Shown here in pieces: positions 1-64,000 of a stretch of DNA of 64,000 nt. Both the position numbers and the translations under genes were made by a program. Source of the stretch: Sandarakinorhabdus sp. AAP62 (GTDB lineage Bacteria > Pseudomonadota > Alphaproteobacteria > Sphingomonadales > Sphingomonadaceae). The DNA is taken from assembly GCF_000331225.1 (NCBI RefSeq), contig NZ_ANFY01000005.1, positions 1 to 64,000 on the forward strand. The letters are read 5' to 3'. Position 1 is the stretch's first letter; each line of letters begins with the position of its first letter. Below the pieces are notes generated by a model that was not told the DNA's origin, did not search any database, and worked only from the letters and a program-made list of their open reading frames with translations.

Positions 1-2
1 CG

Positions 3-623
3 CCGCCCGCCGGTGGCCCGCCCGCAGGTGCGCCTGCGGCCGGTGGCCCGCCTGCGGGGGGTGGCGGCTTTGGCGGTGGCGGCTTCCGTGGCGGCGGCGG
101 TGGTGGCGGTCGCGGCGGCTTCCTCGATGGCCGCTTGCAGCTCACCGTCTTCCACACCTGGACGTTCCGGAACGAAATCGGCATCCGCCCCGGCGTACCG
201 GTGCTCGATCTGCTGGGCGGCTCGGCGGTCGGCTCCAACGGTGGTGCGCCGCGTCACCAGATCGAAACCCGGTTGGGTGGCGGCCGGCGCGGCATTGGCG
301 GCAGCATCGGCGTCAACTGGCAATCGGGCACATCGGTGCTGGTCGATCCGTCTGGTGCGTCGCAGTCGCCGGACGATCTGTTCTTCTCGCCGCGCACCGT
401 CGCCAATCTGCGGCTGTTCGTCGATCTTGGCCAGCGCCAGGATGTGCTGCTGAAAATGCCGTGGCTGCGCGGCAGCCGCGTGTCCTTGCGCGTCGACAAT
501 CTGTTCAACGACCGCATCAACGTGAAGAACCGCCTGGGCGCCGAACCCATCGGCTTCCAGCGCGACCAGCTTGATCCGCTCGGCCGCACGGTGACACTCA
601 GCTTGCGGAAATTGTTCTTCTAA
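3..623 (+). CDS. TonB-dependent receptor, C-terminal part (5' truncated by window)
   Basis: The frame is open from the window edge to a TAA at 621-623, so only about the last 206 residues of a larger outer-membrane protein are visible. The first 40 or so residues are almost only Gly, Pro and Ala with some Phe and Arg (PPAGG, GGFGGGGFRGG), a disordered segment. Ordered beta-barrel sequence follows, with the motifs LTVFHTWTF, PVLDLLGGSA and NWQSGT, a C-terminal LRVDNLFNDR and a terminal Phe pair. The last strand with terminal Phe is typical for BAM-inserted outer-membrane proteins. The GG-rich insert before the final strands is seen in a subgroup of sphingomonad TonB receptors (recalled, not checked). 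Substrate unknown. The gene converges on the glutathione transferase gene, and the two stop codons overlap. Confidence 0.8.
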   Translation, partial: PPAGGPPAGAPAAGGPPAGGGGFGGGGFRGGGGGGGRGGFLDGRLQLTVFHTWTFRNEIGIRPGVPVLDLLGGSAVGSNGGAPRHQIETRLGGGRRGIGGSIGVNWQSGTSVLVDPSGASQSPDDLFFSPRTVANLRLFVDLGQRQDVLLKMPWLRGSRVSLRVDNLFNDRINVKNRLGAEPIGFQRDQLDPLGRTVTLSLRKLFF

Positions 624-1222
624 GCGGTTCGCGCCGTTGCCCGCTGATGCCAGTCCTGCAGATGGCTGGCATCGGCGGGCAGGGCAATCCCGATCCAGCC
701 GGCAAAATCCACGATCGACAGCAGCGCGATATCGGCCAGCGTGAAGCGCTCGCCGGCCAGCCACGCCCGACCCGCCAGCTGCCCGTCAAACCAGCCCAGC
801 ATCGCCGTCGCCTGCACCTTGGCGGCCTCGCCCATGGCCGGAATCTGGTTGATCAGCTTGGCGGTGTAGGGATGGCCATGCTGCCAGAACAGGCTGACCG
901 GTGTGCCGAAGCCGGTTTCGACCCGCCGGATCCACATGTCTGTCTCTGCCCGTTCAAACGGCGTCGTGCCGATCAACGGTGGTTCGGGATGGAGTTCATC
1001 GAGATAGCGGCAGATGCTGATGGTTTCGGCGATCACCCGGCCATCGTCCAGCTCCAGGAACGGCACCTGCCCGCGCGGGTTCAGCGCCACCACTGCATCC
1101 GATTTATGCTCGCGCGCCTGCAGCGAGACCATGCGTTCTTCAAGGGTGATGCCCTTGGCCTTCAGGAACAGCCGCACCCGGCGCGGATTGGGCGCCGGAT
1201 CAGGCGCAGACCAGAGCAGCAT
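620..1222 (-). CDS. Glutathione S-transferase family protein
   Basis: A cytosolic GST of about 200 residues. The N-terminal thioredoxin-like domain (residues 1-80) shows PNPRRVRLFLKAKGI, then NPRGQVPFLELDDG with the cis-Pro before Phe, and ETISICRYLDE, the glutathione-binding Glu-Ser/Thr region (here ET). The helical C-terminal domain ends with FTLADIALLS, the usual N-capping-box motif. I chose the ATG at 1222 because GGGGAGA stands seven bases upstream; an ATG at 1276 would add 18 unlikely residues. Role: conjugation or glutathione-dependent reduction of an unknown substrate. The gene lies alone between a TonB receptor and the tube-protein pair, which says little about its job. Confidence 0.88.
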   Translation of the reverse strand: MLLWSAPDPAPNPRRVRLFLKAKGITLEERMVSLQAREHKSDAVVALNPRGQVPFLELDDGRVIAETISICRYLDELHPEPPLIGTTPFERAETDMWIRRVETGFGTPVSLFWQHGHPYTAKLINQIPAMGEAAKVQATAMLGWFDGQLAGRAWLAGERFTLADIALLSIVDFAGWIGIALPADASHLQDWHQRATARTA

Positions 1223-1279
1223 CGTCGTTTCTCCCCAATTATCACCGCAGGCATTGCGCTTTCGCAGCATGGCCAACGC

Positions 1280-1771
1280 CTATGTCGATCCCGGGATCAG
1301 GGCCCTGCTGGCGGTGGAATAGCAGATTTCCAGCGACTCGGTGAGAATCTTGCCGCTGTTGCCCGGATCGAACGGACCAACGTCCCACTTCACCGCATAG
1401 GCGTTCAGAAATGTCCAGGCCAGCTGGGCCTTGCCATGGGAATCGAACAGAACCACGATGATGGTCTGGGTCTTGATCGGCGATCCGTAGGTAGATCCAA
1501 CCGATTGCGCCGCCCAGTCCGCCAGGGCGGATTTCTGCGTAACAAGGCCGCGTTTGAGCACCAGATTTGCATGTCTGGTCACCCCCGGCAGCTTGTGCAC
1601 ATAGGCATTCAGGCCGGCTTCGGTCTCCACCTGAATGTCCACCTTGGAGTCGACTCCCGACAATTCCTGAAAACTGGCATCGATGCTGTCCGCGAACACC
1701 GAAGATGCTGACGTGGAAATCCCGACCGAAAAGGCGAACGCTGGCGGCGGGGAATATTGCGTTGATGACAT
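1280..1771 (-). CDS. Phage-tail-tube-like protein (contractile injection system tube family), second of a tandem pair
   Basis: 163 residues. It resembles the T4 gp19-like tail tube family that also forms the inner tube of extracellular contractile injection systems (Afp/Pvc type). Seen: FQELSGVDSKVDIQ near residue 36, corresponding to the FxEVSGL strand of the family; LVLKRGLV (the xLxLKRGx strand); and the C-terminal LTESLEICY, matching the ESLEIA ending. The N-terminal YSPPPAFAF precedes the core. Compared with its neighbour it is more divergent, with extra residues around SPIKTQTI. It starts 6 bases after the neighbouring tube gene stops, so the two are surely co-transcribed. No sheath, baseplate, spike or ATPase gene lies within the window. 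Confidence 0.78.
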   Translation of the reverse strand: MSSTQYSPPPAFAFSVGISTSASSVFADSIDASFQELSGVDSKVDIQVETEAGLNAYVHKLPGVTRHANLVLKRGLVTQKSALADWAAQSVGSTYGSPIKTQTIIVVLFDSHGKAQLAWTFLNAYAVKWDVGPFDPGNSGKILTESLEICYSTASRALIPGST

Positions 1772-1777
1772 GATCGA

Positions 1778-2230
1778 CTATCCGCCAACGGACATCGACA
1801 TCGTCTCAAAGGCGATTTCGAGGCTCTCAACCGCAATTTCATTGCCATCCGATTTCATGTCGGTGCCGCTCAGCTTGATCGGGAAGGCGTTGTTCAACTG
1901 CCACGTGTATTGCGGCTTGCCGGTCTCATCCAGCAGCTTCACCACGATTGTCGATCGCGCGACGCTGTTCATGGTGATCGATTTGAACCAGGTCCACAGC
2001 TGCTGGTCGGTAACGAAGATGCCCTTCTTCAGGGTGATGTTGCCGACCTTGGCGAGTCCGGGCATCTTGATGGGTGCAAAGATACCGCTGCTGCCGGCGC
2101 GATATTCGATGACCTGCGCTTCCGTTTCCAGGCCAGACACTTCCTGGAACACTGGATTGCCCGGCATGCCTGTCACCGAGAAATGGAATTTCGGCAGAGG
2201 CCAGGCGGTATTCTGCGTTTCACCCGTCAT
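1778..2230 (-). CDS. Phage-tail-tube-like protein (contractile injection system tube family), first of a tandem pair
   Basis: 150 residues, a canonical member of the small tube-protein family (TIGR02241-type). The order of motifs is PKFHFSVTGMPG, FQEVSGLETE, VIEYRAG, KMPGLAKVGNITLKKGIF, WTWFKSI, VVKLLDETGKP, WQLNNAFPIKLSG and the terminal VESLEIAFE. In eCIS particles and phages such proteins stack as hexameric rings forming the inner tube. The start at 2230 has GGAG six bases upstream; an ATG two codons earlier (2236) is possible. In family gene clusters two or three such paralogues are often adjacent, as here, but those clusters also encode sheath, baseplate and ATPase, none of which is present. 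Function in this setting is unknown. Confidence 0.85.
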   Translation of the reverse strand: MTGETQNTAWPLPKFHFSVTGMPGNPVFQEVSGLETEAQVIEYRAGSSGIFAPIKMPGLAKVGNITLKKGIFVTDQQLWTWFKSITMNSVARSTIVVKLLDETGKPQYTWQLNNAFPIKLSGTDMKSDGNEIAVESLEIAFETMSMSVGG

Positions 2231-2355
2231 GTTCATCTCCGTCCGCACGTGAACATTGGCAACCGACAGAGTATCCCTGCTGTTCAGCCATGCTGCGAGC
2301 CTGAGCCGGTGGCGCAGACGTTGCACGCGCGGCGCTTTCGCGGCAAGGGCCGGCC

Positions 2356-4638
2356 ATGCACAGCCCGGAGATCATCGCCCAGCTTGAAGCGCTCGATACG
2401 CGGCTGCGCTGGTTGGCCGCGTGGACGATCCACAACGCCAATCACCTGCGCCCCAGCCGCGATGGCGTGAAGGTGGGCGGCCACCAGGCCAGCTGTGCCA
2501 GCATGTCCAGTATCATGGCCAGCCTCTATTTCGCAGCGTTGGGTCCCAATGATCGCGTGGCGGTGAAACCCCACGCCGGGCCGCTGCTGCACGCCATCCA
2601 TTATCTGATGGGCAACCAGAGCCTTGATAAACTGCAGAATTTCCGTGGTTTCGGCGGCGCACAGAGCTACCCCAGCCGCACCAAGGACGTGATCCCGGTC
2701 GATTTCTCAACCGGCTCGGTGGGCCTGGGCGTGGCCATCACGGCCTTTGCCTCGCTGTTCCAGGATTATCTTGTCGCGCACGGAAGGCTGGCCCCCGCCG
2801 ATACCGGCCGCATGATCGCATTGATGGGCGATGCCGAGCTGGACGAAGGCAATATCTATGAGGCGCTGATCGAGGCCTACAAGCACGATATTCGCGGCCT
2901 GTGGTGGATCGTCGATTACAACCGCCAGAGCCTTGATCACACCACGGCGGACCGCATGTTTCGCCGATTTGACGATATCTTCGAAACCTGCGGCTGGCGG
3001 GTGATCACGTTGAAGCACGGCCGCCGGCTGGCCGCCGCGGTGGCCGGGCCGGGCGGGGCGGCGCTGGACAAATGGTTCGATGATTGCCCCAACGCCGATT
3101 ATGCCGCGCTCACCTACCAGGGCGGGGCGGCGTGGTGGGCGCGGCTGATCGCCGATCTGGGCGACGCCGTGGCCCCCCTCCTCGCCATGCACGACGATGA
3201 GGCGCTGGCCCGGTTGATGACCGATCTGGGCGGTCACTGCATGGCTTCCCTGCTCGATGCCTATGCACAGGCCGCCAGCGATGATCAGCCCTGCCTGATC
3301 ATCGCCTATACGATCAAGGGTCGCGGCCTGCCGTTCGCCGGCCACAAGGACAATCACGCCGGCCTGATGACCCCCACCCAGATCGAAGGGCTGCGTGACC
3401 AACTGGGCATCCCGGCCGGGGCGGAGTGGGACAAATGGGCTGGCCTTGGCGACAACCAGGCCGCCGCCCTTCAGGCCTTCGTCGCCGCCAGCCCCGCCGC
3501 CTCCCTGCCGCGCGACCGGGCGTTTGATGCGGTGCCGGTGCCCGCCATTCCCGCGCCGATGGGCGAGGAGCAATCCACCCAATCCGCCTTTGGCCGCATC
3601 CTGTTCGATCTGGCCAAGGCCGGCGGACCGCTGGCCGATCGCATCGTCACCACCTCCCCTGATGTCACCGTGTCCACCGGGCTGGGGCCATGGGTGAATG
3701 CGCGCGGGCTGTTCCGGCGGCAGCAGATGCCCGATGTGTTCCGCGCCGCGAAAATCCCCAGCCCTCAGAAATGGCAAGGGCAGGGCAACGGGCAACATGT
3801 GGAACTGGGCATTGCCGAACATAATCTGTTCCTGGTGCTCGCCGCCGCTGGTCTCACCGCGCCACTGTTCGGCACGCGGCTGATCCCGATTGGCACCGTC
3901 TATGATCCGTTCATCGCCCGCGGCCTCGATGCGCTGAATTATGGCTGTTACCAGGATGCCCGCTTCATCCTCGTCGCCACGCCGTCCGGCGTCACATTGG
4001 GGCCGGAGGGCGGCGCCCACCAGTCGATCAACCCGCCGCTGATCGCCATGGGCCAGCCGGGCCTCACCCATTATGAGCCGGCCTATGCCGATGAACTGGC
4101 GCTGCTGCTGAGCCATGCCTTCGGCCATGTGCAGGCACCCGATGGGGAGAGCGTCTATTTCCGCCTGTCCACCCGCAGCATCGCGCAGGTGCAGCGCACC
4201 GACACGGATTGGCAGGCCGGGGCCATTGCCGGCGGCTATTGGCTGCGCACGCCTTCGTTGGGCGCAGAAGCCGCCATTGTTGCCATGGGTGCGGTGATGC
4301 CCGAAGCGATCGCCGCCTGGGAGGCGCTCAGGGAGGATATCCCCGGCCTTGGCCTGCTCGCCGTCACCAGCCCCGATATGCTGCACCGGGGTTGGCGGGC
4401 TGGCAACAGTCATGTCGAAGCCTTGCTCGCCCCGCTGCGGCCGGGCGCCCGCCTCGTCACCCTGTGCGATGCCGCGCCGGCCAGCCTGTCGTGGCTGGGC
4501 GGCGTCCACGGCCACCCCGTCGTGCCGCTCGGCGTCGATCGTTTCGGCCAGACCGGTGACCTCGTCGATCTCTATGCCGCCTTCGCCCTTGATACGGATG
4601 CCGTGATCACCGCCATGGCCAGAGCCCTCGCTGGTTGA
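2356..4638 (+). CDS. AceE-like thiamine-diphosphate E1 / transketolase-family enzyme
   Basis: 760 residues, shorter than the roughly 890 of AceE, the homodimeric pyruvate dehydrogenase E1. The first half contains [19 protein letters not shown], the STGSVGLG segment and the thiamine-binding stretch GDAELDEGN ending in VDYNRQSLD. AceE has GDGEMDEP ... NCNLQRLDGP in the same place, so the second Gly of the GDG motif is Ala here. The later [18 protein letters not shown] matches the AceE region TIKGYG. The second half has the pyrimidine-binding domain ([20 protein letters not shown]) and the transketolase C-terminal domain. The family (COG2609, also MdeB-like 2-oxobutyrate dehydrogenases) decarboxylates 2-oxo acids. 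No E2 or E3 gene is nearby, so partner and substrate are open. A weak AAGGG stands before the ATG. Confidence 0.72.
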
Positions 4639-4674
4639 CCGCGCCCGCACAAATCGGCAAGGCATCCCACGCGT

Positions 4675-4751
4675 CGGGGAGTGGCGCAGTCTGGTAGCGC
4701 ATCTGCTTTGGGAGCAGAGGGCCGCAGGTTCGAATCCTGTCTCCCCGACCA
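4675..4751 (+). tRNA. tRNA-Pro (anticodon TGG)
   Basis: A 77-base cloverleaf with encoded CCA. The acceptor stem CGGGGAG pairs fully with CTCCCCG before discriminator A and CCA. The D-arm lies in GCGC...AGCGC, the anticodon stem TCTGC/GCAGA encloses the loop TTTGGGA with anticodon TGG, and the T-arm contains GGTTCGAATCC. It reads UGG, the proline anticodon able to decode several CCN codons. Its last 19 bases are repeated 43 bases downstream. Confidence 0.97.
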
Positions 4752-4794
4752 TGTTACGCCGCACAGCGGCTCTGGTTACAGGATCAACGACGTT

Positions 4795-4813
4795 AATCCT
4801 GTCTCCCCGACCA
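4795..4813 (+). repeat. Direct repeat of the tRNA-Pro 3' end (att-like scar)
   Basis: The 19 bases AATCCTGTCTCCCCGACCA are an exact copy of tRNA positions 4733-4751, separated by 43 bases. Tyrosine integrases commonly use the 3' end of a tRNA as attachment site and leave such a duplicate behind. No integrase gene is visible, and the 43-base spacer is far too short for an element, so a leftover scar or a partial tRNA duplication both fit. The spacer and the repeat also form an imperfect hairpin (ACAGGAT at 4778-4784 against ATCCTGT at 4796-4802). Confidence 0.55.
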
Positions 4814-4827
4814 CTTCAACGGGCATG

Positions 4828-4860
4828 AAAAAGGCCCCCGCGTGGATACGCGGGGGCCTT
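4828..4860 (-). terminator. Rho-independent terminator of the 4884-7538 receptor gene
   Basis: Read on the minus strand, a 13-bp perfect stem AAGGCCCCCGCGT / ACGCGGGGGCCTT with a four-base loop runs into TTTTT at 4832-4828. It lies 24 bases after the receptor's stop codon. The stem is symmetric enough to also stop plus-strand read-through from the tRNA. Confidence 0.85.
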
Positions 4861-4883
4861 CTCCGTTCAGGTCTGGCGCAGTG

Positions 4884-7538
4884 TCAGAAACGCTGGCCGA
4901 ACTTGATCCCGAAGAACTGCGGCCGGATCGGGAAGTTACGCGACGAGCCCGAGCAGATCGAAATCGAGCAGAAGGTGTTCGTCGTCAGGATACCGCGCCG
5001 GTCGAACGCGTTCTGGATGAACAGGTCAACCGTCCACTTGTCCTTCTTGATGCCGGCCGAGAAATCGAACGACACGAAGCCGGCGCTGTTGCCAAGCAGA
5101 TCGTTGAGATCGGTGTTGAGATCCTGGGTGGCGCCGGTCTGATAATTGGCGGCACCCTGGATATAAAGGTCCATCTTGCTGAACGTCGTGTCATAGCGCA
5201 CCTGGGTGGTGCCCTTGAACTTCGGCTGGCGCGGCAGGCGGGTGCCATCGGCTGCGGCAACTTCGGGCGTCGGCGGGTTGCCGGGCACGAACTCGCCGAT
5301 CTGGCAGTCCGCCAGCTGGCCGATCGTCAGATTGGTGGCATTGGCGGCAAAGTTGCAGAAATTGCCCTTCAGCTTGCCATCGTTATAGGAACCCGACGTC
5401 GAGATGGTGAACTTGCCGAGCCGCAGATCGGCATCGAACTCGATCCCCTTCACTTCGGCGTTGCCGGCGTTACCGGTGATGCCGGCACCCTGGGCCCCGG
5501 CGACAACCACCGAATATTGCAGATCATTCCACTTTTCGAGGTAGATGGCAGCGTTGAAGCGGAAGATGTTGTTCCACGTCGTCTTGAAGCCGATTTCGAA
5601 GTTGGTCAGATCTTCCGACCGGAACGGCGCCACGGCATAGACCTGGCCACCGATGCGCAGCGGCCGGCCCTGGCCGCCGGGGCGGAAACCGGTGGAATAG
5701 TTGGCATAGACCATCTTGCCAGGCGCCACCTGCCAATCCAGCGCCACCTTGTGGGTTTCGCCCTGCTCACGATAGATGAGCTGGTGGTCCGGCCGGCTGA
5801 AGTTGGTGTTGAAGCAGGTCAAACGCTCCGTGGCCGACAGCGGGGTAGGGCAGCCGCCCGGCTGCAGCGTTGCCGCCACCGAGCTGCGCACGTTCTGCGC
5901 CGATGCGGCCACACCGGCAAAGCCGACCACATTCAGTTCCGTCCAGAAATAACGGATGCCACCGGTGAGCTTCAGTGTGGGCGTGATGTTGTAATGGCCC
6001 TCGGCAAACAGGGCATAGTCGCGGGTCCTGCGGTCCTGTTCGGCGAGGTAGAAGGCTTCGCCCTTCACGGCGGGCGTGCCCAGGATCATGCTGCCGCCCT
6101 GATCGACCGGCACGCCGAACGACGTGGCGAAATCGGCGCGGTCACCGCCACCCGATTCGGTATAGCCAGCGACATCGCCCAGGCCACGCGTGGCATAGTT
6201 GTCGTTGATCTCGTTCTTCTGGAACTGGTAGAAACCGCCGAAGGTGATATCGACCGGCCAGCTCGACGGTGTCTTGAACCGCAGTTCCTGGGTGAAGATA
6301 TATTCGTTGCGGTTGCCGCTGTAATATTGGGTCGGGTTCAGCAGCTTGGAGCAACGCAGCGTCGCGCCCGAGCCGGTGCAGCCCGACTTGTCGAAGAACT
6401 GCAGATAGGATTCATAGCCGGGGCCAAAGCTGTCATACGCCACGGTGTAATAGGTGTAATCGTTCAACAGCTTGATGTTGCGGCGGAAATAGCCAGTGGC
6501 GCTGACCACGTCGAAATCGCCGATATGGCCGTTGATGGTGGCCTGGGCCTGGTACCATTTGTCGTCCTGGCGGGTGTCGTCATAATCATGCACCTGCAGG
6601 TCGCCAACCTTGGGATCGAAACCGAAATAGCCCAGCGAGATCTGCCGCTGCGCAGTGATCTGCGGGTTGAAGGACCAGCCCTCGACCGGCTCCCACAGCA
6701 GCGACAGGCGGCCGCCCACTTCATCGATGCTGTTGTAATTGTTCTTCGCCTGGCGGGCATTGTTCAACGTGAAGCTGGTCAGCGGGTTATCATCGCCCAG
6801 TGCCAGCACGGCGGGCCGGCCATCGTTGAACAGGCCGTTGTTCGGCACATTGTCAACATAGCCGCCTTCCTTGCGGTAATAACCCATGGCGCGGATCGCC
6901 AGCGTTTCGCTGATGGGGATATTGATGAAGCCCTGGGCCTGGCCGCCGTAATCGCCCTTGCCGAACTTGTTGGCTTCCAGGTCCATGCCGCCCGAAAACT
7001 CGCCGATCTTCGGCTTGTTGGTGATGACGCGGATGGTGCCGGCCAGCGAGCCGGCGCCGAACAGCGTGCCCTGCGGGCCGGACAGCGCCTCGATGCGCTC
7101 CACGTCATAGACGTGGACATCGGGCAGGCCGTTCACGTTGATCGAGATATCGTCGAGATAATAGCCGGTCGCCGGATAGGCGCCACCGGCCGGCACGATG
7201 CCGCGGAAATAGACTTCGGTGCGGCCCGGCCCGAGGCCGGCGAACGACACCGACGGGATCAGCTGGGCAAAATCGGTCAGGCCCTTCACGCTGCGCTGCT
7301 GCAGCGTATCGGCGCTGAGCGCCTGCATGGAGATCGGCACCTTCTGGATGCTGGTGGCCGTGCGGGTGGCGGTAACGATGATTTCCTCGAAACCCTTTTC
7401 CTCTTCCGCGGCGGCCGTGGCCTGATCATCGGCGGCGAGTGCCGGAGACGCCATGCCAGCCAGCATGGTGGTGATGCCCAACAACCGGATGAAGCCTGCC
7501 CGGTTGCTGCCCGAGTGACGCTCCTGCGTGCGTGTCAT
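4884..7538 (-). CDS. TonB-dependent receptor
   Basis: 884 residues, the full length for an outer-membrane TonB-dependent transporter. The signal peptide covers residues 1 to about 35 (GFIRLLGITTMLAGMASPALA). A TonB-box-like FEEIIVTATRT follows near residue 50. The plug domain contains SIQKVPISMQALSADTL, GLTDFAQLIPSV, RGI and VERIEALSGPQGTLFGAGSLAGTIRV. The barrel ends with FFGIKFGQRF, a terminal Phe. The pattern GPQGTLFG...AGTIRVITNKP is typical of the large sphingomonad receptor family often used for plant- or sterol-derived compounds, but the substrate cannot be read from sequence. A strong terminator follows. The divergent neighbour is a TPR-sulfotransferase, a pairing I recall as frequent in sphingomonads. 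Confidence 0.93.
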   Translation of the reverse strand: MTRTQERHSGSNRAGFIRLLGITTMLAGMASPALAADDQATAAAEEEKGFEEIIVTATRTATSIQKVPISMQALSADTLQQRSVKGLTDFAQLIPSVSFAGLGPGRTEVYFRGIVPAGGAYPATGYYLDDISINVNGLPDVHVYDVERIEALSGPQGTLFGAGSLAGTIRVITNKPKIGEFSGGMDLEANKFGKGDYGGQAQGFINIPISETLAIRAMGYYRKEGGYVDNVPNNGLFNDGRPAVLALGDDNPLTSFTLNNARQAKNNYNSIDEVGGRLSLLWEPVEGWSFNPQITAQRQISLGYFGFDPKVGDLQVHDYDDTRQDDKWYQAQATINGHIGDFDVVSATGYFRRNIKLLNDYTYYTVAYDSFGPGYESYLQFFDKSGCTGSGATLRCSKLLNPTQYYSGNRNEYIFTQELRFKTPSSWPVDITFGGFYQFQKNEINDNYATRGLGDVAGYTESGGGDRADFATSFGVPVDQGGSMILGTPAVKGEAFYLAEQDRRTRDYALFAEGHYNITPTLKLTGGIRYFWTELNVVGFAGVAASAQNVRSSVAATLQPGGCPTPLSATERLTCFNTNFSRPDHQLIYREQGETHKVALDWQVAPGKMVYANYSTGFRPGGQGRPLRIGGQVYAVAPFRSEDLTNFEIGFKTTWNNIFRFNAAIYLEKWNDLQYSVVVAGAQGAGITGNAGNAEVKGIEFDADLRLGKFTISTSGSYNDGKLKGNFCNFAANATNLTIGQLADCQIGEFVPGNPPTPEVAAADGTRLPRQPKFKGTTQVRYDTTFSKMDLYIQGAANYQTGATQDLNTDLNDLLGNSAGFVSFDFSAGIKKDKWTVDLFIQNAFDRRGILTTNTFCSISICSGSSRNFPIRPQFFGIKFGQRF

Positions 7539-7764
7539 GTGATTATTTCCCCTGTGATAAATCTGCCTGGATGTTCCCCAACACCCACAGCTGCGAATCC
7601 CATACGCCTTTTCGCGGCGCTTTACTCGTCATCTTTGTGTAATGTGATCATCACCAATCGGAACCGTTCGTATATGGGCCATTTCCCCCATCCGGGGCGG
7701 TGCGCGACCGATTGTCTGGCGGGCGATTGACGCCTAGCGTTGGGCCATGACCAGGGGGAGCGAC

Positions 7765-9822
7765 ATGCATTCGGGCAGCACGCAATCAAGGCCGCATGAT
7801 GCCGATGCCCACGCCAGGGCACTGGCCGCTGCCACGGCGCGTCTGGCCGGCGAACCCGCCGCCGCCCTGGCTGCGGCCATCGCCTTGCTGGCCGAAGCGC
7901 CCGATCTGCTGCCGGCGCAGCTGTTGGCTGGTCAGGCGCTTTTCCGGCTTGGCAGGCTGGAGGAAGCGGTGGCGCGGCTTTCGGCGCTGGCGGTGCTGGC
8001 GCCCGAGGTGCCTGCCGTGCGCTGGGAACTGGCGCAGGCCGCCGCCGCCGCCGGCCAGCCGGAAACGGCAATCACGGCGCTGGAACAACTCACCCGGCAG
8101 TTGCCGGCGGTGCCGGGCGGCTGGTTCCTGCTCGGCCGCCAGTATCGGGCGGCCGGCCGCAGCGAAGATGGTTGGAAGGCCGATCTGCGCGGCGTGGCGG
8201 CATCCACGCAGGATCCGGAATTGCTGAAGGCGGCGCTGGCCATGCAGCAGGGCGAGCTGGATCAGGCTGCGGCCATGCTGGTGGCGCGGCAGGCGCGTGC
8301 TGGTGGCGATCCACCGGCCAGCCGGCTGGCCGCCGAAATCCGCTGGCGCCAGGGCGACATGCCGGCGGCCATTGCCGGGTTGGAAGCGGTGCTGGAACAG
8401 GCCCCCGGCTATGACATGGCGCGCGAATTCCTGATCCGTCTGCTGGTGCAGTCCAACCGGCTGCCGGACGCGCTGGCGCATGCCGAACTGCTGGCGACGT
8501 CGCCGGTGCAGAACCCCGGCCACGATCTGATCCTGGCCTCGGTGCTGGTGCACCTGGGTGAGCAGGGCCGTGCGCGCGGCCTGTATGAAGGCCTGCTGGC
8601 CAAGACCCCGAACCAGCCGCAGGTGTGGCAGAACCTGGGCCATGTGCTGAAGACGCTGGGCGAACAGGCCGGTGCCGTGGCTGCCTATCGCGAGGCCGTC
8701 ACCCGCCAGCCGACGCTGGGCGAGGCGTGGTGGAGCCTGGCCAATCTGAAGACGGTGAAGCTGGGTGCGGCCGACATCGCCGCCATGCAGGCGGCGCTGG
8801 CAACGCTGGCGGGCGAGGCCAGCCCGCGCGCCGAAGATCTGTTCCACCTGCAATTTGCACTGGGCAAGGCGCACGAGGATCTGGGCCAGGCCGAAGCGGC
8901 CTTTCGCCATTATCTGGAGGGCAATCGCCAGCGCCGCGCCGGCATTTCCCATGATGCGGATGCCTTTTCCGCCGAGATCGATGCCGCCACGGGCGTTTTC
9001 ACCGCGCCCTTTCTGGCGTCCCGCCGCGATGGCGGCTGCCCGGCGCCCGATCCCATCTTCATCGTTGGCCTGCCGCGGTCAGGCTCCACGCTGATCGAGC
9101 AGATCCTGGCCAGCCACAGCCAGGTGGAAGGCACGATGGAACTGCCCGACATGATGATGATCGCCAGCCGGCTGGCGGCCCGCGTCGAGGCCGGCGAGTT
9201 CGCCGATTTCGGTGCGATGATGGCGGCGCTCACCCCGGCGGATCGCCGGCGGCTGGGCGAGGAATATCTCGAACGCACCCGCATTCACCGCAAATCTGAC
9301 AAGCCGCGCTTCATCGACAAGATGCCCAACAATTGGCAGCACACCGGGCTGATCCGCCTGATCCTGCCGAATGCCACCATTATCGATGCCCGCCGGCACC
9401 CGATGGGCTGCTGTTTTTCCGCCTGGAAACAACATTTCGCCCGGGGCCAGAGCTTTTCCTACGATCTCGTCGAAGTGGGGCGCTATTATCGGGATTATGT
9501 CCGGTTGATGGCACATTTCGATGCGGTTGATCCCGGCGCTGTCACCCGGGTCATCTATGAGGAAATGGTGGCCGATACGGAGAACCAGGTGCGCCGGCTG
9601 CTCGGCGCGGTCGGACTGGCGTTCGAACCGGCCTGTCTCGAATTCTGGCGTAACGATCGTGCGGTGCGCACCGCCAGTTCCGAACAGGTGCGCCAGCCGA
9701 TCTTCACGGATGGCGTGGACCATTGGAAGGCCTTTGCACCGTGGCTTGGCCCGTTGACCGAAACATTGGGTGATGTGGTGACGGATTATCCGGCGGTGCC
9801 GGCCAGTCTGACGCCTATTTGA
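7765..9822 (+). CDS. TPR-repeat sulfotransferase family protein
   Basis: About 685 residues. The N-terminal 400 are Ala/Leu-rich TPR helices with repeats such as PNQPQVWQNLGHVLKTLGEQ and the following PTLGEAWWSLANLK. The C-terminal 250 are a sulfotransferase domain: the PAPS 5'-phosphate loop FIVGLPRSGSTLIEQIL, FIDKMPNNW, the 3'-phosphate-binding region IIDARRHPMGCCFSAWKQHF and YEEMVADTENQVRRLLG. The family transfers sulfate from PAPS or acts as a related transferase. I chose ATG 7765 because GGGGGAGCGAC stands directly before it; ATG 7747 is in frame but lacks a site. There is no obvious signal peptide. The gene is divergent from the TonB receptor and overlaps the end of the cytochrome gene by 8 bases. 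Confidence 0.88.
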   Translation: MHSGSTQSRPHDADAHARALAAATARLAGEPAAALAAAIALLAEAPDLLPAQLLAGQALFRLGRLEEAVARLSALAVLAPEVPAVRWELAQAAAAAGQPETAITALEQLTRQLPAVPGGWFLLGRQYRAAGRSEDGWKADLRGVAASTQDPELLKAALAMQQGELDQAAAMLVARQARAGGDPPASRLAAEIRWRQGDMPAAIAGLEAVLEQAPGYDMAREFLIRLLVQSNRLPDALAHAELLATSPVQNPGHDLILASVLVHLGEQGRARGLYEGLLAKTPNQPQVWQNLGHVLKTLGEQAGAVAAYREAVTRQPTLGEAWWSLANLKTVKLGAADIAAMQAALATLAGEASPRAEDLFHLQFALGKAHEDLGQAEAAFRHYLEGNRQRRAGISHDADAFSAEIDAATGVFTAPFLASRRDGGCPAPDPIFIVGLPRSGSTLIEQILASHSQVEGTMELPDMMMIASRLAARVEAGEFADFGAMMAALTPADRRRLGEEYLERTRIHRKSDKPRFIDKMPNNWQHTGLIRLILPNATIIDARRHPMGCCFSAWKQHFARGQSFSYDLVEVGRYYRDYVRLMAHFDAVDPGAVTRVIYEEMVADTENQVRRLLGAVGLAFEPACLEFWRNDRAVRTASSEQVRQPIFTDGVDHWKAFAPWLGPLTETLGDVVTDYPAVPASLTPI

Positions 9823-10279
9823 TCAAGCCGTCTGCGACCAGCTTGGCGCGCAGAGCGCCGTTCTCCGCCATGCTCACCCGGCCAGCGCCGCGCACGGCCG
9901 CGATTTCGGCCGGCTTGAACGGCTTGACCGGCTTGGCCGGCTTGCCCAGCGTGACGGCGTGGCTCAGGATTTCAGCAATTTCGGCATCCGACATGGTGGC
10001 CATGCCGGGCATCACGCCCATCAGCGGCTTGTCGTCGACGGTGATTGGGCCGGTCAGGCCATAAAGCACGACCCGCGCCATATATTGCCGCCCTTCCGGG
10101 CTCTGGGCGATGGTGGCGGCGCGGCCGGCAAGGCGGGGAAACTGGCCGGCAAGCCCGGAACCACTGGCCTGGTGGCACATGGCGCAGCGGGCGACAAAGG
10201 CCGCGCGCGGTTCGGCAGCCACTGGAGCAGCCAGCCCGGCAACAACCAGCAGTGCCGCAGACCAACGATTGAAATTCAT
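9815..10279 (-). CDS. Periplasmic monohaem c-type cytochrome
   Basis: 154 residues with a clear signal peptide (WSAALLVVAGLAAPVAA, cleavage near residue 22) and one haem motif, CAMCH, at about residues 32-36. The distal ligand is probably one of the Met in LMGVMPGMATMSDAEIAEIL, the usual P-G-M arrangement of class I cytochromes. A Pro/Lys-rich stretch (GKPAKPVKPFKP) leads to the C-terminus. AAGGA stands upstream of ATG 10279; the longer upstream frame has no credible start. The gene is divergent from the TetR gene and near the amine-dehydrogenase operon. It shares PEGRxY with the cytochrome at 14270, so I infer an electron-acceptor role for the dehydrogenase. Confidence 0.88.
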   Translation of the reverse strand: MNFNRWSAALLVVAGLAAPVAAEPRAAFVARCAMCHQASGSGLAGQFPRLAGRAATIAQSPEGRQYMARVVLYGLTGPITVDDKPLMGVMPGMATMSDAEIAEILSHAVTLGKPAKPVKPFKPAEIAAVRGAGRVSMAENGALRAKLVADGLIK

Positions 10280-10390
10280 GCCATCATCCTTGCCATTGCA
10301 GCCTGCGCGCGCTCGCGCGCGGTCACCGCTCATGGTCAAATACTGGACAGTCATCAAGGGGGCGTCAACCCGCTCGGCATGGGTCAAACG

Positions 10391-10415
10391 GCGCAGCTTC
10401 GTGCAAAGGCTGCGC
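10391..10415. promoter_or_regulatory. Inverted repeat between cytochrome and TetR genes, possible operator
   Basis: GCGCAGC and GCTGCGC form a perfect 7-bp inverted repeat with an 11-base spacer, 64 bases before the TetR start and 112 bases before the divergent cytochrome start. TetR proteins often bind palindromes in such divergent regions. In GC-rich DNA a repeat of this size can arise by chance, so this is only a candidate. Confidence 0.22.
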
Positions 10416-10478
10416 GCTTCTGCCAGCCGCGCAGCGCGCTTCTGGACGCCGGAACAGTGCTGCGGTAAGCCCTGATCG

Positions 10479-11144
10479 ATGGCAAAGACAGGCGCAAAGC
10501 CGGCAGGAACAGCCCCGCTCCGTCCGGGTGTGTACGGGCGTGGCACCGAAACGGTGGATCTGATCCTGACGGCCGCGCTCGACGTGCTGGTGGATGAAGG
10601 CGCGGCGGCCTTCACCCTGCGCCGCATCGCGGCGCGCTGCGGCATGCAGGTCGGCAAATTATCCTATCATTTCGCGCGCAAGGAATTGCTGATCCAGCTG
10701 CTGCTGGATGATCTGCTCGATTTCTACGAGGGCCTGCTCGATGAAAGCGTGCGCCAGCCGCATCTCGATCCGGAAGAACAGCTGCGCCGGATGATCGGCC
10801 TGGTGCTCGATGATATCGGCAGCAAGCGCACCACCCATGTCTTCACCGAGCTTTGGGCCCTTTCCAACCATAATCCGGTGGTGGCGGAACGGGTGGCGGC
10901 CTTTTACCGGCGCGCCCATGCCAATCTGGCGGCGGCGATCGCGCCGCTCAATCCGGCGCTGTCGCCGGCGCAGGTTGATGTGGTGGCCCGTTTTGTCAGC
11001 GCCACGCTGGAAGGCACCACCATCTTTGCCGGCCATGGCAAGCCCTGGGCCAACGAGATGCCGCAGTTGAAGCTGCTGGCGGTGCGTTCCATGCTGCACT
11101 TGGCCAGCACGCTCCATCCCGACGAACTGCCGGGCCTGGCCTGA
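10479..11144 (+). CDS. TetR-family transcriptional regulator
   Basis: 221 residues. The N-terminal helix-turn-helix is clear: ETVDLILTAALDVLVDEG, FTLRRIAARCGMQVGKLSYHF and ARKELLIQLLLDDLL, the AcrR/TetR DNA-binding signature. The helical ligand domain covers residues 90-215. It contains HVFTELWALSNHNPVVAERV, which resembles the TetR_C domains of regulators such as BetI-like proteins. The gene lies divergent to a c-type cytochrome and 158 bases upstream of the amine-dehydrogenase operon in the same direction, so it probably controls one or both. The ligand is unknown; an amine or an aldehyde product would be logical (inference). Confidence 0.9.
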   Translation: MAKTGAKPAGTAPLRPGVYGRGTETVDLILTAALDVLVDEGAAAFTLRRIAARCGMQVGKLSYHFARKELLIQLLLDDLLDFYEGLLDESVRQPHLDPEEQLRRMIGLVLDDIGSKRTTHVFTELWALSNHNPVVAERVAAFYRRAHANLAAAIAPLNPALSPAQVDVVARFVSATLEGTTIFAGHGKPWANEMPQLKLLAVRSMLHLASTLHPDELPGLA

Positions 11145-11302
11145 CCCTACGTCATTCGCGCATGGCCTGCGCATCGGTCTTGACGAATATTTGACACACG
11201 TCCAGCATGCTTCCGATTGGCGCTGGGCAGTCGGTCGCCGGCTTGGAGTCGCCGATGGGTGATTTCCGAAAACGGGAAATGGGGGAAAGGGCTTTGGCAA
11301 GC

Positions 11303-12520
11303 ATGATCAGTGCATCCATCACGGCAAGGCTGAGCAGGCTGGCGTGCGCCTCCCTGATCTCGGCGTTGGCCATCAGCGCCGGCAGCGCGGCCTGGGCACA
11401 AACGCCGGCACCGGCCGCCGCCACAGCAGCCGCCACCAGGGCCCCGGTCGAACCGGAAGAGCCTTTCACCCACAAATTGCCGGAATGGTCGCCGCACTGG
11501 GGCTTCGTGCGCGGCGGCTGGGAAAATGGCGGCACCCGCATCTGGAACGGCGATACCGGCAAGATGCTGGGCCTTGTTGCCACCGGGCGCTGGTCCGATC
11601 TGGCCCTCGATCCCAAGCGGCGCTTCATCTATGTCGCCGAAACCATCTGGACCAAGGTGAACCGCGGCACGCGGCAGGACATGATCTCGGTCTATGATCC
11701 GGTCAACATGGCGCTGCTGGCGGAAATCCCGCTGCCGGGCCGGTTGATCATCGGCGCCATGAAGAACAACTTCGTCATCAGCGATGATGGCAAGACCGGC
11801 TTTGTCTATAATTTCAGCCCGGCTTCCTCGGTGAACGTGGTCGATCTGGAAAAGCGCAAGCTGTCCCAGGTCGTCGAACTGCCGGGCTGCGCCAGCCTGG
11901 TGCCGGTGGCGGGTATCGGTTTTTCGGCGCTCTGCTCGGATGGCACGCTGGCCACGGTCACCGTGGGCCCGAAGACGTCGACCGTGACCAACAGCCAGCC
12001 CTTCTTCAAGGCCGCTGAAGACGGTGTGTTCGATTTCTATGCGTATGATCGCACCAAGGGCGAGATCGTCACCCTCACCTATACCGGCCTCGTGCGGACC
12101 GTGAAGCTGGGCGCAACGCCGGTGATTGGCGAGGCTTTCTCGATCCAGGCCGCCGCTGGCGTGCGCCCGGGTGATACGAAGCCACTGGATATCAACTGGT
12201 TCCCCGGCGGCCGGCAGGCGATGACGCTGCACCGCGCCACCGGCATGCTCTATGTGCTGATGCACCGCGGCGAATATTGGACGCAGAAGGCCCCCGGCGA
12301 AGAATTGTGGGTGGTCGACATGGCGACCCGCAAGGTCGTCAAGCGCGTGCCGCTGAAGAAGGAAGCCGGCAATATCGAAGTGACCCAGGACGCCAAGCCG
12401 CTGATTTTCCTGTCGGGCGATGAAGGCCTGCTGCAGGTGATGGATGCCGCCACCTACGAGATCAAGCACACGATCGAGCGTGGCGGTGGCGGCGTCATTG
12501 CCACGCCGGATATCGACTGA
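11303..12520 (+). CDS. aauB: TTQ amine dehydrogenase heavy chain (AauB/MauB family)
   Basis: The large subunit of a periplasmic quinoprotein amine dehydrogenase, which oxidises a primary amine to aldehyde and ammonia. About 405 residues form a seven-bladed propeller-type sequence without catalytic residues of its own. Seen: a signal peptide (residues 1-32, ending AISAGSAAWA) and blade-like repeats: GLVATGRWSDLALDPKRRFIYVAET, SVYDPVNMALLAEIPLPG, LDINWFPGGRQAMTLH, LYVLMHRG and LWVVDMATRKVVKRVPL. The last two with WVVDMATRK are hallmarks of the MADH/AADH heavy chain. In-frame ATGs at 11255 and 11279 are possible, but only 11303 gives a normal signal peptide; the Shine-Dalgarno spacing is not decisive. 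First gene of a B-E-D-A operon. Confidence 0.86.
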   Translation: MISASITARLSRLACASLISALAISAGSAAWAQTPAPAAATAAATRAPVEPEEPFTHKLPEWSPHWGFVRGGWENGGTRIWNGDTGKMLGLVATGRWSDLALDPKRRFIYVAETIWTKVNRGTRQDMISVYDPVNMALLAEIPLPGRLIIGAMKNNFVISDDGKTGFVYNFSPASSVNVVDLEKRKLSQVVELPGCASLVPVAGIGFSALCSDGTLATVTVGPKTSTVTNSQPFFKAAEDGVFDFYAYDRTKGEIVTLTYTGLVRTVKLGATPVIGEAFSIQAAAGVRPGDTKPLDINWFPGGRQAMTLHRATGMLYVLMHRGEYWTQKAPGEELWVVDMATRKVVKRVPLKKEAGNIEVTQDAKPLIFLSGDEGLLQVMDAATYEIKHTIERGGGGVIATPDID

Positions 12521-12528
12521 GGCGCGGC

Positions 12529-13059
12529 GTGGCGCTTGTCCTTGCCTTGGCTTGTGTCGCGGCCAGTGTCGCCGTGGCCCTGCTGCTGGCGGTTGCCGGC
12601 ATCGACAAGCTGCGTCGCCGTGATCTGCTGCCCGGCGTGATCGCCAACTATCGTCTGCTGCCGGACGCGCTGGTGGCCCCGGCGGCGCTTGCGCTGCCGG
12701 TGGCGGAGCTGGCGGTGGCGGCCGGGCTGCTGCTGGGAATGGCGCCCATCGCACCGCTGGCGGCGATCGCGCTGCTGCTGATCTTTGCAGCGGCGATGGC
12801 CATCAATATCGGGCGCGGCCGTCGTCATATCGATTGCGGTTGCGGCCATGCTGGCTTGCGCCAGTCGCTGGGCTGGGGGCAGGTACTGCGCAACCTGGTG
12901 CTGGCGGCGGCGCTGCTGCCGGCGCTGCTGGCCGATCGCGCCGCCCTGGGGGCGGCTGATCTGGCGGTGGCCATGGCGGCCGGGGTGGTGCTCTATCTGT
13001 TCATGCTGATGATCTCCGCGCTGGGAGCGTTGAACATTTCAGCGCCCGGGCGTGGATAG
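12529..13059 (+). CDS. aauE: MauE/AauE-like membrane protein for light-chain maturation
   Basis: 176 residues, very hydrophobic with about four to five membrane helices (residues 3-25, 45-70, 74-95, 115-135, 142-168). Diagnostic is HIDCGCG at residues 100-106, the conserved Cys pair of the MauE family. In Paracoccus MauE and MauD are needed for export, folding and disulfide formation of the amine-dehydrogenase light chain. It begins at GTG 12529, eight bases after the heavy-chain stop, and is followed six bases later by the MauD-like gene, so it is translationally coupled in the operon. Confidence 0.85.
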   Translation: MALVLALACVAASVAVALLLAVAGIDKLRRRDLLPGVIANYRLLPDALVAPAALALPVAELAVAAGLLLGMAPIAPLAAIALLLIFAAAMAINIGRGRRHIDCGCGHAGLRQSLGWGQVLRNLVLAAALLPALLADRAALGAADLAVAMAAGVVLYLFMLMISALGALNISAPGRG

Positions 13060-13071
13060 GAAAGAGTGGCG

Positions 13072-13677
13072 ATGTCGACCTTGCTGATCATCAACGAAGC
13101 GCTGCAATGGCTGGCCCTGGGCGCGCTGCTGGTCGCCCTGCTGGCGCTGGCGCGGCAGGTGGGCGTGCTGCATGTGCGCGTGGCCCCGGCCGGTGCGCTG
13201 GATGCCAATCGCGGCCCGGCCGTGGGCGACAAGGCGCCGGTGCTGCCGGTAACCACGCTGGCAGGCCGGCCGTTCCTGATCGGTGGCCCTGCGCCCGGTC
13301 TGCAACTGCTGATGTTCGTTTCTGCGGCCTGCCCGATGTGCAAGACGCTGATTCCGGTGGCCAAATCCTTTGCCGCCGCCGAACGGGTGAGCCTGGTGTT
13401 CATCGGCGATGATGATCCGGCGGTGCAGGCATCGCTGGTGGAAAAGCAGGGCCTCGCCGGCTTCCCGTTCATCAATGATGACAGCATTGGCCGCCAGTTC
13501 GAGGTGGACAAGCTGCCCCACGCCGTGCTGCTCGATGGGCAGGGCGTGGTGCTGGCCAAGGGCCTGGTCAACAGCCGGGAGCATCTGGAAAGCCTGATCA
13601 TCAGCCATGAAATGGGCGTGAAAAGCGTACAGGATTATATCGCTGGCCTGCCGACACCGGCAAAGGTGGACGCATGA
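13072..13677 (+). CDS. aauD: MauD/AauD-like thiol-disulfide protein
   Basis: About 201 residues. An N-terminal membrane anchor (LIINEALQWLALGALLVALLA) precedes VGDKAPVLPVTTLAGRPF, the typical start of a thioredoxin/TlpA-like fold. The active site is CPMC at about residues 87-90 (FVSAACPMCKTLIP), and the cis-Pro region is KLPHAVLLDGQGVV. MauD proteins carry this CPxC and help the Cys-rich light chain to fold in the periplasm. AGGAAAGAG stands before both the GTG at 13066 and the ATG at 13072; I took the ATG. The gene lies between the E and A genes, as in every known mau/aau cluster. Confidence 0.9.
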   Translation: MSTLLIINEALQWLALGALLVALLALARQVGVLHVRVAPAGALDANRGPAVGDKAPVLPVTTLAGRPFLIGGPAPGLQLLMFVSAACPMCKTLIPVAKSFAAAERVSLVFIGDDDPAVQASLVEKQGLAGFPFINDDSIGRQFEVDKLPHAVLLDGQGVVLAKGLVNSREHLESLIISHEMGVKSVQDYIAGLPTPAKVDA

Positions 13678-13711
13678 CCGGCCGCAGCGCAGCAGTTATG
13701 GGGGAAGAGGC

Positions 13712-14263
13712 ATGAAGCGTTTCGATTTTGACGGCCTTGGTGAAAAGCTGCTGCGCAATTTTGCCGGCAACAGCTCGCGCCGCTCGTTCCTCAGCAAGCT
13801 GGGGGCAACCATCGTGGCCGCACCGGCCTTCCCGCTGCTGCCGGTGGCCCGCGCCCAGGCGCAACCGTCCAAGCCGGACCGGTCGCCCGAAGCCAAGACC
13901 GCCTTTGCCCGCAACGCCCAGACCAAGGACGACACCAAGTGCGATTACTGGCGCTATTGCGCCATCGATGGCAGCCTGTGCTCCTGCTGCGGCGGCGGCA
14001 TGTCGAGCTGCCCGCCCGGCGCTGAACCGTCGCCGGTGTCGTGGGTCGGCACCTGCATCAATCCCGATGACGGCAAGGCCTATCTGATCGCCTATCGCGA
14101 TTGCTGCGGCAAATCGGCATGCGGCCAGTGCGGTTGCGACAACACCGATCGCGAAACTCAGCTGTACATGCCGCAGCTCAACAACAACGTGATCTGGTGC
14201 TTTGGCACCAAGAGCATGGAGTATCACTGCTCCACCGCCGTGCTGGTCGGCAAGGCCAGCTGA
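13712..14263 (+). CDS. aauA: TTQ amine dehydrogenase light chain (AauA/MauA family)
   Basis: The catalytic subunit, 183 residues. It has a Tat signal (SRRSFLSK at 22-29, cleavage after VARAQA) and 14 Cys. The two Trp that become the tryptophan tryptophylquinone are W111 (SWVGTC) and W162 (VIWCFG). Their distance of 51 residues equals Trp57-Trp108 of Paracoccus MADH. D130 (AYRDCCG) and D86 (AIDGS) lie 19 after and 25 before W111, as do Asp76 and Asp32 there, so every residue known to be needed is present. CSCCGG, SPSPVSW, NPDDGK and DCCGKSACGQC resemble the aromatic amine dehydrogenase chain of Alcaligenes faecalis more than MADH, so aau is preferred (from memory, by eye). Substrate unproven. 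Confidence 0.93.
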   Translation: MKRFDFDGLGEKLLRNFAGNSSRRSFLSKLGATIVAAPAFPLLPVARAQAQPSKPDRSPEAKTAFARNAQTKDDTKCDYWRYCAIDGSLCSCCGGGMSSCPPGAEPSPVSWVGTCINPDDGKAYLIAYRDCCGKSACGQCGCDNTDRETQLYMPQLNNNVIWCFGTKSMEYHCSTAVLVGKAS

Positions 14264-14269
14264 GGCGGC

Positions 14270-14881
14270 GTGATCGGGCACCGGGTCTGGCCTGCGGCAA
14301 CCGCGCTTGCCGGCCTGATGCTGCTGGTCGCCGCTGCCCCGCCGGCTGAAGACCCCTATGCCAGCGGGCCGGTGACCTCCTTCTCGGTGGTGGGCGATGT
14401 CAGTGGCCTGCCGGCCAGTTTCCCGGCCGACATGAACCTGGCCCAATCGGATTATGTGGAACAATGCGGCGGCTGCCACGGCATCAAGGGCAATGCCGCG
14501 CCGGCCGATCTGCCCAATCTGCAGGGCCGTGTCGGCTGGTTCATGTGCCTGCCCGAAGGCCGCGCCTATCTCACCCGGCTGCCCAATGTCGCGCGCAGCC
14601 GCATCAGCGATCACAAGCAGATGGCGGACCTGCTGAATTTCATGGTCTTTGGCCTGGGCGGCAAATCCACGCCCGCCGGCACCAGGCCGTTCACGGCCGC
14701 CGAAGTGGCCGCGGGGCGCACCACGGCCTACACCTCGGTCAGCCTCATCAAGGTGCGGGCGCAGATCGTCGACAAGGTGATCCAGAAATGCGGCGCCCCC
14801 GCCTCGCTGCGACTGATGTATCCGCCCGACGCCGTGCGCACGGCGCTTCCGCTAGCCGGCAGGGCCCGCAAGGCGGGTTAG
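14270..14881 (+). CDS. Periplasmic c-type cytochrome of the amine dehydrogenase operon
   Basis: 203 residues starting at GTG 14270, six bases after the light-chain stop. A signal peptide (ATALAGLMLLVAAAPPA) is followed by one haem site, CGGCH, at residues 65-69 with DYVEQ before it. Possible distal ligands are the Met in GWFMCLPEGRAYL or NFMVFGLGG. The C-terminal 50 residues (AAGRTTAYTSVSLIKVRAQ...) are unlike simple class I cytochromes and contain a further single Cys. In the A. faecalis aau region a small monohaem cytochrome gene also follows the light chain, so this is the likely electron acceptor (inference from position). It overlaps the convergent serine-hydrolase gene by 4 bases. Confidence 0.86.
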   Translation: MIGHRVWPAATALAGLMLLVAAAPPAEDPYASGPVTSFSVVGDVSGLPASFPADMNLAQSDYVEQCGGCHGIKGNAAPADLPNLQGRVGWFMCLPEGRAYLTRLPNVARSRISDHKQMADLLNFMVFGLGGKSTPAGTRPFTAAEVAAGRTTAYTSVSLIKVRAQIVDKVIQKCGAPASLRLMYPPDAVRTALPLAGRARKAG

Positions 14882-16353
14882 GGCTTGGCCGGCGCTGGTT
14901 GCCAGCGCCATTCCAGCGCCTGCACCTGCGCCATCGGCGTGGGTGCCAGCAGGGCATAGGCGATCACCATGCCGCGCTCGCAATTCCAGAGATATTCGCC
15001 TTCCAGCGCCCCCATGGCACGCACGCCGGGCGGCGTCGGGCAGTTGCCGGCCCTGGCCTTGATCGCCGCGATATCGGCATTGCGGTGGGCGGCATCGCGA
15101 TCCATCAGCAGGTTCACCGCCGGCGCCATGCTGCCGACGCTGCCACTGGTCAGCGCCTTGTGCACCGGGATCACCAGCTGGGCCAGGGCAGGCGACAGTG
15201 GCACCACGTCGGTGCGCACCAGTCCGGCATCGTGCATCGCGATCAGCGCGTCCCACGCCGGTGCCGACGGGCCGGCATAGGTGCGGTTGGTCAGCACGAA
15301 GATGCCCCAGCCGCTTTCCGGCGCGATGATCATGTGGCTGCCATAGCCGGGATAGCCGCCGCCGTGGAACGCCACCCGGCCCATCGTGCAATCATCACCA
15401 ACCCTGAGCCCGCCGCCATAAACCACGGCGATGCTGCAGGGCGAATTGGCGGCCATGGTCGGTCGCATCACCCGGCGCGGTGAGCCTTCACCGCGCAGCA
15501 GCGAGCGCACCGTCACGCGTGGGCCGGTTTCGCCGATCTGCCCCGGCCAGGCCGACAGGAGATGATCGATCCAGCGCGCATAGTCCGGCCCGGTGGTGAT
15601 CACGCCGCCCATGGCGCCGAAGGTGCCGGGGCCCATCTCGGGCTCCGCCTTCCAGGTGCCATCTTCCCAGCGCCAGCCGGTGGCCAGCTTGGCGCGCGGC
15701 ACGTCGGCAACGTTGAAGGTGGTGCTGGTCATGCCCAGCGGCTGGAACCGGCGGCGGGCGATCTCGGCTTCAAAGGGCTGGCCGCTCACGTTGCGGATGG
15801 TGCGGCCCAGCAGGGCATAGCCCAGATTGCTATATTCGTGGGTCAGGCCGGTGGCGCGGGTGAACGGCACGCCGGCCTTGAGCAAGCCTGTGAAGTCCGC
15901 TTCCGGCAGCGGCGTCTGGCGATCGCCCCACGGATCATCGGTGACGAAGCCGGCCATGTGATGCACCAGATCGGTGACGGTGAGACCGTCGCCCCAGCCG
16001 GCGACTTCGGGCACATGCACTGCCAGCCGATCGTCCAGCCGCAACTTGCCTTCCGCGGCAAGGTCATAAAGGGTCAGCGCGGTGAACGCCTTGGTCATGC
16101 TGGCGATGCGGAAGCGCGTGTCTGGCTCCACCGGGCGGCCGCTGGTGACATCGGCGAGGCCGGATACGCCCGAATGCACCAGGCCTTCGCCGCGCTTGAC
16201 GATCCCCCAGGTCAGCCCGGGAACCTGATTGGCCTGCGCCCATTCGCGCATGCTGCCATCGATGCGGGTGGCCAGATCGGCGGGCAGGGGGGCCGCGCTG
16301 ACAGGTGCCGCCAGCAACGCCCCAAAGGCCAGCGGCGCCAGAAACGCCCTCAC
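14878..16353 (-). CDS. Periplasmic serine hydrolase (class C beta-lactamase / esterase-like)
   Basis: 491 residues with a signal peptide (AFLAPLAFGALLAAPVSA, cleavage near 20). The penicillin-binding fold is shown by SMTK at residues 85-88 (nucleophile S85, base K88), YSN at 174-176 and HGGG in VAFHGGGYPGYGSH, the equivalent of the KTG box. About 100 residues after the domain have no recognised motif. Such proteins are mostly esterases or D-amino-acid peptidases; true beta-lactamase activity cannot be claimed. It is the last gene of a minus-strand operon and overlaps the DUF3299 gene by four bases (ATGA type), so its role is probably linked to that cluster. Confidence 0.88.
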   Translation of the reverse strand: MRAFLAPLAFGALLAAPVSAAPLPADLATRIDGSMREWAQANQVPGLTWGIVKRGEGLVHSGVSGLADVTSGRPVEPDTRFRIASMTKAFTALTLYDLAAEGKLRLDDRLAVHVPEVAGWGDGLTVTDLVHHMAGFVTDDPWGDRQTPLPEADFTGLLKAGVPFTRATGLTHEYSNLGYALLGRTIRNVSGQPFEAEIARRRFQPLGMTSTTFNVADVPRAKLATGWRWEDGTWKAEPEMGPGTFGAMGGVITTGPDYARWIDHLLSAWPGQIGETGPRVTVRSLLRGEGSPRRVMRPTMAANSPCSIAVVYGGGLRVGDDCTMGRVAFHGGGYPGYGSHMIIAPESGWGIFVLTNRTYAGPSAPAWDALIAMHDAGLVRTDVVPLSPALAQLVIPVHKALTSGSVGSMAPAVNLLMDRDAAHRNADIAAIKARAGNCPTPPGVRAMGALEGEYLWNCERGMVIAYALLAPTPMAQVQALEWRWQPAPAKP

Positions 16354-16823
16354 ATCTCTTTCCCGTCGCTGATCTTGTAGAACACGCCGGCGCCATCGCC
16401 GCCGGCCAGTTCCAGCGTGCCTTCGATGGTGCGCACATCATAATTCATCGGCACGGCGCTGGAGACCTTCACCTCGATGAACTGCTGTGGGCCGGGATTG
16501 AGGTGGAAGGGGCAATCGGGCGGATAGGCCAGCAGCACGAAATGGCTCTGGCTGGCGCCCTTGCCCAGCGGCAGCATGTAACCGTTGATCTTCACCCGCT
16601 TGCCGGCCAGCGACTTCACCGTGGCAGGATAGACCGGCTTCACCGCGCCGGCCTTGGCGGCGGCTGGGTCTTCCCTGGCGGCTTCCAGCACCGCCCACGG
16701 CACGCCGCCGGGCGGGGTAGGGGCCGGTTTCCAGACCGATTCCGATGGCTTCAGCGCGGTTTGCGCCACGGCGGCGGGGGCCGTGAACAGCAGGGCGATG
16801 GCGATCAACAGACGGGCGAGCAT
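16350..16823 (-). CDS. DUF3299 periplasmic protein
   Basis: 157 residues with a signal peptide (LLIAIALLFTAPAAVA). The body contains VPWAVLEAA, LAGKRVKINGYMLPL and CPFHLNPGPQQFIEVK, the pattern of the DUF3299 family, whose members are small exported proteins of unknown function often found beside an ABC ATPase/permease pair. I recall that Vibrio zinc-regulated zrg operons contain such a gene, but this needs checking. Here it lies directly behind the permease gene (9-base gap) and overlaps the serine hydrolase gene. One Cys and one His in CPFH could bind a metal or form a disulfide (inference). Confidence 0.75.
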   Translation of the reverse strand: MLARLLIAIALLFTAPAAVAQTALKPSESVWKPAPTPPGGVPWAVLEAAREDPAAAKAGAVKPVYPATVKSLAGKRVKINGYMLPLGKGASQSHFVLLAYPPDCPFHLNPGPQQFIEVKVSSAVPMNYDVRTIEGTLELAGGDGAGVFYKISDGKEM

Positions 16824-16832
16824 TTGTCCCTC

Positions 16833-18056
16833 CTAGCGGGCGTTTGCCAGCGTTTCGGCAATATCAGTCTTGAGCACCCTGAGCGCGGGAATCAAGGCGG
16901 CAATCAGCCCGATCCCCAGTGCGGCGGCGACAATCAGCGCTTCGCCGGGGTGGAAGGCCAGCGCGTTCAGCCCCAGCGCACGCAATTGTTCGATGCTGGC
17001 CGCCGCCATCCCGATCACGCCATGGCCCAGCAACAGCCCCAGGGCGGCCCCCGCACTGGCCAATATCAGCCCCTCGCTGGCCACCTGCCCGATGATCGCC
17101 GCGCGGCTGGCACCGATCACCCGCAGCATCGCCATGTCCCCCTCCCGCTCCTTCAGCGCGGTGAGCAGCGCCACGAAGATGGACAGGCCGGCGGTGAGCA
17201 TCAGCAGCACGGCAAAGGCGCGCACCGCATCCAGCCCAACGCCGACGAGTGCCAGCAGGCGGGAGACTTCCACCGCCGGCACCGCGGCCTGCAGATTGGT
17301 CTGGCGGTTGATGAAGCCGGGCAGGCGCACCGCCGCAATCGGGCTGCCGAAGCGCACCAGCACGGCGGTGACTTCGGCTGCACCGGCATGGGCCTCGTGC
17401 TCCGCCTCGCTTTCATCGTCGTGATGCGCGTCCGGGCGCTCGATGCCGTGCACTTCCCACACGCTGTCCACCCGGGTCAGGATCAGCCGGTCGATCACCG
17501 TGCCGGTGGGTTGCAGGCGGCCCACCACGATGAACGGCGTTTCCTCGTGGCGGGGGCCATCCTCTCCGCTGCTCATGCCGTGGCCGCCCACGAAACGCTG
17601 GCCGAGATTGGCACCCGTGCGCGCCGCCACATCGGCACCGATCACCGCCTCCATCTTCGCGGCAAACATGCGGCCATCGGCCAGCGATGCGCCCAGCAGC
17701 GCCGGATAGGCCGGTTCGGTGCCGACGATCCGGAACGATCGGAAACTGTCGCCCAGCGCCAGCGGGATGGCTTCGGCGACGCCCAGCTGCCGGCGCAGCA
17801 GGTCGACCGTTTCGAGCGGCACATTCCCGGTCGGGATATCGACATGATAGACCGAACTCAGGATCAGCTGCAGCGGCGAGCCCTTGGCACCCACCACCAT
17901 GTCCACCCCTTGCGCATCGCGATCGAAGCGGTTTTCGAGCTGGCTGGAGAACAGCAGCAGGATGACGAGGCTGGCCACGCTCAGCGCCAGCAACAGGATG
18001 TTGAGCGCGGTGTTGAGGCCGCGGTCCCTGAGGTACGCAAGGCTGAGCCCGATCAT
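16833..18056 (-). CDS. ABC transporter permease, FtsX/MacB type, with His/Asp-rich extracytoplasmic segment
   Basis: 407 residues with the topology of the FtsX family: helix 1 at about 15-35, a long periplasmic domain (40-245), and three helices near 255-285, 310-340 and 355-385, ending in ALRVLKTDIAETLANAR. The periplasmic domain holds GAKGSPLQLILSSVYHVD, typical for MacB/LolE-like permeases. Unusual is a His- and acid-rich stretch at residues 203-223 (H203, H211, H212, H220, H223 among Asp/Glu) with another at 158-172, suggesting metal binding. It overlaps the ATPase gene by 4 bases. Substrate unknown; a metal-related role is an inference from the His segment and the DUF3299 neighbour. Confidence 0.87.
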   Translation of the reverse strand: MIGLSLAYLRDRGLNTALNILLLALSVASLVILLLFSSQLENRFDRDAQGVDMVVGAKGSPLQLILSSVYHVDIPTGNVPLETVDLLRRQLGVAEAIPLALGDSFRSFRIVGTEPAYPALLGASLADGRMFAAKMEAVIGADVAARTGANLGQRFVGGHGMSSGEDGPRHEETPFIVVGRLQPTGTVIDRLILTRVDSVWEVHGIERPDAHHDDESEAEHEAHAGAAEVTAVLVRFGSPIAAVRLPGFINRQTNLQAAVPAVEVSRLLALVGVGLDAVRAFAVLLMLTAGLSIFVALLTALKEREGDMAMLRVIGASRAAIIGQVASEGLILASAGAALGLLLGHGVIGMAAASIEQLRALGLNALAFHPGEALIVAAALGIGLIAALIPALRVLKTDIAETLANAR

Positions 18057-18745
18057 GCCGCCACCGGCGCCATCAGGTTGAGCCGGTTGGCAAAGCGCGG
18101 CGCGATGCGGCCATCATGGGTGGCAACCAGCAGCGTCGCGCCGGTGGCATCGGCCACGTCGAACATCAGATCGATCATGCGTGCAGCGTTGGCATCGTCC
18201 AGCGCGCTGGTCGGCTCGTCGGCGACCACCAGCCGCGGCCGGGTGATCAGTGCGCGGGCGATGGCGGCGCGCTGGCCTTCGCCCTGCGAAAGCTGGCGTG
18301 GCCGGGCAGCAGCGCGATGCGAAAGGCCAACCCGGTCGATCATGCCGGCAATGGCAGCGCGATCAACATGGCCCAGCGCCAGTTGCTGGGCCAGGGCCAG
18401 ATTGTCGGTCACGCTCAAGGCCGGGATCAGCCGCAGCGTCTGGAACACCAGCCCGATGGTGCGGCGGCGCAAGCCATCGCGGGCCACAGGCGGCAGGGCG
18501 CTCATCACCTCGCCCGCCACGCTGATCGCGCCGTGGCTGGGGGTGAGCAGGCCGGTGACGATGTTGATGAAAGTGGTTTTCCCTGAACCCGATGGCCCCA
18601 GCAGCAGGGCGTGGGCGCCGGGCTGCAGCTGCCAATCGCCGATGGCCATCACCGTGCGGCCATCGCGCTCATGCGAAAGGCCCCTGGCTTCCACCAGGGG
18701 CCCTTGCGCGGTCTTCGAATTGGTCAGCGTATCAGGGTTGGACAT
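18053..18745 (-). CDS. ABC transporter ATP-binding protein, LolD/MacB type
   Basis: 230 residues, complete ATPase: Walker A GPSGSGKTT at 50-58, Q-loop in LVFQTLRLIPALS, signature LSQGEGQRAAIARAL, Walker B LVVADEPTSALDD and H-loop ATHDGR. LSQGEGQR replaces the usual LSGGxxQR, with Gln for the first Gly. The gene works with the permease at 16833. It overlaps the upstream small-protein gene by 14 bases and the permease gene by 4, so all three are one operon. Confidence 0.92.
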   Translation of the reverse strand: MSNPDTLTNSKTAQGPLVEARGLSHERDGRTVMAIGDWQLQPGAHALLLGPSGSGKTTFINIVTGLLTPSHGAISVAGEVMSALPPVARDGLRRRTIGLVFQTLRLIPALSVTDNLALAQQLALGHVDRAAIAGMIDRVGLSHRAAARPRQLSQGEGQRAAIARALITRPRLVVADEPTSALDDANAARMIDLMFDVADATGATLLVATHDGRIAPRFANRLNLMAPVAA

Positions 18746-19028
18746 TGGCCAAGGCTACAGCGCCAACTGCGCCGGCAGTAGCCTGCGCAGTGGCGACATC
18801 ATCCTTCATGCCCAGCCGTTTCAGCATGGCAAGGCGAGCATTTTCAATGGCTTCCTGGCGGCGCTGTTCGGCAATGCGGGCCGCGGCCTCGGCATAGGCA
18901 CCGGCATAGGGATCGCTGCCATCGGGCGCATAGTGGCTGTAACCCGGCATGCCATCAAAGGCGCAAGCGCTGGCAGCACCGGCAGACGCCAGAATGGCAG
19001 TGGCAGCAACAACGGCGATCAGGCGCAT
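18732..19028 (-). CDS. Small exported protein heading the ABC/DUF3299 operon
   Basis: 98 residues, no family recognised. A signal peptide (LIAVVAATAILASAGAASA) ends just before CAFDGMPGYSH, so cleavage leaves Cys at or near the N-terminus; the A-S-A-C context is close to but not a canonical lipobox. The rest is a Tyr-rich start (GYSHYAPDGSDPYAGAYAEA) and one long Ala/Arg/Glu helix (AAARIAEQRRQEAIENARLAML). Its place as first gene before the ATPase, permease and DUF3299 genes suggests an extracytoplasmic partner of that transporter. Confidence 0.65.
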   Translation of the reverse strand: MRLIAVVAATAILASAGAASACAFDGMPGYSHYAPDGSDPYAGAYAEAAARIAEQRRQEAIENARLAMLKRLGMKDDVATAQATAGAVGAVALANVQP

Positions 19029-19192
19029 GGAAAACCCCTCCCATCGACTCAGTCACGACACAATGTCACATTCGCGCTCCCCCGGCAACGCGTCTGCCGG
19101 TGGGCAAATGCCGCAGACGCGGTGGCGGTGCTTGCCAAGGACCGGCCAGCGCGGCAATGGGCAACGATTGAGCTGCAAGGGACGGGATCAAG

Positions 19193-21592
19193 ATGCGCGT
19201 GCTGGGACGGGTAGTGATGTGGGCGGCGCTCGCCCTGCTGGGGGCAACGGCACAGGCCAGCCCGATCGAGCAGACCAAGGGTGCTTTCGTCGACAAGTTC
19301 CGCCAGCTGGAAGGCGAGGATTGGCCCACCCCGACCGATTATCGCAACGCCGCCGGCGCGCCGGGCCATCGTTACTGGCAGCAGAAGGTGGATTATCGCA
19401 TCTCCGCCAGCCTGAACGAGGCCACCCGCACGATCAGCGGCGTGGAGACCATCACCTATCGCAACAACAGCCCGGATTCGCTCAAATATCTGTGGCTGCT
19501 GCTCGATCAGAATTACAAGCGCAACCATATCGCCGAGCGCACGGAAACCGTGTCGCCGGGCGGCAGTGTGAGCATGACCGAGGTGCGCAAGGTCATGCGC
19601 TACAAGGAATGGGAAGGCGGCTTCAATGCGCTGAAGGTGACGGATGCTGCGGGCCGGGCGCTGAAATTCACCGTGGTGGACACGCTGCTGCGCATCGACC
19701 TGCCGTCGGCGCTGGCCAGCGGCGGTGTCGCCACCGTGAAGATCGAATTCACCCTGCCGATGCCCGAAACCCGGGTGGTGGGCGGCCGGTCGGGCTATGA
19801 ATGTTTCACCAAGCCGGATCAGGACGGCAATTGCCTGTTCCTTGCCGCCCAGTGGTTCCCGCGCGCGGCGGTCTATTCCGACTATGAAGGCTGGCACAAC
19901 AAGGCCTTCGTTGGCGACGGCGAGTTCACGCTGGAATTCGGCGATTATGATGTGTCGATCACCGTGCCGGCCGATCATGTCGTTTCGGCCACCGGCGTGC
20001 TGGCCAATCCCGAGATCCTGAGCGCGGCGCAGCGCGCGCGCCTGGCGCAGGCCCGCACGGCGAAGGAGCCGGTCTATATCGTCACCCCGGCCGAAGCGCT
20101 GGCGGCGGAAAAGCAGACGGCCAGCGGCACCCGCACTTGGCGCTTTACCGCCAGCAACGTGCGTGATTTCGCCTGGGCGTCGTCCCGCAAGTTCGTCTGG
20201 GATGCGATGGGCGTCAAACAGGATGATCCGTCCAACCCGCTGGTGATGGCGATGAGCTTCTATCCCAAGGAAGCCCGCCCGCTGTGGGATGCCTATTCCA
20301 CCAAGGCCATCGCCCATACCATTGATATCTATGGCGAGTTTGCCTTCGCCTATCCCTATCCGACGGCGCAGAGCGTCAACGGCCCGGTGGGCGGCATGGA
20401 ATATCCGATGATCACCTTCAACGGCCCGCGCCCGGTGAAGGACAAGAAGACCGGCCAGCTCACCTATACCGAGCGCGCCAAATATGGCCTGATCGGCGTC
20501 GTCATCCACGAAGTCGGCCACAGCTGGTTCCCGATGATCGTCAACAGCGACGAGCGCCAGTGGACGTGGATGGACGAAGGCATCAACAGCTTCCTGGAAT
20601 TCGAGGCCGAACGGCGCTGGGATCCGGAATTCCCGCGCTCGCGCGGCGAACCGCGCGACATTGTCGAATATATGGTGAGCAGCGATCAGGTGCCGCTGAT
20701 GACGCACAGCGACAGCCTGCTGCAGTTCGGCAACAACGGCTATACCAAGCCGGCGACCGCACTGGTGATCCTGCGCGAAACCATCCTGGGCCGCGAATTG
20801 TTCGATTTCGCCTTCCGGGAATATAGCCGCCGCTGGCGCTTCAAGCGGCCGACGCCCTATGATTTCTTCCGCACCATGGAAGAGGCCTCGGGTGTTGATC
20901 TCGATTGGTTCTGGCGCGGCTGGTTCTATTCGACCGACCATGTCGACATCAGCCTCGACAAGGTGGTGCAGGCTCGGCTCGACACCCGCAATCCGGAGGT
21001 GGAAAAGGCCTATAATCGTGAGCGCAAGAAGGCCGAGCCGCAATCGCTGACGGCCGCGCGCAACACCCAGGTGCCGGTGAAGGAACGCGATCCGTCCACG
21101 CGCGACTTCTATGACGAGACTGACCGCTTCACGGTGACCGCCAAGGACCGCAAGGACTATGAGTCCCTGCAGAAGAAGCTGGAGCCCGAGGAAGCCGCCG
21201 TGCTGGGCTTCAAGGACAATTTCTATCACTTCTGCTTCCGCAATATCGGCGGCCTGGTGATGCCGGTGATCCTGAAGCTGGATTATACCGACGGCACCAG
21301 CGAGACCATCCGCATCCCGGCCGAACTGTGGCGCCGCAACCACAAGGCGGTGACCTGGCAGCATGTGAGCCCCAAGACGCTGAAAAGCGCCGAAGTCGAT
21401 CCGCTGTGGGAAACCGCGGATGCCGATCGCAGCAACAACGCCTTCCCGCGCCGGATCGAGCCCGCCGTGCTGAAGGTGCGCGACGAACCCGCCGGCGCCG
21501 ACAACCGCATGGCCGACAGCGAAGTGGAAGTGACGCCGGACAGCACCAAAACGCGGCCATCTAAGAAAGACGAGAAAAAGGACGAAAAGTGA
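19193..21592 (+). CDS. M1-family zinc aminopeptidase, exported
   Basis: 799 residues with a signal peptide (VVMWAALALLGATAQA). The gluzincin motif is HEVGH at 439-443 with the third zinc ligand E462 in WTWMDEGINSF, exactly 18 residues after the last His. GGMEYPMITF stands for the GxMEN substrate motif, with Tyr in place of Asn. The protein cleaves N-terminal residues from peptides, here in the periplasm. A charged tail (DSTKTRPSKKDEKKDEK) closes it. It overlaps the DUF6702 gene (GTGA) and begins the peptide-degrading region. The start ATG has GGGACGGG upstream. Confidence 0.93.
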   Translation: MRVLGRVVMWAALALLGATAQASPIEQTKGAFVDKFRQLEGEDWPTPTDYRNAAGAPGHRYWQQKVDYRISASLNEATRTISGVETITYRNNSPDSLKYLWLLLDQNYKRNHIAERTETVSPGGSVSMTEVRKVMRYKEWEGGFNALKVTDAAGRALKFTVVDTLLRIDLPSALASGGVATVKIEFTLPMPETRVVGGRSGYECFTKPDQDGNCLFLAAQWFPRAAVYSDYEGWHNKAFVGDGEFTLEFGDYDVSITVPADHVVSATGVLANPEILSAAQRARLAQARTAKEPVYIVTPAEALAAEKQTASGTRTWRFTASNVRDFAWASSRKFVWDAMGVKQDDPSNPLVMAMSFYPKEARPLWDAYSTKAIAHTIDIYGEFAFAYPYPTAQSVNGPVGGMEYPMITFNGPRPVKDKKTGQLTYTERAKYGLIGVVIHEVGHSWFPMIVNSDERQWTWMDEGINSFLEFEAERRWDPEFPRSRGEPRDIVEYMVSSDQVPLMTHSDSLLQFGNNGYTKPATALVILRETILGRELFDFAFREYSRRWRFKRPTPYDFFRTMEEASGVDLDWFWRGWFYSTDHVDISLDKVVQARLDTRNPEVEKAYNRERKKAEPQSLTAARNTQVPVKERDPSTRDFYDETDRFTVTAKDRKDYESLQKKLEPEEAAVLGFKDNFYHFCFRNIGGLVMPVILKLDYTDGTSETIRIPAELWRRNHKAVTWQHVSPKTLKSAEVDPLWETADADRSNNAFPRRIEPAVLKVRDEPAGADNRMADSEVEVTPDSTKTRPSKKDEKKDEK

Positions 21593-22065
21593 GGCTGCTG
21601 GCGGCGATCGCCCTGCTGCTGGCTGTGCCAGCGGCAGCGCATCGCGGCCATGCCAGCCTGGCCGTGGTGGAGATTGACGCCCGGTCCGGCGCTGTCTCCG
21701 TCACCCACCATCTACAGGCCCATGATGTCGAACCGGCGCTGGTCGATATCGCGCCGGATGCCCAGCCCAGTCTGGATGATCCGGATGCGCTGCAGGCGCT
21801 GGTGGCCTATGTCGGCCAGCGTTTCCGCATCAGCGGGGTGCGGCTGGCACCGGCCGGGCAGACATTGGCCGGCGACACGGTGCTGCTGCGCTACATTGGC
21901 CGTTTGAAGGGCAGGCCAAAAACCGTGCTGATCGCCGGGGCCTTGTTTGGCGAGACGTGGGACGATCATTCCACCCAGGTGAATGTGCGGCGCGGCGGCC
22001 TTACCCGCACGCTGCAGTTTCGTCCCGGCGATCCGGAAAAGCCGGTGAACCTCGCCAGCGACTGA
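21589..22065 (+). CDS. DUF6702-type exported protein
   Basis: 158 residues with a signal peptide (RLLAAIALLLAVPAAA) followed by HRGHASLAVVEIDARSGAVSVTHHLQAHDVE. The beta-rich body (VRLAPAGQTLAGDTVLLRYIG) ends with the RRGGLTRTLQF region. Small proteins of this type commonly accompany M1 peptidases in Bacteroidetes and Proteobacteria (recalled). The His-rich mature N-terminus could bind metal. It starts at GTG 21589, overlapping the peptidase stop codon. Confidence 0.7.
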   Translation: MRLLAAIALLLAVPAAAHRGHASLAVVEIDARSGAVSVTHHLQAHDVEPALVDIAPDAQPSLDDPDALQALVAYVGQRFRISGVRLAPAGQTLAGDTVLLRYIGRLKGRPKTVLIAGALFGETWDDHSTQVNVRRGGLTRTLQFRPGDPEKPVNLASD

Positions 22066-22304
22066 AGCCCCGCCTGAACCTGCGCCTGTGCGCACGTGTC
22101 GCAGCTGCGGCGGCGGCTCCGACGGCGCTGATCTGCCCCTCTACGCCAAACAACGTAACGCCCTGCGGCTGCGTGTCATGCATCTGTCACGCGCAATGTC
22201 AGGCCAGAATCGGGGCACGTGCCAACGGCAAGGCGCACCCCGGGCCCGGCAGTGACGGCAATTTTCGCCCCGGTGCAGGCCGGGCATGATGGGGGTCCAG
22301 ACTG

Positions 22305-25202
22305 ATGACGACGAACAACCGCGCTGCAGATCGTGTTCGCTGGCTGGCCCTGCTGGGGGTGGCCTCGCTGGCCATGGTGATGCCGGCCGCGGCGCAAACC
22401 GCGCCGACGACCGCCGATGCCGATCCGGAGGCCGCGGAAGAAACCAGCGTCATCACCGTCACCGGTTCCCGCATCGCCCGTACCGGCTATGATGCGCCAA
22501 CGCCGGTTTCCGTGGTCACCGAGGCTGAACTGAAGGCCGAACCGCAGGCCAATATCGGCGATTATGTGAACACGCTGCCTTCGGTGCGCGGCTCGCAAAG
22601 CTCGTCCACCAACTCGGGTTCGCTGTCCAACGGCCAGGCCGGCATCGCCACGGTCAACCTGCGCAACCTCGGCGCCGCGCGCACGCTGGTGCTGATCGAC
22701 GGGCAGCGATCGGTCGCCTCCACGCCGGTGGGCTTCGTCGATACGCAGACGGTGCCGCAGGGCCTGATCAAGGGCGTTGAAGTCGTCACCGGCGGCGCCT
22801 CGTCGGCCTATGGTTCCGATGCCGTCGCCGGCGTGGTCAACTTCGCGCTCAACCGCGATTTCAAGGGCTTCCGCGCCGAATATGAATTCGGCATCACCGA
22901 TTACGGCGATACGCCCAACCACACGTTCCGCATCACCAGCGGTTTCGATTTCGCCGATGGCCGCGGCAAGGTGCTGCTGGCCGGCGATTATTTCACCCAG
23001 AAGGGCGTTGATACCTATGATCGCCCCTGGCAGCAGAGCGGCTTTTTCCAGATCGACAATCCGGCTTTCGTGCAGGGCAACGGCCAGCCCGAACGCCTGG
23101 TGGGCAGCGGCATCGGCACCTATCAGTTCACGCCCGGCGGCATCATCAACACCGGCCCGTTGCGCGGCACCTATTTTGGCCAGATCACCAACGGCCAGGC
23201 CAGCCTGAACCAGTTCACCTATGGCCCCAATCGCGGCCAGTGGATGATCGGCGGCGATTATCTGATCAGCCGCGATGGCCATCTGAACACCAACAGCCTG
23301 TCGCCCGATGAAGAGCGCGGCAACGTCTTTGGCCGCCTCAGCTTTGAGGTCAGCCCGGCCTTCGTGCCGTTCGTGCAGTACAGCTATTCCGGCTACAACG
23401 GCCGCAGCTTCTACCAGCAGACGCCCAGCGTTGGCGTCACCATCCAGCGCGACAACGCCTTCCTGCCCACCGCGCTGGTGGCCGACATGACAGCGCGCGG
23501 CCTCACCAGCATCTCGATCGGCACCAGCAACAATGGCTTCCCGGCCGCGGGTTCCAACAACACCCGCGAAGTCTATCGCTTCGTTGCCGGCGCCGATGGC
23601 GAATTCGAACTGGGCAAGGGCAGCTGGAAATATGCGGCCTATTATCAGGCCGGTATCGCCCGCACCAACGAACTGCTCACCAACACCTGGCTCAACAGCC
23701 GGGTCAGCCTGGCCCAGGATGCGGTGCGGGCGCCGGCCGGCAACGCCGCCGGCATCGCGGCGGGCACCATCGTCTGCCGCTCCACGCTCACCAACCCGAC
23801 CAACGGCTGCGTTCCGCTGAACCGCATCGGCATCGGCGGCGTGACGCAGGCCGCCATCGATTATGTGTTCAACAACGGCCAGCAGCCGCAGCGTTTCCAG
23901 ACCCTGCGCCAGGACGTGGCGGCGCTGAACATCTCCACCAACGACCTGTTCGACACCTGGGCTGGCCCGGTCAGCTTCGCCTTTGGTGGCGAGTATCGCC
24001 GGGAACGGGTGGATGGCTCGGTCGATCCGCAGTTCAACAGCGGCTGGCTCTACGGCAACTACCTGGTCACCAGGGGCAGCTATACGGTGAAGGAAGCCTT
24101 CGCCGAAACCGTGGTGCCGCTGGCCAAGGGCCTGGATTTCAACGGCGCCGTGCGCGTCACCGATTATTCCACCTCCGGCAGCGTCACCACCTGGAAACTG
24201 GGCGCCACCTGGCAGGTGATCGATGATTTCAAGCTGCGCGTCGTGCGCAGCCGCGACATCCGCGCGCCCAACCTCAACGAACTCTTCGCCCCTGGCACCG
24301 CCCGCACCAACACGGTGAACGTGGCGCAGCCCGGCGGCGGCCAGCGCACCGATCAGTTCCTCGAACAGACCACCGGCAACACCGCACTGCAGCCGGAAAC
24401 GGCACTCACCTGGGGCATCGGCGGCGTCTTCACGCCCAGCTTCCTGCCCGGCTTTGCCGCCTCGGTGGATTATTTCGACATTGATCTTTCGGGCGCGATT
24501 TCCACCATCTCGGCGCAGACCATCACCTCGCTGTGCATCGAACAGAACCGCCAGGATCTGTGCCAGTTCATCACCTTCAACGGCACGCCGGGTGCCGCCA
24601 GCCCGATCACCTCGATCCGGCTGGTGCCGTTCAACTTTGCTTCGGTGAAGGTGCGCGGGATCGATCTGGAAGCCAGCTATCGCTTTGATCTGGGCGGGGG
24701 CAAGGCCACGCTGCGCGGCCTCGTCAGCCACTATATCGACAACATCATCGACAACGGCATCGACGTTGCCCGCGATCTGGCCGGCCAGAATGCCGGCGGC
24801 GGCGATGCCACGCCGTCGTGGAACTATCGCCTCACCGCCAATTACGAGATCGACAGCTGGAGCTTCAACCTCGTCGGCCGCGGCTTCTCGGATGGGGTGT
24901 ACGACAACAACTTCATCGAATGCACCACCGGCTGCCCGGTCTCCACGCCGCAGGCCCGCACCATCAACAACAACCGCATCGCCGGCCAATGGTATGTCGA
25001 TGCCTCCATCACCAAGAAGGTGAAGCTGGGCGGCTCCAAGGTCGATCTGTTCCTCTATGTGCGCAACCTGTTGAACAGCGATCCGGTGCTGGTCGGCAAC
25101 GGCCCGACCGGCAACAACACGCCGGCCTATCCGCAGACCAACCGCAGCTTGTATGATGTGCTGGGCCGCGTGTACCGTATGGGCGTGCGTTTCGAATATT
25201 GA
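22305..25202 (+). CDS. TonB-dependent receptor
   Basis: 965 residues. A signal peptide (WLALLGVASLAMVMPAAAQ) precedes a TonB-box-like SVITVTGSRIART. The plug contains PTPVSVVTEAEL, NIGDYVNTLPSV, NLRNLGAARTLVLIDGQR and VEVVTGGASSAYGSDAVAGVVNF. The barrel ends in VYRMGVRFEY, terminal aromatic. The R-T-L-V-L-I-D-G and GGASSAYGSDAVAGVVNF patterns mark the OmpA-like/CirA-type receptor group abundant in sphingomonads. It is followed after 25 bases by an exported M20-type amidohydrolase, so peptides or an amide-linked compound are plausible ligands (inference). The 239 bases upstream hold no further gene. Confidence 0.94.
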   Translation: MTTNNRAADRVRWLALLGVASLAMVMPAAAQTAPTTADADPEAAEETSVITVTGSRIARTGYDAPTPVSVVTEAELKAEPQANIGDYVNTLPSVRGSQSSSTNSGSLSNGQAGIATVNLRNLGAARTLVLIDGQRSVASTPVGFVDTQTVPQGLIKGVEVVTGGASSAYGSDAVAGVVNFALNRDFKGFRAEYEFGITDYGDTPNHTFRITSGFDFADGRGKVLLAGDYFTQKGVDTYDRPWQQSGFFQIDNPAFVQGNGQPERLVGSGIGTYQFTPGGIINTGPLRGTYFGQITNGQASLNQFTYGPNRGQWMIGGDYLISRDGHLNTNSLSPDEERGNVFGRLSFEVSPAFVPFVQYSYSGYNGRSFYQQTPSVGVTIQRDNAFLPTALVADMTARGLTSISIGTSNNGFPAAGSNNTREVYRFVAGADGEFELGKGSWKYAAYYQAGIARTNELLTNTWLNSRVSLAQDAVRAPAGNAAGIAAGTIVCRSTLTNPTNGCVPLNRIGIGGVTQAAIDYVFNNGQQPQRFQTLRQDVAALNISTNDLFDTWAGPVSFAFGGEYRRERVDGSVDPQFNSGWLYGNYLVTRGSYTVKEAFAETVVPLAKGLDFNGAVRVTDYSTSGSVTTWKLGATWQVIDDFKLRVVRSRDIRAPNLNELFAPGTARTNTVNVAQPGGGQRTDQFLEQTTGNTALQPETALTWGIGGVFTPSFLPGFAASVDYFDIDLSGAISTISAQTITSLCIEQNRQDLCQFITFNGTPGAASPITSIRLVPFNFASVKVRGIDLEASYRFDLGGGKATLRGLVSHYIDNIIDNGIDVARDLAGQNAGGGDATPSWNYRLTANYEIDSWSFNLVGRGFSDGVYDNNFIECTTGCPVSTPQARTINNNRIAGQWYVDASITKKVKLGGSKVDLFLYVRNLLNSDPVLVGNGPTGNNTPAYPQTNRSLYDVLGRVYRMGVRFEY

Positions 25203-25227
25203 TCGAGCCAACAGGGGGGCTTTGACC

Positions 25228-26811
25228 ATGAAGACTAAAACGATGATCGCGGCATTGCTGGCGGCAAGCGTGATGGCCAGTCCGGCGTTCGCGCTGGCCA
25301 CGCCGGCCCAGAAGAAGGTCGCCGCCGAACTGGTCGATGCGCAGGCCAAGCTGGCGCAGGAAATGGTGGACATGGTGTTCAGCTATGCCGAACCCGGTTT
25401 CCAGGAACACAAGACCAGCGAATATCTGACCGGCATCCTGGAAAAGAACGGCTTCACCGTGGTGCGCGGCGCCGCTGGTATCCCGACGGCCTTTACCGCC
25501 ACGTGGAGCAACGGTCCCGGCCCCAAGATTGCGCTGGGCAGTGACATCGATGGCCTGCTCGGCCTGTCGCAATATCCCGGCGTCGTGCAGATGAAGCCGA
25601 TGGTGGAAGGCGGCCCCGGCCACGGCGAAGGCCACAACAGCGGCATGCCGATGATGATCGTCGCCGCCCTGGCCGCCAAGCAGGTGATGGAAAAGAACGG
25701 CATCAAGGGCACGCTGATGCTGTGGCCCGGCGTTGCCGAAGAACTGCTCGCCACCAAGGCCTATTATGTGCGCGCCGGCATGTTCAAGGATGTCGATGCG
25801 TCGATCTTCGCCCACGTTGGCCGCGATCTGGGCACGCAATGGGGCCCGGCCGGCAACAACGGCATGGTCAGCGTGGAATATACGTTCAAGGGCAAGACCG
25901 CCCATGCCGCCGGCCAGCCGTGGGACGGCCGCTCGGCGCTGGATGCCGTGGAACTGATGAACATCGGCTGGAACATGCGGCGCGAGCATCTGCCCGTCAC
26001 CCAGCGCAGCCATTATGTGATCACCGAAGGCGGCGGCCAGCCCAACATCGTGCCGGAAAAGGCCAGCGTCTGGTATTATTTCCGCGAAGGCAATTTCGCC
26101 AAGATCCGCGGCCTTTATGAAATCGGCAACCGCATCGCCGCCGCCGCCGCCATGGCCACCGATACCACGGTGACCAAGCGCACGCTTGGCTATGCCGCGC
26201 CCAATTATGGCAACAAGCCGCTGGCCGAGGCGCTCTATGCCAATATCAAGGCCGTTGGCCTGCCGACATGGAGCGCGGCGGACCAGGGCTTTGCCAAGGC
26301 GATGCAGCAGGCCAACGGGGTGAAGGTGGAACCGCTGGTCACCACGCTCGCCCCGCTTTCCACGCCTGATCTGCGCGGCCAATCGATGGGCGGCGGTTCG
26401 GATGACATCGGCGACATCATGTGGACGGTGCCCACCGTCACCATCCGTTACCCGTCCAACATTCCCAACGCCATTGGCCACAACCGCCAGTCGGCCATCG
26501 CCATGGCGACGCCCATTGCCCACAAGGGCGTGATGGTCGGCGCCAAGGCGGTCGCCATGACCATCCTCGATCTGGCCACCACGCCCAAGATCATTGCGGA
26601 TGCCAAGGCCTATCAGCAGGACGTACAGTTCAAGAGCGACACGTATGACCCGCTGCTGACGGCCGAAGACAAGCCGGCGATCTGGCTGAACGCCGATATC
26701 ATGGCCAAGATGCGGCCGCAGCAGATGCCGTTCTATTATGATCCGGCCAAGTACAAGACCTATCTGGAACAGCTTGGCATCAATTACGAAGACTTTGCCA
26801 AGGTGAAGTGA
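25228..26811 (+). CDS. Exported amidohydrolase, M20 family (AbgB-like)
   Basis: 527 residues with a signal peptide (MIAALLAASVMASPAFA). Catalytic-domain motifs are GSDIDGLLGLSQ, GPGHGEGHNSGMPM with the zinc-binding GHNSG of AbgB-like enzymes, WPGVAEELLATK with the catalytic Glu pair, and FAHVGRD. The dimerisation segment is FKGKTAHAAGQPWDGRSALDAVELM. A further ligand is likely the conserved SMGGGSDDIGDIMW. AbgB-type enzymes split p-aminobenzoyl-glutamate and similar amides; this one acts in the periplasm, and the substrate is unknown. GGGGGG before the ATG at 25228 fixes the start. The operon with the TonB receptor ends at a good terminator. Confidence 0.9.
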   Translation: MKTKTMIAALLAASVMASPAFALATPAQKKVAAELVDAQAKLAQEMVDMVFSYAEPGFQEHKTSEYLTGILEKNGFTVVRGAAGIPTAFTATWSNGPGPKIALGSDIDGLLGLSQYPGVVQMKPMVEGGPGHGEGHNSGMPMMIVAALAAKQVMEKNGIKGTLMLWPGVAEELLATKAYYVRAGMFKDVDASIFAHVGRDLGTQWGPAGNNGMVSVEYTFKGKTAHAAGQPWDGRSALDAVELMNIGWNMRREHLPVTQRSHYVITEGGGQPNIVPEKASVWYYFREGNFAKIRGLYEIGNRIAAAAAMATDTTVTKRTLGYAAPNYGNKPLAEALYANIKAVGLPTWSAADQGFAKAMQQANGVKVEPLVTTLAPLSTPDLRGQSMGGGSDDIGDIMWTVPTVTIRYPSNIPNAIGHNRQSAIAMATPIAHKGVMVGAKAVAMTILDLATTPKIIADAKAYQQDVQFKSDTYDPLLTAEDKPAIWLNADIMAKMRPQQMPFYYDPAKYKTYLEQLGINYEDFAKVK

Positions 26812-26835
26812 GCCTTTGGTGAGCGCAAACGGGAA

Positions 26836-26871
26836 GGGCCGGTGCCGCGAGGTGCCGGCCCTCCTTGTTTT
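26836..26871 (+). terminator. Rho-independent terminator after the amidohydrolase gene
   Basis: GGGCCGGTGCC and GGTGCCGGCCC form an 11-bp stem with two G-T pairs around a GCGA tetraloop, followed by TCCTTGTTTT. It begins 25 bases past the stop codon and separates this operon from the M14 peptidase gene. Confidence 0.75.
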
Positions 26872-26944
26872 GGCCCCCCATGTTTGATCGTTGACGTTTG
26901 AACGGCACAGCGGCACGCCAGCATGGCGTGAGCGGAGAGTGAAG

Positions 26945-29725
26945 ATGATGAAATCGCATTGGCTGTTTGTTTCGGCCGCGTTGCTGGCCCTGCCGGCCGC
27001 CAGCCTCGCGCAGACCGCGCGCGCCACTGCACCTGGGGATTTCTTCAAGCAGCCGCCCGGCACGGATTATTATCTGGCCAACTACACCGAGTATGAGAGC
27101 TATCTGAAGAAGCTGGCGACCGAGTCCGACCGCTTGAAGCTGGTCGATATCGGCAAGTCCGCCGAAGGCCGCACCATGTGGGTGGCGATCGTTTCCACCC
27201 CGGCCAATCTCGCGAAGCTGGAGGAATATCGCCGCATCGCCGAACGCCTGGCGCGGGCCCGCGGCGTGGACGAGGCACAGGCCCGGGCGCTGGCGGCGCA
27301 GGGCAAGGCAGTCGTGTGGATCGATGCCGGCCTGCACGCCACCGAAACCGTCACCGCGCAAGGGCAGATCCAGGTGCTGCACCGCATGCTGACCCAGAAC
27401 GACGCCGAAACCCTGCGCATGCTGGACGAATGCATCATCCTGTTCGGCCACGACAATCCCGACGGCATGGAATTGGTGAGCAATTGGTACATGCGCCACG
27501 CAGACCCGAAAAGCCGGGAATTCGATACGATACCAAGGCTTTACCAGAAATATATCGGCCACGACAATAATCGTGACTCCTATATGGTGCAGATGCCGGA
27601 AACGGAAAATGTCAACCGCGTGCTGTTCCGGCAATGGTATCCGCAGATCGTCTACAACCAGCATCAGACCGGGCCGGACGGCATGGTGGTGTTCGTGCCG
27701 CCGTTCCGCGATCCGTTCAATTACAATTATGATCCGATCGTGATGACATCGCTGAACGAAGTGGGTTCGGCCATGCATTCCCGGTTGATCGCTGAAGGCA
27801 AGGCCGGTTCGGGCATGCGCAGCACGGCGCCCTATTCGACCTGGCACAACGGCATGGAACGCAGCGTCGCCTATTTCCACAACAGCATCGGCCTGCTGAC
27901 CGAGATCATCGGCGGACCCACCCCCACCAGCATTCCGCTGGTGCCATCCACGCAACTGCCGCGCGGCGACATCATGCTGCCGATCAGTCCGCGGCCGTGG
28001 AAGCTGCAGGACACGCTCGACTATCAATGGACGCTGAACCGCGCCGTGCTCGATTATGCCTCGCGCAATCGTGAGCGGCTGTTGTTCAATATCTGGCGGA
28101 TGGGCGCCAACAGCATCGAAAAGGGCAGTCGCGACAGCTGGACAGTGACACCATCCAGGGTCGCCCGCCTGGCCAGTGCCGCGCCGTTCAGGCCGGAAAA
28201 CGGCAGCGACCAGCCCCGCCAGCGCCCCGGCGGCCCCAAGCGGGTGGATCCCAAACTCTACGCCAGCGTGCTGCAGGCACCCGAAGAACGGGATCCGCGC
28301 GCCTATGTCATCCCCGCCGATCAGCGCGATCTGCCGACGGCGATCACGTTCCTGAATGCGCTGATCAAGAACGGCGTGGAGGTGGAACGCGCCACCGCCT
28401 CGTTCACGGCCGCCGGCAAGACCTGGCCGGCCGGCAGCTTCGTGGTGCGCACGGCGCAGGCCTATCGGCCACATGTGCTCGACATGTTCGAGCCGCAGGA
28501 CCATCCCAATGATGTGCCCTATCCGGGCGGTTCACCCACGGCGCCCTATGATGTGGCCGGTTACACGCTGGCCTATCAGATGGGCGTGGCCTTTGATCGT
28601 GTGCTGGAAGATGTGCCCGGCAATTTCACCGCCGTGAACGATCTGATGGCGCCACCCGCCGGCCGCATCACCGGCGACAGCAAGGCCGGAGGGGGCAATG
28701 CCGGCTGGCTGATCGGCCACGAAACCAACAACAGCGCCATCCTGACCAACCGGCTGCTGAAGGCCGGCGTGAAGCCGGCCTGGGTGAAAGAGGCCGTGAC
28801 GCTGGGCAATGAAACGCTGGCGCCCGGTGCCATCTGGGTGCCGGCATCCGGCGCGGCGGGTGCCGTGGTCCGGAAGGCGGTGGCCGAACTGGGCCTGGTC
28901 GCGCATGCCGTTGCCAAGGCGCCGGCCTCGCCCACCATCGGGCTGCGCCCGGTCCGGCTGGGATTGGTGGACCGTTATGGCGGGCTGATGACCGCCGGCT
29001 GGACCCGCTGGCTGCTGGAACAATATGAATTTCCGTTCGAGCTTGTCTATCCGCAGCGCATCGAGGCTGGCGGCCTGAAGCGCAATTTCGATGTGCTGCT
29101 GTTTGTCGATGGCGCGCTGCCCGGGAAGGGCGCCTGGGGCAATGACCGCGCCGCGGCGCAGCCAAAGCCGGAGGACACGCCGGCCGAGTTCAAGGCAATG
29201 ACCGGCAATCTCAGCGATCCGAAAACGGTTCCGGCGGTGGGCGATTTCCTGCGCGGCGGTGGTGCCGTGGTCGCCATCGGCGGCTCGGCCCGTTTCGCAG
29301 AGCTGTTCGGCGCGCCGCTGGCGCTGGCGCAGCGCCGGATCGAGAATGGCGAGGAACGGCCGCTCGATACCAGGAATTTCTTCATTCCGGGATCGGTGCT
29401 GCGGGCCCAGGTCGATCATCGCCAGCCGCTGGCCTATGGCCTGCCCTCGGAAGTGGATATCTTCTTCAATCGCTCTCCCACCTTCGTGCCGGCCGCCGGC
29501 CAAGGCACGGCAACGCAAGTCAGCTGGTTCGAGAACAAGGCCGTGCTGCGCAGCGGCTGGGCGGTGGGCCAGGAAAAACTGGCCGGCACGATCGCCGTGG
29601 CCGACATTGATGTTGGCCGCGGCAAATTGTTCGTGATGGGCCCCGAAATCGTGCAGCGCGCCCAGGCCTATGGCACGTTCAAGTTCCTGTTCAACGCGCT
29701 GCATTATGGTGGTGCCGCGCGTTGA
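26945..29725 (+). CDS. Exported M14-family zinc carboxypeptidase
   Basis: About 926 residues. A signal peptide (WLFVSAALLALPAASLAQ) precedes YTEYESYLKKLATESDRLKLVDIGKSAEGRT, the standard M14 opening. The zinc motif HATE lies in WIDAGLHATETVTAQG, with a downstream ILFGHDNPDGMELVSNWYMR and YNQHQTG that may supply the third His ligand. The C-terminal half (from about 560) contains VDRYGGLMTAGWTRWLLEQ and DVLLFVDGAL, the glutamine-amidotransferase-like domain seen in large members of this family. GGAGAG precedes ATG 26945; a second ATG follows directly. It acts on peptides outside the cytoplasm and joins the other peptidases around it. Confidence 0.9.
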   Translation: MMKSHWLFVSAALLALPAASLAQTARATAPGDFFKQPPGTDYYLANYTEYESYLKKLATESDRLKLVDIGKSAEGRTMWVAIVSTPANLAKLEEYRRIAERLARARGVDEAQARALAAQGKAVVWIDAGLHATETVTAQGQIQVLHRMLTQNDAETLRMLDECIILFGHDNPDGMELVSNWYMRHADPKSREFDTIPRLYQKYIGHDNNRDSYMVQMPETENVNRVLFRQWYPQIVYNQHQTGPDGMVVFVPPFRDPFNYNYDPIVMTSLNEVGSAMHSRLIAEGKAGSGMRSTAPYSTWHNGMERSVAYFHNSIGLLTEIIGGPTPTSIPLVPSTQLPRGDIMLPISPRPWKLQDTLDYQWTLNRAVLDYASRNRERLLFNIWRMGANSIEKGSRDSWTVTPSRVARLASAAPFRPENGSDQPRQRPGGPKRVDPKLYASVLQAPEERDPRAYVIPADQRDLPTAITFLNALIKNGVEVERATASFTAAGKTWPAGSFVVRTAQAYRPHVLDMFEPQDHPNDVPYPGGSPTAPYDVAGYTLAYQMGVAFDRVLEDVPGNFTAVNDLMAPPAGRITGDSKAGGGNAGWLIGHETNNSAILTNRLLKAGVKPAWVKEAVTLGNETLAPGAIWVPASGAAGAVVRKAVAELGLVAHAVAKAPASPTIGLRPVRLGLVDRYGGLMTAGWTRWLLEQYEFPFELVYPQRIEAGGLKRNFDVLLFVDGALPGKGAWGNDRAAAQPKPEDTPAEFKAMTGNLSDPKTVPAVGDFLRGGGAVVAIGGSARFAELFGAPLALAQRRIENGEERPLDTRNFFIPGSVLRAQVDHRQPLAYGLPSEVDIFFNRSPTFVPAAGQGTATQVSWFENKAVLRSGWAVGQEKLAGTIAVADIDVGRGKLFVMGPEIVQRAQAYGTFKFLFNALHYGGAAR

Positions 29726-29735
29726 ATCAGGCGTT

Positions 29736-30479
29736 TCAGCCTGCCGCGCCGTCCGCTTCCGCGATGATGAGGCGGTAGCCGGCATCATGGCTCTGCTGCG
29801 TGCGCAGTTCGCCATGGTGCCGATCCCACGCGCCTGAATCGAGGTCATCCGCCAGCCGGGCCAGCCCAGCCTCCAGGCCCGGCAGCGCCCAGAAGGACGA
29901 ACTGCCTGACCGGATGCGCGCGTCGAGATAGGCTTCGGGTCGCCGCCAATAGGCATAGAGAAAGCCATCGGTGCAATCGTGCGGCACCCACAAGGGCTCG
30001 CTGCGAACGGGGCCCAGCCAGCTGGCATAATCGGCCATGGCCGGCATCTGCGCCTCATCCAGCCGCGCCAGTTCCGGCAGATAATCCGTCAGCCACGGGC
30101 GCTGCGCCGGATCGAAGGTGAGCAGCACGATGCGCCCCTTCGTCACCCGCCGCACCTCGCGCAGGCCGGCCGCCTTGTCGGGCCAGTGATGGATGGTCAG
30201 GATCGCCATCGCCGCATCGAACGCCTTGTCGGCAAAGGGCAATGCATCGGCGCTGGCCTGCACCACGGCCGCAGCCGGCTGCCGGCGCTTGCGGATCATT
30301 TCGATGGAGGGCTCGACGGCGGTGACATCGCGATCGGTCGGCTCATAGGATCCGGTGCCGGCGCCGACATTGATCACCGTCCGCGCCGGCCCCAGCGCCT
30401 GCGCAATGGCTGCCGCAATCCGCGGATCGGGGATGCGCAGATCGGCATAGTTGATCCCGATCGTGTCGTAACGAGTCAT
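29736..30479 (-). CDS. SAM-dependent methyltransferase (class I)
   Basis: 247 residues, cytoplasmic. Motif I is VINVGAGTGSYEP, motif II TAVEPSIEMI, then VVQASADALPFADKAFDAAMAILTIHHWPDKAAGLREVRRV, the UbiE/COQ5-type pattern, and GRIVLLTFDP. The substrate is not predictable. It follows the metalloprotease gene after 7 bases on the same strand and was probably transcribed with it. The ATG at 30479 was chosen because the frame upstream lies inside the protease gene's end. Confidence 0.9.
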   Translation of the reverse strand: MTRYDTIGINYADLRIPDPRIAAAIAQALGPARTVINVGAGTGSYEPTDRDVTAVEPSIEMIRKRRQPAAAVVQASADALPFADKAFDAAMAILTIHHWPDKAAGLREVRRVTKGRIVLLTFDPAQRPWLTDYLPELARLDEAQMPAMADYASWLGPVRSEPLWVPHDCTDGFLYAYWRRPEAYLDARIRSGSSSFWALPGLEAGLARLADDLDSGAWDRHHGELRTQQSHDAGYRLIIAEADGAAG

Positions 30480-30486
30480 GGCTGGC

Positions 30487-32883
30487 TTACAGCGGCGGCC
30501 CCGGCGGCAGCGGATTGCGGCTGCGCGGGCCCTTGCCCCACGGCACGCCCACCGATTTCGGCGCCTTGCCCGCCGGATCGGCGAGATAGGCCGCGATGTC
30601 GGCCGCCGTCTGCTTGTTGAAGGCCGCCCCCAGCGCATCGCCGCCCTTTGCCGGCAGCGTTTTCGCCAGATCACCCAGAGTCTGCAATGCCAGCGCGCGG
30701 GCTTCCGGCGCGGTGGTGGTGGACGCGCCGAGGATCATGAGCCCGTCCAGCACCGCCTTCTGCACCACGCGCAGCAGCGCCGCATCGCCGCCCTTCGCAT
30801 TCCAGCTTGCCGCCATCAGCGCGTCGATCAGTTCCGGCAAGGTCACCCCGTCCGTCCCGCGCGCCTGCAAACTCACCAGCCGCGCCGCGCGGTCGGGGGC
30901 GAGCAGGGGCTCCACCACCAGCGCGGCAGCGATGCGGGCGGCCTGCAGCTGGTTGAACACCGGATCGTCGGACAGATCTTCCAGGTTGCGGCCGGGATCG
31001 GGGGTCAGTTCCGCCAGCAATTTCTCCGGCATTGCCAGTTCGGTCGGCTTCAAACTCTCCAGCAGCAGCGCCAGCGTGTCGCGCTGCAACTTGGCCGGAA
31101 TCGGGCGGGTCGCCGGGCCGGGCTCGCCCTTCACCTTGATGTCGGTATAGAGCCCGCCGATATATTTCACTGCCGATTCAATCTGATAGCGGTGGTGGAG
31201 ATAGACCATCCACAACCGCAGGTTGCGCAATTCGCCCACCGGTTCCCCCGGCAGCAGCACTGAATCCGGCCCATAATTGGCCAGCATCACCCGCCGCGCC
31301 GCCAGCGCTTCGGCCAGGCCTTCCGCCGGGGTGGCCCGATCATCATACCAGGTCCAGCGCGGATCGCTGTCGGGCACATAGAGCAGGCCCTGTTGGCGCA
31401 TGTCGGCAATGATCGCGTCCAGCCCGGCCCGTTCATCCTTCAGCGGCGTATAGGCATATCGCGCCATCATCACATCATATGCGCCAATTGCCTTCTGGAA
31501 ACTCTCGGACAGGTCGAGCTTGCCGCCCTTCACCGTCACCCGCGGTGTCGGATATTCCATCACCGACGCGCGGTTGTTCAGGCTCGATGCAAAATTATGC
31601 CCAAAGCCCAGCGCATGGCCGAACTCGTGCGCCGTCAGCAGCGCCTGGCGCAGCAGCACCATGTCGCGCTGGCCCTGCGGCATGGCATCGAACTGGCCAT
31701 TCACCAGTGCCGGATCGGCCACCGTCACGCCGCTGCCATCGCCCGGCAGACCGCCGGCATAGGCATCCCAATAATTGCCCACGGTGCGGATGCGGTGGCT
31801 GTCCATGCGCACCTTGGCGCCCAATATCTCGCCCGTGCGCGGATCGCGATAGCTACCGCCCGATGAAAAGCCGCGCTCATCGCGGTTGATCCACTGCATG
31901 TAGTTGTAACGGATATCCTGCGCATCCATGTCCGCCGGCGCGTCCTTCGCCACCAGCGCGTTCCGGAAACCGGCGGCTTCATAGGCCTTGTTCCACCACA
32001 GCAGGCCCTGCTTCATGGCGTGGCGGATGGGGGCCGGGATGGCCGGATCGAACCAGACGGTGATCGGCGTCACCGGTTCGGAAAGCGCCGCTGTCGGGTC
32101 CTTCTTCTCCAGCCGCCAGCGCGTCACCCATTCCGTATCGATGCCGCCTGAAAACGGTGCGCTGAAATCCTTGAAGCGCAGCGTCGAAACCCCGATGCGC
32201 GGGTCGGCCACGCGCGGTGTGTAACCCGTGGGGGCCTTCAGGAAACTGTGATGCACCCGCATCGTCACCTGCTCGGCTGACGGCGCCACCCCGCGCACCA
32301 GCCCACCGGGATTGTCCGCCGTGAAGGTGGCAAAAATCTCCAGCTCGGTATTCAGCGGATAGGCCCTGGTGCGCGCCGCATTCAGCGCCGATCGGCCCGC
32401 GTCAAACTTGTACGCGCCCTGGTTGGCCCGGCGCATGATCGCATCCACACCCGCCGCATCGCGCATCACCAGCGCGGTGGCATCCACCACGATCTTGCCG
32501 CCGGCATCGCTTTCAATCGGCAGGCTGGCGATGATGGTGGTGGGGAAACTGTCCTTCACGCCCTGTTTGTGCGCCGCGTCGCCGGCAAGACTGCGGAAAG
32601 CCAGATTCTGCTCCTCCACCAATATCTTGCCGCCGACACGGCGGAAGTGGATCAGGCTCGAATCCATCGTGCCGCGATCAAACGGCAGTTCCACCGAACC
32701 GCCGCCACTGGCCAGGCTGACGTAATAGAGAATATCCGTATCCAGCGCCGGCACCGTCAGCAGCACGCGGCCTTTCGCGGCGTCGATGCTCACCGGCATA
32801 TAGGCCGCATCCTGCGCCCGAACCTCTGCAGTTGCTGCACCCGTCAACGCCACCAACGCTGCGCCCATCAAGAACCGCTTCAT
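30487..32883 (-). CDS. Exported zinc metalloprotease (DUF5117/DUF4953 type)
   Basis: About 798 residues with a signal peptide (FLMGAALVALTGAATA). The N-terminal domain of 200 residues (LDTDILYYVSLASGGG, DRGTMDSSLIHFRRVGGKIL) is the DUF5117-type part. The metzincin-like site is HEFGHALGFGHNF with zinc ligands H-H-H and the catalytic Glu, followed by SVMEYP, the Met-turn. A C-terminal helical domain includes LHHRYQIESAVKYIGGLY. Such proteins are secreted or periplasmic endopeptidases of unknown target. The start MKRFLMG at 32883 gives a normal signal; MGAG four codons earlier is possible. Confidence 0.9.
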   Translation of the reverse strand: MKRFLMGAALVALTGAATAEVRAQDAAYMPVSIDAAKGRVLLTVPALDTDILYYVSLASGGGSVELPFDRGTMDSSLIHFRRVGGKILVEEQNLAFRSLAGDAAHKQGVKDSFPTTIIASLPIESDAGGKIVVDATALVMRDAAGVDAIMRRANQGAYKFDAGRSALNAARTRAYPLNTELEIFATFTADNPGGLVRGVAPSAEQVTMRVHHSFLKAPTGYTPRVADPRIGVSTLRFKDFSAPFSGGIDTEWVTRWRLEKKDPTAALSEPVTPITVWFDPAIPAPIRHAMKQGLLWWNKAYEAAGFRNALVAKDAPADMDAQDIRYNYMQWINRDERGFSSGGSYRDPRTGEILGAKVRMDSHRIRTVGNYWDAYAGGLPGDGSGVTVADPALVNGQFDAMPQGQRDMVLLRQALLTAHEFGHALGFGHNFASSLNNRASVMEYPTPRVTVKGGKLDLSESFQKAIGAYDVMMARYAYTPLKDERAGLDAIIADMRQQGLLYVPDSDPRWTWYDDRATPAEGLAEALAARRVMLANYGPDSVLLPGEPVGELRNLRLWMVYLHHRYQIESAVKYIGGLYTDIKVKGEPGPATRPIPAKLQRDTLALLLESLKPTELAMPEKLLAELTPDPGRNLEDLSDDPVFNQLQAARIAAALVVEPLLAPDRAARLVSLQARGTDGVTLPELIDALMAASWNAKGGDAALLRVVQKAVLDGLMILGASTTTAPEARALALQTLGDLAKTLPAKGGDALGAAFNKQTAADIAAYLADPAGKAPKSVGVPWGKGPRSRNPLPPGPPL

Positions 32884-32985
32884 GCCTGCCCCCATTGCTC
32901 AATCCCGGCAGAGTGGCACCCGAACGCATCACAAGAAAGCCGGCTTTTGACGCAGGCTCACCCCTGCGCCACACTGCGCCCTGTC

Positions 32986-33552
32986 ATGATCTCAGCGCCC
33001 GAACCCCTGGCCCGCTTCATCGCCGAGGTGGAGCACGCCCTGGCCCAGCCCGCCGCGCACGAAGCCGTGAGCGCCGCCCTGGCCCGGCTGGTCGCCCACG
33101 ACGATTGGCTGCCGCCCGCCTATGCCCAGCCGCACCCGGATCATTACCAGCAATATCTGCTCCACGCCGATCCCGCCGGGCGGTTCAGCATCGTCAGCTT
33201 CGTCTGGAGCCCCGGCCAGGCGACGCCCATCCACGATCACGGCGTTTGGGGCGCCGTTGGCGTGCTGCGCGGCGCCGAACACAGCCAGCACTATGTGGCC
33301 GACGGCACCACCCCGCCACGCTACACCGGCGATGGCCACACGCTCCACCCCGGCGCCGTCGAACTGGTCGGGCCAGAGGTGGGAGACATCCACAAGGTCT
33401 CCAACGCCCACCCCGCCGTCTCGGTGAGCATCCACGTCTATGGCACCGATATCGGCCGCCACCCCCGCCACGTCTATCCAGCGCAGGGCGGCATCAAACC
33501 CTTCATCTCCGGCTACGCCAACGGGCCGGAGACGCCGGCCTTCAGCGCCTAA
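32986..33552 (+). CDS. Cysteine dioxygenase-type cupin protein
   Basis: 188 residues with the cupin iron-site motif PIHDHGVWGAVGVLRG, where HxH supplies two of three His ligands; the third is probably in VGDIHKVSN. Cysteine and 3-mercaptopropionate dioxygenases of this family add O2 to a thiol, giving a sulfinate. SFVWSPGQATPIHDH is typical. The reading frame continues far upstream, but the ATG at 32986 starts the homologous region; no convincing ribosome site is visible. It converges with the CMD-family gene, overlapping by 4 bases. Confidence 0.82.
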   Translation: MISAPEPLARFIAEVEHALAQPAAHEAVSAALARLVAHDDWLPPAYAQPHPDHYQQYLLHADPAGRFSIVSFVWSPGQATPIHDHGVWGAVGVLRGAEHSQHYVADGTTPPRYTGDGHTLHPGAVELVGPEVGDIHKVSNAHPAVSVSIHVYGTDIGRHPRHVYPAQGGIKPFISGYANGPETPAFSA

Positions 33553-34136
33553 CCCGCGCTGCCCACCTTGTAGTCATCCTCCAGCTGCACGCCGAAACTG
33601 TTCAGCGCCATGGAGACCATGGTGTACTGGCCCACGGCGAACACCAGGTCGATCAACTGCTGCTGGCTGAACCGCGTCGCCAACTGCGCCCAGGTCGCCT
33701 CGCTGATGCAGTGATCATCCATCAACTCGTCCACCGCGCGCAGCAGCACATCATCCGGCGCCGCACTGCCCGGCTCCGGCCCGGCCTTGCACTTGTCGAA
33801 ATCCGCCGCGCTCATCCCGGCGGAATCGCGGCCAATGGCGACATGATGATGCCACTCATAGGTTGCCCGCGCCCGCCAGCCGACCCGCAATATCGCCATT
33901 TCCCGGGTGCGCGCATCCAGCGATGATCGGAACAACACCTGCCCGCCCCAGGCCGCAAAGGCCTGCGCCAGCTTCGGGTGATTGGCCAGCGTCTTGAAGA
34001 TGTTGAACACCGGCGCATCGGCGGCCCCCATCTCGGCCGGTCGGTTGCCCAGCATCGCCTCTCGCAATGCCGGCTCCCATGCGTCAGGCTCCAACGGCGC
34101 GATGCGGGGCGTGGAAACTCGATGCGGCAGGTCCAT
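33549..34136 (-). CDS. Carboxymuconolactone decarboxylase (CMD/AhpD-like) family protein
   Basis: 195 residues. The CMD core is RSSLDARTREMAILRVGWRARATYEWHHHVAIGRDSAGMS. In place of the CxxC of AhpD peroxidases there is EWHHH, as in the non-thiol subgroup often annotated only as CMD family, so peroxidase activity is unlikely. ELMDDHCISEATWAQLATRFSQQQLIDLVFAVGQY completes it. AAGGGAG seven bases before the ATG at 34136 sets the start; an upstream in-frame ATG at 34169 lacks a site. Substrate unknown. Confidence 0.86.
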   Translation of the reverse strand: MDLPHRVSTPRIAPLEPDAWEPALREAMLGNRPAEMGAADAPVFNIFKTLANHPKLAQAFAAWGGQVLFRSSLDARTREMAILRVGWRARATYEWHHHVAIGRDSAGMSAADFDKCKAGPEPGSAAPDDVLLRAVDELMDDHCISEATWAQLATRFSQQQLIDLVFAVGQYTMVSMALNSFGVQLEDDYKVGSAG

Positions 34137-34258
34137 GGCGTGTCTCCCTTGTCCTGCCATCATAGGCACGTGGCCGCGCCATTTCCAATGCCGGCGAAAT
34201 CCCCTAAGCTGCCTGCGAAGCCGGCCGGGCGTTCTTTGCCTGAACCACAGGGGGCAGC

Positions 34259-34834
34259 ATGCACCGACGCAGTTTCATCGGCGGCCTCGCCGCACTCGCC
34301 CTGGCGCCGCCGGCACGGGCAGCCGCCCGCTGGTGCCCGCTCTGGAACGGCCGCAACCTCGATGGCTGGGCCCGGCTCGGCGATGCCGCCTGGACCATCG
34401 AGAACGGCATCCTCGCCTGCGACCACGGCCCGATCAGCTACCTCGTCTCCACGCAAGACTTCACCGATTTCCAGCTCCGCGCCATATTCTGGGTGAGCGA
34501 CAACGCCAACAGCGGCATCTTCATCCGCTGCACCAACCCGGCCGAGGTCACCCCGGTCAACAGCTATGAAGTCAACATCTTCGAACAACGCCCCGATCAA
34601 CGCTTCGCCACCGGCGCCATCGTCGGCGTCGCCCCGGTCGCGGCGGTGCCGAAAACCGGCGGCCGCTGGAACCACATGGACATCACCGCCAGGGGCGACC
34701 GCTTCACCGTCACCATCAATGGCCAGCGCACCGTGGACAACGTGGCCGACACCAAACACATGAGCGGCCGCATCACCCTCCAATACGGCGCCGGCGTGGT
34801 GAAATTCCGCTCCGTGAAGGTGCGGGAGCTTTAG
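34259..34834 (+). CDS. DUF1080 (3-keto-disaccharide hydrolase-like) exported protein
   Basis: 191 residues, a single jelly-roll domain. Its N-terminus HRRSFIGGLAALALAPPARA has a twin Arg and may be a Tat signal. Diagnostic are LWNGRNLDGWARLGDAAWTIENGIL, DFTDFQLRAIFWVSDNANSGIFIR and SGRITLQYGAGVVKFRSVKVREL, the three signature regions of DUF1080. Members bind or cleave glycans, and some hydrolyse 3-keto-glycosides. GGGGGC lies before the ATG. It is a single gene followed by a dispersed repeat element. Confidence 0.87.
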   Translation: MHRRSFIGGLAALALAPPARAAARWCPLWNGRNLDGWARLGDAAWTIENGILACDHGPISYLVSTQDFTDFQLRAIFWVSDNANSGIFIRCTNPAEVTPVNSYEVNIFEQRPDQRFATGAIVGVAPVAAVPKTGGRWNHMDITARGDRFTVTINGQRTVDNVADTKHMSGRITLQYGAGVVKFRSVKVREL

Positions 34835-34853
34835 GTTGGAAGGCAAGTAAAAA

Positions 34854-34900
34854 GCCTCCGGCGGGCACGGCCTGAGGCCCAGCACCCACTTTCCTTTTCT
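34854..34900 (+). repeat. Dispersed intergenic element, copy A (GCCTCCGGCGGGCA type)
   Basis: GCCTCCGGCGGGCA, a short hairpin (GGCC-TGA-GGCC), then GCACCC and a pyrimidine/T-rich end. The same order, with a different hairpin sequence, is found at 62397-62438, and both copies are preceded by AGGCAAGT. The hairpin plus T-rich tail could act as terminator for the DUF1080 gene. Confidence 0.55.
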
Positions 34901-34948
34901 CACTCCCACTCCACTCTCAACCCGGACTTGGTCCGGGACGGAGGCCTC

Positions 34949-35791
34949 TTACTTCTCCTCCACCCCCACCACCCGCCGCTGCCCATCCAGCCGCAGGGTG
35001 AGGCTGGCGTGGCGGGGTGTGTCCAGCAGTTGCCAGCGGGTGAGCCGTTCATAGTGGGCGCAGAAGCGGGTGAGGGCAGCGGGGGACATGCCTTTCCGGC
35101 CGGTGGCGCGGGAGAGGCCGGCTTCCTGCTGGGCGCGCCAGCGCGGGACGGTGGCCCAATCGGGGGCGGCGAGGAAGATGAGGGTGTCGAGCATCGCCCA
35201 GGCGCGTTGGTAGTGGCCGGCCAGCGCCTGGTTGACGTGGGTGCGCCAGCGGGCGTGCGGGTCTTCGCCGGCTTCGAGCGCGTTGATCGGTTCGGCGAGC
35301 AGAGCAGCGGGTTGCGGGCGGGCGCCGATGCACCAGCCTTCCAGGATGAGGATGTCGATCCGTGCGAAGTGCCGCCAGTGTTGTGGGGGCAGGCGATCGT
35401 CGGCCAGCTTGTCGAACATGGGAAGGCTCACCGGCCGGCCGGCTCGGACGCGCAGCAGGGTGTCGATCAGCAGCGGCAGATCATGCGTGCCGGGTGGCCC
35501 GCGGGTGGCGTGCAGCGGGTGGACGTTTGCGGCCAGGGCCTGCCGGCGGGCGCGTGTCAGGTAGAAATCGTCAAGCGAAACGGCGACGGCCACGGGCGCC
35601 GCGTTGGCGCCAGCCGTCGGAACACCGCCGCCAGCCGCCGGCCAGCGATCGGACACGGCCGGCAGCCGCTGCGCCAGCCCTGCCGCCAAAGTGGACTTGC
35701 CCGATCCCTGCGCGCCGGCCAGGCCGATGATCAGCGGCGTGCGGTTCAGCCGGGGTTTCAGCCAATCGAGGAGCAGGGGCAGGGCGTCCAT
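34949..35791 (-). CDS. P-loop kinase, D-glycerate 3-kinase / phosphoribulokinase-like
   Basis: About 280 residues. The Walker A motif is GLAGAQGSGKST near residue 25, then VSLDDFYLTRARRQALA, HATRGPPGTHD, LPMFDKLADDRLP and ILILEGWCIGARP. This set (DDFYLT plus EGWC) belongs to the family including plant D-glycerate 3-kinase and yeast YGR205W, which would make 3-phosphoglycerate from glycerate. The start is uncertain: ATG 35791 is used here, ATG 35836 adds 15 residues, and neither has a strong ribosome site. It is divergent from the acyl-CoA dehydrogenase gene. Confidence 0.82.
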   Translation of the reverse strand: MDALPLLLDWLKPRLNRTPLIIGLAGAQGSGKSTLAAGLAQRLPAVSDRWPAAGGGVPTAGANAAPVAVAVSLDDFYLTRARRQALAANVHPLHATRGPPGTHDLPLLIDTLLRVRAGRPVSLPMFDKLADDRLPPQHWRHFARIDILILEGWCIGARPQPAALLAEPINALEAGEDPHARWRTHVNQALAGHYQRAWAMLDTLIFLAAPDWATVPRWRAQQEAGLSRATGRKGMSPAALTRFCAHYERLTRWQLLDTPRHASLTLRLDGQRRVVGVEEK

Positions 35792-35880
35792 CCCGGCACG
35801 CTGCCCCGGCTTCGTCGGGCCCGCAACCCTGCCCATCAGGAGGGCTTGCGCAGTGCGGCGCGGCGGGGCCTGATGGCGGC

Positions 35881-37023
35881 ATGAACGATTGGCCTGATAT
35901 CCGCGCCGCCGTGGCGAAACTCTGCACTGGCTTCCCCGGCGAATATTGGCGGGCGAAGGACAAGGCGGATGCCTATCCGATTGAATTTGTTGAGGCCTTG
36001 ACGCGTGAAGGCTGGCTTTCGGCGTTGATTCCGGAGGAATTTGGCGGCTCCGGCCTGCCGCTGTCGGCCGCCTGCGCCATCCTGGAGGAGATCCACGCCA
36101 GCGGCGGCAATGGCGCGGCGGCGCATGCGCAGATGTATGTGATGGGCACGTTGCTGCGCCATGGTTCGGCGACGCAAAAAGCCCAATATTTGCCGGCAGT
36201 TGCCCGCGGCGAGCTGCGCCTGCAGGCCTTTGGCGTGACCGAGCCGACATCGGGCAGTGACACGCTCTCCTTGCGCACGACGGCGGTACGGGATGGTGAC
36301 AACTATCTGATCAATGGTCAGAAAATATGGACGAGCCGGGCCGCGCAGAGTGACTTGATGGTGCTGCTCGCCCGTACCACGCCCAAGGACCAGGTGGCGA
36401 AGCGCACCGAGGGGCTTTCGGTGTTCCTGCTCGACATGCGGGATTGCCCGGGGCTTTCGATCCAACCGATTGAAACCATGATGAATCATGGCACGACAGC
36501 GGTATTCTTCGACAATGTGAAGATCCCCGCCGCCAACCGCATTGGGGAGGAAGGACAGGGTTTCCGCTACATCCTCTCCGGCATGAATGCAGAGCGAATC
36601 CTGATCGCCGCCGAATGTATTGGTGATGCCCGATTTTTCCTCGATCGGGCAACAAGTTACGCCAAGGAACGCCAGGTGTTTGGCCGACCGATTGGGCAGA
36701 ACCAGGGCATCCAGTTCCCGCTCGCCCAGGCCCACGCCCGCGCCCACGCCGCAAAGCTTGTCGTCGCCGATGCCTGCCGCCGCTATGAGTCCGGCGAAGT
36801 GGCCGGGGCGGAGGCCAATATGGCCAAGATGCTGGCTGCCGAAGCAAGCTGGCAGGCCGGCGAGGCCGCGATGCAGACTTTGGGTGGTTTCGCCTTTGCC
36901 GCCGAGTACGACATCGAGCGCAAGTTCCGGGAAACACGGCTTTATCAGGTGGCGCCGGTCTCCACCAACCTGATCCTGGCCTATATCGCCGAGCATGTGC
37001 TGGGCCTGCCGAAAAGCTATTGA
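35881..37023 (+). CDS. Acyl-CoA dehydrogenase (catalytic Glu in helix-G position)
   Basis: 380 residues, one complete FAD-dependent acyl-CoA dehydrogenase. Seen: IPEEFGGSGLPLSAACAILEEI, FGVTEPTSGSDTLSL, INGQKIWTSRA and FGRPIGQNQGIQFPLAQ, all family signatures. The usual YEGT near the C-terminus is replaced by LYQVAPVST. The base is therefore probably E238 in GMNAERILIA, the position used by isovaleryl- and long-chain-type enzymes. It begins the acyl-CoA catabolic operon; a thiolase gene follows after 73 bases. Substrate unknown. Confidence 0.92.
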   Translation: MNDWPDIRAAVAKLCTGFPGEYWRAKDKADAYPIEFVEALTREGWLSALIPEEFGGSGLPLSAACAILEEIHASGGNGAAAHAQMYVMGTLLRHGSATQKAQYLPAVARGELRLQAFGVTEPTSGSDTLSLRTTAVRDGDNYLINGQKIWTSRAAQSDLMVLLARTTPKDQVAKRTEGLSVFLLDMRDCPGLSIQPIETMMNHGTTAVFFDNVKIPAANRIGEEGQGFRYILSGMNAERILIAAECIGDARFFLDRATSYAKERQVFGRPIGQNQGIQFPLAQAHARAHAAKLVVADACRRYESGEVAGAEANMAKMLAAEASWQAGEAAMQTLGGFAFAAEYDIERKFRETRLYQVAPVSTNLILAYIAEHVLGLPKSY

Positions 37024-37096
37024 GGCTGGCAAAAACCGCAATCGACGACAGTGCCCACAAGCGTAGGGTGCGCCGGTCAATCCAGGGAGAATTGCA

Positions 37097-38350
37097 ATGG
37101 CCGAAGCCTATATCATCGATACCGTCCGCACGCCGCGTGGCATTGGCAAGGTGGGGAAGGGCAGCCTGGCCGACATGCACCCGCAGCACCTCGCCGCCGC
37201 CGTGCTGAAGGCCATTGCCGAGCGTAACCACATCAATACCGCCGAGGTGGACGACATCATCTGGTCGACCTCCACCCAGAAGGGCCGCCAGGGCGGCGAC
37301 CTTGGCCGCATGGCGGCGCTGGATGCCGGCTATGATCTGAAGGCCAGCGGCATGACGCTGGATCGCTTCTGCGGCGGTGGCATCACCTCGGTGAACCTCG
37401 CTTCCGCCCAGATCATGAGCGGCATGGAAGATCTGCTGATTGCCGGCGGCACCGAGATGATGAGCTATACCGCGACGATGGCGCAGGAAGAGCGTGCTGC
37501 CGGGCTGGCCCCGATGATGATGGGCAGCGGCAATGCCCGGCTGCAGGCGCACCACCCGCAAAGCCACCAGGGCGTGTGCGGCGATGCCATCGCGTCGATG
37601 GAAGGCATCAGCCGCGCCGACGTGGATGCGCTGGGCCTGGAAAGCCAGAAGCGCGCCGCGCAAGCCATTGCCGAAGGCCGTTTTGCCAAGAGCGTGATCC
37701 CGGTCTATCGCGAAGACGGCACGCTGGCGCTGGACCATGAGGAATTCCCTCGTCCGCAGACGACGATGGAGGGCCTCTCCCAGCTGGAGCCGAGCTTTGC
37801 CAAGCTGGCCGACATGCCGCTGGATGCCCAGGGCACTACCTTCCGCAAGCTGATCAACGCCAGATACCCGGACCTGAAGATCGAGCATATGCACCATGCC
37901 GGCAATTCGTCGGGCGTGGTCGACGGCGCGGCCGCCGTGCTGCTGGCGAGCAAATCCTATGCCGAAAAGAACGGCCTGAAACCGCGTGCCCGCATCGTGC
38001 AGATGGCCAACATGGGCGATTGCCCGACGCTGATGCTGAATGCGCCGGTGCCGGCGGCGCGCAAGGTGCTGGCCAAGGCCGGGCTCACCGTGGACGATAT
38101 CGATCTGTGGGAAATCAACGAAGCCTTTGCCGTGGTTGCGGAAAAGTTCATCCGCGATCTGAAGCTGGACCGCGACAAGGTGAACGTGAACGGCGGCGCG
38201 ATTGCGCTGGGCCATCCCATTGGGGCCACCGGTTCGATGCTGATCGGCACCGTGCTGGACGAACTGGAGCGCCGCGATCTGAAGCGTGGCCTGGTCACCA
38301 TGTGCGCGGCCGGCGGCATGGCCCCGGCGATCATCATCGAGCGCATGTGA
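37097..38350 (+). CDS. Thiolase (acetyl-CoA C-acyltransferase)
   Basis: 417 residues. Nucleophile C92 in DRFCGGGITSVNLA, H373 in ALGHPIGATGS and C403 in CAAGGMAPA are the catalytic set, with NEAFAV between. The enzyme cleaves 3-oxoacyl-CoA with CoA, or condenses acyl-CoAs. At 417 residues it is some 20 longer than FadA, and FCGGG differs from the common CGSG. CCAGGGAGAATTGCA gives a good ribosome site. Located between an acyl-CoA dehydrogenase and a CoA-transferase gene. Confidence 0.93.
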   Translation: MAEAYIIDTVRTPRGIGKVGKGSLADMHPQHLAAAVLKAIAERNHINTAEVDDIIWSTSTQKGRQGGDLGRMAALDAGYDLKASGMTLDRFCGGGITSVNLASAQIMSGMEDLLIAGGTEMMSYTATMAQEERAAGLAPMMMGSGNARLQAHHPQSHQGVCGDAIASMEGISRADVDALGLESQKRAAQAIAEGRFAKSVIPVYREDGTLALDHEEFPRPQTTMEGLSQLEPSFAKLADMPLDAQGTTFRKLINARYPDLKIEHMHHAGNSSGVVDGAAAVLLASKSYAEKNGLKPRARIVQMANMGDCPTLMLNAPVPAARKVLAKAGLTVDDIDLWEINEAFAVVAEKFIRDLKLDRDKVNVNGGAIALGHPIGATGSMLIGTVLDELERRDLKRGLVTMCAAGGMAPAIIIERM

Positions 38351-38372
38351 TTGCAATGCGGGGGAGGGGCTG

Positions 38373-39581
38373 ATGTACCAGCTCCTCTCCGGCCTGCGCG
38401 TCGTTGAAGCGGCGGCCTTTGTCGCCGGGCCGACTGGCGGCCTGTATCTGGCCCAGATGGGCGCCGAGGTGATCCGGATCGACCAGATTGGCGGCGGCCC
38501 GGATTACAAGCGCTGGCCGCTGACCGAAGCTGGTGACAGCCTCTATTGGGAAGGGCTGAACAAGGCCAAACGCTCCATCCAGATCGATCTTTCGCGGCCA
38601 GAGGGGCGTGAACTGGCCATTGAATTGGCCACGGCGCCGGGGGACGAAGCCGGCCTTTTCCTGACCAATTTTCCGGTGGAGGGTTTCCTCAGCCACGCCA
38701 ATCTTGCCGCGCGCCGGCCAGACATCATCACCGCCCGTATCATGGGCTGGGCCGATGGCAAGCCGGCGCTGGACTACACGGTGAATGCGGCTGTCGGCGT
38801 GCCGGCGATGACCGGGCCGGTGGGTGATGATCGCCCGGTCAACGCGGTCCTGCCGGCCTGGGATCTGCTTGGTGGCAGCTGGGCAGCGTTCGCCATGGTC
38901 AGCGCGCTACACCGCCGCCGGCAGACGGGGGAGGGCGCGGACATAAGGGTGCCGCTTTCCGATCTGGCTGCCACTTCGCTGTCCCATCTCGGTTTTGCCG
39001 CTGAGGCGCTGTTGCAGGGCGACCGCGGCCGGCTGGGCAATGATCTGTTTGGCGCGTTCGGGCGGGATTTCGCGACGGCCGATGGCCAGCGCATTTACCT
39101 TGTCGCCATCACGCCGAAGCAATGGCGCGGCTTGGTGGCGGCGCTGGGGCTGGCCGACGCGGTGGCAGCGGTGGAGGCGGCGACCGGGGCCGATTTTACC
39201 AGGGATGAGGGCGCGCGCTTCACCCATCGGGCGCAGCTGTTTCCGCTGTTCGAGGGCGCGATGGCGAAACAGGGCCTGGCCGATCTCGCGCCTCGGCTCG
39301 ATGCTGCCGGCGTGACCTGGGGGCCGTATCAGACATTGGCTGAGGCCGTGCATGGCGATGCGCGGCTGTTCACCGCCAATCCGCAGTTCCAGACCGTGAA
39401 GCACAAATCCGGCCTCACCTATCCCGCTGCCGGTCCGGCGGCGACGCTTGCTGGCGAAGCGCGCGGGGCCGTGCGGCCGGCGCCGCAGCTTGGTGCGGAT
39501 ACCGACGCGGTGCTGGCCGAAGTGTTAGGCCTTGCCAGTGGCGCCATCGGCAAGCTGCACGATGAAGGGTTGGTTGCATGA
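38373..39581 (+). CDS. Class III CoA-transferase (CaiB/BaiF family)
   Basis: 402 residues. The family opening is LSGLRVVEAAAFVAGPTGGLYLAQMGAEVIRID, followed by YWEGLNKAKRSIQIDLSRPEG. The catalytic Asp is probably D164 in LPAWDLLGGSWAAFAM. It transfers CoA between carboxylic acids, activating the substrate of the pathway without [13 protein letters not shown] precedes the ATG at 38373, so the longer frame upstream was rejected. The stop overlaps the next start by four bases. Confidence 0.92.
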   Translation: MYQLLSGLRVVEAAAFVAGPTGGLYLAQMGAEVIRIDQIGGGPDYKRWPLTEAGDSLYWEGLNKAKRSIQIDLSRPEGRELAIELATAPGDEAGLFLTNFPVEGFLSHANLAARRPDIITARIMGWADGKPALDYTVNAAVGVPAMTGPVGDDRPVNAVLPAWDLLGGSWAAFAMVSALHRRRQTGEGADIRVPLSDLAATSLSHLGFAAEALLQGDRGRLGNDLFGAFGRDFATADGQRIYLVAITPKQWRGLVAALGLADAVAAVEAATGADFTRDEGARFTHRAQLFPLFEGAMAKQGLADLAPRLDAAGVTWGPYQTLAEAVHGDARLFTANPQFQTVKHKSGLTYPAAGPAATLAGEARGAVRPAPQLGADTDAVLAEVLGLASGAIGKLHDEGLVA

Positions 39582-40378
39582 CGCCCGACGACATCGCCCA
39601 CTGGCAGAGCTGGCGTGCCAAGCCGGAATGGCGCGAGGAGGTGCTGAACGGCCCCGATGTGGTGCGGTTGGCCGAAGCGCTGAACTGGGACGTGGAGGCG
39701 CTGGGCTGGCCGCCCCTTGGCCATTTGGCGCTGTTTCTGCCGCCACCGGGCCCACGTGGGGTTGATGGCCATCCAGTGCGTGGCGGCTTCTTCCCGCCGG
39801 TTTCCTTGCCGCGCCGCATGTTTGCCAGCGCGGACTATCGCTTTCATCGCCCGCTGATCGCCGGCATGCCGGCCATGCAGATGCGGGTGCTGGAAAGCCT
39901 CGCGCCCAAAACCGGCAAGACCGGGACGCTGCTGCTGGGCACGGTGCGGGTCGAGATCTGGCAGGAAGGCGAAAAAGCGCTGGAGGAAGTGCAGACCATC
40001 GTCTGGCGCGACGATGGCCCGCCGCTGCCATTGCCCGTGCCGGCCAGCCCTCTGCCGATCGGTGATGCCGCGTTCACCCCCGGCTCGGTGCAGCTGTTCC
40101 TGTTTTCCGCTGCCACGGCCAATGCCCACCGCATCCATTATGATCTGGCCTATGCGCAAGGCGAGGAGGGCTATCCCGGCCTTGTCGTCCACGGCCCGCT
40201 GGTGGCGGCGCAGCTGCTTGGCCTGTGGGAACGGCGGCACGGGCCGGCGAAGCGCTTTGCCTTCCGGGCGCAGGCGCCGCTGTTTGCCGGCCAGCCGATC
40301 GCACTGGCAGCAAGCGATGATGGCTTGCAGGCGGTCCGCTGTGACGGCACGGTAGCGATGAGCGCAAACGCGGGGTGA
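39578..40378 (+). CDS. FAS1-like / MaoC-type acyl-CoA hydratase
   Basis: 266 residues, two hot-dog halves. The N-terminal half contains GHLALFLPP and LPRRMFASADYRFHRPLIAGM. The C-terminal half has the MaoC-like LFLFSAATANAHRIHYD and YPGLVVHGPLVAAQLL, where N, H and D of the hydratase site are visible (NAHRIHYD). Relatives hydrate mesaconyl-, itaconyl- or similar CoA thioesters, or serve mitochondrial fatty acid synthesis (HTD2). Together with the adjacent CoA-transferase and acyl-CoA dehydrogenase genes it fits a short dicarboxylic or branched acyl-CoA route (inference). It overlaps the CoA-transferase stop (ATGA). Confidence 0.86.
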   Translation: MTPDDIAHWQSWRAKPEWREEVLNGPDVVRLAEALNWDVEALGWPPLGHLALFLPPPGPRGVDGHPVRGGFFPPVSLPRRMFASADYRFHRPLIAGMPAMQMRVLESLAPKTGKTGTLLLGTVRVEIWQEGEKALEEVQTIVWRDDGPPLPLPVPASPLPIGDAAFTPGSVQLFLFSAATANAHRIHYDLAYAQGEEGYPGLVVHGPLVAAQLLGLWERRHGPAKRFAFRAQAPLFAGQPIALAASDDGLQAVRCDGTVAMSANAG

Positions 40379-40382
40379 GGCA

Positions 40383-41528
40383 ATGGACAGCGAAACCTTC
40401 GGCCTGCTGAAGGACCAGTTGAGCCGCTATGTCGAGGAGCGGCTGATCCCGGCCGAGGACATGGTCGAGGACATCGACGATATCCCGGCTGATATCGTGC
40501 ATGAATTCAAGGAGATGGGCCTGTTTGGCCTGTCGGTGCCGGAAGACTATGGCGGGCTGGGCCTGACCATGAGCGAGGAGTCGCAGCTGGTGCGCATCCT
40601 CACCCGCGCCAGCGTCACCTTCCGCAGCCTGATCGGCACCACCGTCGGCATCGGCAGCCAGGGCATCATGATCGATGGCACCGAGGCGCAGAAAGCCGAA
40701 TGGCTGCCTCGCTTTGCCACCGGTGAAGCCATTGCCAGCTTTGCCCTGACCGAGCCGGGGGCGGGTTCCGATGCGGCGTCCTTGCGCTGTTCGGCGGTAC
40801 GCGAAGGTGATCATTATCGGATCAACGGCACCAAGCGTTACATCACCAACGCCCCGCGCGCGACCGTCTTCACCCTGATGGCGCGCACCGAGCCCGACAT
40901 GAAGGGCGCTTCCGGCATCAGCGCCTTCATCGTGCCGGCCGACAGCCCCGGCATTTCGCTGGGCAAACCCGATCGCAAGATGGGCCAGCGTGGTGCCAAG
41001 ACTTGCGACGTGATCCTGGAGGATGTGCTTGTGCCGGCTGCCAACATCATCGGCGGCGTGCCCGGCCAGGGCTTCCGCACCGCCATGAAGGTGCTCGATC
41101 GTGGCCGCATCCACATCGCCGCCGTGGCACTGGGCATGGCAGACCGGTTGATCGACATGAGCCTGACTTACGCCATGGAACGCCAGCAGTTCGGCAGCCG
41201 CATCGGCGATTTCCAGCTGGTGCAGGCGATGCTGGCCGACATGGAGGTAGACCGGTTGACCACCGCTGCCCTGCTCGAACGCACCGCCGCGCGCTTTGAT
41301 GCGGGCGAGGTGACAGCCCGCGAATGTTCGGTGCTGAAACTCCACGCTTCGGAAGCCGTCGGCCGCGTCGCCGATCGTGCCGTGCAGATCCACGGCGGCG
41401 CCGGTTACATGGCGGAATACAAGGTGGAGCGTTTCTATCGCGATGTGCGGCTGCTGAGGATCTATGAAGGCACCAGCCAGATCCAGCAGACGATCATCGC
41501 CAAGTCCATGATGCGGGAGAAGAGCTGA
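40383..41528 (+). CDS. Acyl-CoA dehydrogenase (YEGT type)
   Basis: 381 residues, complete. FGLSVPEDYGGLGLTMSEESQ, FALTEPGAGSDAASLRC, INGTKRYITNAP, DRKMGQRGAKTCDVILEDV and GGAGYMAEYKVERFYRDVRLLRIYEGTSQIQ are classical signatures. The catalytic base is E362 in YEGT, as in medium- and short-chain enzymes, so its active-site geometry differs from that of the 35881 enzyme. It is coupled to the following thiolase gene (stop and start share bases at 41528). Confidence 0.94.
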   Translation: MDSETFGLLKDQLSRYVEERLIPAEDMVEDIDDIPADIVHEFKEMGLFGLSVPEDYGGLGLTMSEESQLVRILTRASVTFRSLIGTTVGIGSQGIMIDGTEAQKAEWLPRFATGEAIASFALTEPGAGSDAASLRCSAVREGDHYRINGTKRYITNAPRATVFTLMARTEPDMKGASGISAFIVPADSPGISLGKPDRKMGQRGAKTCDVILEDVLVPAANIIGGVPGQGFRTAMKVLDRGRIHIAAVALGMADRLIDMSLTYAMERQQFGSRIGDFQLVQAMLADMEVDRLTTAALLERTAARFDAGEVTARECSVLKLHASEAVGRVADRAVQIHGGAGYMAEYKVERFYRDVRLLRIYEGTSQIQQTIIAKSMMREKS

Positions 41529-42724
41529 TGCGCCGGGCTGCAATTGTTTCCCCCATTCGCACCGGGGTTGGCCGTTTTGGCGGGTCGCTGGCGGGCTTTC
41601 CGGCCGGTGAACTGGGCGCCATCATCCTGAAGGCGCTGGTCGAGCGCACCAAGATTGATCCGGAACGCGTGGACGACGTGGTGTTCGCTCACGGCTATCC
41701 CAATGGCGAAGCGCCGTGCGTGGCGCGCTGGAGTTGGCTGGCTGCGGGCTTCCCGGAATCCGTGCCGGGCGTCTCGCTCGACCGGCGCTGCGGATCGGGC
41801 CTGCAGGCGGTGATCGACGCATCGATGCGGGTGGCGACGGGCGCTGCCGATATCGTCGTGGCCGGCGGTGTCGAAAGCATGAGCCAGGTCGAATATTACA
41901 GCATCGATCATCGGGGTGGCGCGCGCATGGGCAGCACCACCTTCCACGACCGGTTGGTGCGCGGCCGGGTGATGAGCCAGCCGATCAGCCGTTACGGCGT
42001 GATTTCCGGAATGATCGAAACCGCCAACAATCTGGCCAAGGATTATGGCATCAGCCGCGAGGCATGCGACGCCTATGCGGCGCTTAGCCACCAGCGCGCC
42101 GCCAGGGCCTGGGCCGATGGCAAGTTCGCCGATGAACTGGTGCCGGTGGAGATCCCGCAGAAGAAAGGCCCGCCCACCGTCTTTGCCGCCGACGAGGGCA
42201 TCCGCGCCGATGCGACGCCGGAAAGCCTGGCGCTGCTGAAGTCCATCGAGAAGGATGGTGTCGTCACCGCCGGCAACGCCAGCCAGCAGAATGATGGCGC
42301 GTCGGCGTGCCTGGTGGTGGCCGAAGAACTGCTGGAACCGCTGGGCCTCGAACCCATGGCCTGGCTGCATGGCTGGGCGGCAGCGGGCTGCGATCCCTCG
42401 CGCATGGGCATCGGCCCGGTGCCGGCGGTGGAGCGGTTGTTCGCGCGCACCGGCATGAAATGGGATGATATTGATCTGGTCGAATTGAACGAAGCCTTTG
42501 CGCCGCAAGTATTGGCGGTGCTGAAGGGCTGGGGTTGGCATGATCCCGACAAGCTGAACGTCAACGGTTCAGGCATCAGTCTTGGCCATCCCATCGGCGC
42601 AACTGGCGGGCGCATATTGGCTTCGTTGTGCCACGAAATGCAGCGGCGAAAGGCCCGCTTTGGATTGGAAACCATGTGCATCGGCGGCGGTCAGGGACTG
42701 GCCGCCATCTTCGAAAGAGTCTGA
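41528..42724 (+). CDS. Thiolase (acetyl-CoA C-acyltransferase)
   Basis: 398 residues. The catalytic set is C88 in LDRRCGSGLQAVIDASM, H354 in LGHPIGATGG and C384 in CIGGGQGLA; NEAFAPQVLAVL lies between. It resembles the AtoB/FadA-type degradative thiolases. VESMSQVEYYSIDHRGGARMG forms part of the substrate-binding loop and is longer than usual. Last gene of the operon starting at 35881; downstream lies a non-coding stretch with a strong terminator at 42912. Confidence 0.93.
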   Translation: MRRAAIVSPIRTGVGRFGGSLAGFPAGELGAIILKALVERTKIDPERVDDVVFAHGYPNGEAPCVARWSWLAAGFPESVPGVSLDRRCGSGLQAVIDASMRVATGAADIVVAGGVESMSQVEYYSIDHRGGARMGSTTFHDRLVRGRVMSQPISRYGVISGMIETANNLAKDYGISREACDAYAALSHQRAARAWADGKFADELVPVEIPQKKGPPTVFAADEGIRADATPESLALLKSIEKDGVVTAGNASQQNDGASACLVVAEELLEPLGLEPMAWLHGWAAAGCDPSRMGIGPVPAVERLFARTGMKWDDIDLVELNEAFAPQVLAVLKGWGWHDPDKLNVNGSGISLGHPIGATGGRILASLCHEMQRRKARFGLETMCIGGGQGLAAIFERV

Positions 42725-42789
42725 TCATCTCTGTGCCAAGTTGTTAACTTCTTTCCGCTTTCTTGAGCCTTCATAGTTTGGTAACAGAG

Positions 42790-42911
42790 GCTTGAGTTTG
42801 ATTCGGGGGAGTCAGTCGCGTCCGGGGGCTTATCGTCACGATCGCGGCACATTCCTCCAGATCGGGGCAATCGCCCTACAGCAACGGCTAACCCCGGTCG
42901 GGGGCTAGGAG
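42790..42911 (+). other. Structured non-coding stretch, possible leader or small RNA
   Basis: The 242 bases between thiolase and CoA-transferase hold no gene. This part has several potential hairpins in series: CGATC/GATCG around 42840-42865, GGGC-AATC-GCCC, and CTAACCCC/GGGGGCTAG, followed directly by the terminator at 42912. Two G5 runs stand near its start. I do not recognise a known riboswitch or RNA family. It could be a leader with attenuator for the CoA-transferase gene, which begins 17 bases after the terminator, or a small RNA. Confidence 0.35.
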
Positions 42912-42950
42912 CGGTGCCAGTCCTTGCGGGCTGGCACCGTTTTCCTTTTC
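42912..42950 (+). terminator. Strong Rho-independent terminator just upstream of a CoA-transferase start
   Basis: A 9-bp perfect stem CGGTGCCAG / CTGGCACCG with a ten-base loop is followed by TTTTCCTTTTCC. It ends about 17 bases before the ATG at 42967. It closes the 35881-42724 operon, or is the decision element of a leader. Confidence 0.85.
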
Positions 42951-42966
42951 CGGCTACCCCCGGATC

Positions 42967-44154
42967 ATGACTGAAACGATCGCTCCCGCCGCGCTGGCCG
43001 GCATCCGTGTGCTTGATCTGTCGCGCGTACTGGCCGGGCCGTGGAGCACGCAGATCCTGGCCGATCTGGGCGCCGATGTGGTGAAGGTGGAAGCGCCCGG
43101 CAAAGGCGACGATACCCGCGCCTGGGGCCCGCCGTTCCTGCAGGGGCCGGACGGGCAGGACGAGATCGGTACCTCCGCCTATTATCTGGCCGCCAATCGC
43201 AACAAGCGCAGCATCGCCGTGGATTTTGCCGATCCCGCTGGCGCCGCCCTTCTGCGCGAGCTGGCGATGAAGGCCGATATCGTCATCGAGAATTTCAAGG
43301 TGGGCGGCCTGAAGAAATATGGCCTCGATTGGGAGAGCCTGCGGGTGGTGAAACCCAATCTCGTCTATTGTTCGGTCACGGGTTTCGGGCAGACCGGGCC
43401 TTATGCGACGCGCGGCGGTTATGATTTCGTGGCGCAGGGCATGGGCGGCTTCATGGCCATCACCGGCGAGGAGGGCGGCCAGCCCTTGCGGGCCGGGGTC
43501 GCCATGGCCGATGTGACGACCGGGCTCTATGCCACCATCTCCATCCTCGCCGCGCTGCGCCATGCCGAGCGCACCGGGGAGGGCCAGCAGATCGACATCA
43601 GCCTGCTCGACACCCAGATTGCCTGCCTCGCCAACCAGGCGATGAACTGGCTGGTGGGCGGCGTCGATCCCGGCCGGCTGGGCAACCGCCATCCCACGGT
43701 GGTGCCCTACAAGACGTTCGATGTGGCCGATGGCACCATCATCATCGCCATCGGCAATGATGGCCAGTTCCGCGCTTTCTGCACGCTGATGGGGGTGCCG
43801 CAGCTGGCGCAGGATGCGCGCTTCGTCACCGCCCGCGCCCGCCTGATCAACCGCGACGCCATCGAAGCCGAAGTGCAGCGGCTGGTGGCAAACGAGCCCG
43901 GCCTGCCACTCATCGACCGGCTGGCCGCCGCCGGGGTTCCGGCCGGGCCGGTGAACAAAGTGAGCGAGGTGTTCGCCGATCCCTTCATCGCCGCCCGCAA
44001 CGTCGTGCATGATTTCGTGCGGGCCGACGGCGCCCATATCCCCAGCGTCGCTTTTCCCGGCAAGTTGAGTGCCACACCGGCCACCATGCGCCGCCCGCCA
44101 CCGCGCGTCGGCGAAGACGAGCAAAGTATTTTGGCCGATTGGCTGGGCAGTTAA
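42967..44154 (+). CDS. Class III CoA-transferase (CaiB/BaiF family)
   Basis: 395 residues. Opening LAGIRVLDLSRVLAGPWSTQILADLGADVVKVEAPGKGDDTR and YYLAANRNKRSIAVDF are textbook for the formyl-/succinyl-CoA transferase family. D182 in GVAMADVTTGLYAT is the expected catalytic Asp. NRHPTVVPYKTF, with GNDGQF following, completes it. Unlike the 38373 paralogue it has the standard GVxxxD motif, so the two likely use different acids. A terminator sits directly before the start, and its ribosome site (CCCCGGATC) is weak, so expression may depend on its leader. Confidence 0.93.
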   Translation: MTETIAPAALAGIRVLDLSRVLAGPWSTQILADLGADVVKVEAPGKGDDTRAWGPPFLQGPDGQDEIGTSAYYLAANRNKRSIAVDFADPAGAALLRELAMKADIVIENFKVGGLKKYGLDWESLRVVKPNLVYCSVTGFGQTGPYATRGGYDFVAQGMGGFMAITGEEGGQPLRAGVAMADVTTGLYATISILAALRHAERTGEGQQIDISLLDTQIACLANQAMNWLVGGVDPGRLGNRHPTVVPYKTFDVADGTIIIAIGNDGQFRAFCTLMGVPQLAQDARFVTARARLINRDAIEAEVQRLVANEPGLPLIDRLAAAGVPAGPVNKVSEVFADPFIAARNVVHDFVRADGAHIPSVAFPGKLSATPATMRRPPPRVGEDEQSILADWLGS

Positions 44155-44204
44155 CCGGACTTTTACGCAAAACAGCGACAATAACACCCGTAATGGATGC
44201 GTAG

Positions 44205-44621
44205 TTGCGGGTGGCGAGCGTGTTTGAAGATCGTGATACCAACGTCGGTGGCGTTGTCTGGGTGCAGCGCGCCTTTCTGGTGATGGCGGCCCTGTGGCTG
44301 GTGGTGCAGGGCCATCTTGGCAGTTTTCTCGGCGCCTGGGATGAAAGCCATCTCGCCGGCAATATCTGCTGGTTGCTGATTTTCTACTGCCTGGCGCGCA
44401 CGTTGCTGGACTGGGGCCTGACCAGCCTGCGCCTGCACCGCATTTCAACCGATGCGCTGTTTCTGGCCGCCGTCATTCTGGGCCTGGAAGTGGCGTGGCA
44501 GGCGATTGCCGGGCCGACCGGCATGGCCACAACAGCGGGCTTTGCCATTTTCGTGATGCAGCCCGTCCTGGTGGTGATGGGCATGGCCAGTCTGCACCGC
44601 CAGGCCTTCACGACCCCGTGA
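44205..44621 (+). CDS. Unknown four-helix membrane protein
   Basis: Up to 138 residues, no family recognised. Four hydrophobic helices: VQRAFLVMAALWLVVQGHL, NICWLLIFYCLARTLLDWGL, ALFLAAVILGLEVAWQAIAG and GFAIFVMQPVLVVMGMASL. The N-terminal 20 residues (SVFEDRDTNVGGVV) are hydrophilic. The start is unclear: TTG 44205, GTG 44211 and GTG 44220 are all in frame and none has a good ribosome site. The 3' end overlaps the convergent crotonase gene by 14 bases. Confidence 0.55.
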   Translation: MRVASVFEDRDTNVGGVVWVQRAFLVMAALWLVVQGHLGSFLGAWDESHLAGNICWLLIFYCLARTLLDWGLTSLRLHRISTDALFLAAVILGLEVAWQAIAGPTGMATTAGFAIFVMQPVLVVMGMASLHRQAFTTP

Positions 44622-45408
44622 AATTCGGCGGCCGCTTTTCCAGAAACGCCGTCATCGCCTCCTTGTTGTCAGCCGTGGTGTGCGCCAGCGCCTGCATGGC
44701 CGCCGAAAGCTGCAGCACGGTTTCCAGACTGGCCTGACGCGCTTCCCACAGCAGTCGCCTGGTCATGCGCACGGCCTGCGGCGGGTTGGCGGCAATACGG
44801 GCCGCATAGGCACGGGCGGCATCGAGCAGTTCGGCATCGGGCACCACCTTGCTCACCAGCCCGATGCGCAGCGCCTCGGCGGCGTCCACCATGTCGCCGG
44901 TCAGCGCCATTTCAGCGGCCTTGGCATGGCCGACGACGTGCGGCAGCAGCCAGGCGCCGCCATCGCCGGGGATGATGCCCAGCTTGACGAAACTCTCGGC
45001 GAATTTCGCACTCTCACCCGCCACGCGGATATCGCACATGCAGGCCAGATCGCAGCCGGCGCCAATGGCTGGGCCATTCACCGCCGCCACGATCGGCACT
45101 TCCAGCGCCGCGAACGCCCGGGGCAGGCGCTGGATGCCGGTGAGATAGTTGCGGCGGGTCTTGATCGGCGACGCACTGGCCAGCCCGTCGCCGCTGGCCA
45201 TCTTCTTGAGATTGCCGCCTGAGGAAAAGGCACTGCCGGCGCCGGTAAGGATCGCCACCCGCGCTTCCGGATCATTCTCCAGTCGCACCAGCGCCGCCAG
45301 GATCGCATCCACCATGTCATCATCCGAAACCGGGTTGCGCAGTTCCGGCTGGTTCAGCGTGAGCGTAACGATGTGGCCATCGCGTTCGTAAAGGACATGC
45401 TCGGTCAT
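44608..45408 (-). CDS. Enoyl-CoA hydratase/isomerase (crotonase family)
   Basis: 266 residues. AILTGAGSAFSSGGNLKKM and VPIVAAVNGPAIGAGCDLACMCDIRVA are the two oxyanion-hole segments of the crotonase fold. By eye alignment to rat enoyl-CoA hydratase, the Glu of the ILLGTIPG segment (E144) is replaced by Phe (FVKLGIIPGDGG), while the second Glu (E164) is kept in AAEMALTG. It may therefore be an isomerase or act on an unusual substrate. It is read toward the unknown membrane protein; a 204-base gap without features lies upstream. Confidence 0.9.
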   Translation of the reverse strand: MTEHVLYERDGHIVTLTLNQPELRNPVSDDDMVDAILAALVRLENDPEARVAILTGAGSAFSSGGNLKKMASGDGLASASPIKTRRNYLTGIQRLPRAFAALEVPIVAAVNGPAIGAGCDLACMCDIRVAGESAKFAESFVKLGIIPGDGGAWLLPHVVGHAKAAEMALTGDMVDAAEALRIGLVSKVVPDAELLDAARAYAARIAANPPQAVRMTRRLLWEARQASLETVLQLSAAMQALAHTTADNKEAMTAFLEKRPPNFTGS

Positions 45409-45612
45409 TTCACTCTCCCGGATCCGCCTTTGTGGCGGTCATGGCGGTCTGTGCCACTGCCTTGGGCCAGGGCGGCCTGATTGTCGGTCTGCAATTTTGA
45501 CAGTTTTTCCGCATCTTGTGGGTTTTCAACCGGCGCAGCGGCCAGAAATCCGCACCCGCCAGCGGCCCGGCCAATCCCATGATGACAGGATCCGGCCGTG
45601 TAGGACAGGCCA

Positions 45613-47499
45613 TCACCGCACCCCCAGCCCGCGCGCGATGATGCCGCGCAATATCTCGCGGGTGCCGCCGCGCAAGCTCACCATCGGCGCGATCTGCACC
45701 GTGGCGTGCAGCGTGGCCAGCAGCGATGCGGGCGGATCGGGGATCAGCGGCATCAGGCTGCGGGCGATTTCGGGGATGGCCTGTTCGAAAGTGGCGCCCA
45801 GATCCTTCACCATGGCGGCTTCCAGTGCCGGGTCTTCACCGGCTTCCAGCAGGGCCGCCATGCCGCGTGCCATCAGCCTGAGCACCATCAGGTGCGCCGC
45901 CAGCCGGCCGATGGGGGCATGGGCGGCAACCGCATCCTCGGGCAGCGCCGCGACCAGTTCCTCGGCCAGCACCAGCGTCGACAGGAAGCGTTCGGGGCCG
46001 GAGCGTTCATAGGCCAGCTCGCTCATCACCTGGGCCCAGCCATTGCCCTCGGTGCCGACCAGCGCATCGGCGGGTACGAACACATCATCGAAATGCACTT
46101 CGTTGAAATGATGCTCGCCCATCAGATCGATGATCGGGCGGACGGTTAGGCCAGCGGAGTCCATCGGCACCAGCAACTGGCTCAACCCTTCATGGCGCTG
46201 GCCGGCTCCGGTGCGGCACAGCAGCAGCATGGCGTGCGCCTTGTGGGCATAGGTGGTCCACAATTTCGTGCCGCTCACCCGCCAGCCGCCGTCCACCGGC
46301 TGCGCGCGGCTGGTGAGCGCGGCCAGGTCCGATCCCGCCCCCGGCTCGCTCATGCCGATACAGGCAAACAGTTCGCCGCGCGCGATGGCGGGCAGATAGG
46401 CCGCCTGCTGGGCCAGCGTGCCGAACTTGAGCAACAATGGCCCGGTCTGCCGATCGGCGATCCAATGCGCCGCCACGGGCGCGCCGGCCGCGAGCAATTC
46501 CTCGATCACCACCAGCCGGTCGAGCGCGCTCTTCTCGTGCCCGCCCACCGCCTTCGGCCAGGTCATTGCCAGCCAGCCGCGTTCGCCCAGCTTGCGGCTG
46601 AAATCCGGGCTGTGGCCGTTCCAGCTGTGGGCGCGGACGTCCGGAGGCAGGGCAGCCAGCTCCTCGGCCAGAAAATCCCGCACGTCGCTGCGCAAATCGG
46701 CGCGCGCGGCGGTTTCGGTCACCACCGGAAAGCGAAAGCGATCACTGGCCGTGGCCGGTTCGGCGAGATCGAGCAGCGGTTCATCCGTCGCCAGCCGCCA
46801 CAGGCTGCCGCGCGCCAGCACGTCAGCGCCCAGCCGTGTGTGCCAATCATGTTCGCTGCCGGCCACATCGCGGCGCTGCCACAGCGCACGCGTGAACAGG
46901 TGCAGGCGATGTTCCGCCGTCACGCCGATGGCGCCGTGCAACTGGTGCGCCAGCGCCGCGACCACGCCGGCCGCTTCGCCGGCGCGGGCCTTGCCTGCCG
47001 CGACCAGCGCCCAGTTTTCACCCGCCAGCCCCAATCCTGCCAGGCCCACGGCGGCGCCGGCGGCCGCCGTTTCCGCCGCCATCTGCGCCAGGCAGTGCTG
47101 CACCGCCTGGTTCTTCGACAGCGGCTTGCCGAACTGCTGGCGCGTCTGGGTCCACTCCAGGGTCAGCGCCAGCACGGCTTCGCACAGGCCGGCGATCTCG
47201 GCGGTGGCCAGCGCCGGCGCCCACAATTCGGCCGGACACTCTGGGGCCGCGTCGATCATCGCTGCGGCCAGCGGCCACGGCGCGCCGGCCTTGCCGTGCG
47301 CGCGGGCGATGGCCAGCACGGTCGCCGCATCCAGCGCCAGGCCGCCCGCCGCCTCACTGGCCAGCGCCAGTGGCAGGCCGGCGGCGGTGATGGCGTCCCA
47401 CCCGTCCGCTCGGCCGCCTGCACGCGCCGCGCGCAAGCGCGCGTCCGTCGCTTCATGCGCGAGCAGCCGGCTCACCTGATCGATCAGCACATCATCCAT
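45613..47499 (-). CDS. Double-domain (fused) acyl-CoA dehydrogenase, FadE34-like
   Basis: 628 residues, well above the usual 380-400. Residues 1 to about 235 are a degenerate acyl-CoA dehydrogenase unit lacking the N-terminal helices' normal length but keeping ALTLEWTQTRQQFGKPLSKNQAVQHCLAQM and HQLHGAIGVTAEHRLHLFTR. Residues 250-628 are a complete unit: WLAMTWPKAVGGHEKSALDRLVVIEEL, IGMSEPGAGSDLAAL, VSGTKLWTTYAHKAHAML and LRGGTREILRGIIA. Fused or heteromeric enzymes of this form (mycobacterial FadE34, FadE26-27) work on CoA thioesters of bulky side chains such as steroids. Start at ATG 47499 (MDDVLID); the longer upstream frame has no support. Confidence 0.86.
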   Translation of the reverse strand: MDDVLIDQVSRLLAHEATDARLRAARAGGRADGWDAITAAGLPLALASEAAGGLALDAATVLAIARAHGKAGAPWPLAAAMIDAAPECPAELWAPALATAEIAGLCEAVLALTLEWTQTRQQFGKPLSKNQAVQHCLAQMAAETAAAGAAVGLAGLGLAGENWALVAAGKARAGEAAGVVAALAHQLHGAIGVTAEHRLHLFTRALWQRRDVAGSEHDWHTRLGADVLARGSLWRLATDEPLLDLAEPATASDRFRFPVVTETAARADLRSDVRDFLAEELAALPPDVRAHSWNGHSPDFSRKLGERGWLAMTWPKAVGGHEKSALDRLVVIEELLAAGAPVAAHWIADRQTGPLLLKFGTLAQQAAYLPAIARGELFACIGMSEPGAGSDLAALTSRAQPVDGGWRVSGTKLWTTYAHKAHAMLLLCRTGAGQRHEGLSQLLVPMDSAGLTVRPIIDLMGEHHFNEVHFDDVFVPADALVGTEGNGWAQVMSELAYERSGPERFLSTLVLAEELVAALPEDAVAAHAPIGRLAAHLMVLRLMARGMAALLEAGEDPALEAAMVKDLGATFEQAIPEIARSLMPLIPDPPASLLATLHATVQIAPMVSLRGGTREILRGIIARGLGVR

Positions 47500-47617
47500 G
47501 GCGGGCAGCTTAGGCGCAGCTTTCGTCTGCGCACAGGCTGGAGTTTCCGCCAGCCATTGCAGCCTGCCATTGCGGACCCCCATTGCCCCGCTGCGCCGGC
47601 TCGTCCACGATTGCACC

Positions 47618-48961
47618 ATGCTTTCGGCGCTCGACATGTTTCGTGTGGGTGTTGGCCCATCCAGCTCGCACACGGTGGGGCCGATGCGCATCGCCCTGCG
47701 CTATGGCCAACAGCTGGCGCGGCGGCGCTGGCCGGAAGGCGCGCGGGTGGTGGTGACGCTGCAAGGCAGCCTCGCCTTCACGGGCCATGGCCACGGCACA
47801 TTGCGCGCGGTGACGCTGGGGCTGCTGGGCCATGCGCCGGAGACGTTCGATGCGGCGCAGGCCGAGCGCGATCTGGCTGCGCTGGAGCAGAGGCGGCAGC
47901 TGAGTAGCCTTGCCTTTGATCCCGCCACCGATATCCGCCTCGATTACGAGACCCGCGATCTGCTCCACCCCAATGCCATGCGGCTGGCGGTGGTGGCGGG
48001 CGATGCGGTGCTGGCCAAAGAGGAGTGGTTCTCCACCGGCGGCGGTTTCATCGCCAGCCGCCGCCAACTGGAACAGGCTGCGCCGGCCGATCAGGTGGCG
48101 ACCGGCCATGCGGTGCCGCACCCTTTCGGCAGCGCGGCCGAACTGCTGACCATTGCCGAAGCCACCGGCCAGAGCCTCGAAACCATCGTGCTGGCCAATG
48201 AAGACGCTGTTCGCCCGCGCAGCGAGACCATCGCCGGCCTCGATCATGTCGCGGCCGTCATGCTGGCCTGCATCGAACGCGGGCTGCACACCCACGGCAT
48301 ATTGCCCGGCGGCCTGAAGGTGGAACGGCGCGCGCCGGCGCTATGGCAGCAGTTGCAGCAGGGCCGCAGCGCCAATGAGCCGGAGCGGCTGTTCGACTGG
48401 CTCAACGTCTATGCCATGGCGGTGAACGAGGAAAATGCCGCCGGTGGCCAGGTGGTGACAGCGCCCACCAATGGCGCGGCCGGCATCCTGCCCGCCGTGA
48501 TGAAGCATTATTGCGAAGGGGCGGAGCAACGCCGGCGCTTTCTGGCCACGGCGGGCGCCATCGGCCTGCTCTACAAGCAGCGCGCCTCGATCTCCGGCGC
48601 TGAAATGGGCTGCCAGGGCGAAGTCGGGGTGGCCTGCTCGATGGCGGCGGCGGGGCTGGCGGCGGTGTGGAATGCCACGCCCACCCAAGTCGCCAACGCC
48701 GCCGAAATCGGCATGGAGCATAATCTTGGCCTGACCTGCGATCCCGTTGGCGGGCTGGTGCAGATCCCCTGCATTGAAAGGAACGCCATCGGCGCGGTGA
48801 AGGCCGCCAACGCCGCCCGGCTGGCGCTGCATCGAACGGGGCTGAGCCGCGTGAGCCTCGACCAGGTGATCGAGACGATGCGCCAGACCGGTATCGACAT
48901 GAGCCACAAATACAAGGAGACGAGCCAAGGGGGCCTGGCCGTCAACGTGGTGGAGTGCTGA
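47618..48961 (+). CDS. sdaA: L-serine dehydratase (iron-sulfur type)
   Basis: 447 residues, single-chain SdaA-type enzyme that deaminates L-serine to pyruvate. The N-terminal beta domain shows [18 protein letters not shown]; the alpha domain has [25 protein letters not shown] and the three Cys for the 4Fe-4S cluster in [15 protein letters not shown] and QIPCIERN. It ends in [17 protein letters not shown], including the C-terminal Cys typical of the family that caps the active site. The ATG at 47618 starts the homologous region. The stop lies two bases before the next gene's ATG. Confidence 0.94.
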
Positions 48962-48963
48962 AG

Positions 48964-49749
48964 ATGAGCGTCACGCTGTCCGTTGCCGATCACATCGCCA
49001 CCATCACTCTCAATCGCCCGGAAAAGCGCAATGCGCTGAGCCAGACGATGCTGGCCGAACTGGAACGGCTGGCTGACAGCCTACGGGGCGCCGGCGATGT
49101 CCGCGCCGTGGTGCTGCGCGGGGAGGGGACGGATTTTTCGGTGGGGGCCGATATCGGCGAGATGGAAGGCCGGCTTGCCAACCCGGCGGCGCTGGCGGAA
49201 GCGCGGCGGGCGGCGCAGCTGGGCGCGCGGGTGATGCGGGCGGTGCAGGGCATTGATCAGCCGACCATCTGCGCGCTCAAGGGCGTGGCCACGGGCGGCG
49301 CCACCTGCATCGCCACCGCCTGCGATTTCCGCATCGCGGCGGCCGGCGCGCGGCTCGGTTATGGCGAGGTGAAGATCGGCATCAACCTGATGTGGAACGC
49401 GCTGGGGCCGCTGATTGAGCTGGTTGGCCCGGCGCGGGCCAAGCGCATGGTGATGACGGGCGCGCTGTTTGACGCGGAGACGCTGGAGCGCTGGGGCCTG
49501 ATCGACGCGATCGTGCCGGCCGGCACTGAGGATGCCCGCGCGCTGGCGCTGGCCGCCGAATATGCCGCGCTGCCGCCACTGGCCGTGCAGATGATCAAGC
49601 GCAGCATCAATGCCGTGTCGGGCGCGCTCCACGCCGCCGTGCTGCACGCCGATGCCGATCAATGGCTGCTGGCGACACAAGGCGCGGATTTTGCCGAGGC
49701 GCTGGCGGCGTTTCGGGAGAAGCGCGCCGGCAATTTCACGGGAAATTGA
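48964..49749 (+). CDS. Enoyl-CoA hydratase/isomerase (crotonase family)
   Basis: 261 residues. Signatures are ITLNRPEKRNALSQTML, VVLRGEGTDFSVGADI and QPTICALKGVATGGATCIATACDFRIA. Compared with rat enoyl-CoA hydratase, the E144 position is kept (GYGEVKIGINLMW), but the E164 position is Arg (AKRMVMTG). This mirrors the 44608 paralogue, which keeps only the other Glu. GGAG stands eight bases before ATG 48964. It is coupled to sdaA by position only. Confidence 0.9.
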   Translation: MSVTLSVADHIATITLNRPEKRNALSQTMLAELERLADSLRGAGDVRAVVLRGEGTDFSVGADIGEMEGRLANPAALAEARRAAQLGARVMRAVQGIDQPTICALKGVATGGATCIATACDFRIAAAGARLGYGEVKIGINLMWNALGPLIELVGPARAKRMVMTGALFDAETLERWGLIDAIVPAGTEDARALALAAEYAALPPLAVQMIKRSINAVSGALHAAVLHADADQWLLATQGADFAEALAAFREKRAGNFTGN

Positions 49750-49812
49750 CTTCGTTGGTAATTGCCACACCTCCCTCCGCGCCTGATGCTGAGCCATCAC
49801 GGGGAAATCTTC

Positions 49813-50133
49813 ATGCTGCTCATCCGCCTGCTCTGCGTCGTCATCTTTGCCAGCCTGAGCGTCTACACCGCGCCGGTGTTGCTGGCGGAACCCAACCTGT
49901 TCCCGGCCTTTTTCGGGGCGATTGCCGGCGGCGGCTGGCAGGGGCAGTTCAACCTGGATTTCCTGTTCATGCTCACCCTGTCGGGCCTGTATGTCGGCTG
50001 GCGACACCGGGGCACGCCGGCCGGGCTGGCGCTGGCTGTGGTGGCCTTTCTGGGCGGTGCGATGTTCCTGTCCGTCTATCTGTTCGTGCAGAGTTTCCGC
50101 TGCAAGGACGTGCGCACGTTGCTGGTGGGTTGA
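49813..50133 (+). CDS. Small membrane protein, DUF2834-like
   Basis: 106 residues with three hydrophobic segments: LLIRLLCVVIFASLSVYTAPVLL, FNLDFLFMLTLSGLYVGW and GLALAVVAFLGGAMFLSVYLFVQSF. The central AFFGAIAGGGWQGQFNLDF resembles the DUF2834 pattern (AFF...FxxDL), but this is by memory. GGGGAAATCTTC precedes the ATG at 49813. No function can be given. Confidence 0.65.
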   Translation: MLLIRLLCVVIFASLSVYTAPVLLAEPNLFPAFFGAIAGGGWQGQFNLDFLFMLTLSGLYVGWRHRGTPAGLALAVVAFLGGAMFLSVYLFVQSFRCKDVRTLLVG

Positions 50134-50163
50134 CGCGCGCCGCCACGCCGCCAATCTGGCGCG

Positions 50164-52224
50164 GTGACGATTTTTGCCCTGCACAGCCCCGAAGCCAGTC
50201 TGGTCCTTGAACAGTCAGGCAATGCGCTGCTGTGGCGGCACCTGGGTCTGAAGTTGGATGTGGAAGGCCTGCCGCCGCTGGCCAGCACGCGCGGCGCGGC
50301 GACCTTCAGCCTTGATGCAGACGTGCCCTTTGCCAGCGCGCCCGGCCTCGGCTGGTTCGGGCCGCTGGCGGTGGGAATCGCGGGGCAGGTGCTGCGCTGG
50401 GCGGTGACCGATGTCGCAGCGGATGCGGATACGCTGCGCGTGACAGTGACCGATGCCGATACCGGGCTGATCCTCGAACAAGGATTTCGCGCCGTGCACG
50501 GCGGCTTCGAGATCAGCGCCACGCTGGGCAATGATGGCCCGGTGCCGATCGCGATCGATCATCTGGCCGGTGCGTTGCTGCCGCTGCCCGCCGGGCTGGA
50601 CCGCATCCTCAGCTGGCGCGGCCGCCATGCCGCCGAATTCGTGGAATGCGTGGAGCCGCTGCCCGCCCACCAGTGGCGGCGGGAGAGCCGGCGCGGTCTG
50701 CCCGGCCATGGCGGCCCGCCCGGCCTCTATCTGCTGGGGCAGTGCGCCGGCTGGGATCAGGGCCTTGTGCTGGCGGCGCAACTGGCGTGGTCGGGCGATG
50801 CTGCGCTGGCGGTGGAGCGCGATGACGAGGGCCGGTATTTGCTGTCGGCGGGCATGGCAGATGGCTTTACCCTGCAACCCGGTCAACGCTTTGCTGCGCC
50901 GCCGCTTTTGCTGGCGATCAGCGGGCAGGGCCGCAACGGCGCGATGCAGCAGATGCATGGCCTGGTGCGAGCGCGGCTGGATTGGCCCTCAGGGACAATG
51001 CGCCCGCGCCCGGTGCACTTGAACAGCTGGGAGGCCTGCTATTTCGGCCACGATCAGGCCCGCATCCTCGAACTGGCGCAGGCGGCAGCGGCCATCGGGG
51101 CGGAGCGCTTCATCCTTGATGATGGCTGGTTCCTCGGCCGCAATCATGACCGTGCCGGGCTGGGCGACTGGACGGCCGATCCGGCCAAATATCCTGATGG
51201 GCTGAAGCCGCTGGCCGATGCCGTGAACGCGCTGGGCCTCGAATTCGGCCTGTGGGTCGAACCGGAAATGGTCAATCCCGACTCTGATCTGTACCGCGCG
51301 CACCCCGATTGGGCGCTGCATGTGCCGGGTGCGCCGCAGCCCACGGCGCGTAACCAGCTGGTGTTGAACCTGTCGTTGCCCGTGGTCGAGGATTATCTCT
51401 TCACCGCGCTCGACACGCTGCTGCGTGAGGTGCCGATTGCCTATCTGAAATGGGATCACAATCGCGATCTGGCGCCGCCGGGCGGCATCGGTCAGGTGCA
51501 GGGCCTCTACCGCCTGCTCGCCCGCCTGCGCGCGGCGCATCCGAATGTGGAAATCGAAAGCTGTGCCGGCGGCGGTGGGCGGATCGATGCCGGCATTGCC
51601 CAGTTCACCCACCGTTTCTGGACCAGCGACAATCTTGATGCCGTGTCGCGCGTGACCATCCAGCGCGGATTCCAGGCCTTCTTCCCGCCCGAGGTGATGG
51701 GCACGCATGTCGGCGCCAGCCCGGCCCACGCCACCGGCCGCCGCCAGACGCTGGGCTTCCGCGCCGGCGTGGCGCTGCCCGGCCATTTCGGGGTTGAGCT
51801 GGACCCGGCGAAGCTGCCCGAAACCGAGCGCGCCGAACTGGCCGGCTGGATCGCCTTCCACAAGCAGTGGCGTCATCTGCTGCACGGTCAGACGCTGGTG
51901 ATGGGCGAGGGGCCTGACGGATTGCTGTGGCAGGCCAGCGGTGATGGTGCCGATTGGCTGGTGCTTGTCACCCGCATCGCGCCACCGCAGGATCGTCGGC
52001 CGCAGCCACTGTTGCTGCCGTTCCTGGCCGGCGCTGGCCCCGTCCACGCCCGACTGCTCGCCCGTGCCGGCAGCACGCCGCACCGGGGCTTTGGCGAACC
52101 GGAACTGCGGGCCGCGCTGTCAGGCGAAGGGGTGCGTTTCCCGGCCGATTGGCTGGCCCATGCCGGCCTGCCAATGCCACCGCTGCTGGCCGAAAGCGTG
52201 GCGGTGTTTCACCTGAAGGCGTGA
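50164..52224 (+). CDS. Alpha-galactosidase, GH36 family
   Basis: 686 residues, no signal peptide, so cytoplasmic. The N-terminal beta-sandwich covers 1-290. The barrel begins with NSWEACYFGHDQ and FILDDGWFLGRNHDRAGLGDW. The nucleophile is D431 in YLKWDHNRD. The acid/base lies in FWTSDNLDAVSR (D489 or D492), after ESCAGGGGRIDAG. FGLWVEPEMVNPDSDLYRAHPDW is also typical. It removes alpha-1,6-galactose from melibiose, raffinose or similar oligosaccharides; no sugar transporter is nearby. The start is GTG 50164. The gene seems out of place in the acyl-CoA island. Confidence 0.93.
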   Translation: MTIFALHSPEASLVLEQSGNALLWRHLGLKLDVEGLPPLASTRGAATFSLDADVPFASAPGLGWFGPLAVGIAGQVLRWAVTDVAADADTLRVTVTDADTGLILEQGFRAVHGGFEISATLGNDGPVPIAIDHLAGALLPLPAGLDRILSWRGRHAAEFVECVEPLPAHQWRRESRRGLPGHGGPPGLYLLGQCAGWDQGLVLAAQLAWSGDAALAVERDDEGRYLLSAGMADGFTLQPGQRFAAPPLLLAISGQGRNGAMQQMHGLVRARLDWPSGTMRPRPVHLNSWEACYFGHDQARILELAQAAAAIGAERFILDDGWFLGRNHDRAGLGDWTADPAKYPDGLKPLADAVNALGLEFGLWVEPEMVNPDSDLYRAHPDWALHVPGAPQPTARNQLVLNLSLPVVEDYLFTALDTLLREVPIAYLKWDHNRDLAPPGGIGQVQGLYRLLARLRAAHPNVEIESCAGGGGRIDAGIAQFTHRFWTSDNLDAVSRVTIQRGFQAFFPPEVMGTHVGASPAHATGRRQTLGFRAGVALPGHFGVELDPAKLPETERAELAGWIAFHKQWRHLLHGQTLVMGEGPDGLLWQASGDGADWLVLVTRIAPPQDRRPQPLLLPFLAGAGPVHARLLARAGSTPHRGFGEPELRAALSGEGVRFPADWLAHAGLPMPPLLAESVAVFHLKA

Positions 52225-52228
52225 CGGC

Positions 52229-53437
52229 TCAGCTGTTCCGCCGCGCCAGATATTGCCAGAGGATGCCGCGCTGGATCTCGTTGGTGCCGGCATAGATGGA
52301 GCCGGCGCGGTCGTTGAGATATTTCGGCAACGCCTTGGCCGCCCACGCCGGGCCGACGCCCAGGCCATCGGCGGGCGCGGTGAAGCCGGGGACCGGGCCG
52401 CCGGGCAGGGTGAGGTGCGGCTGATAGGCTTCCACCCAGGGCAGGGCGGCTTCCACTTCCAGCTCGGTCAGGCGCTGGCTCAATTCGGTGCCCAAAATCT
52501 TCAGCGCGCTGGCCATCGGCCCCGGCGCGGCACCATTGGACAGGCCGGCGTTGAATTGCAGTTCCAGCGCATCCAGTGCCTCGATCTCGGTGCGCAAGGC
52601 GGCAATGCGCCCCGGCATCGCCTGGCCGGTTTCGGCCAGATGCACGACCAGCGTATCGACCCGCTTCACCAGGCTCGGCGCATAGGCGTGGCCGCCGCGT
52701 TCGAACTCCATGAGGTACTTGGCCACCGTCCAGCCATCATCGATGCGGCCGACGACATTGGCCACCGGCACCCGCACTTCATCGAAGATCACTTCGTTCT
52801 GCACATGCTCACCCGACAGCGAGACGATGGGGCGCACGGAAACGCCCGGCGTCTTCATGTCAATGAGCAGGAAGGTGATGCCCAGCTGCGGCTTTTCCAG
52901 CCTTGTGGTGCGCACCAGGCAGAAGATCCAATCGGCATAATGGGCGTGCGTCGTCCAGATCTTGCGGCCGGTGCAGATGAAGTGATCGCCATCGCGCTCC
53001 GCCTTCATCTGCAGCGAAGCGAGGTCTGATCCCGAATTCGGTTCCGAATAGCCCTGGCACCAGAATTCATCGCCAGCCAGCATGGGCGGCAGGAAACGGC
53101 GCTTCTGTTCCTCGGTGCCATAGTGCAGCAGCACCGGCCCGCACATGCCCAGCCCCATGGGGGACAGCGGCGGCGCGCCGGCTTCGGTGGTCTCGCGGGC
53201 GAAGATGTAGCGCTTCGCCACCGACCAGTCGCAGCCGCCGGCCGCCACCGGCCATGATGGCGCCACCCAGCCGCGCGCGTGGAGTTTCTTCTGCCAGGCC
53301 AGCGCCACATCCGGCGGCGCATAGACGCTGGTCATGCCTGCCGCAGCCAGCTTGAGTTCGGGCGTCAGCTCGGCGGCGAGGAACGCCCGCACCTCGTCAC
53401 GGAAAGCCAGATCGTCAGCGCTCCAGGCCAATTGCAT
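52229..53437 (-). CDS. Acyl-CoA dehydrogenase (FadE type)
   Basis: 402 residues. ASWPVAAGGCDWSVAKRYIF (a Pro-containing variant), QGYSEPNSGSDLASLQM, CTGRKIWTTHAHYADWIFCLVRT and IYAGTNEIQRGILW are signatures. The YEGT position is Ala (YAGT), and LMEFERGGHAYAP supplies a Glu in the helix-G region instead, as in the fused enzyme at 45613. Enzymes of this subgroup often act on long or branched acyl-CoA. It is convergent with the alpha-galactosidase gene, 4 bases apart. Confidence 0.93.
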   Translation of the reverse strand: MQLAWSADDLAFRDEVRAFLAAELTPELKLAAAGMTSVYAPPDVALAWQKKLHARGWVAPSWPVAAGGCDWSVAKRYIFARETTEAGAPPLSPMGLGMCGPVLLHYGTEEQKRRFLPPMLAGDEFWCQGYSEPNSGSDLASLQMKAERDGDHFICTGRKIWTTHAHYADWIFCLVRTTRLEKPQLGITFLLIDMKTPGVSVRPIVSLSGEHVQNEVIFDEVRVPVANVVGRIDDGWTVAKYLMEFERGGHAYAPSLVKRVDTLVVHLAETGQAMPGRIAALRTEIEALDALELQFNAGLSNGAAPGPMASALKILGTELSQRLTELEVEAALPWVEAYQPHLTLPGGPVPGFTAPADGLGVGPAWAAKALPKYLNDRAGSIYAGTNEIQRGILWQYLARRNS

Positions 53438-53508
53438 CGCGTGTCTCCCTGCCGTTCACCTTGGCCTTTGTGGGCATGGGGTGAAACCGCCGCTTTTGGG
53501 GAGGCGGG

Positions 53509-54813
53509 TCAGAAGGCGGCTGGCTTCTCCGCGTCCTTCAGCGCCGCGCCCAGCCGGGCGGCGACCGCCGGCGCAATGCTGCGCATGTCGATCACGCCCA
53601 GGTCGCGCCCGGCGGCGATGCCGGGGCCGCTGGCGATCAGGCTGGCGCGCATCGCCGGCACGTCGGGGAAATAGCCGTGCATGCCCTTGGTTGCGGTGGG
53701 CTCGCCCTGTCCGCCGCCCAGCGCGTCGCCCATCGTCCAGCCCGTCTTGCAGTTCACCCAGAAGGCGGCATCGGCGGTGCCGCCCGCGGTGGCGATGGCG
53801 GCGCTGTCCAGCACGCGGTCGATGCCGGCGGCAGGATCGGCGGCGGTCTGCGCCAGCACGGCGGCAACGCGCGCCTTCAGCGCGGCATCGTCGGGCCGGG
53901 CCAGCACGATGGCGGCGCTGCCGCCGGCCGTCCACGGGATCGCGTCCCAGCCGGCGATGGACTGGCCATCGGCAGACAGCCGGATCAGCCCGGCCTTGAT
54001 GAAGGGCACGAACAGGTTGGTGGTGCGCGTCGTCGGCGCAAAGCCGTGATCGGAAACGATGACGATGGTGGTCGCCGGATCGACGGCGCGCGCGGCGGCC
54101 ACCAGCCGGCCCACGGCGGCGTCGATCCGCTCCAGCACGGCGCGGGCGGCGGGTGAATCCGGGCCGAATTCATGCTGCTCATGGTCAAGCCCGGTCAGGT
54201 AGACCGTGCTGAAATCGGGCTTCAGCCGCTGGATGAGCGCAACGGCCTGGGCGGTGCGGCCCTCGTCGCCGGCGATGGTCTCGTCCTTGCCGGTGGGGTA
54301 GGGGCCGGCTTCGGCCAGCGGCAGGCCCGGCGTGTTGAGGAGCGCCTGCAACTTGTCGTCATCGGGCATGCCGGTGCGCCAATATTGCGGCAGGTTGGCG
54401 GTGATGCCGGCGGCGCCCACGCTGACCGGCCAATGCACGTTGAGCACCGAGCGCCCGGCGCGGCTGGCCGCCTGCCACAGTGTGTCGGCCTTGATGTCGC
54501 TGGCATACCAGTACCAGCCCTCGGCGTTCTGGCGCAGCGGATCGAAGGTGAGATTGTCGGCAATGCCGTGGCGGCGCGGGGCGGCTCCGGTGATCAGCGT
54601 GGTGTGGCTGGGGTAGGTGACGGTGGGCAGCACGCCTGTCACCGCCGCGCTGCTGCCGGCCGCCGCCAATCCGCGCAGCGCCGGCAGCGCCAGGCCATTG
54701 TCGCGCCGTTGCCATTCCTGCGGGCGCAGGCCATCGATGGCGATCATCAGCACCGGCGCGGCGCTGGCAGGGGCCGCCAGCAGGGCGGCGGCGATCAGGG
54801 TGCGGAGCGTCAT
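53509..54813 (-). CDS. Exported phosphodiesterase/nucleotide pyrophosphatase (alkaline phosphatase superfamily)
   Basis: 434 residues with a signal peptide (TLIAAALLAAPASA). Metal and nucleophile residues are visible: LMIAIDGLRPQ (first Asp), PTVTYPSHTTLITG with the Thr nucleophile, TVYLTGLDHEQHEFGP (Asp/His site), VIVSDHGFA (Asp-His) and GMHGYFP (last His). This is the order of ENPP-type enzymes, which hydrolyse phosphodiester or pyrophosphate bonds with two zinc ions. The start at 54813 gives the signal peptide; an upstream ATG (54849) is less likely. A glycosyltransferase gene follows on the same strand upstream. Confidence 0.9.
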   Translation of the reverse strand: MTLRTLIAAALLAAPASAAPVLMIAIDGLRPQEWQRRDNGLALPALRGLAAAGSSAAVTGVLPTVTYPSHTTLITGAAPRRHGIADNLTFDPLRQNAEGWYWYASDIKADTLWQAASRAGRSVLNVHWPVSVGAAGITANLPQYWRTGMPDDDKLQALLNTPGLPLAEAGPYPTGKDETIAGDEGRTAQAVALIQRLKPDFSTVYLTGLDHEQHEFGPDSPAARAVLERIDAAVGRLVAAARAVDPATTIVIVSDHGFAPTTRTTNLFVPFIKAGLIRLSADGQSIAGWDAIPWTAGGSAAIVLARPDDAALKARVAAVLAQTAADPAAGIDRVLDSAAIATAGGTADAAFWVNCKTGWTMGDALGGGQGEPTATKGMHGYFPDVPAMRASLIASGPGIAAGRDLGVIDMRSIAPAVAARLGAALKDAEKPAAF

Positions 54814-54856
54814 GATGTACTGCCCATGCCGCGCCGATGTTGCGCGCACGTGACAG

Positions 54857-55657
54857 TCATTGTTCCCAGTCGCGCACGCGCAGGCCCGCTTCGAACATGC
54901 CGCGGGCGCGCAGCCGGGGCGCGAGGAAGGCGTAGAAGAACCAGTCCTTCACTGCATAGGGGGTGAGCGCATAGGTCAGCCGTTCGACCAGATTCCAGCG
55001 CACATGGCCCTTCACCTGCCGGCGCGGCGCGGGCCAGCAGACATGATCGGCAGCGTGGGTGAGCCGGCCCTGTTTCAGGATGCGGTGGATCAGTTCATGG
55101 TCGTACAGCACGAACGGCCACGCATCGCTCTTGGGGCCACCGCAGGCGACCAGCGGCGCGATACGGAAACACTGGCCGAAGGTGCCGGTGTGGCCCTGGC
55201 CGGTGAGCAGGCTGGCGGTGAGCGCCATGCGATGGCGGACGATGCGGTTCTTCAAACTGTCGTAGGGGCCATAGATGTCGAACGCCTGGACGCCCACGAC
55301 GCCCGGATCCTTCCCCAGCAGTTCGTCAGCCCGGCTGATATAGTGCGGCGGGTAGAAGGTGTCGGCATCCCAGAAGGCGATGTTTTCGGCGCCGAGTTCC
55401 TGCGCGATGGCGAGGCCGCGGCGCAAGGCAAACGTATGGCCCTGGTTGGTTTCGGTGACCAATATGGCGCGCGGATTGCCCTTGATCGCATCGGCGACGA
55501 TCTGCGGGCTGGCATCGGTGGAGGCATTGTCCACACACACGAGGCAGATGTCGTCGCGATCCTGCGTCAGCGCACATTGCACGGTGGGCGCGATATAGTT
55601 CGCCTCGTTGTAGAAGGCGATGACGATAACCCATTTGGGGCGGAACGCGGCTTGCAT
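54857..55657 (-). CDS. Glycosyltransferase family 2
   Basis: 266 residues, GT-A fold. VIAFYNEANYIAPTVQCAL and CVDNASTDASPQIVADAI form the nucleotide-sugar site, AFWDADTFYPPHY the DxD motif (DAD), and FVLYDHELIHRIL a later acidic site. The C-terminus has aromatic amphipathic helices (WFFYAFLAPRLRARGMFEAG), perhaps membrane-associated. The target glycan is unknown. An ATG at 55657 follows AAGG; the frame upstream has no credible start. Confidence 0.88.
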   Translation of the reverse strand: MQAAFRPKWVIVIAFYNEANYIAPTVQCALTQDRDDICLVCVDNASTDASPQIVADAIKGNPRAILVTETNQGHTFALRRGLAIAQELGAENIAFWDADTFYPPHYISRADELLGKDPGVVGVQAFDIYGPYDSLKNRIVRHRMALTASLLTGQGHTGTFGQCFRIAPLVACGGPKSDAWPFVLYDHELIHRILKQGRLTHAADHVCWPAPRRQVKGHVRWNLVERLTYALTPYAVKDWFFYAFLAPRLRARGMFEAGLRVRDWEQ

Positions 55658-55719
55658 GGCCCTTGCCTTACGGCGCGCCTGCTTGACCGGCAAGCGCTGC
55701 ACCGCCACGCTGGCGGGCG

Positions 55720-56988
55720 ATGCTGGAAAATGCCGATCTGGCGCGGCTGGTGATGCCGCTGGCCATTGGCCTGCTGATCGGGCTGGAGCGCGGCTGGCAG
55801 CAGCGCACCGCCCGGCCCGGCAGCCGGGTGGCGGGCCTGCGCACCTTTGGCCTGTTCGGCCTGATCGGCGGGCTGGCCGGCTTTGTCGCCGATGCCGCGG
55901 CCGGCTGGGCGGTTTCCGCCGTGTTGCTTCTGGCTGGCTGTGCGCTGGTGATCATCGGCTATCGGCGCGACAAATCCCCCAGCGCCACCACCGAAGCCGC
56001 CGCGCTGGTCACACTGGGCCTGGGCTGGCTTGCCGGGCATGGCCTGCCGGTGCCGGCGCTGGCGCTGGCGGTGGTCACCGCCTTCCTGTTGGCGCAGCGG
56101 CAACGACTCCATGCCTGGATCGAAGGGCTGTCCGAAGCCGATTTCCACGCGGTCGTGCTGTTTGCCGTGATCGCCGGAGCGCTGTGGCCGGTGCTGCCGG
56201 ATCGCGCCATGGGGCCGATGAACGCCTGGAACCCGCGTGAACTGTGGCTGGTGGTGGTGGTGGTGTGCGCGATCGGTTTTGCCGGCTATGCGCTGGGCCG
56301 GCGGCTGGATTCAAGGGTTGGGCCGGGCAGGGGGCTGCTGGTCACGGCGGCGGTGGGGGCCATCTACAGCAGCACGGCGGTCACGGCGGCCCTGGCCCAG
56401 CGCATCGGGCCAGAAGCGGACAGCCGTCCGCGACTGGCCGCCGGCATTGCCATTGCCAGTGTCGTGATGTTCGCCCGCGTCAGCCTGCTGGTGGCGCTGC
56501 TGGTGCCGATGGCGTTCCTGGGCTTTGCCAGGGTGGTGGGGCCGGCGGCGCTGGTGGCGCTGGGCCTGGCCTGGCTGCTGGCCCGGCGGGCGGCCGCGGC
56601 CCCGGCCGGCGCAGCGCCCAGTGGCAATCCCTTTGCGCTGCTGCCGGCGCTGGGCTTTGCGCTGCTGGTGGCGCTGGTGCAACTGGTCGTGCACTGGATG
56701 CAGGCGCGCTATGGTGATCGGGGTGTGGCCTTCACCCTGGCGCTGGCCGGCGCGATGGATGTGGATGCCGCCATTGTCGCGCTGCGGGCGTTGCCGCGCG
56801 GCAGCATCGCGCCCGATCTTGCCGGGGCGATCCTTGCGCTACCGGTGCTGCTCAACACGCTGCTGAAACTGGGCGTGGTGCTGGTCACCGCCGGTCGGCC
56901 CGGCGGCCGGGCCGGGCTGTCGCTGGCGCTGGCGGCGCTGGCGATGCTGGCCGGCTATGCGCTGGTGGTGCCGGCGCTGCTGCCGTGA
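55720..56988 (+). CDS. MgtC/SapB and DUF4010 membrane protein
   Basis: 422 residues with about eleven to twelve helices. The N-terminal MgtC-like part contains LAIGLLIGLERGWQQRTARPGSRVAGLRTFGLFGLIGGLAG and the TTEAAALVTLGLGWL segment. The DUF4010 part follows from about residue 170, including GAIYSSTAVTAALAQR and AGAMDVDAAIVAL. MgtC-type proteins affect ATP synthase and magnesium stress, but this long form has no established function. The start codon has no strong ribosome site. It precedes pyrB on the same strand. Confidence 0.88.
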   Translation: MLENADLARLVMPLAIGLLIGLERGWQQRTARPGSRVAGLRTFGLFGLIGGLAGFVADAAAGWAVSAVLLLAGCALVIIGYRRDKSPSATTEAAALVTLGLGWLAGHGLPVPALALAVVTAFLLAQRQRLHAWIEGLSEADFHAVVLFAVIAGALWPVLPDRAMGPMNAWNPRELWLVVVVVCAIGFAGYALGRRLDSRVGPGRGLLVTAAVGAIYSSTAVTAALAQRIGPEADSRPRLAAGIAIASVVMFARVSLLVALLVPMAFLGFARVVGPAALVALGLAWLLARRAAAAPAGAAPSGNPFALLPALGFALLVALVQLVVHWMQARYGDRGVAFTLALAGAMDVDAAIVALRALPRGSIAPDLAGAILALPVLLNTLLKLGVVLVTAGRPGGRAGLSLALAALAMLAGYALVVPALLP

Positions 56989-57029
56989 TGGGTTGATTGG
57001 CAGGCCCCCTGCCATTAGGGGTGGGCCTC

Positions 57030-58019
57030 ATGGCGCGCACTCCCTCCCATCCAGCCTTGGCAGACGGTGCGCACCCGTTTCCGCACGACCATCTGCTTGG
57101 CATCGCCCATCTGAAACCGTGGGAAATTGCCTTCCTGCTGGATGAAGCCGAACAATGGGTGGAAATGAACCGCGCGCGTGCCGCCAAGCATGATGAGCGG
57201 TTGCGGGGCCTGACCCAGATCAACGCCTTCTTTGAAAACTCCACCCGCACGCTGCTGAGCTTTGAAATCGCCGGCAAGCGGCTGGGGGCCGATGTCGTCA
57301 ACATGGGGGTCGCCGGCTCCAGCGTGAAGAAAGGCGAGACGCTGCTTGATACCGCGCTGACGCTCAATGCCATGCACCCGGACATGATCGTCATCCGCCA
57401 TGCCGCGTCGGGCGCGGTGCAGCTGATTTCGGAAAAGGTCGATTGCCCGGTGTTGAATGGCGGTGATGGCCGCCACGAACACCCGACCCAGGCGCTTGTC
57501 GACGCGCTCACCATCCGCCGCCGCAAGGGGCGCATCGCCGGGCTGAAAGTGGCGATCTGCGGCGACATATTGCACAGCCGGGTCGCCCGATCCAATTTCC
57601 AGCTGCTGGCCAGCCTGGGCGCCGAAGTGCGCGCCGTCGCGCCGGCCACGCTGCTGCCCGACGGCCTTGATGGCTATGCGGTGGAAAGCTTCACCGACAT
57701 GGATGCCGGCCTTGCCGGGGCAGACGTGGTGATGATGCTGCGCCTGCAGACCGAGCGGATGGAGGGCGCCTATGTGCCATCCCCGCGCGAATATTTCCGC
57801 TTCTACGGTCTTACCGAGGCGCGGTTGGCCAAGGCCGCGCCCGATGTGCTGGTGATGCATCCCGGCCCGATGAACCGCGGCGTGGAGATTGATGGCGCCA
57901 TTGCCGACGATATCGCGAGAAGTGCTGTCACCGAACAGGTGGAGATGGGCGTGGCCGTGCGCATGGCCTGCCTTGATGTGCTGACGCGGCGGCGGCGCGG
58001 CATCGAGGGTTGGGCATGA
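57030..58019 (+). CDS. pyrB: Aspartate carbamoyltransferase catalytic subunit
   Basis: 329 residues. It catalyses the first committed step of pyrimidine synthesis, forming N-carbamoyl-aspartate. Carbamoyl-phosphate binding is shown by [13 protein letters not shown], aspartate/phosphate contacts by [29 protein letters not shown] and [12 protein letters not shown]. The class with about 330 residues forms complexes with a PyrC-like partner, which is the next gene here. ATG 57030 follows AGGGGTGGG; an upstream start at 56997 is less likely. The stop overlaps the next ATG. Confidence 0.96.
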
Positions 58020-59248
58020 ACGGCCCCATCGCCCTCACCGGTGGCCGGATCATCTGCCCGGCGACCGGGCACGACGGCATCGCCACCATATTGCTGAAGG
58101 ACCGCAAGGTTGCCGGCATCGGGCCGGTTGAGCCGCCGTCGGACGCCACGGTGATCGATGCCAGCGGGCTGGTGGTGGCGCCGGGGATCATCGATGCCGG
58201 CGTGTTCAAGGCCGATACCGCTGCGGCCAACGCGGGCGGCATCACCCGCATGGTGCTGATGCCCGATCAGTCACCGCCCCTGGATGAGCCGGCGCTGGTC
58301 GCCTATGCGCAAGGATCGGGCAAGCCCGACGTGTGGGTGCACCCGCTCGCTGCCGCCACGCGCGGACTGAAGGGTGAGGAACTGGCGGAAATCGGCCTGG
58401 CCAAGGCCGCCGGTGCCGTGGGTGTCGCCACCGGCCGTCACGCCATTGCAAACGCGCGCGTCATGCACAGGCTGCTCGCCTATGCCCATGGCCATGGCCT
58501 GACGGTGGTGAGCCACGCCGAAGACTCCGCGCTCACCGCCGGTGCCGTTGCCACGGCGGGCGAATATGCAACCCGGCTGGGCCTCGCCGCTGCGCCGGCC
58601 TTTGCCGAAGCGCTGGCCATCAGCCGCGATTGCCGCCTTGCCGAAGCGACGGGCGCCGCGCTGCACATTCGCCAGGTCACCACCGCCGAAGGCCTTGCCG
58701 CCATCGCCGCCGCGCAGGCGAGGGGTGTGAATGTGACGGCCGGCATCACGCCCGCGCACCTCTATCTCAACGACATGGCCGTATCGGGCTTCCGCAGCTT
58801 TGCCCGCCTGTCGCCGCCGCTGCGCGACGAGCGCGATCGGCTGGCCGCCATCGAAGGTGTGCGCGCCGGGATCATCACCATCCTGTCCTCCGGCCACGAC
58901 CCGCAAAGCCAGGAAGACAAGCGCCAACCCTTCGCCGATGCCCGGGCCGGCATGGCTGGCGCCGAAACCCTGTTGGCACTGGGGCTTGGGCTGGTGCGCG
59001 ACGGGGTGATCGATTTGCCGCGCCTGGTGGCCATGCTCAGCCTCAATCCGGCCCGCCGCTTTGGGCTCATCGCCGGAACGCTGCAACTCGGCGCACCGGC
59101 GGACCTCATGGTCTTTGATGAAGCCGCGCCCTGGCGTATCGACGGACGAAAGTTTCACGGCGCCGGCAATACGCCATTTGATGGTGTGCCAACCGCCGGT
59201 ATCGTGCGCATGACAATCAAGGGCGGAGATGTGGTTTGGCGGGTTTGA
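58016..59248 (+). CDS. Non-catalytic dihydroorotase-like protein (PyrC')
   Basis: 410 residues with the amidohydrolase fold: [44 protein letters not shown] and a C-terminal beta domain. The zinc ligands of a true dihydroorotase are missing. The HxH after PGxxD is VF (DAGVFKAD). HVST is QVTT. The metal-binding Asp of the last strand (TDHAPH) is replaced, reading SSGHDPQ. In Pseudomonas an inactive PyrC' of this kind holds PyrB in its dodecamer. The ATGA overlap with pyrB supports the same structural role. A working dihydroorotase must lie elsewhere. Confidence 0.88.
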
Positions 59249-60528
59249 AGGCTATTGGCGCACTGCTGGTGCTGGCCCTGGTGGCCGGCGATCCGGCGCT
59301 CGCCGCCCGCAAGAAGAAGGGCAAGAAGGGCCGTGCCAGCCGCCCTGCGGCCGCCGCCCCGGCCCGCGCCACGCCGCCGCCGCCATCCGTACGCCAGGGC
59401 GTGGAACTGTGGCGCGCCAGCAAATGGGATGCCGCCGTTTCGATGTGGCAGCCGTTCGCGCAGGATGGCGATGCCGATGCCATGTTCAACATGGGCCAGG
59501 CCTATAAACTCGGTCGCGGCGTTGCCCAGGACAAGGCCATCGCCCAGGATTGGTATCGCCGCGCCGCCGTGAAGGGCCATCTGCCGGCCCAGGCCAATCT
59601 GGGCATATTGCTGTTCCAGGCCACCGAAAAGGCCGAAGCCGTCCGCTGGCTGAAGGCTGCTGCCGACAAGGGCGAAATGCGCGCCCAATATGTGCTGGGC
59701 ATCGTGCACTGGAATGGCGACGGCGCCGCGAAATCGCTGCCGCTGGCCTATGCCTATCTTGTGCGCGCCGCCGCGCAAGGCCTGCCCGAAGCCACCAAGG
59801 CGCTGAACGAACTTTCGCAGGTGATCCAGCCGCTTGATCGCGCCAATGGCTGGCAGATTGCCACCGCGCTGGCCAATGGCAGCGGCGTGCCCGCCCAGTT
59901 CCAGCCCGGCATCCAGCCGCCGCCGATGATGGCCGTCACCACGCCGCCGCCGGCGATCGTGGTCGCCAGCGCCGCTGCGGCCGCACCCGCATCCGGCACC
60001 AGCACCGCCGCCCTCAACGCTGCCGCCCTGAAAGCCGCGGCTGGCGATGCCGGCGAAGGCGACACCGAAGAAGAACAGGACGCGCCCGCCGCCGACGCGC
60101 CAGGGCGCCAACCCGGCCCGGCCGCCAGCACGCCCCCGCTTGCACCGCCCGCCGCCCGGCCCAGTCGCACCGCCGACGCCGCGGCCGAAAAACAGGCCGC
60201 CGCCGAAGCCGCCGCCGAGAAACGCGCGGCCGACAAGCGCGCCGCCGAAAGGAAACTGGCCGCCCAGAAGGCCGCCGAAGCCGCAAGGGAGACCGGCTGG
60301 CGCATCCAGCTCGGCACCTACCCCAACCAGAAATCCGCCATGCAGGCCTGGACCAAGCTCGCCGCCAGCAACAGGAAGGCAACCAGGGGCCTGCGCCCGG
60401 TGATCGGCAAGTTCGGCGGCAACTATCGCCTGCAGGTTGGCCCATTCCCCACCCGCGACGAAGCCCGCGACGGCTGCAAGACGCTGGAAATCGGCAAGAA
60501 CGGCTGCTTCGCGCTCAATATCGATTGA
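59245..60528 (+). CDS. Sel1-repeat and SPOR-domain exported protein
   Basis: About 427 residues. A signal peptide ([19 protein letters not shown]) is followed by a basic KKKGKKGRASR stretch. Residues 55-200 are Sel1/TPR repeats (MFNMGQAYKLGRGVAQD, AQANLGILLF, AQYVLGIVHWNGDG). A long Ala/Glu/Lys coiled linker (AAAEKQAAAEAAAEKRAADK) leads to a C-terminal SPOR domain (WRIQLGTYPNQKSAMQAW ... YRLQVGPFPTRDEA), which binds denuded peptidoglycan at division sites. The start is probably the TTG at 59245, overlapping the pyrC' stop (TTGA); TTG 59236 is the alternative. Confidence 0.85.
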   Translation: MKAIGALLVLALVAGDPALAARKKKGKKGRASRPAAAAPARATPPPPSVRQGVELWRASKWDAAVSMWQPFAQDGDADAMFNMGQAYKLGRGVAQDKAIAQDWYRRAAVKGHLPAQANLGILLFQATEKAEAVRWLKAAADKGEMRAQYVLGIVHWNGDGAAKSLPLAYAYLVRAAAQGLPEATKALNELSQVIQPLDRANGWQIATALANGSGVPAQFQPGIQPPPMMAVTTPPPAIVVASAAAAAPASGTSTAALNAAALKAAAGDAGEGDTEEEQDAPAADAPGRQPGPAASTPPLAPPAARPSRTADAAAEKQAAAEAAAEKRAADKRAAERKLAAQKAAEAARETGWRIQLGTYPNQKSAMQAWTKLAASNRKATRGLRPVIGKFGGNYRLQVGPFPTRDEARDGCKTLEIGKNGCFALNID

Positions 60529-60544
60529 GCGCGCCGACCGCCCG

Positions 60545-62242
60545 TCACACCGCCGGCAATTCCTTCGCCAACCGGTCGCGCAGCTCGCGCCGCAGGAACT
60601 TGCCGCTGGCGTTGCGCGGCAGCGGTTCGGCCATGAACCACATGTGGCGCGGCACCTTGTAATTGGCGATCAGGCCGCCGACGAAACTGCGCAGCGCGCC
60701 CTCGTCAAGGCTCTCGCCCGGTTTCAGCACCACGGCCACGCCCACTTCCTCACCCAGGCGGGTGTCGGGCACGCCGAACACGCAGCATTCGGCCACCGCA
60801 GCATGGCGGTAGATGGCGGCTTCAACCTCGGCGCAATAGACATTCTCGCCGCCGCGCAGCACCATGTCCTTCTTGCGATCGACGATGAAGATGAAGCCAT
60901 GCTCGTCGATGCGGGCGATGTCGCCGGTGTGCAGCCAGCCATCGGTGATCGACGCTGCAGTGGCCTCCGGGCGGTTGATATAGCCCTTGATGACGGCGGC
61001 GCCCTTCACCCAAAGTTCGCCAATCTCGCCCGGCGCCACCGTGTTGCAGGCGTCATCTACGCACTTGGCTTCATAGGCGGGCATCGCCGGGCCGGCGCTG
61101 TCCGGCTTGTCGACAAAGAAATCGCCGGAGACGGACGTGATGATCCCGCAGGTTTCGGTCATGCCATAACCCGTACTGGGCCGCGCGCTGGCCACCTTGT
61201 CCTCGATCTTGTGGACAAGGTCTGGCGGCACCTGCGCGCCGCCGCCGGACATGGCGGTGAGGCTCGACACGTCGGTGGTGAGGAAATCCGGGTGGTTGAT
61301 CAGTTCGCGCGCCATCACCGGCACACCGCCGATGGAGGTGACGCGTTCCTTCTCGATGATGCGCAGCGCCTCGCCGGCATCCCAGCGGTACATCAGCACG
61401 ATGGTGCCGCCAGCCGCGGTGGTGGCATAGGCGCCGCAGTTGTTGGCCGTTACATGGAACAGCGGCGTCGTCAGCAGCGAGACGGGCACCGGCGCCACGG
61501 CGGGCGGTGCCACTCCGGTGGCGAGCTGCACCGCCCGCGCCGTCGACGCGCCGGCATAGAGCATGTTGAACAAATTGGTGATGCAGCCGCGATGGGTGAG
61601 CTGCGCGCCCTTGGGGAAACCGGTGGTGCCCGAAGTGTAGAAGATGCAGGCATCGGCATCGGGATCGATCGCCACATCGGGCATGGCGCCTCGTTGCGCG
61701 ATCACATCGGCAAAGGCCGTCACCCCCGCTTCGGCCTCGCCCAGCCGCACGCCGATCAGCTTCAGACCGGCTGGCGGTTCGGGGATCTCGCGATAACGGC
61801 CGAGCCGTTCCGCATCGAGAAACAGTGCTCTCGGCGCCGAGTCCGCCAGCGCATAGGCCATTTCCTCGGGCGTCCACCAGGCGTTCATGCCGACAACGGC
61901 GATGCCGGTGGAGACGCACGCCCAATAGATCAGCAGCCATTCCGGATAGTTGCGCATGGCAATCGCCACCCGGTCGCCCGGCCCGATGCCCTGCGCCGCC
62001 AGCCACGCCGCGATGGCGTTCACCTGGGCGTCGGCTTCGGCATAGGTCAGCCGCTCGTCGCCATAGACGAGATAGGTCCGGTCGGCGAATGGCTGCGTCG
62101 ATTGCCACAGCGCCCGCACATCGGGCAGCGCATGGCGGTAAGCGCGCACCGTGATGCCGCCCACCGTGACTGGAACAATCTCGAACGCCCCACCGGGGCC
62201 CGTCAGCTCCTCACGCGCCTGCGCCAGTTCAGCGTAATGCAT
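60545..62242 (-). CDS. Acyl-CoA synthetase (AMP-forming ligase)
   Basis: 565 residues. The P-loop is YTSGTTGFPKGAQLTHRG, then SSTGYGMTE-like motif STGYGMTETCG, DGWLHTGDIARIDEHGFIFIVDRKKDMVLRGGENVYCAEVEAAI, and NASGKFLRREL with the adenylation Lys. It activates a carboxylic acid to acyl-CoA at the cost of ATP, feeding the beta-oxidation genes upstream in the window (inference). GGGGAGGG before ATG 62242 fixes the start. A 13-base palindrome lies 18 bases upstream. Confidence 0.94.
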   Translation of the reverse strand: MHYAELAQAREELTGPGGAFEIVPVTVGGITVRAYRHALPDVRALWQSTQPFADRTYLVYGDERLTYAEADAQVNAIAAWLAAQGIGPGDRVAIAMRNYPEWLLIYWACVSTGIAVVGMNAWWTPEEMAYALADSAPRALFLDAERLGRYREIPEPPAGLKLIGVRLGEAEAGVTAFADVIAQRGAMPDVAIDPDADACIFYTSGTTGFPKGAQLTHRGCITNLFNMLYAGASTARAVQLATGVAPPAVAPVPVSLLTTPLFHVTANNCGAYATTAAGGTIVLMYRWDAGEALRIIEKERVTSIGGVPVMARELINHPDFLTTDVSSLTAMSGGGAQVPPDLVHKIEDKVASARPSTGYGMTETCGIITSVSGDFFVDKPDSAGPAMPAYEAKCVDDACNTVAPGEIGELWVKGAAVIKGYINRPEATAASITDGWLHTGDIARIDEHGFIFIVDRKKDMVLRGGENVYCAEVEAAIYRHAAVAECCVFGVPDTRLGEEVGVAVVLKPGESLDEGALRSFVGGLIANYKVPRHMWFMAEPLPRNASGKFLRRELRDRLAKELPAV

Positions 62243-62259
62243 AACCCTCCCCAGAGTTT

Positions 62260-62272
62260 GTTCCTGGAACAC
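62260..62272. promoter_or_regulatory. Palindrome upstream of the acyl-CoA synthetase gene, possible operator
   Basis: TGTTCCTGGAACA is a perfect 6-1-6 palindrome centred 24 bases upstream of the start codon on the minus strand. Its size fits a dimeric repressor site. No regulator gene is adjacent, so this rests on symmetry and position only. Confidence 0.3.
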
Positions 62273-62396
62273 AGTGATACACGCGATCCGATGTCCGGAA
62301 AGCTATCTAGAGCCAGCGGATGCGCCACTTCCCCAATCGGTCTTGATCGTCGCCCCGAACGTGATCGCGGGCGCACTTTTCTAGAGCAGGCAAGTG

Positions 62397-62438
62397 GCCT
62401 CCGGCGGGCAGGGACTCGTCCCCGCACCCGTTTGTTTT
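62397..62438 (+). repeat. Dispersed intergenic element, copy B (GCCTCCGGCGGGCA type)
   Basis: GCCTCCGGCGGGCA, hairpin GGGAC-TC-GTCCC, then GCACCC and GTTTGTTTTC. The core is the same as at 34854, with a different hairpin sequence but the same structure. It lies within the 398-base gene-free stretch 62243-62640, together with the REP pair. Confidence 0.55.
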
Positions 62439-62468
62439 CAGGTGGCTTTATCCATCAAGCACGCGTCA

Positions 62469-62559
62469 TGCTGGCGCAGGCCAGCATCCACCTGGCGGCC
62501 GGTTTACCCTGCGAGTTCATGTGCTCACGCCCAGCAATGGATGCTGGCCTGCGCCAGCA
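62469..62559. repeat. Pair of inverted REP-like elements (BIME-like)
   Basis: Positions 62469-62490 (TGCTGGCGCAGGCCAGCATC and two more bases) are repeated exactly in inverted orientation at 62538-62559, 22 bp each, 47 bases apart. Each arm is itself a hairpin (TGCTGG/CCAGCA). CGTC stands in front of both arms (CGTCA and, inverted, CGTCT), as in the widespread CGTCAT...ATCCA REP type. The rest of 62243-62640 contains no gene. Confidence 0.8.
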
Positions 62560-62640
62560 AGACGAGTGCGGGATGAAAGATTGGTCTAAACCGAACGGGT
62601 GCAGGGCCTGTGACCCTGACCGCCGGAGGCAGTTCTTCTC

Positions 62641-64000
62641 TTACGCCGCCGCTTTTACCGCCAGCCCCGGCCATTTCGCCCACAGCGCTTCGCGGCGCTT
62701 CAGCATGTCTTCGCGGGCCTTCGCCTTGACCGGGCCGAAGCCACGCACGTCCATCGGCAGCTTGGCGATGGCGATGGCGAGGCCGATGTTGGCGGGGTTC
62801 ACGTCGGCGAGGAGGCGCGCCACGTCGGCTTCGAAGGCGGCGATGTCGGCGCGCTCGTGGCGGCGTTCCTCGCTGTAGCCGAAGATGTCGAGCGCAGTGC
62901 CACGCAGGCCCTTGAACCTGGCCAGCAGGCCGAACGCCTTGAACACCCATGGGCCGAAGCTGATCTTCTTCGGGCGGCCGGTGGCGGGATCGGTGCGGGT
63001 GAGGAGCGGCGGGGCGAGCAGCACGCGGGGCTTGCCGCCCGCGAATTGCGCGGCGTAGGCGGCCTGGAAGCGGCCATCCGAATAGAGGCGGGCGACTTCA
63101 TATTCGTCCTTGTAGGCCATCAGCTTGTAGAGGCTCTTGGCCACCGCTTCGGCGAGCGCGTCGCCGCCGGCGGTGCGGGCCTTGTCCACCGTCTGCCGGA
63201 AGCGCTGCGCGTAGGCGGCGTCCTGGTAGAGGACGAGATCAGCCTCGCGGCGGGCGATCATCTCGTCGAGGCTGGTGGCCGGCGGTTCCGGCTGGGGCCC
63301 GCGCGTAGCTTCCACCAGCGCCAGCACCTGATCGGGCCGGGTGGCGAGCAGACGGCCCAACGCAAACGCCTTCTTGTTGAAGGGGATGGCAACGCCGTTG
63401 AGATCAATCGCGGCCTCGATGCTTGTCCGTTTCAGCGGGATCAGGCCCTTCTGCCAAGCATAACCCATCAGCAGGATGTTGGAGCCGATGGCATCGCCGA
63501 GCAGCGCGGTGGCCACGGTATCGGCGGCGACAAAATCGCAGGCGTTGGGGTTCGATGCCTTGCGGATGGCGCGTTCGACGGCGGCGCTGTTGAAATCGAA
63601 ATCGCGGTTGCGCACGAAGTCGCTGGTGGGCGCCACATCGGCGTTGGCGATGACGGCAGTGCGCTGCGGGATCATCAGCGTCTGCGTCGGCTTGTCGGCG
63701 GCGACGACGGCATCGCAGGCCAGCACCAGATCGGCGCTGCCGGCCATGATGCGCGGGGAGAGGAGATCGTTGTTGGTGCCGGCGATGCGGACGTGGCTGT
63801 AAACCGCGCCGCCCTTCTGGGCGAGGCCGGCCATGTCGGCGGTGGTGCTGGCCAGGCCCTCGATATGGGCGGCGGTGCCGAGCAGGGCCGAGACGGTGAG
63901 CACGCCGGTGCCGCCGATTCCGGTGACCATGATGTTGTAGCCGTGGCCGGGGGCGGGGATGACGGGATCGGCGACGCCATCGAGGCTGAAATCGGCCTTG
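62641..64000 (-). CDS. Indolepyruvate ferredoxin oxidoreductase family, C-terminal part (5' truncated by window)
   Basis: The frame is open to the window end, so about 453 C-terminal residues are visible. It begins with DPVIPAPGHGYNIMVTGIGGTGVLTVSALLG, the gamma-domain of 2-oxoacid ferredoxin oxidoreductases (GxGGxG), followed by GGAVYSHVRI and DLVLACDAVVAADK. A DUF6537-like C-terminal domain follows (ISFGPWVFKAFGLLARFKGLRGTALDIFGYSEERRHER). In fused alpha/beta enzymes of about 1150 residues this is the last third. It oxidatively decarboxylates aryl- or branched-chain 2-oxo acids to acyl-CoA. An internal ATG at 63930 is not the start, as homologous sequence continues upstream. Confidence 0.92.
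   Translation of the reverse strand, partial: KADFSLDGVADPVIPAPGHGYNIMVTGIGGTGVLTVSALLGTAAHIEGLASTTADMAGLAQKGGAVYSHVRIAGTNNDLLSPRIMAGSADLVLACDAVVAADKPTQTLMIPQRTAVIANADVAPTSDFVRNRDFDFNSAAVERAIRKASNPNACDFVAADTVATALLGDAIGSNILLMGYAWQKGLIPLKRTSIEAAIDLNGVAIPFNKKAFALGRLLATRPDQVLALVEATRGPQPEPPATSLDEMIARREADLVLYQDAAYAQRFRQTVDKARTAGGDALAEAVAKSLYKLMAYKDEYEVARLYSDGRFQAAYAAQFAGGKPRVLLAPPLLTRTDPATGRPKKISFGPWVFKAFGLLARFKGLRGTALDIFGYSEERRHERADIAAFEADVARLLADVNPANIGLAIAIAKLPMDVRGFGPVKAKAREDMLKRREALWAKWPGLAVKAAA

Follow-up and report, generated by a model that had tools for sequence, protein, structure and literature searches.

MauG is the textbook maker of the TTQ cofactor, and acts with two haems, passing through a bis-Fe(IV) state, on tryptophans that lie at a distance. 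How is TTQ made in an amine dehydrogenase operon that carries no mauG? We addressed this question on a contig of Sandarakinorhabdus sp. AAP62, in a stretch of 64,000 nucleotides that was analysed as a whole and is called the window below. The question reaches beyond one locus: if most TTQ operons do without MauG, cofactor formation is an open question for most of the family.

The original prediction of a TTQ-type amine dehydrogenase operon with the order B-E-D-A is supported by matches to PF02975, PF06433, PF07291 and TIGR02661, and the gene order that it gave, from TetR through heavy chain, MauE, MauD and light chain to a monohaem cytochrome, plus another cytochrome gene in divergent orientation, was borne out. 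The forward strand encodes a TetR-family regulator with a BetI-type C-terminal domain (10479..11144; PF00440, PF13977), the amine dehydrogenase heavy chain (11207..12520; PF06433, 162 bits against a cut-off of 21, with matches to the MADH and AADH heavy chains of the PDB), a MauE-like membrane protein (12529..13059; PF07291, 85.4 bits), a MauD-like thioredoxin-fold accessory protein (13066..13677; TIGR02661, 164.8 bits, under the cut-off of 188.6), and the TTQ light chain (13712..14263; PF02975, 183 bits against a cut-off of 25; TIGR02659, 200.7 bits, above the cut-off of 196.85), which has a twin-arginine leader (SRRSFL). The heavy chain may in fact start at the ATG at 11303, where the signal peptide is cleaner. 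The last gene (14270..14881, forward strand) encodes a monohaem cytochrome c without a distal-Met segment, our candidate substitute for MauG, here called type A (160 bits with the typeA profile vs 43 with typeB). The divergent gene (9815..10279, reverse strand; PF00034/PF13442) encodes a type B cytochrome c, whose single CxxCH reads CAMCH and whose distal Met lies in the motif GVMPGM (159 bits with the typeB profile vs 53 with typeA). The arrangement of B-E-D-A followed by a monohaem cytochrome is that of the aau layout, as reported for the Alcaligenes faecalis cluster.

The two tryptophans (W111/W162), two aspartates (D86/D130) and 14 cysteines predicted for the light chain are all present in the translated sequence, with the Trp and catalytic Asp residues at conserved spacing. 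The codons of W111 (14042..14044, forward strand) and W162 (14195..14197, forward strand), the presumed TTQ tryptophans, were checked, and neither residue varies across the 16 sequences of alignment A1; we take them to be the equivalents of MADH W57 and W108, respectively. Their spacing of 51 recurs in 7/7 mauG-linked and in 112/136 type A-linked light chains. A decayed operon, or one that makes no TTQ, is hardly credible: all genes are open, the light chain retains its catalytic Trp and Asp, a genome of the same genus (L002) encodes a counterpart with 96% identity to it, and nothing in the window speaks for decay. As to the substrate, an aromatic amine, put forward in the original prediction alongside other primary amines, is not favoured by the light chain, whose letters at WCF and YRDCC are MADH-like. 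Phe55 of the MADH heavy chain, a specificity residue, has no clear alignment with the window heavy chain, and methylamine is for this reason not claimed as substrate despite the MADH-like WCF and YRDCC.

The description of the operon as aau type stands for its gene order and fails for its descent. In the light-chain tree, a branch with a support of 99 joins the window clade and the mauG/MADH clade, away from the A. faecalis AADH, and in the tree of concatenated heavy and light chains, built without A. faecalis, the window is set apart from the Pseudomonas aeruginosa aau locus (L049), again with 99; both values come from a quick method without bootstrap, and the light-chain tree contains two long rows and an A. 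faecalis row of 110 residues. Thinning by identity and length left 66 of 148 light chains for the first tree and 49 of 91 heavy-plus-light pairs for the second. Membership of the window enzyme in the AADH clade is rejected by this separation in both trees. The seven mauG loci form one clade (support of 100, same method) with the window outside, which equally rejects membership in the mauG/MADH clade; the window is thus not placed inside MADH, the position named beforehand as refuting the prediction. Type A loci stand on both sides of the single mauG clade in both trees. The window dehydrogenase most likely represents a subclass that is related to MADH yet lies outside it.

Could a maturase be encoded elsewhere? 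No match to profiles of MauG, amicyanin, MauF, MauJ or MauN was obtained in the window at E up to 0.01, and the earlier observation that the window has no homologues of mauF, mauG, mauL, mauM or mauN holds at this threshold for mauG, mauF and mauN. In the window's own genome (3.13 Mb, rated 100% complete), a search for MauG and MauF homologues, as originally suggested, found none: PF03150 (MauG/CCP) had no match, the best E of the MauG profile was 0.10, and the MauF profile had no match. The controls of the PF03150 search, Escherichia coli and Methanosarcina acetivorans, both matched, as did the control genome for MauF (G955, 6.6e-85). An unlinked MauG in this genome is rejected on the PF03150 and MauG results, and the pairing of mauG with mauF, taken here as the mark of a methylamine dehydrogenase, is found neither in the operon nor in the genome. 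More generally, a di-haem peroxidase of the CCP/MauG family encoded away from the operon might make TTQ, as at least one PF03150 match in 22 of 50 TTQ genomes would allow; yet the other 28, the window's own genome among them, have none in a search whose controls worked, and we regard this explanation as very improbable. In the window's genome it would require a peroxidase so diverged that PF03150 no longer matches it.

Attention thus turns to the type A cytochrome. It has a single CxxCH and no Pfam match over 14270-14881, and so neither the two CxxCH haems nor the PF03150 domain of the MauG/CCP family. In its haem-attachment motif CGGCH (14465..14479, forward strand, codons checked), C43, C46 and H47 are invariant in 82 sequences. 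The predicted, haem-free model (pLDDT 87) adopts the fold of Thermus thermophilus c552, with Z 11.8 and an rmsd of 2.5 over 110 aligned residues (Foldseek: probability 1.00, E 6e-3), and the sequence profile matches the same protein at E about 4e-25, skipping about 20 residues, 49-70 of 1c52. Within them lies the distal Met (Met69). The distal-Met segment is missing from 122/122 type A sequences, a gap read from an alignment; the aligned Met is present in 56/56 type B sequences. The 33 initial type A seeds were chosen with a rule against a Met-Pro motif and are circular on Met loss, and later members were taken by profile score. That type A is an ordinary, type B-like cytochrome with a Met ligand is thereby rejected. 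Just after the missing segment stands a conserved Pro (P82 in mature numbering; codon 14582..14584, forward strand, checked), which is found in 121/122 type A sequences and is preceded by columns gapped in 122/122. The type A alignment went from 127 to 122 sequences on removal of identical ones; left out of the type A/B alignment were L096 (contig end), the halves of L118 (split between frames), a weak L140 match and one L089 type B match without haem motif.

The stretch rebuilt in place of the segment does offer possible ligands, Met in 81/121 sequences, His in 37 and Lys in 26, with none of M, H, K, C or Y in 25; that of the window reads SDHKQM, so that candidates are present here as well. 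The most widely shared are a Met at 51% of one column, where it alternates with Leu, and a His at another (29/122). Apart from the His of CxxCH, no Met, His or Lys is fully conserved in type A, and many single sequences have one nearby. We infer a haem iron with an open distal site, although type A may be six-coordinate through differing residues in different sequences.

What is new here is that the last gene of the operon is a type A cytochrome, a nearly constant partner of the TTQ light chains examined. Of the distinct light-chain loci, 143 have enough sequence downstream to judge; type A lies within 1.5 kb of the light chain at 134 of these, either next to it or beyond a type B gene, mauG is present at 7, neither at 2 and both at none. 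The named loci are the best 80 of 581 found and lean to the query's side of the tree, and 6/7 mauG loci come from hand-picked plasmid records (15 of 30 matches taken). Three even genome samples gave type A at 56 of 58 full-length light-chain places (34/34 in the order, 11/11 in the phylum without members of the order, and 11/13 in the class). Across 398 phylum genomes, the ones with type A matches at E 1e-12 or better are precisely the 11 that have a full-length light chain, and type A and light-chain copy numbers agree. Across 296 order genomes, strong matches (at least 129 bits) were obtained in the 30 light-chain genomes and in G014, and weak ones (31 to 53 bits), excluded from the type A count, in six more. 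These searches began with a permissive prefilter, whose top 10 to 14 candidates per genome were then scored with profile A2, which includes rows from some of the tested genomes, and hence show specificity rather than independent sensitivity; the partial or broken light-chain matches of G549 and G578 are outside every count. The strong match of G014 is located near a contig start. An operon of this sort is also present in a laboratory sphingomonad, Novosphingobium aromaticivorans DSM 12444, whose type A gene is SARO_RS19985 on pNL2.

MauE and MauD were both found at 60/75 type A loci, and type A also occurs where these neighbours were not matched, such absences (and those of type B) resting on small custom profiles. 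Heavy and light chains are both encoded at the two loci that lack type A as well as mauG (L124, L155), and the genome of L155 (G879) possesses a second operon with type A. Two mauG loci (L132, L170) have no amicyanin match in the stretch examined and no type A, which indicates that type A alternates with mauG and not with an acceptor.

Our preferred reading, to which we give a probability of about 0.5 from sequence comparison, is that type A takes the place of MauG in forming the TTQ of the window enzyme, and does so by way of an open haem site. Its near one-to-one occurrence with the light chain, its mutual exclusion with mauG and the 28 TTQ genomes devoid of PF03150 argue for it, whereas the inability of one haem to form MauG's bis-Fe(IV) state, L124 and L155, and the PF03150 matches somewhere in the other genomes argue against it. 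The operon product would be a periplasmic TTQ amine dehydrogenase. By analogy with the MADH family, its light chain would be exported by Tat, and MauE and MauD would help to form the light-chain disulfides. Heavy and light chains would assemble, and W111 and W162 would then be converted to TTQ without MauG. Type A, encoded directly after the light chain, would most likely supply the oxidising power through a peroxidase-like chemistry: its iron, with a proximal His and no distal Met segment, would bind H2O2 or O2 and form a ferryl species, which would take electrons from the distant tryptophans of the precursor, in the manner of the two-haem MauG. Amine-derived electrons would leave via another carrier, here probably the divergent Met-ligated type B cytochrome.

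The main rival to this maturation role is an acceptor role, in which type A, with a weak or unusual sixth ligand, takes up the electrons as a dedicated acceptor and TTQ arises by autocatalysis or through a general peroxidase. Being the most constant partner gene seen is what would be expected of an acceptor, and type A keeps the electron-transfer fold of T. thermophilus c552, while in many single sequences the region rebuilt after the loss contains a Met, His or Lys. However, the loss of the Met-bearing segment in all type A sequences is odd for an electron carrier, and the absence of type A from L132 and L170, where no amicyanin was seen, fits alternation with mauG. The type B gene is informative on both sides: 33/68 loci with long flanks also encode this Met-ligated cytochrome nearby, while at the 35/68 where it was not seen type A could be the acceptor. 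On balance, we consider an acceptor role rather unlikely. The initial proposal that one of two dedicated cytochromes accepts the electrons is doubtful for the cytochrome of the operon, whose distal-Met segment is gone.

TTQ might instead form autocatalytically, or via unlinked general oxidants once the disulfides are in place, with type A serving some secondary purpose, for example sensing of haem or redox state, disposal of peroxide or acting as chaperone to the light chain. The first tryptophan hydroxylation in MADH is thought to be autocatalytic, as a passage of PMC7876137 has it, and L124 and L155 would be accommodated. Nevertheless, the near one-to-one pairing of type A with the light chain would go unexplained, as would the absence of type A from 7/7 mauG loci, which makes this alternative improbable.

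Returning to maturation by type A, neither TTQ formation independent of MauG nor a type A cytochrome was seen described among the titles and abstract openings searched, a body of literature that mostly excludes subscription journals; PMC2147049 concerns a CTQ enzyme. A single-haem, Met-less cofactor-maturation oxidase may accordingly be of a kind for which this literature gave no description. With slightly less than an even chance, we would extend the proposal to most natural TTQ enzymes, matured by a single-haem, Met-less c552-type cytochrome, the MauG route having replaced it later and within the methylamine dehydrogenase clade alone. The analysis singles out one small gene, whose defining lesion is the loss of a Met-bearing segment.

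Known systems resemble the window in different parts. The mau locus of Paracoccus denitrificans (L048) has heavy chain, MauE, MauD and TTQ light chain in identical order, and its light chain shares the WCF and YRDCC letters and the same side of the 99 branch (quick method), but the window has no match to its mauF, amicyanin, mauJ, mauG or mauN and has type A after the light chain. Six of the seven mauG-linked light chains have 12 Cys, vs 14 in the window. Of the window proteins, only the light chain passes an MADH model (TIGR02659), whereas the heavy chain (TIGR02658, 169.8 vs 454.45) and MauD (TIGR02661) do not reach the cut-offs. In A. faecalis, aauBEDA is reportedly followed by a monohaem cytochrome gene, with no homologues of mauF, mauG, mauL, mauM or mauN. 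The window shares this B-E-D-A order, the monohaem cytochrome and the lack of mauG, together with the CSCC and ACG.C cysteines of the AADH light chain, although the tree places its own light chain apart from the AADH group. That group includes the P. aeruginosa aau locus, which has both type A and type B. T. thermophilus c552 (1dt1, 1c52) shares with type A the fold, a C-terminal extension and 28% identity over 110 residues, and differs by the segment that type A lacks. Finally, MauG and type A belong to different families and have two haems vs one, yet are alike in their proposed role and in a haem proposed to be without distal ligand; if this is true, remote tryptophan oxidation by one haem would bear on the need for MauG's paired haems.

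The gene order of the amine dehydrogenase operon, as described in the original prediction, was confirmed in the window: a TetR regulator (10479-11144), the heavy chain (11207-12520), MauE (12529-13059), MauD (13066-13677), the TTQ light chain (13712-14263) and, as last gene, a monohaem cytochrome (14270-14881) that begins 6 bases after the light-chain stop, all on the forward strand, together with a divergent second cytochrome on the opposite strand (9815-10279). Profiles typed the former as type A (lacking the distal-Met segment) and the latter as type B (with a distal Met). The two tryptophans, two aspartates and 14 cysteines previously assigned to the light chain were supported by alignment and a codon check, and its closest named relative among the best 80 of 581 matches is that of Sandarakinorhabdus oryzae (95% identity). 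Next to the divergent cytochrome, with no evident link, lies a gene (7747-9822) for a TPR protein that ends in a sulfotransferase domain (PF13469). At the operon's other end, a serine hydrolase gene of the beta-lactamase family, on the other strand (14878-16353), shares 4 bases with the end of type A.

The absence of mauG, originally noted for the window with the full genome left to be searched, extends to the whole genome in the searches made, as does that of mauF. No match to PF03150 (CCP/MauG family) was found in the whole 3.13 Mb assembly, rated 100% complete, whereas the same search hit both control genomes and, among the order's 30 TTQ genomes, 11. With a profile built from six MauG proteins, only E 0.10 was reached in this genome, and a MauF profile, positive in control genome G955, gave no match. 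More broadly, PF03150 lacked a match in 28 of the 50 tested genomes carrying a full-length TTQ light chain (19/30 and 9/20) and had one or more in 22.

What accompanies the light chain is the type A cytochrome, which alternates with mauG in the loci examined. Among 147 distinct light-chain loci, the 143 with at least 700 bases downstream had type A within 1.5 kb in 134 cases, mauG in seven, neither in two and both in none; two of the remaining short-flank loci had type A and two stopped at the light chain. The mauG loci belong to P. denitrificans, P. kondratievae, P. yeei, P. methylovorus, Indioceanicola, Methylobacterium and G955 (L157/L170), all but the last being hand-picked plasmid records. 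The two loci with neither gene, L124 (2317-4096) and L155/L169 of genome G879 (L169, 7109-8901), are bare heavy-light pairs without a match to mauE, mauD, type A or mauG in the stretch examined. They group together in a concatenated tree (support 99; all support values here come from a quick method without bootstrap), and G879 holds a second operon with type A elsewhere. Since the 80 named loci were selected as the best 80 of 581 found, even genome samples weigh more: across order, phylum and class samples, 58 full-length light-chain places had type A in 56, mauG in one and neither in one. In 398 phylum genomes, type A matches of E 1e-12 or better occurred in precisely those 11 genomes that have a full-length light chain, twice where there were two light chains. 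In 296 order genomes, strong matches (129 bits or more) were found in the 30 light-chain genomes and in G014, where the match sits near a contig start of an 800-contig assembly; six further genomes gave weak matches (31 to 53 bits).

Type A is also a steadier partner of the light chain than the known accessory genes. Of the type A loci, 75 had 3.2 kb or more of upstream sequence, and our own profiles placed mauE and mauD both adjacent in 60 of them. Neither gene is adjacent to the light chain that precedes type A in Acetobacteraceae loci such as L108, L117, L128 and L122 (second copy). Among 68 loci, type B was next to the light chain in 19, at another place in the flank in 14, and not seen in 35.

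Several individual loci deserve mention. In L111 (16297-18535, Komagataeibacter swingsii) and L122 (1975-4419, Acetobacter syzygii), a complete operon has beside it a second heavy-light-type A cluster, in which mauE and mauD do not separate the two chain genes. In L118 (6525-10439, Asaia platycodi), the genes for the heavy chain and for type A are both broken, each across two frames, which suggests a decayed operon or sequencing errors. L138 (about 5646-7049, a Sphaerotilus sulfidivorans plasmid) looks like a remnant, with a partial light chain, then type B and type A genes, and no heavy-chain match found nearby. On two Novosphingobium plasmids (L050, L051), a TonB-dependent receptor lies directly upstream of the amine dehydrogenase genes, with aromatic-degradation genes in the vicinity, which may point to the uptake of some larger substrate. 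Of the 136 light chains linked to type A, two differ at the first catalytic aspartate, the equivalent of MADH D32: serine takes its place in L020 (G155; light chain 1306-1845) and L151 (G571), which read CAISG and CALSG against CAIDG.

In type B, a Met (mostly Met-Pro) follows further along from the CxxCH haem motif and is present at the aligned position in 56/56 sequences; in type A, with a CxGCH motif, the segment ending in that Met is gapped in 122/122 sequences, and the Pro after the lost Met is retained in 121. No Met, His or Lys apart from the CxxCH His is fully conserved in the type A alignment, the commonest candidate-ligand columns having Met in 51% (Leu in 38%, same column), Lys in 45% and His in 32%. 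Just past the conserved Pro, His occurs in 29/122 and Met in 13/122, the window having Arg. Because single sequences often hold Met (81/121), His (37) or Lys (26) in the rebuilt stretch, the haem may carry an irregular sixth ligand; 25 have none of M/H/K/C/Y there, and the window's protein is among those with a possible ligand residue.

It is this lesion that distinguishes type A, the fold itself being already known. The match of an 82-sequence type A profile to T. thermophilus cytochrome c552 (E about 4e-25) is split in two, with residues 49-70 of 1c52 skipped. The haem ligand of c552 is Met69. The predicted type A structure (pLDDT 87, pTM 0.75) again had c552 as its best match (Z 11.8, rmsd 2.5, 110 residues, 28% identity), and Foldseek gave a probability of 1.00, yet an E of only 6e-3. 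The A. faecalis cluster was already reported to lack mauG and to have a monohaem cytochrome; in the open-access literature searched, which omits much TTQ work, we found no report of the Met-segment loss, of the near one-to-one linkage of type A to the light chain, or of MauG absence across genomes.

We propose, with a probability of roughly one half, that type A acts in TTQ maturation. MauG is described in PMC6405878 as having one five-coordinate peroxidatic haem and a second, Tyr-His ligated haem. The type A haem, with a putatively empty distal side, would alone take the peroxidatic part, reacting with peroxide or oxygen and acting on a presumed target. What the comparison of loci shows directly is that the gene is constant, that it excludes mauG in the loci examined and that its Met segment is lost; the empty site, the chemistry and the target are inferred. 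The chief rival, in which type A serves as electron acceptor, appears distinctly less probable: the mauG loci L132 and L170 have no amicyanin match in the stretch examined and also lack type A, so that in these two cases, the only ones, it is mauG and not the electron acceptor with which type A alternates.

The original prediction had called the operon aau type. The trees argue against an AADH descent: a branch with support 99 in the 66-row light-chain tree parts A. faecalis AADH and 29 rows of type A loci from the other 36, made up of 25 in the window clade, the seven mauG loci and four more, and the mauG loci form a single clade (support 100). A matching branch (99) and the mauG clade (100) recur in the concatenated tree, whose 49 rows do not include A. 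faecalis. With type A loci to either side of the mauG clade, the simplest account is that mauG replaced type A once, unless the root falls inside that clade. Lying outside the mauG clade and across the branch from AADH, the window enzyme belongs, judging from these trees, to a third group, by descent neither MADH nor AADH, but nearer to MADH.
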